From: Thraustochytrium sp. TN22
Taxonomy: Eukaryota; Sar; Bigyra; Thraustochytrida; Thraustochytriidae
Reading direction: 5' to 3'
Length of the DNA stretch: 29,571 bases
Assembly (NCBI GenBank): GCA_013306675.1
Contig: JABLUY010000346.1
Location: 1-29,571, forward strand
Shown here: in pieces, positions 1-29,571 of the stretch
Layout of the letters: the number at the start of each line of letters is the position of its first letter
Position numbering within the stretch: the stretch's first letter is position 1
Translations under genes and position numbers: made by a program
The notes under the pieces: model-generated
Databases searched by the model: none
Seen by the model: only the letters and a program-made list of their open reading frames with translations
What the model was told of the DNA's origin: nothing

Positions 1-825
1 AGCATCGTCTTTGGTGGCGTCGAGACTTTCCTCGAGGTCACTGGGACGCGTCTTTTGCTGCACTTTGCGGCGGGCGGCGCCACGCAGCTGGCGCGTCAGA
101 CGCAGCTTCTCCAGAGCCGGCTTCGCGAGATCGATACGTCCTTCATGAAGGGCAAGCTGGCACCGGAGCTCTTTCTGAGCTCGGACGGCACGGCGGAGCC
201 CGGGTCGTGCGCGCCCGCGGCCAGTCTCGCGAAGCTTGGCGCCAGGCGCCTTCAGGTGCGGACCTTGACCTCGGGCGTTCTCCCGCTCTCCGCCTTTAGC
301 GCCTTTGTTGACGATTTCGTTCAGGCCACGGGCCTGCAGGAAGCCTCCACCGCGGGCGCCGCCAAGCCGTTCCACGTCTTCCTCTCGCATGCCTGGGGCA
401 CGAACGGCACGACGCACGGCCGCGTGAAGCAGATTGCGCAGCTTCTCGCCTCTCGACATGGCATCACGTGCTGGCTCGACGAGAACGAGATGCAGGGCAA
501 CGTCATGCAGGCCATGGCGCAGGGCATCGACCAGTGCGCGGCGAGCGTGATCTTTGTGACGCGCGAGTACATGTCCAAGGTCAACACGCCCAGTGAGCAG
601 GACGACAACTGCCGTGACGAGTTCGCGTACATCCGACACCAGCACAAGCAGGCCCGTATGGTACCGTGTGTGCTCGAGGAGGCCATGGCCGACACAAGCA
701 CGTGGACCGGTTTCTTCGCTTTCGGCCTGGGCGGCAACGCACTCTTCACCCCAGTGCTCTCGAGTCCGCCGTCCGATGAGGAGATTGATCTCCTGGCTGA
801 GCGCATCCGCACGGCCATCAAATGA
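1..825 (+). CDS. TIR-domain protein, 5' partial
   Basis: The frame is open from the first base of the window, so the start lies outside; it ends at TGA 823-825. 274 residues are visible. From about residue 124 there is a TIR fold: the beta-A strand with FLSHAW, then a CWLDENEM segment matching the strand and BB loop, then a GI-DQC helix and an IFVT strand. TIR domains act in signalling as protein-interaction modules or as NAD-cleaving enzymes. By eye, the position of the catalytic glutamate of plant and SARM1 TIRs is occupied by Asn (about residue 167, in QGNV), so NAD hydrolysis is uncertain. The roughly 120 residues before the TIR are not recognised. Proteins with a C-terminal TIR of this kind are common in protists, where their partners are mostly unknown. 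The domain call is strong; the biological role is open. Confidence 0.8.
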   Translation, partial: SIVFGGVETFLEVTGTRLLLHFAAGGATQLARQTQLLQSRLREIDTSFMKGKLAPELFLSSDGTAEPGSCAPAASLAKLGARRLQVRTLTSGVLPLSAFSAFVDDFVQATGLQEASTAGAAKPFHVFLSHAWGTNGTTHGRVKQIAQLLASRHGITCWLDENEMQGNVMQAMAQGIDQCAASVIFVTREYMSKVNTPSEQDDNCRDEFAYIRHQHKQARMVPCVLEEAMADTSTWTGFFAFGLGGNALFTPVLSSPPSDEEIDLLAERIRTAIK

Positions 826-1240
826 CGAAAAACTAGCTTTGAAATCAACACAGCACTTGTTGCTGCCTCGTATCGTTGTTCCACGCTCGAAAAAAAAGGC
901 CGGGGCGGCTAATATACTGAAAGCATTGTCTGTTCGGCGGAGTGCGATGCCTCGCAAGGCTTTTTCTGTTGTGTTCTGCCTTCTCTGCGCGCTCGTGGAC
1001 CTTCCGTGCCAGCTGCCGTGCTTCAGACCAAGATGCACTGCTTCTGTAAGACTAGGTGTCGTGGCGCACGCGTCGCGAGTGGTCGTTCTGGTGATTATTG
1101 CATCGTTCTGCATGGAGTGCACGGGCACGAAGGCATCGCAACTCATCGTCGGTATCGCCTGACAAAGGCCACAAGACCAAAGGCTGTGTGAGGCATTCCA
1201 TAAGCCTCAAAGAGACCAGCTTGTGTCACGAATCACGAAG
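826..1240. other. Convergent intergenic stretch
   Basis: This stretch holds the 3' flank of the TIR gene, and the 3' flank of the doubtful minus-strand gene if that is real. It has a short A-run near 890 and lower GC content than the coding DNA. No convincing gene, RNA or repeat is seen. Confidence 0.5.
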
Positions 1241-1882
1241 TTACGTGCTGGTACTCCACGGACCAGCGCGCCCAACGCTGCATTCAGGCTGACGATCCGC
1301 GGCCGCCAGCGCGAACCTCAGTGCTTCGGCGTGGGGCTCTACGGCGGCCACGGCCTCGGCACCCTCGCGCAAATTCTTGACAAGCCGCAGAAAGTTGGCC
1401 GACTGAATCGCGCACGTACCATCCGGGCTGTATTCGAGATTGAAGCGCTTCAGCAGGCGGTATGGCGCTCACCCGCGCACCTCGTGCTCCACGAGTTCTG
1501 CCACAGCGTCCTGGCCTTCCCGAATGCGGCCCACATCAGCCAAGGGCTGCTGCACACCCATCGCTGCAGGAGGCGCACGCAGCCTCTTATGGGCGTCAGT
1601 TTTTTTGCTTTCGTCACCTGGGACGGCCTCGCGCCCATATCGCGACGGGCTTCTCTTCTGCCTCGTTTTCCGCAGCGCTCGCTGCCGCCTCGCGCGCTTC
1701 GAGCGCGCCTTGGCGCCGTTGCGACGCCGCTTCTCGCTGACGACTGGGTTGGTGCCTCGTCCGTGACTCGGACTCCGACTCCGTTCCGAGTCCCGCCGCT
1801 GGCGGCTTGCGCCGCAGCGGCGGCTTGCTGCCAGTGGTCATCTCCGAGTCCGAGTCCGAGTCCGCTTCCCGTTCGTGGCCAT
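1241..1882 (-). pseudogene. Unrecognised basic, Arg/Ser-containing protein; frame broken by two TGA codons
   Basis: Read on the minus strand from ATG 1880-1882 (a GGGATGGCC context) to TAA 1241-1243, one frame runs 214 codons. It is interrupted only by TGA at 1838-1840 and 1469-1471. The middle is basic, with RSRSPS and KRRRN patches. The part after the second TGA reads like a normal folded protein, with PYRLLKRFNLEY, then ANFLRLVKNLREGAEAV and an Ala-rich helix, and has GC-rich third positions. The antisense frames look like mirrors of it. The second TGA lies in GGGTGAGC, which resembles a splice donor, but no acceptor keeps the frame. Options are a decayed gene, mis-assembly, unresolved splicing, or recoded UGA. 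Other genes here use TGA as a normal stop. I do not recognise the family. If real, it would share a bidirectional promoter with the gene at 2029. Confidence 0.4.
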
Positions 1883-1967
1883 CCCCGCCCGCGCACTGCG
1901 CACATGCCTGCTTGACTCTGAGCATCCTCACTGCACCATGACTGCATGACTCCGAGTCCGAGTGACC
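1764..1967. repeat. GAGTCC hexamer clusters
   Basis: Three short runs of the hexamer GAGTCC/GGACTC lie near 1764-1794, 1842-1866 and 1950-1967. On the minus strand, depending on frame, they encode SRSP-like, ESES-like or RTRT dipeptides. The runs overlap the start of the doubtful minus-strand gene and the promoter of the gene at 2029. Confidence 0.6.
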
Positions 1968-2028
1968 CTCTCTCTGTGAGGGAACTTGCAGCGAAGTGAC
2001 TCTGCCTGCAATCGCCGCAAATCCGTTG

Positions 2029-2997
2029 ATGGCGGCGCAGCAGGAGAAAGGCTCCACCAACGTGATCGTGACGGCCGGCAGCTGCGGCGCGCCAAGTCCG
2101 GCTGGCGCAGGTCGCGTGCGCGGTGCCTGGGGCGGTGGCCGGCGAGGAGGCTGCGCGCGCGGGAGGCCGCGACGCGGCCGCATGCAGACCGCGCAGCGGC
2201 TGCGGCCCCGCGCGGGCAGCGGCGGCTTGAGCCTGGGCGGCATGGAGACGCTGCGCGAGGACGCGCAGCCGGGCGAGGACGAGGACGAGGAGATGGACTT
2301 GGACCGCGAGCTTCGGCTGGACCTGTCGATGCTGTCGCTGGCGAGCTGCGAAACGCTCGGCAGCGAGGCGGACGCGTCCTCGCTGCGGTCGCTGGGCAAG
2401 CGCGGCTCGCAGGCGAGTCTGGGCGCGGGCCGCAGGCGCAGCGTGCGCGCCGAGACGCACCCGCAGCGTCAGTCGACGCCGCGGAGGCGGCTCTTCGAGG
2501 CGCGCATGGCCGACCAGGTCTTTTGCCATGGGCCGAAGGTGACCTCGACGTCGAAGATGCACACGAGCGAGAGCGTAGGCAGCGGGCTCTCGCCAAACAC
2601 AGCGACGGAGCAGCAGCTGCAGGAGGAGGTGGCCCTGGCCGTGACGCCGAGGCTGGCGCGGTCCTCGAGCTACATGGGGCTGGCGGGTTCGTCCATGCCG
2701 CAAACTTCGCGCGGACGCACGGGCGTCCGCGGCTATTGGCATGGCCGGTTATTGGGGAGTGACCTCCGCCTGACGAGGTCCGCACGCAGCCTTCCGCGCG
2801 AGACGCTCGAGTGTATTGCCGCCACGGCGCGCGAGGTGGCGGCTGAGTCGCTCTTTGCCGGGACGCGTAACGTGGCCTTTGCATTGGGCGCCACACAGTC
2901 TGCCGCGAACCTGCCCACGTTCTCCATGGGCTGCTATCCGCTCGGTACGATGGACTCGGTCCGGGAGGACGGCAGCGATCTGGATGACATGGAGTGA
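2029..2997 (+). CDS. Hypothetical protein, Ser/Arg-rich, mostly disordered
   Basis: This 322-residue frame starts at ATG 2029, the first ATG after an in-frame stop at 1963-1965, and ends with TGA. GC-rich third positions and acidic clusters favour this frame over its overlapping shadows. The N-terminus is rich in Gly and Arg. An acidic patch (DEDEEMDLD) follows at about residues 77-88, then Ser-rich stretches such as SLASCETLGSEADASSLRSL and RSSSYMGLAGSS that resemble phosphorylation targets. The C-terminus has a conserved-looking part (about residues 255-310, with ETLECIAATAREVAAESL) and ends acidic (DGSDLDDME). I see no known domain, signal peptide or membrane segment. It is probably a lineage-specific regulatory or scaffold protein, but no function can be assigned. 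Unseen introns are possible. Confidence 0.6.
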   Translation: MAAQQEKGSTNVIVTAGSCGAPSPAGAGRVRGAWGGGRRGGCARGRPRRGRMQTAQRLRPRAGSGGLSLGGMETLREDAQPGEDEDEEMDLDRELRLDLSMLSLASCETLGSEADASSLRSLGKRGSQASLGAGRRRSVRAETHPQRQSTPRRRLFEARMADQVFCHGPKVTSTSKMHTSESVGSGLSPNTATEQQLQEEVALAVTPRLARSSSYMGLAGSSMPQTSRGRTGVRGYWHGRLLGSDLRLTRSARSLPRETLECIAATAREVAAESLFAGTRNVAFALGATQSAANLPTFSMGCYPLGTMDSVREDGSDLDDME

Positions 2998-3367
2998 GAT
3001 GAACGCCTGTGTGACGTGAACGAACTAGCTCAGCGAGAGGGAGGTGAGTGAGTGCGTGGGTGAGCGAGCGGGCGTGTGTATGTACAATGGACAAGAACAA
3101 GAATAGGGATCGTGCCGCAGCAAGGTCCTGATGCGGGAAACGACAAGAGGTGATTACACTATGCGATCATCGAAAGTGAAAAATGAGAGATAATGCCCCT
3201 CCCTCCCACTCACTCCATCTTCTTCTTCTTTGTGTGTGTGCGTGTGGGAGAGGAAGAAATGGCACTGCTGCTGCTCGCTGGCGTCTTGTTTTTCTGCTTG
3301 CTTGTTTTCTTGTTTGCCTGCATGCTTGCTTGCGAGCCTTCCTGCCTGTCTGCTGTTCTTGGGTTGG
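2998..3367. other. Convergent intergenic stretch with T/C-rich tail
   Basis: These are the 3' flanks of two convergent genes. There is a short G+AGT-rich run at 3030-3075, a TTCTTCTTCTTTGTGTGTG tract near 3220 and a CTTGCTTG/CCTGCC-type tetranucleotide-rich stretch at about 3290-3350. On the minus strand this becomes CAAGCAAG/GGCAGG, comparable to the GGCA array downstream of the zinc-finger gene. No gene is seen. Confidence 0.5.
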
Positions 3368-4621
3368 TCACGGGGTCGTCCACAAAAGCCAGAAGATGCT
3401 CTTACTTCTCGGCGGCCTTGGGGGCACCTTGACGTCAACCGGCTTGGCGGCGCCAAAGATGGCAGAGCTGCGCGAGGAAGACGCCGCAGGCGGGTCCTTC
3501 TTGGTGCGGGAGGCGAGCTTGAGGCGCGGGCGATCGGCCTCGTCCTGTGCCGTGGGCTCAGGGGGAAGGTCGTCGTGGCCGCCACCCATGCCCATACCCA
3601 TGCCGCCGCCGCCGCCGCCGTAGGGATCCATTCCCTGCTGGCCTGCGCCGCGCCGGGCCACGCCAAAGGCGGCGTTGTCCTGGAAGCCAGCGCCATCGGC
3701 AGCGCCGCCACGTGCGCGGCTCGAGCCAAAGGCGCCGCTGCCGGCGCGGTCCTCGCCGTAGCCGCCTCCGCCGCTGCCGCCGCCAAAGCCATCACCGCCG
3801 CCGCCGAAGCCGACGCCGCGCGACGAGGAGCCGCCGCGAGGGGGGCCGCCGGGGCCGCCGCCCGGGCCGCCACGGCGGTTGCCGCCCTTCTGGTCGGCGA
3901 CGTTGATGCGCAGCTCACGCTCGCCCCAGGGCTGGCCGTTGTACTGCAGCGCAGTCACGAGCGACTGCTTGTCGTTGAACTCCACGTAGCCCATGCCGCG
4001 GGGCTCGCCAGTCTCCCGGTCGTAGGCGATGCGCACCTCCTTGATGGACAGGCCCTCGAAGAGCGCCTCGAGGTCGCCCTGCACGGTCTGGAAGGGGATG
4101 TTGCCGACGAAGGCCGTGAAGGGCGGCTCCTCCGGAACCGGCCGCTGCGCGTGCGCACCGCCGCTGTAGCTGCCGAAGGCACCGCCGCCGCCGCCGCCGC
4201 CACCACCGAAGCCACCACCGCCGCCGCCGCCGAAGCCGCCGCCGCCGCCCCCGCGGAAGCCGCCACCACCGCCGCCGCCGCCGCCGAAGCCGCCGCCGCC
4301 GCCACGGGGCGGGCCGCCGCCGCCGCCGCCGCCGCCGCGGCCCTTGGCCTGCGCCACGTCGATGCGCAGCCTGCGGCCCATCCACTCCTGGTTGTTGTAG
4401 CCGAGCGCGGTCTGCAGGCTCTCCTCGTCCGCGAACTCCACGTAGCCGAAGCCCTTGAAGGTGCCCTCCTCGCGGTCATGGATGAGCCGCACCTGGTCCA
4501 CGTTCAGGCCCTGGAACAGCGCGTCCACGTCGCCCTGCGTGCAGTCGAACGGCAGGTTCCCGATGAAGCACGTGAACTGCCCGCTGCCGCCGCCGCCGCC
4601 GCCGCCGCCGAAGGACGCCAT
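3368..4621 (-). CDS. eIF4B-like translation factor with two RRM domains
   Basis: 417 residues, ATG at 4621 in GAGGATGGCG context. The first RRM (about residues 15-92) has RNP2 CFIGNLPF and RNP1 KGFGYVEF. The second (about 167-242) has AFVGNIPF and RGMGYVEF. They are separated by a long Gly/Phe-Gly linker built from CCGCCG-type codons. The C-terminus carries RPRLKLASR followed by SSAIFGAAKPVD, the signature seen in eIF4B-family proteins (IFGGAKPVD in the human protein). eIF4B/4H proteins stimulate the eIF4A helicase during mRNA scanning in the cytosol. Two RRMs is unusual, since animal eIF4B has one. The last 20 codons look out of frame: one extra C in the C5 run near 3418-3422 would give a tail ending PPKAAEK and a TAA at once, against the present hydrophobic tail SIFWLLWTTP. 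A nucleolar Gly-rich RRM protein is the alternative. Confidence 0.85.
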   Translation of the reverse strand: MASFGGGGGGGGSGQFTCFIGNLPFDCTQGDVDALFQGLNVDQVRLIHDREEGTFKGFGYVEFADEESLQTALGYNNQEWMGRRLRIDVAQAKGRGGGGGGGGPPRGGGGGFGGGGGGGGGFRGGGGGGFGGGGGGGFGGGGGGGGGAFGSYSGGAHAQRPVPEEPPFTAFVGNIPFQTVQGDLEALFEGLSIKEVRIAYDRETGEPRGMGYVEFNDKQSLVTALQYNGQPWGERELRINVADQKGGNRRGGPGGGPGGPPRGGSSSRGVGFGGGGDGFGGGSGGGGYGEDRAGSGAFGSSRARGGAADGAGFQDNAAFGVARRGAGQQGMDPYGGGGGGMGMGMGGGHDDLPPEPTAQDEADRPRLKLASRTKKDPPAASSSRSSAIFGAAKPVDVKVPPRPPRSKSIFWLLWTTP

Positions 4622-4731
4622 CCTCTCCTCTCCGCTCTCGCTGCTGCCTTTCCGCCGCTGCTGCTGCTCTTCTCCCCCTCGCGCTCGTACCCGAGGTACG
4701 ACCGCCCTTGTTCTTCTCCTTCTCCTCCAGG

Positions 4732-4755
4732 TCGCTCGCTCGCTCGCTCGCTCGC
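4732..4755. repeat. CTCG tetranucleotide microsatellite
   Basis: About six copies of CTCG upstream of the eIF4B-like gene. The same tetranucleotide, as GAGC, recurs inside the intron of the next gene. Confidence 0.8.
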
Positions 4756-5475
4756 GCTGCGCGCGGGCGCGGCGCGGCGCGACGACGCTGGGCGCGGGCG
4801 CCGGGCGAGCGCGGGACGGCGGGCGGGAGGCGCGCGCGCGGCGGAGACGGGCGTCTCCAGCCGGCGGAGCGGTCTGCCCGACGGAGCTGCCTGGATACGG
4901 CGGCCGCCCATTCGGCCGTCGCGCTGCCGGCGAAGTTACGCTCCGCCGACCGCGGCCAAGGCGTGCAATCCGCGTAACTTGGCTGGCAAAGTTTGAGCGC
5001 AGGACGCGCGCTCTGCCCTGCGATCTGCCCGATCACGCCTGTCAAAGGACTAAAAGGGGGGCGTGGTGCGCCGGCGTGGCCAGAGGTGTGGCGAAGAAGA
5101 AACCAGCCTGGATGAAGGATGGCGGCGCTTTTTAATGTTCTCTCGCATCAAGGCTTGTGCCTTGCTCTGTGTGTAATCGTGGAGCGTTGGATCGTCCTGC
5201 AGAGCTTGCGATTGAGATGATTCGCAGGCTCCGAGGTTGCGATTTGGGCGGTCTGTCTCATCACAGCTCGCAGCAAGTAAGCAGTCATTGCGGCAGGGCC
5301 GCATGAGCGACAAAAGTGCGGTGCCGCAAAGTGGAGCAGTATGTTGAATTAGACGGCTCGGGCGTCAGGAAGAGTTCGTCCCAAGGCCCTTGTAATAAGG
5401 ACGACGACAGACGACAAGGACGGCGGCGGCAATGAAGCGAATATCAATCTTGCAGAGTTGTGTGTGTTTTACTTT

Positions 5476-5497
5476 TTGGGCTGGGCCGCCAGCCCAA
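5476..5497. other. Perfect stem-loop in 3' flank
   Basis: TTGGGCTGG and CCAGCCCAA form a perfect 9-bp stem closed by the tetraloop GCCG, about 245 bases beyond the stop of the F-box/P4H gene. It could be a 3' UTR structure. There is no evidence for a function. Confidence 0.4.
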
Positions 5498-5528
5498 CGT
5501 CCCCTTTAGGTTCCTCAAACTTTTGACC

Positions 5529-5559
5529 AGAGAGAGAGAGAGAGACGGCGGCGGCGGCG
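5529..5559. repeat. AG and GGC microsatellites
   Basis: About nine AG dinucleotides run directly into four GGC trinucleotides, in the 3' flank of the F-box/P4H gene. Confidence 0.75.
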
Positions 5560-5742
5560 CCAGCCCTTGTGTGGATCGATCGCGCTTGTAGAACGCTAGT
5601 GGATTGCGACTACCATAGTGGAGAGAGAGAAAGAAGAGAAGTAGAAGGCGGGTGGCGCGAGGCGAGCGTTGCGAGAGCACACGGGTTGTCGGGCACGTGA
5701 AATGGCTCGCCTCGGCGTTGGATTGTGGGGGGCAAGCAGTGC

Positions 5743-8085
5743 TCACCAGAACCAATTGGTGACAGCGACACGGCCATGAAAGGATGGCCGCACCTCGTGG
5801 TCCAAGAGGCCACTAAGGAAGAGGACCATGCGCCCTGGCTTGGGCCTGAGATCCAAAACGGGCTCTGACGGCAGGTGGCTGAGCCAGAGTCGAAGCTGCG
5901 TATGATCGAGCGAGCGAGCGAGCGAGCGAGTGCGTCAGTCGGTGCGTGAGTCATTGCTTCCTTCCAGTGTCCTGGGTCTCGTTGTTCCATGTTGAAAATG
6001 GAGGCGCGGACGCGCGCGCAAACGTACCTTTCCTCCGTGGGACTCGTCCCAGGATGGATTGCAGTAGCAAATGGCGGTGAGACGGCGATTGTCGGAGGTC
6101 TTGGCGCCATCGTCCGGGGTGGCGTCGCGGTGGCGTCGGTAGCCCTCGCCCTGGTCGGGGTAAAATGCGAGCTGCGCCTCGCGGCCGCCCTGGAGCTTGA
6201 CGACGGCGCCGGCCTCCTCGTAGAGCTTGGTGAAGCGGTCGAGGACGGGGGCAAAGGGCGCCCTGTTCCCCGGGGCAACCTCTCGGTTGAGCCAGAGGAG
6301 ACAGTCGCCGCGCGCCGAGGGCGGGTCGCCGCGCGTCATAAAGAAAGAGGAAGGTTCTGGGAGGTCGAGCTTTTCGAGCTCGTCCGCCGGGAGGTTGAGC
6401 ACGGAATGCGTCATCTTGACGAACTCGAGGCACTGCTGAAACACGGCGCGCACGGCGGCCTCGTCAAGAAAGTCGTCGACGACGCAAAAGCCGTTGGTGT
6501 AGAGACTGGCGACGCGCTCGGGCGTGAGCAGCTGGTTCCCGGCGACCTGGGCGACCTGGCTCGCGGCGCTCCAGTGCGGGAAGCGCAGGATGCGGCTGCA
6601 AAAGGCGAACTGGTTCTCGACCAGGTTGACGATGCCGTTGAGGGCGTCCTGCTTGAGGTGGTAAAAGTCCTCGCTGCGCGAGGACCCGGACAGGATGGCG
6701 AGGCGCTCGGCCACCTCCTCGGACTCGAGCGGATCGTCGCCGTTCTCGACCTCGACAAAGTCGGCGTCCTCCATCTTCTCGTTGCCGTCGTCGGTGGTCT
6801 TGCCGCCTCTGCTGGCGGGCGTGGCCTGGTTTGCCGCGGTGGAGTCCACCTCGCTGGCGGTCTTGGACCCGGCCACATACATCTCCACGTCCTTGTCCTC
6901 GTCCTGCGGGGCGGCGGCCGAGGCGGCCGAGGCTGCCGCGGCGGCCGTCGCCGCGGCCTTGACGCCGTCGCTGCCGGCCGTGGGCAGGCCGGCATTGCCC
7001 GCGCCGTCGCGCGGCGCGCGGCCGGCAGCCAGCGCGGCGGCCGTGCCGGCGGAGGCCGAGGCGCGGCTCGCGCGGCGGCGCGTTGGCGCGCTTGCTGTTG
7101 TGGAGGCGGCGGCGTCGTCCATGTCAGTAGCGGCTTTCGCAGCCTTGGCGGCGGCGAAGGGCCCGCTGCCGCCGCCGCCGCCGCCGCTGCCGCCGCCGCC
7201 GCCACCGCCGCCGCCGCTGCCACCGCCCATCAGCCCACCACTGCCGCCGCCGTTGGCGGCCGCCCCGCCGGCAGCGTCAGCCGCGACCTCGTTGCTGGCG
7301 GCGCTGCTGGCGCGCGAGGGCTCCTCGAAACGCTCGCGGCGCGCCTGCTTGAGCTGCGGCTGCGGCGTGTCGTCCATGCTGACGGTCTCCTCCGCGTTCT
7401 CCTCGCTGCCGTCGGCCTTAAGCTCGTTGTACAGGCTGTCGCGGTCGGCGTCCACGTCAAGATCCTGGTCCGCGTCCATGTCCTGGTCCGCGTCGACGTC
7501 GTCGAGCTCGGCGTCCGAGGAGGTGCCGGCGCCGCGCCCCAGGTAGACCTGGCGCTGGCAGGCGCGCGCCGCGTCGGCGAGCGCGGGCGGCACGTCGAGC
7601 GCCGCAATACAGGCCTCGGAGCTGCGCTGCATGAGCTCGGAGAAATCGGGCGGCAGCAGCTTCATGCAGAGCGAGTCGACGACCATGGATCCGACCTGGT
7701 GCGCGCTCCGGTACGTGAGCAGCGCGGCCAGCTTCCCGCGCAGGAAGAAGAGCTGCACGAGGATCTCCCACTCCTGCGCGGTGTAGGGCGAGAGCGCGTT
7801 GTACCGCTTGCTGAGCGTCGCCCACGGGTGCACGACTGCGATCGTGGGCCTCGCCAGGAACTCGTCCGCGTCGTGCACGTCGTAGCTCGCCGACGCCGCT
7901 CGCATCAGGTGCGCCACCACCAGCGCCAGCACGCGGCACGTCGTGCGCAGCGCCTGCGTCTCCGCGGCGCCCAGGTGCCCCAGCACCAGCCCCAGCGCGC
8001 GCCCCGGCACCACCAGCAGCAGGCTCGCGCTGCCCCGCGCCAGCGCGCCGCCGCCCGCCGCGCCGCCCGCCGCGCCGCCCGCCAT
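5743..8085 (-). CDS. F-box-like / prolyl 4-hydroxylase (EGLN/Skp1-type) fusion, two exons
   Basis: CDS is complement of join(5743..5895, 6028..8085), 736 residues. The start is the first ATG, at 8085; frame upstream of it lacks ATG. Residues about 21-60 resemble an F-box (helix, VPGRALGLVLGHL, then LRTTCRVLALV), followed by a conserved-looking helical region to about 200. The middle (about 200-480) is disordered: Asp repeats, Gly runs, Ala runs. The C-terminal 2-oxoglutarate/Fe(II) oxygenase domain has the HxD motif (HRD, H652 and D654) in a YPDQGEGYRRH context, the strand LTAICYCNPSW, GGKLRLW across the splice junction, the distal His in DHEVRP (H719) and the 2-oxoglutarate-binding Arg in HGRVAVTNWF (R728). 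All catalytic residues are present. The family hydroxylates prolines of HIF-alpha or, in Dictyostelium and Toxoplasma, of Skp1 as an oxygen sensor. The F-box assignment is weaker than the oxygenase. Confidence 0.88.
5896..6027 (-). other. Intron of F-box/P4H gene (132 bp, GT-AG)
   Basis: The donor GTACGT follows GGAGGAAAG, and the acceptor is ATACGCAG. The junction is phase 0 and restores GGKLRLW, a conserved strand of the oxygenase. The intron contains six GAGC repeats (5907-5930). It separates the HxD-bearing exon from the distal His and Arg, so the unspliced frame would lack a working active site. Confidence 0.9.
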
Positions 8086-9220
8086 CGCGCCGCGCCGCGC
8101 GCCCTCGCCGCGCGCGCCGCGCCGCCGCACCGCTCTGCCGCGCGCGCCCCTCCGCCGCGCCGCGCGAGCCTCGCCGCCCGAGCCGCGCCGCGCGCCGCCC
8201 GCCCAGCGGCCGCCGCCCCTTGCACGGGCCGGGCCCCTGCACGGGTCGCCGCCTGCTCGCCCGTCTCTCTGCGCCTCGCGGCTGCGCTCCCAGGCGTTGC
8301 CCGCCAGGCCTTCGCGCGCCTGCTGCGGGCCACAGTGGAGGGCTGCTCGCCCGCAGCGCGCCGCCGCCTCTCGTGATCGCCGCGCGCTGCGGTACGCGCC
8401 CAAGTCAGGCGCCTGCGCGGCGCCGCCCTGCCCTCGCCGCCGCCGGCCAGCGGAGCTCAGCTCAGCTCAGCTCGGCCGCGCGGCGCCGCCGCCCGGCCGG
8501 CCTCGGCCGGTCCTGGCCATGCCTGGCTGCCTGGCTGCCCGCCTGCCGCTCGCCGCCTGCCGCGCGCCGCCTGCAGCTTGCCATCGCTTGCTTTCCGGCG
8601 GCCGCGCCGCGCCCACAGCCCTTGTAGCAGCGGGCCCGTCCCGCCTGCTACACGCCGGGCCTTCTTCTCCTCGTCGGCCCGCCGCCGCCGCCTCGGACTC
8701 CGACCGGCGCCCATCACCACCGGCGTCGTGGAGCGCGCGCCGCCGAGGCCGCGCCGCCGCCTCGCGCAGCGCGGCTCCGCGCGGCTCCGGCGGCTTCATG
8801 CGCGGCGCTGCGCAGCGAAGAGAAGCCGCCGCTCGTCGCTGCTCGGCTCGGCGCGGCGCGGCTGGGCTCGGCGCGCGCCGGTGCCAGCCGGCGCCGGCGC
8901 GCCCACTGCACTGCTGGCCGGGCCGGCGTCCCGGCGAGCGAGCTGCTGGCTGTGGAGAGGCCGCGGGGCTGCAGCAGAGGCGCCGCGCTGCGCGTTGCAG
9001 GCGCGCGCGGGGCCCGGCGCAGGGAGCCCCGCGCGCGCCGCGGAGTCGCCGGTGCAGGGCAGCCCGCCAACGCCCGGGGCGCGCGCGCGCGCGGCCCTGT
9101 GAACGCGCCAAGACCGGCCGGGGCCACTACGCGCGCCGCTGCGCTACACCCCTGCGAAAGGCTGGGCGGCTGCGGCAGTGTGCAGGCGCCGCGGCGGCGC
9201 TGGGCGGGTCGCTAGATTAG
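8086..9220. other. Extremely GC-rich intergenic DNA upstream of F-box/P4H gene
   Basis: This stretch is mostly GCC, GCG and CGC tracts, with long alternating CG runs (for example near 9080) that favour Z-DNA, and a GCTCA pentamer repeat at 8456-8473. Open frames on both strands are long only because stop codons are rare at this composition. They consist of Ala, Arg and Pro and show no fold. No gene is called. Confidence 0.5.
8216..8245. promoter_or_regulatory. Paired TGCACGGG motif
   Basis: CCCCTTGCACGGG (8216-8228) and CCCCTGCACGGG (8234-8245) are direct repeats about 130-160 bases upstream of the F-box/P4H start codon. The same core recurs as an inverted repeat at 14598-14646. A transcription-factor site is inferred from recurrence and position only. 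Confidence 0.35.
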
Positions 9221-9810
9221 GTCACTAAAGTAGATCGAGGACTTGTTTTGGTGAGAACAAGAGGCCACTGGCATAACCCTAGTCACCTGACCGGCGACTG
9301 GCGTATTGGGTCCTTGGGCCGCCGTTGTGAGGCCTTGTGCCCGTCCCGATGCCGAGCCTTGGGCCGGGCCGGTGCGTGCTGGAGCAGCTCGCAGAGCTTG
9401 CGAGGCGGCGGAATTCTTTGAGAAGACCTCCAAGCTTCGCTCAAAGCTCGGCCTGGCCGCTGTCCTCGGCAACCTTGCAGCTGCTGGCAGGAAGGGCCTG
9501 AGACACAGGTCAAGCACCTCAGCGGGCGCTGTCATGAACAAGAGCGAGCAAGCGTGGCGAGCGAAGCGGAGCGGCATGCCTCGCTCGAAGCTTGACGGCT
9601 CGCGTTGTCACGCACGCTAGAGAGCCATGCCTTTCATGCCATCGTCACTCGAGATTTGGCTGGCTGACAGGCCGTTGCTTTTCCCCTCAGATTCGACCTC
9701 GGCATGGCCATGCCATACGCTCTTCGATGAGTACGGTAGGCACGCGTACCAAGTCCGACTGCTCCTGGTCGGTGTTCTTTCCATGCACTGCTACCAGGCT
9801 GGTCGCCGAG

Positions 9811-9970
9811 AGCACCAGACCGCACAAGGCCGCACAAGTCCGCACAAGGCCGCACAGGGCCGCACAAGGCCGCGCAAGGCCGCACAAGGTCGCGCAAAGC
9901 CGCACAAGGCGGCGCAAGGCCGCACAAGGCCGCGCAAGGCCGCACAAGGCCGCTCAAGACCGCAAAAGAG
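9811..9970. repeat. 10-bp tandem array with 20-bp higher-order unit
   Basis: Fourteen copies of a 10-mer, consensus CGCACAAGGC, occupy 9821-9960, with one degenerate copy at each side. From 9861 the copies alternate between CGCACAAGGC and CGCGCAAGGC types, giving five 20-bp dimers. The 10-bp period is close to one turn of B-DNA. All six frames are open or nearly so, producing 10-residue periodic peptides that are probably not translated. Confidence 0.9.
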
Positions 9971-10181
9971 CTTGGGACTCGGCGTCCTCGGATCCACTGC
10001 AAGCTCCTCTCGAGTCACGCTCAAGCCGCGCCCGGCCGCAGGTCGGGTATGATCTCGCGCTCGAGTCCGGCTTCATCTCGCGATCGAGCATCGCCATCGG
10101 GCTCTTCTCGCGCGTGTCATTGGCATGTGAGCGCCGCGAGCTTCGAGTCCGCGTCGCGCCGCGTCTGAGTCGCGCTTGGTC

Positions 10182-10193
10182 GTTGACGTCAAC
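10182..10193. promoter_or_regulatory. TGACGTCA palindrome (CRE/bZIP-like)
   Basis: GTTGACGTCAAC is a perfect 12-bp palindrome containing the TGACGTCA core bound by CREB/ATF-type bZIP factors in other eukaryotes. It lies 24 bases before the RING-CH start codon, so it may sit in the leader rather than the promoter. Confidence 0.35.
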
Positions 10194-10216
10194 AAAGCCT
10201 GACGAAGAACCAACCC

Positions 10217-11368
10217 ATGGAGCCGCGCGACCCGGCGGCGGCGGCGGCGGCGGGCGAAGCGGCGCGGGGCGCGGCGAGCGACCGCCCGGCGTGGTCCGTG
10301 ACGCTTCGCAGCGTGAATGGCGGCGGCGACGTGCGCTCGACCGTGGGCGTGGCCGACGCCGTGGTGAGCACGGAGGACGTGCAGGCCGCGGCAGAGGAGG
10401 TCTTCGGCTGGCACGACGCGCGCATTGTGCACGAGGGCCGCGTCATGTGGCCCGGCATGCTCGTAGACCTGCGGGAGTCCGCCTCGGTCTTCGTGGCCGT
10501 GCCGAGGCGGCCGTGGTCCGCGGCAGCACCCGAGGCGCCGCAGCTGCCGCGCGACGGCGAGGGCCGCGCGCACGGCGGCGCGGCCTCGCTCGAGGGCCTC
10601 GCCGCCAGGGCGGCCTCATGGATGTCGCCGCCCAGCGGCACGGCGCAACACGACGCCGAGGACCTCGCGTGCCGCATCTGCTTCCAGGGTGCCGAGGATG
10701 GCAAGCTCATCTCGCCCTGCATGTGCCGCGGCACGATGCGCTTCGTGCACGTTGAGTGTCTCAACAGCTGGCGCCTGCGTGCGCCCAACCAGTCGGCTTA
10801 CTTCCAGTGCTCCCAGTGCGGCTTCAAGTACCTGTTGGCAAGGACCAAGGCGGCCGACCTCATTGAGCTGATTTCCAAGGACCGCGTCTGCGCCTTTATT
10901 GCTGCCACGCTCCTGCTCGTGTCCGTGCTGGCAGCCACCTCGCTGCTGCGCATCACACACACCGAGGACCTCGTGAGGGCATATGTGCGAATGCCAGTGT
11001 ATTATCGCGGGTCGAGTCAGGTCCTTGCGAGCCTCCAGACGGCCGTCGACGCGGTCTGGGCGGGCCTCGCCGTGGTTGGCGTTGTCGGCGCGCTCGTCCA
11101 TTTTGCGCACATCATCGACGAGCAGTACTGGCGCATTCGCCGTCATGTCAATCTCGTCGAGTTCTTCTGGTCCAACCCGAATGTGCTCTTCCTCGGTGCG
11201 TCACTCGCCAGCCACAGTCAGGATTCTCTCTCGCGCACCCTCCTTGTCATTGGCCTGGTCTACTGTAATGTGCAGCTCTATCACCATCTCAAGCGAGGCG
11301 CCGTCTTTTTGCTTCAGACCTTTGGCGAGCGGATCCTCGAGCCATGGGCAAACGGCAGCTCCACATGA
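10217..11368 (+). CDS. Membrane RING-CH (MARCH-like) E3 ubiquitin ligase with ubiquitin-like N-terminus
   Basis: 383 residues, ATG at 10217 in CCCATGGAG context. Residues about 26-96 look like a ubiquitin-like beta-grasp fold: strand WSVTLRSV, helix STEDVQAAAEEVFG, then ARIVHEGRVMWPG and the final strand SVFVAV. The RING-CH (C4HC3) finger spans about 152-201: CRIC, CMC, HVEC and CSQC in the right order and spacing. Three or more hydrophobic segments follow (about 225-244, 278-300, 340-356), so it is an integral membrane protein with the finger facing the cytosol. RING-CH ligases pass ubiquitin from an E2 to membrane cargo or ER clients. Substrate and compartment cannot be read from the sequence; there is no signal peptide. 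The Ala-run at the start is low complexity. The finger assignment is firm, the ubiquitin-like part moderate. Confidence 0.88.
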   Translation: MEPRDPAAAAAAGEAARGAASDRPAWSVTLRSVNGGGDVRSTVGVADAVVSTEDVQAAAEEVFGWHDARIVHEGRVMWPGMLVDLRESASVFVAVPRRPWSAAAPEAPQLPRDGEGRAHGGAASLEGLAARAASWMSPPSGTAQHDAEDLACRICFQGAEDGKLISPCMCRGTMRFVHVECLNSWRLRAPNQSAYFQCSQCGFKYLLARTKAADLIELISKDRVCAFIAATLLLVSVLAATSLLRITHTEDLVRAYVRMPVYYRGSSQVLASLQTAVDAVWAGLAVVGVVGALVHFAHIIDEQYWRIRRHVNLVEFFWSNPNVLFLGASLASHSQDSLSRTLLVIGLVYCNVQLYHHLKRGAVFLLQTFGERILEPWANGSST

Positions 11369-11926
11369 ATGATAGAATGCAAGCCTGCATGCTGCTATGG
11401 TTGCGCCTGCCGCCTGCAGTCGGGCAAGCGCACGACCGTGTTGAGACTCTGAGTAAAGCACGAGGCTTCCTCGCGGCAACTGGACTGCCATAGCACAAGC
11501 TGTAACCTATTCTAGAGACGGTACTCCAAAAGGTTGACCTCGCCGTGAAAGAATCTGCGTTTGAAAAGGTTCACCGTCAGTGCGGTGCATGCTTCTCGCA
11601 CACGACTTTCGTGATGCCTGCGTCGCATCACTCTCGCAAGGCAATGCCATTTGGTAGTCTCAAGGCTTTTGGCATGCGTTAGAAAACTATCACATGTCAT
11701 CAGCGCAAAGGGTGTGTTGTGTGAGCAGAGAAGAGAAGGGAACAGCAGAGCAGAAAAGCGCAAACTGCATGTCCTCCCTCTGCTCGCTTCCTCCCCGGCC
11801 CGCCCGGGTATCGCTCATCTGCCAAAATTGTGCAGGGAGGAGACTCTCGAGCGGAGGCCGGGAGCGAGAGGAAGTTCGACGGCGCACGCCAGTCCAAGAT
11901 GCCTACAAACTCGTTGCGAGCTGAGG

Positions 11927-11957
11927 TTGTGTTGTTGTTGTTGTTGTTGTGTTGTTG
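11927..11957. repeat. TTG microsatellite
   Basis: About nine TTG units with two GTG interruptions, in the convergent 3' flank between the RING-CH and importin-alpha genes. Confidence 0.8.
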
Positions 11958-12251
11958 ATTTGATGCTTGCCTTGCTTGGTAGGACAAAAGCATGTGAAGT
12001 GTGCGCGCACGCAAAAGCGCGCGCACGAACGCGCCGTGGTGCGCGTGTGTAGTGTGGCTCTTTGCTCGCAAAGGCCTGTCTGTGTGATGAGCATGCTGGA
12101 AGCTGGCGGAGAAGGACAAAAGGTCCAGTGGCCGTGAGTGCAGCAGCTCGTATAATGCGAGAGGGTCGCGGTGGCACAGTATGTCACGCGCGGAGTCTCC
12201 CGCCCCAGCCTCGCACGGCTTGCCGCGCGAACGTGTGTTGGGTTGTGTGTG

Positions 12252-12278
12252 GTGTGTGTGTGTGTGTGAGAGAGAGAA
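12252..12278. repeat. GT then GA microsatellite
   Basis: About eight GT units pass directly into five GA units, in the 3' flank of importin-alpha. Confidence 0.8.
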
Positions 12279-12356
12279 GTTGTAAGTGTCGTGTTGTTGT
12301 GTAATGCCCGAGCACGGCGGCAAGCAGGAAAGGCTTTGCTTGCTCGCGCAAGGGTT

Positions 12357-12380
12357 GTGGTGTGGTGTGGTGTGGAGTGG
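12357..12380. repeat. TGTGG pentamer microsatellite
   Basis: Four to five copies of TGTGG, ending about 40 bases before the importin-alpha stop codon as read on the plus strand. Confidence 0.75.
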
Positions 12381-12418
12381 TGCGCCGCTTCCCTGGGCTG
12401 AGCCATGTAGACACGCAT

Positions 12419-14062
12419 CTATTGCATGTTGTTGAAGGAGAAGCCACCCTGGCCGCCCTGGTTGTCCGGCTGGCCGCCGAAGGGCGCGCCCGGGGGGTTG
12501 CCGCCCATGGGCTGGCCGAAGGAGAACTGCTGGCCCGAGTTGTCCACGTCAGGGCCGTCGTCGAGGTAGTCGTCGTCGGACTGGAAGTAGGTGTTGTAGA
12601 TCTTGGTGGCCTTCTCGGCGACGTCGCTGTCGGAGGACTGGGTGAGCTCGAAGATGCGCTCGTCGCCCTGCTCCTCGATGATGCTCTGCGCGAACTGGTT
12701 GACGCCGGTGGTGGCCTTCTCCTGCTCGCCGACCTTGAGGATGTTGTCAAGGCCCTCGAGCGCGACCTTGCGCACGCGCTCGTCCGGGAGCTGGATGAGG
12801 TCGCAGTAGGGGCGGATGCAGCCGGCCTTGACGAGCACCTTGATCTGCTCCGGGGTACCGCCCGAGGTGGCGTTGGAGATGGCCCAGGCGGCCTCCTTCT
12901 TGATGTCAAGCTCCTCGTAGTCGAGCATGTAGATGAGGATGGGGATGATGTTGCCGTCGATGACAGCCTGGATCTGCTCGCGGCTGCCGGCCGTGATGTT
13001 GGAGATAGTCCAGCAGGCCTCCTTGCGGATGCCCTTGCGCTCGTGCGTGAGCAGCACGAGCAGGTGCAGGAGCGCGCCGTTGGCGACCACCACCTGGGTC
13101 TGCAGATCGTCGCCCGTGACAATGTTGCCCACCGTGCGCAGCGCCGGCGTCTTGACGACGGTGCTGACGTGCATGAGGAGCTCGATGCAGCGGCGCACGA
13201 CGCCGCTCTCGATGACCGCCTGGATGTTCTCGTTGGGGCCGTCCGAGAGGTAGGAGAGCGCCCAGCAGGCGTCCGTGAGCACGTCGACGTCCTTGGAGTA
13301 GATGAGGTAGGCCAGCGAGGCGAGCGCCGGGCGCACCGTCTCAAAGTCCGGGGGCGGCCGACCGCGGCAGAAGTTGGAGAGGGTCCAGGTGGCGTTGCGC
13401 AGCATGCTGAGCTTGGCGCGGTCGTTGATCTGCGCCAGGAGCGCCGGCAGCGCGCCGCAGTCCAGCACCTGCTTGCGGCACTCGTGGCCGTCGCCGGCGA
13501 TGTTGCCGAGGGCCCAGACGGCCTGCTCGCGCACGTCCTCCTCGGGCGAGGAGAGCAGCTGCACGAAGATGGGAATGGCGCCGGCCTGGATGACCATCTT
13601 GGTCTCCTCCGGCGTGCCACTGGCGATGTTGGTGAGCGCCCAGGCGGCCTCGAACTGCAGCCGCGGGTTGTCGTTGCGCTGCAGGAACTGCACGAACCGC
13701 GGCACCACGCCGCTGTCAATCACGTTCCGGATGGGCGGGTCGTGCTCGATCGAGAGCAGCCGCCGAAAGTTCTTCGTGTGCACCAGCCACTCCTGCGGGT
13801 TGTTGGACATGACGCCCTGCACGTAGATGGGGATGTCCGCCTGCCGCGGCTGCGGCGCCGCGTTCCCGCCCGCGCCGCCGCTCGCCATCTCCGAGGGCGC
13901 ATTCTCGCGCCGCCGCTGCCGCAGCCGGTCGGCCTTCTTCTGCTTGCGGATCTGCACCGACGTCTCCTCGCGCTGCTTGCGCGCCTCCAGCAGGTCCACG
14001 CCGCCCTTGACGCTCTCGCCCGTGCCGCCCTGGCCGGCGCCCAGGTCGTTGAACGCGGACAT
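12419..14062 (-). CDS. Importin subunit alpha (karyopherin alpha)
   Basis: 547 residues, ATG at 14062 in GAGGATGTCC context; the frame upstream is low-complexity leader. The N-terminal importin-beta-binding domain (about residues 26-55) has the basic helix [20 protein letters not shown] followed by RQRRR. About ten armadillo repeats follow, recognisable by the W-x3-N ladder that binds nuclear localisation signals: [53 protein letters not shown] and [12 protein letters not shown]. The C-terminus has the acidic DDDYLDD patch and a Gly/Phe tail (FSFGQP, GGFSFNN) as in plant importins alpha. Length is typical. It carries classical NLS cargo with importin-beta through the nuclear pore and is recycled by CAS. 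No intron is seen. It diverges from the methyltransferase gene across about 950 bases. Confidence 0.98.
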
Positions 14063-14167
14063 CCTCCCCTGCTCCTTCTCCTGCTCCCTCTCCCGCGCCG
14101 TACCCTGGATACAGCCCAGGCCGTTCGTTCCTCGCTCCTCCTCCTCCTCGGCTTCGCCGCCTCCGGC

Positions 14168-14206
14168 GGGCGCGCGGGCGCGCGGGCGCGCGGGCGCGCG
14201 GGCGGG
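14168..14206 (+). repeat. GGGCGCGC octamer array, G-quadruplex and Z-DNA prone
   Basis: Six GGG runs separated by CGCGC (four times) and then by a single C. This fits a G-quadruplex with 5-base loops on the plus strand, and the alternating CG favours Z-DNA. It lies about 105 bases upstream of the importin-alpha start codon. Confidence 0.65.
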
Positions 14207-14531
14207 CGCGGCGGCGGGCGCTGCGGCGGGCGCGCGGCGGGCTCGTGCGCGCGGCACTGCGCGGCGCGGCGGCGCGGAGCGGCGCGGGCGGAGCGCGGCC
14301 GAGCAGCGAAGGCGGTCTGCTCTGCCTCGCCTCGCGAAGGCCGGCCGCGGCCAGCGCTTTCCGCGCCACTTGCGCGCCGCTGCGGGCGCGCTGCGGGCCT
14401 CGCGCGAGCCGCGCTGTGGGCCTTCGCGCGCCCGCGCCACACCGCCGCCGCGCCCCGCGCAACCGCCGCTATCCTCGCTGCGGGGCGCGCGGCGCCAGCC
14501 CGCCCCGCAGCCGCCCCCACCTGCCCCCCTC

Positions 14532-14552
14532 CCTCTCTCTCTCTCTCTCTCT
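14532..14552. repeat. CT microsatellite
   Basis: About ten CT dinucleotides in the divergent promoter region between importin-alpha and the methyltransferase. Confidence 0.85.
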
Positions 14553-14597
14553 GATCCCCCCTCTCAGCGCCGCCAGCACCCGCCCGACCGACGCGGC

Positions 14598-14646
14598 GGC
14601 CCTTGCACGGGGCGGGCCCGTGCAAGGGCCGCGGCCCGTGCACGGG
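14598..14646. promoter_or_regulatory. TGCACGGG inverted-repeat cluster
   Basis: GGCCCTTGCACGGG (14598-14611) and its exact reverse complement (14617-14630) form a perfect 14-bp inverted repeat with a 5-base spacer. A further 12-bp perfect palindrome, CCCGTGCACGGG, sits at 14635-14646. The same core occurs twice at 8216-8245. It may be a regulatory site for the divergent pair, or a hairpin. This is inferred from symmetry and recurrence. Confidence 0.45.
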
Positions 14647-14860
14647 GCGGCGCCGCGGGGGCGCCAGCCAGGGCGGGCAGAGCAGAGCGGGCAGAGCAGC
14701 GAGCGGGGCGCGCGCGCGCGGGCGGCGGGGCGTGGAGCTGCAGCTGGAGCTGACAAAAGAGGGAGCTGCAGAGGGAGCGGGCCGGGGATCGCACAGGGCG
14801 AGCTGCTGGAACTGCTGCTGCGTTTGGCGATCTCAAGAGAAGGTCGTAGTGCTCCTGGTC

Positions 14861-14932
14861 CTGCTGCTGGTGCTGCTGGTGCTGCTGGTGCTGGTGCTGC
14901 TGGTGCTGCTGGTGCTGCTGGTGCTGCTGCTG
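14861..14932. repeat. CTGCTGGTG-type tandem repeat
   Basis: About eight imperfect copies of CTGCTGGTG, or its CTGGTG and CTGCTG subunits, lie about 80 bases before the methyltransferase ATG. They read as Leu/Val on plus and Gln/His on minus and are most likely leader sequence. Confidence 0.8.
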
Positions 14933-15013
14933 AGGTGGGGCCGCTGGTCGCCGCGCCTCTGCGCTGTTTGGGACTTGAAGCGAGCGGCGCTGTCGACTGC
15001 CGCAGTGCCGAGC

Positions 15014-16204
15014 ATGGGGCGTGGGCGGCGACGGCCGCGCGAGGGCAGCCAGCAGCAAAAGGCGCGCGGCTGGTTTGCCAAGGCGGCAGAAGAGGTCCAG
15101 GAGGGCGCCAAGGTGCCCCCCAAGGCGCGCGGCTGGTTCTCATCGCCTGCGGAGAACAAGTCGCCGGCGACGAAGACCAAGAAGAGGGGATGGTTTGACG
15201 CTTCGCAGCAGCCCTCCTTGCAGGCAGGGAAGCGGCGTCGCGGCGAGCCCGCGGGCGAGCCCGCGGCAAATGTCCAGGTCGACCTCCTGGCGGGCCCGCC
15301 GGCGCTGAGCAAAAACCAGGCGTCGCAGCAACCAAACTCCTCGCAGGCTCGCTCGCAGGCTCGCTTGCAGGCTCGCTCGCAGGCTCGCTCGCGGTCAGCG
15401 CAGGCTCGCACGCAGCCGGCGTCCACCGCCGCACGCTTCCCTTACGAGGTAGACCCCAAGGATCATTGCGAGACGCCGCGGGAAGCGTTCACGGATGTGG
15501 CGCCACTGCTGGAGGCGGTGGCGAAGCAGCTAAAGAAGGCGCCCGCGCGACTCAAGATTTACGACCCGTACTATTGCGCGGGCCGCTCGGCGCGCACACT
15601 GGCGCTCCTGGGCTTCCACGACGTGTATAACCGGTGCGAGGACTTTTACGCCAAGCTCGACGCGGACGATCTGCCCGATTTTGACGTGGTGGTCACGAAC
15701 CCGCCGTTTAGCGGCGACCATATGGAGCGCCTGCTGCGTTGGGTGACGGAGACCGGCAAGCCGTTCTTCCTGCTCATGCCCAACTTTGTATACACCAAGC
15801 CGTACTACGCGTCGAGCTGTGGGTCCACGCAGGTCGCGCTGCTCGTTCCTCTGGCGCGAGGTCGCTACAAATTCCTGCCGCCGGCCTGGGTGGAGGCCGC
15901 GGCCGGCCCGTCCTCCGTGGCCAAGGGCAAGGCGGCAACCTCGCCCTTCCTTGCCTTTTGGTACTGCTGGGCGCCCGGCCTGGTCCGCTCGCTCGCTCCT
16001 GCGTGCCCGACCATTCACACGGTGTCCGCTGTGCCCAAGCACGAGGAGGATTACTACCGCGCGCAGGGGCTTTTGCTCTGCGCGACAACTGCCATGTTGC
16101 CGCAGGAGGTGCGAGGCGAGCTCGACACGACCCGGCGCAGGCCCAATCCCAAGGTGCGGAAACGCATTGCACGTCTGCGTGAGGAGCTCGTTGCTCGGTC
16201 TTGA
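15014..16204 (+). CDS. Orphan NPPF-motif SAM methyltransferase with three RGWF motifs
   Basis: 396 residues from ATG 15014, the only ATG in the open frame. Residues 1-140 are disordered and basic and carry KARGWF (16-21), KARGWF (37-42) and KKRGWF (56-61), then an SQAR-type repeat (110-131). The folded part (about 142-396) begins YEVDPKDHCETPREAF. IYDPYYCAGR (182-191) fits the SAM-binding motif I position, VYNRCEDFY the motif II/III region, and DVVVTNPPFSGDH (224-236) is the catalytic motif IV (NPPF) of amino-methyltransferases acting on DNA, RNA or protein nitrogen. TSPFLAFWYCW is a further conserved-looking block. The catalytic residues are intact. I believe similar uncharacterised proteins exist in stramenopiles and algae. 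The substrate is unknown. No signal peptide; nuclear or cytosolic location is likely from the basic tail. Confidence 0.8.
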   Translation: MGRGRRRPREGSQQQKARGWFAKAAEEVQEGAKVPPKARGWFSSPAENKSPATKTKKRGWFDASQQPSLQAGKRRRGEPAGEPAANVQVDLLAGPPALSKNQASQQPNSSQARSQARLQARSQARSRSAQARTQPASTAARFPYEVDPKDHCETPREAFTDVAPLLEAVAKQLKKAPARLKIYDPYYCAGRSARTLALLGFHDVYNRCEDFYAKLDADDLPDFDVVVTNPPFSGDHMERLLRWVTETGKPFFLLMPNFVYTKPYYASSCGSTQVALLVPLARGRYKFLPPAWVEAAAGPSSVAKGKAATSPFLAFWYCWAPGLVRSLAPACPTIHTVSAVPKHEEDYYRAQGLLLCATTAMLPQEVRGELDTTRRRPNPKVRKRIARLREELVARS

Positions 16205-16342
16205 TTTCAGTGACTGCCACGCACCGTGACGTCTCCTCTTTTCCCTTGCGAGCTCTTTCTTTGATGCTTACCAATTTAGAAATGCCCGACGCACGCTCTT
16301 TGAAACAGGAGCGAGTAATCAACGAGCACGAACAGCAAAATA

Positions 16343-16750
16343 GGCAACCATCGTTGTTGTTACGCTTATTCCTCGTTGAGCTCGCTAATCATTGCGCCCA
16401 CCCACTCTTCATAGTCTGTCATGGTCCGTTGCGGACCATCTGCTGCATTCAATGCCGCTCGTTCCGACATCGTATCTGCTCTGAGATACCACCCTGCTTG
16501 TGGAGCAGCGAACTGGGCGAGGAGCTCCGTTTCCACGGTTTTGTCCTAGCAACCATCGTCACTGTCCTCGATGAGCTTGCTGGTCGTCGCGCCCGCTCTT
16601 CATCGTTAGTCAGCGCCTGGTGCGGGCCTTTGCTGGTCTTCTAGCTTCGCGAGTCGCTCGTCCTGACGTCGCATCTGCTCCGAGATGCTGGCCTGGAGAG
16701 CAGTGAGCTGGGTGAGGAGCTCATGTGCCATGGGTCTAGCCAAGCTCCGA
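16343..16750. repeat. Degenerate tandem duplication spanning the channel gene's 3' end
   Basis: Two diverged copies about 200 bases apart: about 16343-16547 (beyond the stop codon) and about 16548-16750 (which includes the last codons of the channel gene). Matching blocks are CAACCATCGT, CTCGTTGAGCTCGCT with CTCGATGAGCTTGCT, ATCTGCTCTGAGAT with ATCTGCTCCGAGAT, and GAACTGGGCGAGGAGCTC with GAGCTGGGTGAGGAGCTC. The outer copy keeps a minus-strand open frame of 59 codons (16366-16545, ending ISELNEE) next to a TAG that could also serve as a splice acceptor. Confidence 0.7.
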
Positions 16751-19371
16751 TCTTGATCCAGCTGCGAGACCTGTGCGGCTGATTCCGAGGAGACGAGGTC
16801 GTCATCGTTGCTACTGTCATCGTCCTCAGTGGCACCGATGAGCTCGTTCACCTCGCGCTCGGCATCCGTGGTGGCCCCTGCCTCCCCGGCAACGCTGGCG
16901 TGGCGAGCATGGGTGATACGGTCGAGGGAGGTAAGGCGCGCGGTGGCGCGGGTGGCCGCAGCATCAATGGTACGCACCGACTTGTTGCTGCTGAAGGCGG
17001 TTGATTCGGCACCATCGTCGACGACATTAATGCTGTCGCCGGAAACCGAGCGCTGCCGGTCAGGCGCTCCACGGTTGCGCCCAAAGATAATTGACCCTGT
17101 GCCGGTCTTGTTCTCCGGTCGGCCCTTGGCGTCCGAACGCGGCCCCTTGCGATTCGCGCTGAACGAGATCTGCGCCTTCCCGCTATTGTTGATCGAAAGC
17201 GAGCTGTTGGAGCCAGACTTGCGCGCCGTCTTCTCCTGCGCGCGGCGGGACGCGACGCCGCGCATCGTCTTGAGCACTTCAGGCGAGTCGCTGACGCAGG
17301 ACTCAAAGGCCTCTTTTGTGAGCGTGAGCGTCTGCACGACGTGCGAGACGGCGCGCACAGACGCGCCGCGACGGTCGCCGTAGAGCAGCGAGCCCTCGCC
17401 AATGAAGGCGCCCGGACCGCGCGAGACCACAAAGTAGCTGTCACTGATGATGTCGTCAAAGTCCATGCTGGACACGTCTTTGCAACTGCCGCGGTAGGCG
17501 AGGACGTCGATGCGGCCTTTGATGATGAAGAAGAGCTCGCGGCCCTCGTCGCCCTGACGCATCAAAAAGTCGCCCATGATGAAGATGTTTTGCGTGAAGC
17601 GCATGACGACCCGCTCGAGCAACCGCTGCGAGCAGTGCGTGAAGATGGGCACGGTGCGCACGAGGTCCATATAGAGGAAGACCATGATCTCAATCTGCGC
17701 CGACTCCGGCACGCCATCCATGACGTCGCCCACCATGACCTTGCGCAGCTGCCAGGTCGCTTCGTGGTAGTGCACGAGGCGGTCCCGGATAAAGCGCGGC
17801 AGGTGGTTGGCGCGCACAAAGTCATCGATACGCGAGACGCGGTCGTTGTACAGGTTGCGGTTCCGGTCGCGCTCCTGGATCAGGTTTGTGAAGGTACCAA
17901 AGATGGACGCGTACATGATGGACCCAAAAAACATGGTCACAATGGCAAAGAGGCGCTCCCAGGCGCTGTGTGCCGCGATGTCGCCGTAGCCCACAGTCCC
18001 GAGCGTCGCGAAGGCCCAGTACAGCGAGGACAGGTATTGGTACACCATGGGCTGCTCTGCCATGCCGGTGGCCACCACCCAAATGCCGCCGACAATGGCG
18101 GCCGACTCCTCACCGCCGCCTCCGGCAGCCATGGCCAACGTCTCGCTCTCCAGCTGGAACTTGCCCAGAGCCAAGAACATGCAGCCGATGACGTGTGCCA
18201 TAGCGAGGAAGGTGCCCAGCAGCTTGATAATGCGCGCGTAGCCGGAGATACCCATTTCATCCAGCTTCTTGACGACGCGCGTGATGCGCGCGAGCTTGTT
18301 GAGCTGCAGCCACAGTAGCATGCGCCCTGGCAGAAAGTTGCCGATCAGCACCTCGAGCGGCAAGCAAGCCAGAAAGTCCACAATGAACCACGAGTTGAGG
18401 TAGTGCCGGATGATTTGCCGAATGTCTGTCACTTCGTAGCGGTCCTCGTCCAGGTACGCGCAGCGAAAGTTGAGAAAGACGTCAATCACGAAAAGTGCGT
18501 CCGTGGCAGAGTCCACCACGTCGAAAAAGACGATCGCCGTGACCTCTTGCGGGAAGGCCATTTGCAGCGGGATGAGAATAATACTGTAAAAGGTGAGCAC
18601 AATGATGACCCAGTCCCACACATACTTGTACCGGTTGTCGTACTCGATCACGCCAAAGACGTAGCTGAAGGCGCGGCTGCGCGAGCTCTCAAGCAGCAGG
18701 TCAAGCTGCGCGCCATCCAGCAAAAAGGATCGCTTCCCTAGCGTCCTTCGTATCGACTGCACTGTGGTCGTCCTGCGCGCAACAGGCTTCTCGGGCTCGG
18801 CGGCCTGACCGGTCGTCTCCTGCACGCCACCTCGCGGGCTCGGCGGAGGCTGCTGGCCCGAAGGCGCGCTGCTGGCAGCCGACGGAGCCTCGGACCCGAG
18901 GCGCACGCTAAACTTGCGCTCTAGGTCCCGAATCTTGTCCTCCGCGAACTTGCGCTGGTCCAGGTCATCGTCCCCACGATGCGGGCGCGCCGACGCCGGT
19001 GCATTGGCGTGGCGGCGCCACTTGACCGCCGCTCTACGTGCAGCGATGACGGTGTTTACCGAGGTCACTTCAGAGCTACGCAAGGTACGCTGCATCGCAG
19101 GCCCGCCCTCGGCGCTGCTCTCGTCGCTTTGCTTGCCCAGACGGTTCTGCTGCTCCACCGCTTGTGCCTTTGACACAAGCATCCGCAGGCTTGTGTCCAG
19201 GTTGAGCGACACGCGGGCGTCCAGGGGCCTCGCCGCCGTCTCCGAGACGGCTTCGGCGAGCACGGAGACCGAGCCATCGTCCTCCTCCTCCCCTCCCTCC
19301 TCCTCCTCTTGAAGCGCGCCGCTCTCTCCGGACGGGAAGACCTTGTACGCCGCGCCCGACGCATGCACCAT
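16606..19371 (-). CDS. Voltage/cyclic-nucleotide-gated potassium channel (CNG/HCN/EAG superfamily)
   Basis: 921 residues, ATG at 19371, single exon. Cytosolic N-terminus (1-235) with an acidic Glu run. Six transmembrane segments lie at about 252-500. S4 (about 350-370, MLLWLQLNKLARITRVVKK) has few, spaced positive charges. The pore has TLGTVGYGD (457-464), the K+ selectivity filter. A C-linker (500-575) leads to a cyclic-nucleotide-binding domain (about 576-695) with the phosphate-binding cassette IGEGSLLYGDRRGASVRA. The cassette Glu and Arg are present, but the Thr/Ser that follows Arg in CNG and HCN channels is Gly (669). The tail (700-921) is disordered and ends in a predicted coiled coil (about 880-915). 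It should pass K+ across a membrane, plasma or ciliary, under voltage and cAMP/cGMP control. The last codons lie within a tandem duplication. Confidence 0.96.
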   Translation of the reverse strand: MVHASGAAYKVFPSGESGALQEEEEGGEEEDDGSVSVLAEAVSETAARPLDARVSLNLDTSLRMLVSKAQAVEQQNRLGKQSDESSAEGGPAMQRTLRSSEVTSVNTVIAARRAAVKWRRHANAPASARPHRGDDDLDQRKFAEDKIRDLERKFSVRLGSEAPSAASSAPSGQQPPPSPRGGVQETTGQAAEPEKPVARRTTTVQSIRRTLGKRSFLLDGAQLDLLLESSRSRAFSYVFGVIEYDNRYKYVWDWVIIVLTFYSIILIPLQMAFPQEVTAIVFFDVVDSATDALFVIDVFLNFRCAYLDEDRYEVTDIRQIIRHYLNSWFIVDFLACLPLEVLIGNFLPGRMLLWLQLNKLARITRVVKKLDEMGISGYARIIKLLGTFLAMAHVIGCMFLALGKFQLESETLAMAAGGGGEESAAIVGGIWVVATGMAEQPMVYQYLSSLYWAFATLGTVGYGDIAAHSAWERLFAIVTMFFGSIMYASIFGTFTNLIQERDRNRNLYNDRVSRIDDFVRANHLPRFIRDRLVHYHEATWQLRKVMVGDVMDGVPESAQIEIMVFLYMDLVRTVPIFTHCSQRLLERVVMRFTQNIFIMGDFLMRQGDEGRELFFIIKGRIDVLAYRGSCKDVSSMDFDDIISDSYFVVSRGPGAFIGEGSLLYGDRRGASVRAVSHVVQTLTLTKEAFESCVSDSPEVLKTMRGVASRRAQEKTARKSGSNSSLSINNSGKAQISFSANRKGPRSDAKGRPENKTGTGSIIFGRNRGAPDRQRSVSGDSINVVDDGAESTAFSSNKSVRTIDAAATRATARLTSLDRITHARHASVAGEAGATTDAEREVNELIGATEDDDSSNDDDLVSSESAAQVSQLDQDRSLARPMAHELLTQLTALQASISEQMRRQDERLAKLEDQQRPAPGAD

Positions 19372-20027
19372 TGCGCCAGTCGCAGCTGGCGCTCACGAGC
19401 GGCCGCAGTAGCCGGCTGCGGAGCAGTGCGCCGCGCAGAGGCGCGCCGCGTCCCCGAAGGCGGCCTGCCGCGTCTGCTCGGCCCTGTGCTGCCTTCTACG
19501 CGTACGTAGTCGTGATCAGGCGAGTACATGTGCCGTTGGTGGTGGCGGCGCAAAATTAGGCGTTACGCCTTTCACCTAAAACCGAACCAGGCAGAAAGTG
19601 CCGTCGACAGTAGAGGCCTGCGCAGGACGGAGGCGCGGCCCCGGGTCTGGTCGGGGCTCAGGTCGACTGGTCCCGCTTCACAGCTTCACCAAGCCTGCAT
19701 CAGAGTTGCGTTACGTGCGCCGAGGTGGAAGGGGGCCAAGAACTCTTGGTGCGGTGACGAAGCTGACTGACGAAGGACGCACGGATGCGCAGCTGAGCGC
19801 TGCAGGAGCAGGAAAGGAAATGCGCAGAAAGGCACAGAAATGCTGTCAGGGGTGTGCGCCACGTTCCGGCGTACCGGACTGCTGACACATGATGAAAATC
19901 TACCGCGCGTGCACGCACATGATCGGCGATCGCACCGCATCACATTGCGCAGTGGCAGGGACACAGGCGCAGGCGCAGGCACAAGCGCGGGCGCAAGCGC
20001 GGGCGTGAAGGCAAAGGCGCCCGCACG
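19372..20027. other. Divergent intergenic region, channel / PG-rich repeat gene
   Basis: Contains AGGCGTTACGCCT (6-bp arms, near 19558-19570), the palindrome TACGCGTA near 19498, and GGCGCAGGCGCAGG-type imperfect repeats just before the plus-strand ATG. Short open frames on both strands look non-coding. No RNA gene is recognised. Confidence 0.5.
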
Positions 20028-21911
20028 ATGGCCTTCGTCCATCGTACGACGCGCGAGACGTGCCGCATCGACGGCTTTGTGCCGACGCAGAGCAGCAGCG
20101 CGAACATCGGGCCGGGCCACTACGACTACACGGCCGGCCTGGAGCTGCAAGAGCAGCGCACCAGGGCGCAGTCGCGTGCGCCGTTCTCGTCGACGTCGAC
20201 CCGCGACGGACCTCGCCCGCGATATGCGGTGCCTGGGCCGGGGCACTACGACGCTGCGGCGCCACAGGCTGCGGCGCAGACGTCCGCGGCGAACGGGTGC
20301 CAGGGCGCCTTCAAGTCGCAGACGAAACGCTTCCAGGGCTCCAACCGCGATGCTGCCGAAATGCCGGCGCCGGGCCAATACGAGGTGAGCTCATCGCCGT
20401 CCAGGGCGGCAAAAGCGGCACGGCGCTCGTTCGTGCGCGCCGTGCCGTCGGCCGAGACCTCTGCCGCCATCCTGGAGGCGCTTGACAGCAAGGCTGCTGC
20501 AGCGCCGTCCATCCCGTCCGGCGACCTGGTGCATGGGTACGTGGCGGACGCGCGCGGGCGGCTGGTCCCGCGCAAGAAGCGGGCCTCGAGCGCAAGTGCG
20601 AAGACCGCCGGGGCCCCCGGGCCGGGCCAGTACGAGGTGGCCGCGGCCACGTCCACGTCGACGTGGGCGCACGCCCGGGGCGCGGTCTCCTTCGCGAAGC
20701 AGGAGTCGCGCGAGAGCGCGCAGCAGCACCGCAAGCGTACAAGCTCGGTTCCTGGCCCGGGCCACTACGACGTCGCGGGCGCCGAGGCGGTGGTGGCCGC
20801 GGCGGTGGCCGCAGCCCGGGCCGCCGCCGCTTCGAGCGCCGCAGCCTTCGCGTCCACCGCTCAGCGCAGCGCAGGTGCGCACAAGCACGCGGCGGAGCTC
20901 CCGGGCCCTGGCCAGTACGCCGTGCACGAGTTGGCCTCGAAGCAGTGGATCAAGGGGTCGGCCAACGTGCAGTCCAAGGGGTTCGGGAGCACGTCGACGC
21001 GGTTCGGGAGCGGCGCGGCGGCCGCCGCCGCAGCGGCACGCGCGCCACAGGAGAACTTCAACCGGGGTCCGGACTACATTACGCCGCCCAGCAGCTTCGT
21101 GGACACGTGGAAGGCGCGCGCCTCGCTGGCGGCGCAGACGCCGGGCGTGGGTTTTAGCTCGAGCTCGGCGCGCATGCCAGCGCCGCGGCAGCAGGACGTG
21201 GTTCCGGGCATCGGCCATTACCGCATCCCCGGCATGACGGACGAGATGCAGCTGAGCCTGGCGATGCAGCCGACGCGCAAAAACGCGCCCTTTGGCACCT
21301 CGAGCCGGCGCTTCCCGAACAAGCGCGAGCCGCCCGTGGAGCAGACAAGCGCGGAGGAAGAGCGCCTGCTGCAAATCTCGCGGAGACGCTCAGCACACTC
21401 GTCCGCACGCGCGCGACGCTGGGGGGCGACGGCTGGCGCCGCCTCTACGAGCGCGGCGTACGGGTCGGTCTTCAAGTCCAAGACGGAGCGCTGGGCGTCG
21501 TCAGCGACGCGGGCCGGGCCCGGGCCGGACCCGGGCGCCTACGACGTCGAGCTCGTGCACAGCCTTGCCGCGGAGGTGGCCCGCCGTGGCGCGAATGGCA
21601 AGGGTAGCATGGAGACGGGGACGGATCGTTTTCGTTCGCGGCGTCGCGAGGAGGCTGACGTGCCTGGACCCGGCCAATACCACGTGGAGCGCAATGCATG
21701 GAGGCGGCCGCGGCGATCGGCGGCCTCTCGCCGTCCGCCGGCGCCGGAGACGCGGTCTTCTGCCACCGCGTCGGCTCGGCGCCAGGAGTCAACGCCGGGC
21801 CCCGGCCAGTACCACTCCACGGATGCGGCTTCGAGCCTGCTCAAGCCGACCTATAACCTCTCCATTGCCGTCGAGGAGGAGCGCGCCCTGCAGCGTCTGG
21901 GCATGTTGTAG
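20028..21911 (+). CDS. Sperm-tail PG-rich repeat (STPGR/SHIPPO) ciliary protein
   Basis: 627 residues, ATG at 20028 in ACGATGGCC context, TAG stop. Ten PG-x-G-x-Y repeats are visible, among them IGPGHYDY, VPGPGHYDA, APGPGQYEV, VPGPGHYDV, LPGPGQYAV, VPGIGHYRI, DPGAYDV, VPGPGQYHV and TPGPGQYHS. Between them are FKSQTKRF-, FGSTSTRF- and FKSKTERW-type blocks, the usual partner of each repeat (F-x-S/T-x(2)-R-F). The C-terminus (KPTYNLSI) also resembles STPGR proteins. Family members bind axonemal microtubules, often as microtubule inner proteins, so a role in the flagellum of a motile stage is likely. Ala-rich inserts are low complexity. It diverges from the channel gene. The exact orthologue is not assigned. 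Confidence 0.92.
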   Translation: MAFVHRTTRETCRIDGFVPTQSSSANIGPGHYDYTAGLELQEQRTRAQSRAPFSSTSTRDGPRPRYAVPGPGHYDAAAPQAAAQTSAANGCQGAFKSQTKRFQGSNRDAAEMPAPGQYEVSSSPSRAAKAARRSFVRAVPSAETSAAILEALDSKAAAAPSIPSGDLVHGYVADARGRLVPRKKRASSASAKTAGAPGPGQYEVAAATSTSTWAHARGAVSFAKQESRESAQQHRKRTSSVPGPGHYDVAGAEAVVAAAVAAARAAAASSAAAFASTAQRSAGAHKHAAELPGPGQYAVHELASKQWIKGSANVQSKGFGSTSTRFGSGAAAAAAAARAPQENFNRGPDYITPPSSFVDTWKARASLAAQTPGVGFSSSSARMPAPRQQDVVPGIGHYRIPGMTDEMQLSLAMQPTRKNAPFGTSSRRFPNKREPPVEQTSAEEERLLQISRRRSAHSSARARRWGATAGAASTSAAYGSVFKSKTERWASSATRAGPGPDPGAYDVELVHSLAAEVARRGANGKGSMETGTDRFRSRRREEADVPGPGQYHVERNAWRRPRRSAASRRPPAPETRSSATASARRQESTPGPGQYHSTDAASSLLKPTYNLSIAVEEERALQRLGML

Positions 21912-21950
21912 TCGTCTTCTGATCATAATTGAAATGCCAAAGAGGAGATG

Positions 21951-21974
21951 GAGGGAGGGAGGGAGGGAGGGAGC
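21951..21974 (+). repeat. GGGA tetranucleotide run, G-quadruplex prone
   Basis: Six GGGA units in the 140-base gap between the stop codons of the PG-rich repeat gene and CSN1. If transcribed, it would form a G-quadruplex in the 3' UTR RNA of the plus-strand gene. Confidence 0.75.
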
Positions 21975-22053
21975 TCTGTGGTATCTAATTACTTGTACCA
22001 AAGCATGTTACACTTGTGTACGCAGCCGCGCGCGCGCGTAAAGAAACCGAAGT

Positions 22054-23625
22054 TTAGCTCGGCGTGGCAATGGTGGAACGGCCGCCAACATCGTCCATCT
22101 CCACGTCAGACTCGCGGTCCGAGGCGCCGCCGCCCGCTGCGTCGTCAAAGTAGGAGTCCGCAGGTGGATCGTCCTCCGGTGCCGCATGACCCCCGCCGCC
22201 GCCGCCGCCACCACCACCACCACCACCACCGACGGCAGCGCCGCTACCATGGGCTGCGTTGGTCTTGCCACCATAGACCTGGCCATTGCGCTGCAGATTG
22301 GTGCGGAGGATGGTGGTTTGAAGGTCCAGCGCAAAGCGCCGACCGACCTTGAGCGTGTCCTGGAAAGCCTGGCGGCGCGCATCGCCGCGGCTCATGTCGA
22401 GAAAGCCGGCCTCACAGTCGATGGTGGCGTGGATGTCACCATCCACGATGAGGCGCGCGAGGAGGCGCTCGATTTCGCTGCGCGGCTGGTCAAAGGCGTT
22501 GGCCAGAAGGTCAAGCGAGGCGGAGGAATAGGGCTGGACGTACTGCTTAAGGCAGCGGCGCTTGATGCGGTCAATGAGCGTGGCGATGCAGGGCTGCAAG
22601 AACGGGTCAATGTTGGCCCGGGCGCGCAGCATGTCCAAGCCGTGCGCCAGCTCCGTGTAGCGGCAGGCGACGAAGTCATGGAGGAGCTCGCGCACCGCCG
22701 GCACGGTCTCGAGCATGGAGCGGAACACTGGGTGCGCAAGCACCTGAGTGCGCAACTCGTGTCGCTCAAAACTCGCGAGCGCGCAGACGCCACCGTAGAC
22801 GGCCACGTCCTCGCAGGTGACGACGTCGTTGAAGCTGTCGGCAAGCTCGGGGCCGACCAGCAGGAAGCTCTCTGCGGCCGTACGCAGGTCGGTCTGCTGA
22901 AGGCTGGCGAGGCCCGAAGCCGTGTGCAGCTGCGCGCGCGCCTGTGCGTGCTCCTGCTTGTCATCGGGCGTGTTGAGCCCGCGATTGACCCAGGTCGGCA
23001 CGTTGGCAAAGTTGCGCGCACCAAGACTGGCGCGTACGATCCTTACGATCGTGTCCAGGGTGTGCGAGGTGTCAGAGCAGTAGTCGCGCGTCCTCGTGTA
23101 GCACTTGAGCGCCTCGTTGAAGGTGCCCAGGCGATAGTACAGGTCGCCCACGGCATTGTGGCACATGCGAATCTTCTCTTTGACCATCTCGCTCAGGGCC
23201 GCCTCCAGCTCCGCTTTCAGGCGGCCAAGCTCCGTTTCCAGCTCGCGTTGCCGCTCCTCGGCCCAGTTCATGTCCGGCGCTCGCGCGGTGCCGAGCTGCA
23301 GCTCGCTCTGTAGCGTTGCAAACTTGGCATACGCCTGCGGGACATCGTCCTGCCGCGTGCACTGCAAGCCCAGCAGCACCACTTGTCTCGCTAGCTCCGC
23401 ATCCTGCGCCGCCCTCGCTGCGTTCAGGGCAGCCTCCAGCCGCTGCACGCGCGTGTAGCCTCTGTATTGCGCCAGCGCCTTTTCCACGCTCGCGGCGTCT
23501 AGTACGCGAGTCGCTCCCGGCGTCATGGAAGACGACGACGACGACGACGACGACGAAGACGACAACGACGAAGAGGAAGACTCCGCCGCGCCCTGCTGCA
23601 CCTGGCCCGTTGCGGCGCTCGCCAT
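22054..23625 (-). CDS. CSN1: COP9 signalosome subunit 1
   Basis: 523 residues, ATG at 23625 in GCGATGGCG context. Residues 16-33 are a Ser run. Helical repeats of the RPN7-type domain follow (about 45-290), including KIRMCHNAVGDLYYRLGTFN and ALKCYTRTRDYC. The segment DVAVYGGVCALASFERHEL is a strong CSN1/GPS1 signature. The PCI domain (about 300-420) contains KQYVQPYSSASLDLLANAF and IERLLARLIVDGDIHATID. The tail has a Gly run of about 15, then an acidic end (SDRESDVEMDD). CSN1 is the scaffold subunit of the COP9 signalosome, which removes Nedd8 from cullins and so controls cullin-RING ligases. The proteasome lid paralogue RPN7 is the alternative, but the FERHEL segment and the C-terminal part fit CSN1 better. 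It diverges from the LC8 gene. Confidence 0.93.
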   Translation of the reverse strand: MASAATGQVQQGAAESSSSSLSSSSSSSSSSSSMTPGATRVLDAASVEKALAQYRGYTRVQRLEAALNAARAAQDAELARQVVLLGLQCTRQDDVPQAYAKFATLQSELQLGTARAPDMNWAEERQRELETELGRLKAELEAALSEMVKEKIRMCHNAVGDLYYRLGTFNEALKCYTRTRDYCSDTSHTLDTIVRIVRASLGARNFANVPTWVNRGLNTPDDKQEHAQARAQLHTASGLASLQQTDLRTAAESFLLVGPELADSFNDVVTCEDVAVYGGVCALASFERHELRTQVLAHPVFRSMLETVPAVRELLHDFVACRYTELAHGLDMLRARANIDPFLQPCIATLIDRIKRRCLKQYVQPYSSASLDLLANAFDQPRSEIERLLARLIVDGDIHATIDCEAGFLDMSRGDARRQAFQDTLKVGRRFALDLQTTILRTNLQRNGQVYGGKTNAAHGSGAAVGGGGGGGGGGGGGGHAAPEDDPPADSYFDDAAGGGASDRESDVEMDDVGGRSTIATPS

Positions 23626-24231
23626 CCCGCCCTCCGCCGAGAAGTAGAGCAGGTAGAGCTCGCTCGCAGTTCAAAATCCCCGCAAGCCAGGCAGTCGGGC
23701 AGCCAGTCCGCCAGACAGCCAGCCAGCTAGCTAGCCAGCGAGCCAGCCAGCCAGCCTCCAGCAGCAGCACCACCACGGGCCGCCGCTCCCGCCCCACTCG
23801 TCCTCGGCGCGCCCGGCGAAGGAGTAAGAGTTCTCCTTCGCCTTCACGGCGTCTCCGTCCTCGCCCTCGACTCTATCTTAGCTACCGGCGAATCCTCGGC
23901 GGTTTACCCGACTTTCACTTGCGCCAGTCAGCCTCCGCGCCGTTGCCTACTTGAGCGGCGTCCTCGCAAGTCGGCTTCCCACGCTTGCGGGAACTGGGTG
24001 GGGTACTCTGGAGCTCTAGAGGGCTTGTTACACGTAACGTTTTGATCTGGGCAAGTGGAAACCGCCGCCTGGTTTGCAGTATGCCCCCCTCGTCGGGGAA
24101 ACGAGCGCTTGGAGACGTTGGGCGCGTGGGACGCCGGGAGAAGGACTGGAATTCGAATTCGAAATCAAATCTCCTTTTGCTGCGTCGCCTGCTGTCTGCA
24201 CGGCGGCGGGGCCGGCTGGACAGCGGGCAGC
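23626..24231. other. Divergent intergenic region, CSN1 / LC8
   Basis: A CAGC/CAGCTAGC-rich run lies at about 23700-23760 and a strong hairpin at 23815-23842. There is an AT-richer part with GTTACACGTAAC near 24020 and the palindrome GAATTCGAATTC near 24152-24163, about 70 bases before the LC8 start. No gene is seen. Confidence 0.5.
23815..23842. other. Perfect 10-bp hairpin
   Basis: GGCGAAGGAG and CTCCTTCGCC pair exactly around the 8-base loop TAAGAGTT, about 190 bases upstream of the CSN1 start codon. It may be a leader structure or a dyad binding site. Confidence 0.45.
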
Positions 24232-24671
24232 ATGGTGGCCGCTGCGGCGGCGGAGCCCGCGGCCGTCGACGCGGGCGCGCGGCGGCCGGGCGCGCGCAGG
24301 GAGGAGGGCTCGAGCTTCGGGCACGTCAAGAACCACTACCCGGACGCGGACCCGGCGCTCGTGGCGGCGGTGGTGGAGGCGACGAACAAGGTGCGTCTGG
24401 TGGGAAGAGAGCGAGAAAGCGAGGAGGCGGGCGTGAGCGAGCGACTGACGCGCGAAAGCGAGAGCAGGCGCTGCAGGGGCTGCAAAAGGGCGAGATTACG
24501 CGGCACTACGAGGCGGCCAAGTGCATCTCCGAGGCGATGCAGGAGAGCAAGGGCGGCACGTGGCACACGATGATCGGCAAGAGCTTTGGCAGCTTTGTGA
24601 CGCACGAGGATAGGAATCTGGTGTACATTAGCATCGGGCAGGTGTTCGTGCTGACGTTCAAGCATGGTTAA
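24232..24671 (+). CDS. Dynein light chain, LC8 type, two exons
   Basis: CDS is join(24232..24390, 24468..24671), 120 residues. Splicing joins EATNK to ALQGLQKGEI and gives one continuous LC8 fold; the unspliced frame would not. The core motifs are TWHTMIGKSFGSFVTHE and the last strand IGQVFVLTFKHG, matching the LC8 signatures TWHC-VG-NFGSYVTHE and Q-A-LLFK-G. LC8 is a dimeric hub that binds short linear motifs, and a subunit of cytoplasmic and axonemal dyneins. The protein is about 30 residues longer than animal LC8 (about 89), because of an Ala/Arg-rich N-terminal extension and the segment GHVKNHYPDADPALVAAVVE, as in longer LC8-like proteins. ATG 24232 (AGCATGG) is the first in frame. A protein-specific dynein assignment is not possible. 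Confidence 0.93.
24391..24467 (+). other. Intron of LC8 gene (77 bp, GT-AG)
   Basis: Donor AAG|GTGCGT, acceptor GAGAGCAG|GCG, phase 0. The intron is purine-rich (GAGAGCGAGAAAGCGAGG) with no clear pyrimidine tract before the acceptor. Confidence 0.88.
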
Positions 24672-24863
24672 TTAAAAGAGAGCGGCACTCGCGGTCAGCA
24701 CCACGCGAAGCCTTGTTGTAAGCTAAAGGCCAGACCTCCTTCGACGAAGCCACAGCAGAAAAAAAAACAAACAAAAATAATCGCCAACCTACACATATGC
24801 AGCACACATGGATGCTGGTCGTATGTATGTATACACGTGCGGGGTACTGAATTCCCGCGAGCA

Positions 24864-26534
24864 TCACCAGTGCGCGGGCTTGACCATGAAGAGCTCGCTG
24901 CGCAGGCTGCGCGCCCAGGCCGCGAAGCGAGCGACGCAGGCCATGGCCTGAGTGGCGCTGGTGAAGATGTGAAAGGTGGCGTAGACCTCATACTGGCCCG
25001 GGTTGGCGACGGCCAGCACGGCCTCGGACTCGCGCACATCCCACATGTGACCCTGCTGGCAGGCCTGCATGTAGGAGGCGGGCGGCGCACTTGCTTCGTC
25101 GTCGGCGTCCGCATCGTTGGCGCGAGCGACAGTCTGAGAGGGGAGGGGGGCGACCACCTGCACGCGGCGCGCGTAGGAGTGCAGGCGTTCGGCGACGCGC
25201 ACGTAGCGCTGCATGAGGCGGCGGCGCGCTGTGGGCATCTCGTGCAGGGGCGCGTGGCCGGCGACCTTGGTTTCAAAGTACTGGTCAAGCTTGAGCGAGC
25301 GGTAGACGAGGTGCACAGAGGAGGCGGCCTCGCAGGCCTCGGGTCGCGGGTCGCCCTGAAGGAGCGCCTTTTCGAGGCGGGAGGCGAGGCCGGAGGCGCG
25401 GAGCTGCGAGGCGATCGCGATGCGGCTCTCGGAGCAGAAGTGGAACTGGTCGAGAGACTCGCCAGAGGAGAGCATGAGCAAGCAGAGGTCGTCAGAGACG
25501 TAGGCGGCGTAGGCGTGGAGAAAGCCGGTGGCGTTGAAGGCCGGTAGGCAGAGCGGCGTCCAGGTTTCCTGCGAGCGCAGTTGGCGCGCGCTGCGCACAA
25601 AGTTCATGAGTAGCAGCAGGTCCGAGGCGTGGAGCGGGTGGCGCTTGGGCGATACATGCGCGACGAGCTTGTCGCCGGCGAGCAAAATGGAATAGAGCAG
25701 GTTGGCCTGGCGCGCGGTGGAAAGCGTGGCGACGGCGGCCGCGCGCGCGTCGGGCGCAAGCGCGAGCACTGGCACTGCCTCGAGCAGGATGGCGGGCGAG
25801 GTCTCAGCGAGGTCAACGATACCGCGGAGCTCGGTGCGCGCTCCGCCGAGCATGGCTCGCAGGTCGTAGCCCGGCTTGCGCCGAAAGGTGTCCTGTAGCG
25901 CCGAAAGCGTGAAGTGCACGAGGATCTGGGCATAAATGTACTCGAGCTGTAGCTGGAGATAGCCGACGGGCTCGCCGCTGCGGCACGCGACGGCCAGCAG
26001 CAGCGGACCCCGTGCCGCGAAGACAATGACGAAGTCCGCCCCGGCCCTGATGACCTTGAGGCGGTCGTCCGTCTTGGCAAGCATCGCCTGGAGCAGGCCG
26101 AAGAGCGAGGACAGGCGGAACTCGTCGCCGCCGCTCGAGTAGATGGGTTTGCCGGCGCGGCTCATGACGGCCACGTTCTTGTCCCGCCGCAGCCAGCTTC
26201 GCTCGTCGCGCTCGCGCTCGTCCTCGTCCTCGTCGTCGTCCTCGTGGGCTTGCTTTCCCGCGGTTTCGTCGGCGGTCTGGTCGGCGGTCTGGTCGGCAGT
26301 ACCGTCTGCGGCTTGGCTGGCAGCTCGGTCCGCGGCCCGCACGGCGTCCTCGACCGTGGGGATGACGACGGGCTCCAGCACGGGCTCGCCGGTTGCAGCA
26401 GAGCCACCATGGTGGTCACCTGCTTCATCTTCTTCGTCCACGGAGCCGTCGTCCGGCGGTGGCACCTCTGCGAGCAGTGGCGGAGGTGACTCGGGCGCGC
26501 GGAGCGGCACCGCCGCGCCTGCGTCCGCCTCCAT
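24864..26534 (-). CDS. MON1: Vacuolar fusion protein MON1
   Basis: 556 residues, ATG at 26534 followed by GAGGCG. An in-frame ATG at 26687 would add 51 residues made of Ser/Leu and Arg/Ala microsatellite translation and is judged leader. N-terminus disordered and acidic (1-115) with TADQ repeats (about 80-93) and a DDDEDEDERERD run. The first longin domain starts at about 119 with KNVAVMSRAGKPIYSSGGDE, the hallmark of MON1. Further MON1-like blocks are FVIVFAARGPLLLAVACR, YAQILVHFTLSALQDTF, the second longin part around LLAGDKLVAHVSP, and the C-terminal LFMVKPAHW. MON1 with CCZ1 forms the exchange factor that loads Rab7 (Ypt7) on late endosomes and vacuoles. No intron is seen. Confidence 0.96.
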   Translation of the reverse strand: MEADAGAAVPLRAPESPPPLLAEVPPPDDGSVDEEDEAGDHHGGSAATGEPVLEPVVIPTVEDAVRAADRAASQAADGTADQTADQTADETAGKQAHEDDDEDEDERERDERSWLRRDKNVAVMSRAGKPIYSSGGDEFRLSSLFGLLQAMLAKTDDRLKVIRAGADFVIVFAARGPLLLAVACRSGEPVGYLQLQLEYIYAQILVHFTLSALQDTFRRKPGYDLRAMLGGARTELRGIVDLAETSPAILLEAVPVLALAPDARAAAVATLSTARQANLLYSILLAGDKLVAHVSPKRHPLHASDLLLLMNFVRSARQLRSQETWTPLCLPAFNATGFLHAYAAYVSDDLCLLMLSSGESLDQFHFCSESRIAIASQLRASGLASRLEKALLQGDPRPEACEAASSVHLVYRSLKLDQYFETKVAGHAPLHEMPTARRRLMQRYVRVAERLHSYARRVQVVAPLPSQTVARANDADADDEASAPPASYMQACQQGHMWDVRESEAVLAVANPGQYEVYATFHIFTSATQAMACVARFAAWARSLRSELFMVKPAHW

Positions 26535-26585
26535 GCTGCGCGCTCGCGCGCGTGCCCGCGCGCGCGCTCGCGAGATTGACAACGA

Positions 26586-26608
26586 CAGAGAGAGAGAGAG
26601 AGAGAGAG
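26586..26608. repeat. GA microsatellite in MON1 leader
   Basis: About eleven AG dinucleotides 50-75 bases upstream of the MON1 ATG, read as CT on the coding strand. Confidence 0.8.
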
Positions 26609-26969
26609 CCTTTTGATGAGGGAGCGGTGCCTTCACTGACAGTCGCAGCAAATTGCAGGGCCTGGAAAAAGGCGAACGCGGACCCATGCCCGCCCGCCGC
26701 GTGCCATCACGACGTCGCAATCGGAGAAACGGAGCCTGGGAAGACTCAAAGCTAGCTAACTTAGATAGTTAGGTTTGAAAGTCGGTGCCACAGGCATCAG
26801 GAACCATAGTTACCAGGTAGGATGAATCGTTCTTCGCTGCATCAGGTCCATCCCGACGGACCCATTGCCAGCTAGCTATAGTTGCCAAAGCACTTCGCGA
26901 CGAAATGTTCATCCCCACGAACCTCGCCGGGGTTGCTTCGAGAGGTCAGTTGCCATCGTGATCATGAAC

Positions 26970-27080
26970 AGTCAGGCAGGCAGTCAGTTAGGCAGGCCAG
27001 GCAGGCAGGCAGACAGGCAGGCAGGCAGGCAGGCAGGCAGACAGGCAGGCAGGCAGGCAGGCAGGCAGAGAGACAGACAG
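26970..27080. repeat. GGCA tetranucleotide array
   Basis: More than twenty GGCA units, with GACA and GTCA variants, about 115 bases beyond the zinc-finger gene's stop codon. It is the longest simple repeat of the window. CAGG/GGCA-related tetramers also occur in the 3' flank of the eIF4B-like gene and upstream of CSN1. Confidence 0.9.
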
Positions 27081-27192
27081 AGGAAGCCCTTCAAGCGACG
27101 CAGGGCAGCGTCAGATTCATGATGAGATGCGCGCGTCAGCTTGTTGTGGGCTCTTTGTGCATTGTGAGCTGTGGTGCGCACAGGGACGTCGT

Positions 27193-29307
27193 TCAGGCAT
27201 TGTCGCTTGCGTCGTCGTCAGCGTTGGAGAGAAGGGATGAGGAGGAGGAGGAGGAGTTGAAGAAGGCCTGCTGAGCCAGGCCGAGGTGCTGCTGATTGCG
27301 CTGCTGTTCTTGTCGCAGAGCACCGTCGTGCGGCCCTGGACCCGGCTGCTGCATGTGCTGCATTTGTTCTTGCATTTGTTGCTGCATTTGTTGCTGCATG
27401 GACTGCATTTGCTGCTGCATGGGCTGAATTTGCTGTTGCATGGGCTGCATTTGCTGCTGCATGGTTTGACCTCCTGACTGCGAGTCAAACCGCATCATAG
27501 GTGCCGCCGCGTTGCTAGCCTGAGCGGCAGAGGCCCAGGCGAGACTGGCGCCTGTGAGAGGGACGAAGCCAGCGGGGAAGGTGGCGGGTGGCTGCCCCAG
27601 GGAAGCCGCGCCCCAGGGCTGCTGAAGCATGAGAGGCGTGAAGCTAAGGGGATTGGCTGAGGAGCCGTCAGTACCCGGCATCGGGCCTGCGCCGGTGGCT
27701 GATGAGAGCGTCGGTATGAAGAAGGCGGGCAGAAAACCACCGAGCTGCGCGGCCTGAATGACTGGGCTGGCTTGCAAGTTTTGCGCTGCAGCAAGAGCAA
27801 CGGCAGGACTCTGCATGTTGGCGGGATTGAGCGACGGGTAGAACGAGGTCATCATGTTGCGGAGCATGATGGAATCTGCCTCTTGTTTGCGGCGGCGGAT
27901 ACCCCTCCGCGACACCGGCTTGGAGTCGGAGGCGGAGCGCTGACGCTTGATGCCCGAGGGAGAGTTCTTCCTCCTGCTCCCGTTGTTGTTCTTACTGCTG
28001 TTGTTGTTTGCGCCGGTGCCGTTGCTGTTGTCGTCTACATCGTCCCCCGCCTCGTCGTCGTCGTCGTCGTCGTTGTCGTCGTCGCCGCCGCCGTCGTCGT
28101 CGTCCCGGGCTCGGCCTCGACTGGCTGCTTCATTCTCGTTTTCGCCATAGTGGCCTCGCCGTCGGCCACTTCCGTTGTTACTGCTGGCGCCATGGTTATT
28201 GTTCACGTCGTCGTCAGCACCCATGCCAGCGCCCGTGCCGTCGTCATCACCATCGTCGTCGTCGCCGCCGCCTTCGTCATCAAGGCGATTGCTAGCGCGC
28301 GGGCCAGCGGTGCCGCTGGGCGACCTGGATCCGCCGGCGGTAGTGCCGCTGAGTTGCGTACGGTGCGCTTGGCAGTAGAGAGAGCCGCTCCTGGCAGACT
28401 TGGTGCAGCCGTCGAAGGCGCAGCGGCGGCCGCCGCCGTGCTGCACGCAGGCATCCGTGGAGCCTACGGCGGACTTGGTGCAGCCCTGGTGCACGCAACG
28501 ACGGCCGCCGCCATGGGCGACGCAGAACCTTGACTTGGCGCAGGCTGACTTGAAGCACGATGCCTCGGCGCAGCGACGGCCGCCGCCGTGCGCCTTGCAG
28601 AGGTAGGTGACGAGGGCCGCGCGCATGACGCAGCCCGGGACGCCGCAAGGGCGCGAGACGCCCGCGTGCGCTGGCGCGAACATGATGATGTCGGCGGTGT
28701 GTACGGGGCAGCGGTAGACGCTGCCCGCCGCGGACTTGGTGCAATTGGGAAACTTGCAGCGGTAGCCACCGCCGTGCTGTTTGCAGAAGCGCGAGGGCGC
28801 CTGAGCGAACTTGGCGCAGGTGGCCTCCTCGCAGCGGCGGCGGCCGCCGTGCAGACGGCACCAGTCACAGCCTTCGGTGCGCAGCTTGGTGCATCCCTCG
28901 GCAGCGCAGATCTCCTCCTCTTCATCCTCGGCGGCATCGGCCGCAGAGATCCTTGGCATGGCCGGCGCCGGCGCCGGCGCTGCCGCTGCCGATGACGAGC
29001 GGAGGCCGCCGGCGCTAGCGCCGCCGCCGTCATCCTCGTCTCCCTCGCGGTCCGCGCCCGCGGCGGCACTGCTGCCGTGGCGCTGCTGCCCGTCCTCGAG
29101 GGCGTGCTCCTGCCCCAGCAGCTGGTGCCGCCGCGGCGCCGATGATGGCGGAGATGAGGCCGACGATGCCGGCCCCGCGCCCAGATCTGCAAGACTTGTA
29201 GAATGGTCGGCCTGCTGCCGGGCAGCGGCGGCCGCGGTGCGAGGAGGATGATCTGCGCCTCCTTCTCCGTTGCCGGCAAGCGCGGCCTGCGCGGCGCGCC
29301 TGGGCAT
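27193..29307 (-). CDS. WRKY19-like zinc-finger repeat protein, probable nuclear regulator
   Basis: 704 residues, ATG at 29307; no earlier ATG exists in the frame. Seven tandem zinc knuckles of the form C-x4-C-x10-C-x2-H occupy about residues 134-315, most joined by HGGGRRC. Examples are CEEATCAKF...FCKQH and CTKSAVGSTDACVQH. The fourth is set apart by a 15-residue linker. This is the WRKY19-like finger abundant in oomycetes, labyrinthulids and some algae. The middle (about 325-490) is disordered, with Asp and Asn runs. A basic stretch follows (about 490-525, SGIKRQRSASDSKPVSRRGIR cut short here) that can act as a nuclear signal. The C-terminus is hydrophobic, Gln-rich (MQQQMQPMQQQ) and ends in a Ser run and DDDASDNA. 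The layout suits a transcription factor with a Gln-rich activation region, but DNA binding by this finger is not established. Confidence 0.85.
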   Translation of the reverse strand: MPRRAAQAALAGNGEGGADHPPRTAAAAARQQADHSTSLADLGAGPASSASSPPSSAPRRHQLLGQEHALEDGQQRHGSSAAAGADREGDEDDGGGASAGGLRSSSAAAAPAPAPAMPRISAADAAEDEEEEICAAEGCTKLRTEGCDWCRLHGGRRRCEEATCAKFAQAPSRFCKQHGGGYRCKFPNCTKSAAGSVYRCPVHTADIIMFAPAHAGVSRPCGVPGCVMRAALVTYLCKAHGGGRRCAEASCFKSACAKSRFCVAHGGGRRCVHQGCTKSAVGSTDACVQHGGGRRCAFDGCTKSARSGSLYCQAHRTQLSGTTAGGSRSPSGTAGPRASNRLDDEGGGDDDDGDDDGTGAGMGADDDVNNNHGASSNNGSGRRRGHYGENENEAASRGRARDDDDGGGDDDNDDDDDDEAGDDVDDNSNGTGANNNSSKNNNGSRRKNSPSGIKRQRSASDSKPVSRRGIRRRKQEADSIMLRNMMTSFYPSLNPANMQSPAVALAAAQNLQASPVIQAAQLGGFLPAFFIPTLSSATGAGPMPGTDGSSANPLSFTPLMLQQPWGAASLGQPPATFPAGFVPLTGASLAWASAAQASNAAAPMMRFDSQSGGQTMQQQMQPMQQQIQPMQQQMQSMQQQMQQQMQEQMQHMQQPGPGPHDGALRQEQQRNQQHLGLAQQAFFNSSSSSSSLLSNADDDASDNA

Positions 29308-29571
29308 GAGCGCCGGCGCGCAAGCTCTGCCTCTCGGCCGCTCGCGCGCGCGGTGGCCCGCGCGCGCGCCCCGGGACAGGCCGAGCTCGAGGATCAACAG
29401 ATGCCCTCGGCGTCGTCAACGATGATGATGATGCAGATGATGTAGGTGATGATGATGATGATGATGCTGGCCGCCTGCGCCCCGATCGCTGCGACCGCCT
29501 GCGCGATGTGCGCGCCCTACTGGATGCGCCGCGGGCGCCCCCGCGGGCGCCGGCGCCGCCCGCCGCGCGCG
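29308..29571. other. Upstream region of zinc-finger gene; possible start of a divergent gene
   Basis: A plus-strand frame open from before 29403 to the window end reads an Asp run and then a coding-like segment (AGRLRPDRCDRLRDVRALLD) but has no ATG inside the window. Another plus frame starts with a Met run at 29449 and reads an Ala-rich segment. Neither can be judged without the next kilobase. Confidence 0.25.
29419..29466. repeat. GAT microsatellite
   Basis: About fifteen ATG/GAT units with GCA and GTA interruptions, 110-160 bases upstream of the zinc-finger gene's start codon. Confidence 0.85.

Follow-up and report, generated by a model that had tools for sequence, protein, structure and literature searches.

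In Dictyostelium and Toxoplasma, the substrate of an oxygen-sensing hydroxylase is Skp1, the adaptor of the ligase. Animals are described as having PHD, the hydroxylase that senses oxygen, and VHL, the ligase that reads its mark, as separate proteins (PMC11192375). A locus in a window of 29,571 nucleotides (the whole stretch of DNA analysed, contig JABLUY010000346.1 of Thraustochytrium sp. TN22) raises the question of whether a hydroxylase may also be built with a Skp1-docking module of its own. From this DNA, the original prediction had read a single spliced protein with an F-box-like N-terminus and a complete 2-oxoglutarate oxygenase of the type that modifies Skp1. Answering the question depends on whether the locus encodes one polypeptide, on the class of its oxygenase, on what else in the genome could modify Skp1, and on how closely the N-terminus resembles an F-box.

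Gene structure and reading frame

The gene was read on the minus strand as two exons, with the following features:

5743..8085, minus strand: whole gene, two exons and a 132-bp intron, 736 aa
6028..8085, minus strand: exon 1, codons 1-686, one open frame with third-position GC of 0.82-0.98, containing the F-box-like N-terminus, the helical region, the low-complexity linker and the larger part of the oxygenase
6646..7530, minus strand: acidic and Gly/Ala/Ser-rich linker, aa 186-480, read directly from the translation
5896..6027, minus strand: intron of 132 bp, GTACGT...CGCAG, predicted from the sequence, giving a G-G-K-L-R join
5743..5895, minus strand: exon 2, codons 687-736 and TGA, containing H719, V721, R728 and the C-terminal end of the oxygenase, with the PF13640 match running to residue 736

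If the intron were retained, an in-frame stop at position 5935 would end the protein and H719 and R728 would be lost. Among the joins enumerated, the one between 6028 and 5895 was the only one to produce the G-G-K-L-R stretch, of which the GG and the L are invariant in all eight aligned PHD-like domains, and the 132-bp intron that had been proposed was confirmed in the sequence. The coding signal sits in one frame; starting at the ATG, the blocks of exon 1 have a high third-position GC (0.82-0.98). Second-position GC is coding-like (0.30-0.62) at about aa 23-272 and again from about aa 373 on, and is high only in aa 273-372 (0.82-0.88) and before about aa 23 (0.76-0.88). The reading-frame signal is ambiguous only at about aa 273-372, because this part is Gly/Ala/Ser-rich. 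Since one frame carries the coding GC pattern, a single polypeptide is much the likeliest reading of the gene.

The N-terminal part and the oxygenase could instead belong to separate transcripts, or a hidden intron could alter the linker, given that the gene model is built from sequence and that aa 273-372 are of low complexity with a weak reading-frame signal. We consider this very improbable, as a single frame stays open for 686 codons, a coding signal of the same phase flanks the linker on both sides, and the boundary would have to fall inside about 300 bp that hold no in-frame stop. Two separate genes were rejected as a weak candidate, the frame and the coding phase being continuous across the linker.

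The C-terminal oxygenase domain

The catalytic part of the protein contains the following features:

5746..6174, minus strand: core of the 2OG-Fe(II) oxygenase, aa 638-736, interrupted by the intron (PF13640, PF13661 and PDB PHD/EGLN chains)
6124..6132, minus strand: iron-ligand motif H652-R-D654 (translation and PHD-like alignment)
5791..5799, minus strand: third iron ligand H719 in an H-E-V motif, 719-721 (translation and PHD-like alignment)
5770..5772, minus strand: R728, the expected 2-oxoglutarate-binding arginine (translation and PHD-like alignment)

In Pfam profile searches, PF13640 matched aa 638-736 with 68 bits (E 1.5e-18, cut-off 27) and PF13661 also matched the oxygenase (E 8.1e-8). 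These two families (2OG-FeII_Oxy_3 and 2OG-FeII_Oxy_4) were the only ones found in the whole 736-aa protein at E<=10, and no JmjC domain was found in it at that threshold. The catalytic part also matched 41 distinct PDB sequences (E<=10). The best PHD chains were 6ey1 (58.4 bits), which we take to be TaPHD of Trichoplax, EGLN2 (55.9 bits), 4iw3 (54.2 bits), presumably PPHD of Pseudomonas putida, EGLN1 (54.1 bits) and 6t8m (50.8 bits), which we assume to be Dictyostelium PhyA (DdPhyA). EGLN/PHD2 and TaPHD are among the best-matching solved structures for this oxygenase, and PPHD shares an FLSG...HEV stretch with it. The complete 2-oxoglutarate oxygenase that had been proposed is borne out by both the PF13640 match and these PDB relatives. 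Chains outside the PHD group scored lower, with 28.9 bits for the prolyl 4-hydroxylase 6iuq and 16.4 bits for OGFOD1 (4nhx), and a comparison with OGFOD1 and with prolyl 4-hydroxylases of other families, as had been suggested for the latter, came out on the PHD side (51-58 bits for PHD chains versus 29 and 16).

Five residues in all, in the patterns HxD, HxV and K/R, are described as critical in PHDs (PMC6437050). All five are kept here as H652, D654, H719, V721 and R728, and the four that had been named beforehand (H652, D654, H719 and R728) were found in the spliced translation at the predicted positions. As PHD chains gave the best PDB scores and the five critical residues are kept, the domain is a PHD-class enzyme with an active appearance. 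Judged by sequence, the C-terminal domain is a PHD/EGLN-class 2-oxoglutarate oxygenase, and its active-site residues look intact, so that it is predicted to be active. The same superfamily and the same active-site residues (HxD, HxV and R) are common to PhyA and PhyA-Gnt1 enzymes. TgPhyB and the other group B PHDs likewise have a C-terminal PHD domain on a longer protein, and a D2 domain of 120 aa is given as a feature of group B (PMC6437050). In the stramenopile group B3, catalytic residues are reported to be replaced (PMC6437050), whereas the gene studied here keeps all five.

Skp1 and other PHD-like genes in the genome

PF13640 has 15 matches across the 453 contigs (37.9 Mb) of the genome, and we compared the gene with the Skp1 and PHD-like genes encoded elsewhere in it. 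Skp1 is encoded on contig C48 and keeps the acceptor proline as Pro153 in the stretch ...NDFTPEEE..., where human Skp1 has Glu; whether this proline is kept had been proposed as a check, and the answer is positive. The residue at the acceptor site is reported as Pro143 for the Dictyostelium protein and Glu147 for the human one (PMC7864055). A weaker Skp1-like ORF lies 1.2 kb from the C48 Skp1 and by eye has Gln at the acceptor place.

Contig C85 encodes a PHD domain (PF13640, 71.5 bits) and a Gnt1-type GlcNAc transferase (PF11397, 156 bits) in one frame, an arrangement reported for many PHYa genes (PMC6437050). This is the architecture known from enzymes that modify Skp1. Our gene differs from this fusion in having no GlcNAc transferase domain. 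The C85 PhyA-Gnt1 fusion is accordingly the better candidate for the Skp1-modifying role, and we rejected the gene at 5743..8085 as the obvious Skp1 hydroxylase of the organism. Two further PHD-like genes were compared. C67 is near animal EGLN1, with up to 124.8 bits versus up to 54.1 bits for our domain, which is far less close to EGLN1 than this gene of the same genome, and C126 gave 38 bits to our domain.

In a tree of 28 sequences, C85, C67 and EGLN/TaPHD formed a clade from which the domain was left out as a long branch (SH-aLRT 86 and ultrafast bootstrap 91), and the domain again fell outside this clade in a second tree with four distant rows dropped (ultrafast bootstrap 83), both trees being made without DdPhyA itself. 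In an AU test of five constrained placements, zero were rejected at 0.05, with p values of 0.349 with C85, 0.616 for the eukaryote clade, 0.468 for bacteria, 0.521 with C126 and, the lowest, 0.067 inside C67/EGLN. PPHD is bacterial, and the best trees keep our domain out of the bacterial clade, though a placement inside it is allowed by the topology test (p 0.468). For bacterial PHDs, EF-Tu is reported as a substrate (PMC6437050). The gene thus reads as an additional, divergent PHD-like paralogue, for which the AU test fixes no subgroup.

These results bear on the possibility that an F-box-like part holds the enzyme on Skp1 so that it hydroxylates the acceptor proline of Skp1 itself. The genome encodes a Skp1 with that proline, the oxygenase is of the class that includes PhyA, and grouping with C85 is allowed by the topology test (AU p 0.349). 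We nevertheless regard this as unlikely, since the C85 PhyA-Gnt1 fusion already fits the Skp1 role (arrangement as in PMC6437050), the best trees put our domain outside the C85/C67/EGLN clade, and a set F-box-Skp1 geometry alone would not be expected to bring the C-terminal proline of Skp1 to the active site. Of the interpretation originally put forward, the PHD/EGLN oxygenase stands, most likely in one polypeptide with an F-box-like N-terminus, while its role as a PhyA-type Skp1 hydroxylase is disfavoured by the better fit of C85 and by the position of the domain in the best trees.

How F-box-like the N-terminus is

Two features were delimited in the N-terminal part:

7936..8010, minus strand: F-box-like segment, aa 26-50, VPGRALGLVLGHLGAAETQALRTTC, matching 9 of 14 own-genome F-box consensus positions without a gap
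7531..7905, minus strand: aa 61-185, a region modelled as helical with low confidence (pLDDT 42.5), with no Pfam or PDB match

Searching F-box profiles with the N-terminus, as had been proposed, was negative: no Pfam F-box family matched the whole protein, aa 17-184 or aa 17-77 at E<=10. Nor did any Pfam family of any kind match aa 17-184 or aa 17-77 at E<=10, and no PDB chain was matched by aa 17-184 at E<=10. The gene was also absent from genome-wide searches with PF12937 (31 places, E<=1) and PF00646 (18 places, E<=10), in both of which only the best candidates from a first look were scored.

A further comparison used an HMM built from F-box segments of the same genome, namely the best 20 PF12937 places, of which 13 are over the Pfam cut-off. 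With this HMM, aa 15-72 scored 12.1 bits (8.8-13.4 over 20 leave-one-out models), and the 20 left-out F-boxes scored 12.7-40.3 bits, all above the 12.1 bits of aa 15-72. When aa 15-72 were shuffled 5000 times, no shuffle reached this score. For the longer piece aa 1-190, which scored 8.0 bits, 3 of 2000 shuffles (1848 scored) reached 8.0. The shuffle figures as a whole overstate the evidence, because the protein was chosen for looking like an F-box. As a control, we scored 6729 overlapping and non-independent 58-aa tiles from 164 coding-like ORFs (55 of this genome and 109 bacterial, some of them overlapping), in which 12.1 bits was reached only by four F-box loci and by our gene, the next best locus scoring 9.6 bits.

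The match could also be read by position. Taking the majority residues of 12 own F-boxes, with the gene at 5743..8085 left out, gives the consensus LPxxVLxxVLxFLxAxDLxxLxxTC, and VPGRALGLVLGHLGAAETQALRTTC (aa 26-50) matches it at 9 of the 14 fixed positions with no gap. Among 20,000 shuffles of aa 1-185, none reached 9 positions and 20 reached 8. Outside F-box loci, none of 6011 control tiles exceeded 7 of 14; this set is the 6729 tiles after leaving out 197 from the gene's own loci and 521 from F-box loci (best 8 of 14). At least 9 positions were reached by 4 of the 20 own F-boxes, 12 of which had made the consensus. The likeness ends early: aa 58 is the last residue in the HMM match, and helix 3 and the Leu-Trp after it, which form the second half of an F-box, are missing.

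Structure prediction gave no backing for a three-helix F-box in either of two single-sequence AlphaFold2 models, both made without a true F-box as control. The model of aa 1-185 was unusable (pLDDT 42.5), and that of aa 15-75 was one unbroken helix (pLDDT 81.5, pTM 0.50). A search of the genome gave no convincing further copy of the N-terminus; besides the gene itself, the one match was a weak one on C401 (E 0.143, query aa 114-164), with a stop inside.

The main rival to an F-box is a plain divergent PHD-like hydroxylase with no Skp1 link, in which an Ala/Leu-rich helical N-terminal region would serve localisation or substrate binding. The lack of a Pfam or PDB match to the N-terminus, an own-genome HMM score under every left-out F-box, the single-helix model of aa 15-75 and the lack of a convincing second copy all suit it, while the gap-free match at 9 of 14 consensus positions, with its shuffle and tile controls, speaks against it; we hold this reading to be quite possible, though below an even chance. 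The F-box-like N-terminus of the original prediction is therefore upheld in part, in that the match to F-boxes of the same genome beats shuffles and tiles, and not in part, in that Pfam and PDB give no match. That the likeness exceeds chance is suggested by these controls but unproven, and whether the N-terminus is F-box-derived or Skp1-binding we put at roughly even chances.

An F-box dioxygenase in the same genome

A single frame of 583 aa on contig C134 holds both an F-box-like match and a JmjC domain (50.6 bits). The F-box-like match has 22.1 bits, below the cut-off of 24.3, and 26.3 bits in the genome-wide PF12937 search. Judging from these domains, C134 is a gene of JcdI/FBXO13-type architecture and an in-genome precedent for an F-box with a dioxygenase. 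It is also a positive control, since Pfam detects the F-box there and not in the gene at 5743..8085, whose resemblance to an F-box is much fainter (no match in Pfam, versus 22.1 bits for C134).

JcdI of Dictyostelium is reported to be O2-dependent and to bind Skp1, and its overexpression affects oxygen responses, with an effect on O2 sensitivity that is independent of its F-box (PMC9485057). FBXO13 of Toxoplasma is described as an F-box and JmjC protein and a predicted lysyl hydroxylase (PMC11570480). Like our protein, both combine a dioxygenase with an N-terminus resembling an F-box in one chain, but they are JmjC enzymes of the JMJD6 group, whereas our enzyme is of the PHD-type prolyl hydroxylases. 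An F-box joined to a dioxygenase is hence already known, and the PHD-type version would be new if the F-box holds up. Among the papers listed, titles and the starts of abstracts held no prolyl hydroxylase of the PHD type with an F-box in the same chain, which is not proof of absence.

A candidate Skp1-docked hydroxylase

We tentatively favour, at somewhat less than an even chance, a Skp1-docked PHD-type prolyl hydroxylase that has a client other than Skp1 and is a divergent paralogue rather than PhyA. Its N-terminus would be a divergent F-box-like helix pair, followed by a long low-complexity linker and the C-terminal PHD-type hydroxylase. We infer that the N-terminus docks on Skp1, so that a hydroxylase dependent on oxygen would be part of an SCF ubiquitin ligase or sit next to one, and that the hydroxylase, on its long flexible linker, may modify a proline in a client or neighbouring protein other than Skp1. 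Hydroxylation would depend on O2 and 2-oxoglutarate and could in this way be under oxygen control. The level of the enzyme itself may be set by SCF, as is suggested for JcdI (PMC9485057) and FBXO13 (PMC11570480).

Docking is favoured by the absence of any shuffle at 12.1 bits among 5000, by the control of 6729 tiles, by the match at 9 of 14 consensus positions, and by the C134 F-box and JmjC precedent together with the work on JcdI (PMC9485057). Against it stand the missing Pfam F-box, a score below all 20 left-out F-boxes, the missing helix 3 and Leu-Trp, the single-helix model of aa 15-75 and the F-box-independent effect of JcdI (PMC9485057). A client other than Skp1 is favoured because the PHD and GlcNAc transferase of C85 already suit the Skp1 role. 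That a PHD/EGLN-class prolyl hydroxylase is itself an F-box protein, joining client hydroxylation and Skp1 docking in one molecule beside the PhyA-Gnt1 and JcdI-type enzymes, we consider possible but doubtful.

If the Skp1-docked hydroxylase is real, a hydroxylase that brings its own module for docking on Skp1 would add a third wiring to the PHD/VHL type and the Skp1-modifying type. Proximity dependent on Skp1 would then offer a simple route to the client of the hydroxylase, and oxygen-dependent marking and ubiquitin-ligase recruitment would be joined in one molecule. Independently of the F-box question, this one genome has Skp1-type sequences with and without the acceptor proline, a PhyA-Gnt1 fusion, an F-box-JmjC gene and an EGLN-like PHD, and with several parts of the circuit in one genome the organism is useful for asking which enzyme does what. 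Two viral_contigs matches were set aside: L051 matches inside a small ORF that by eye resembles another 2-oxoglutarate oxygenase, and L052 matches a short ORF that runs antisense to a longer ORF.

Skp1 and its candidate modifying enzyme in Thraustochytrium sp. TN22

A PhyA-type prolyl hydroxylase and a Gnt1-type GlcNAc transferase were found together in a single 857-aa open frame on another contig of the genome, C85, and this protein is likely the Skp1-modifying enzyme in Thraustochytrium sp. TN22. Two neighbouring Skp1-like open reading frames lie on C48, one of which retains the acceptor proline (FTPEEE), and the other reads LTQEQE at this place when compared by eye. Judging from these motifs, hydroxylation would miss the LTQEQE copy.

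C85:57730-59037 (locus L034, C85:56500-61500), minus strand: PhyA-type prolyl hydroxylase with Gnt1-type GlcNAc transferase
C48:53608-55097 (loci L009 and L010): pair of Skp1-like open reading frames

Other PHD-like oxygenases and F-box proteins

The C67 PHD was unusually near to animal EGLN1 for a protist PHD (up to 124.8 bits), its protein carries a long repeat-containing tail, and EGLN, TaPHD and the C67 PHD clustered together with a bootstrap of 98 in a tree of 28 sequences. The additional, divergent oxygenase on C126 took no firm position in either tree.

C67:17477-18145 (locus L035, C67:15000-20500), plus strand: protist PHD similar to animal EGLN1
C126:57500-62500 (locus L037): additional divergent PHD-like oxygenase
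C134:43000-46000 (locus L153): F-box and JmjC/cupin_8 protein

The C134 protein has the same architecture as JcdI/FBXO13. Near a P4H gene in the C375 region (loci L038 and L006), the open-frame piece SLPFSVVCKMAAYLDNNELLRAV scored 9.6 bits with the F-box HMM, ranking directly behind the window gene, and may be a further divergent F-box.

Neighbouring genes in the window

10217-11368, plus strand: RING-variant (RINGv) domain protein, a candidate E3
12419-14062, minus strand: protein of the importin-alpha type, carrying IBB along with eight Arm stretches
16606-19371, minus strand: ion channel with cyclic-nucleotide-binding domain
20028-21911, plus strand: SHIPPO/PG-rich repeat protein
22054-23625, minus strand: RPN7 and PCI protein (PF10602, 136 bits; PF01399, 60 bits)

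Since it combines RPN7 and PCI, the last of these is a subunit of proteasome-lid or COP9-signalosome type. Such SHIPPO/PG-rich repeats occur in flagellar proteins. Separately, a tandem-like stretch at 9700-10050 encodes AAQGRTRPHK-type repeats, with several frames readable in the ORF list.
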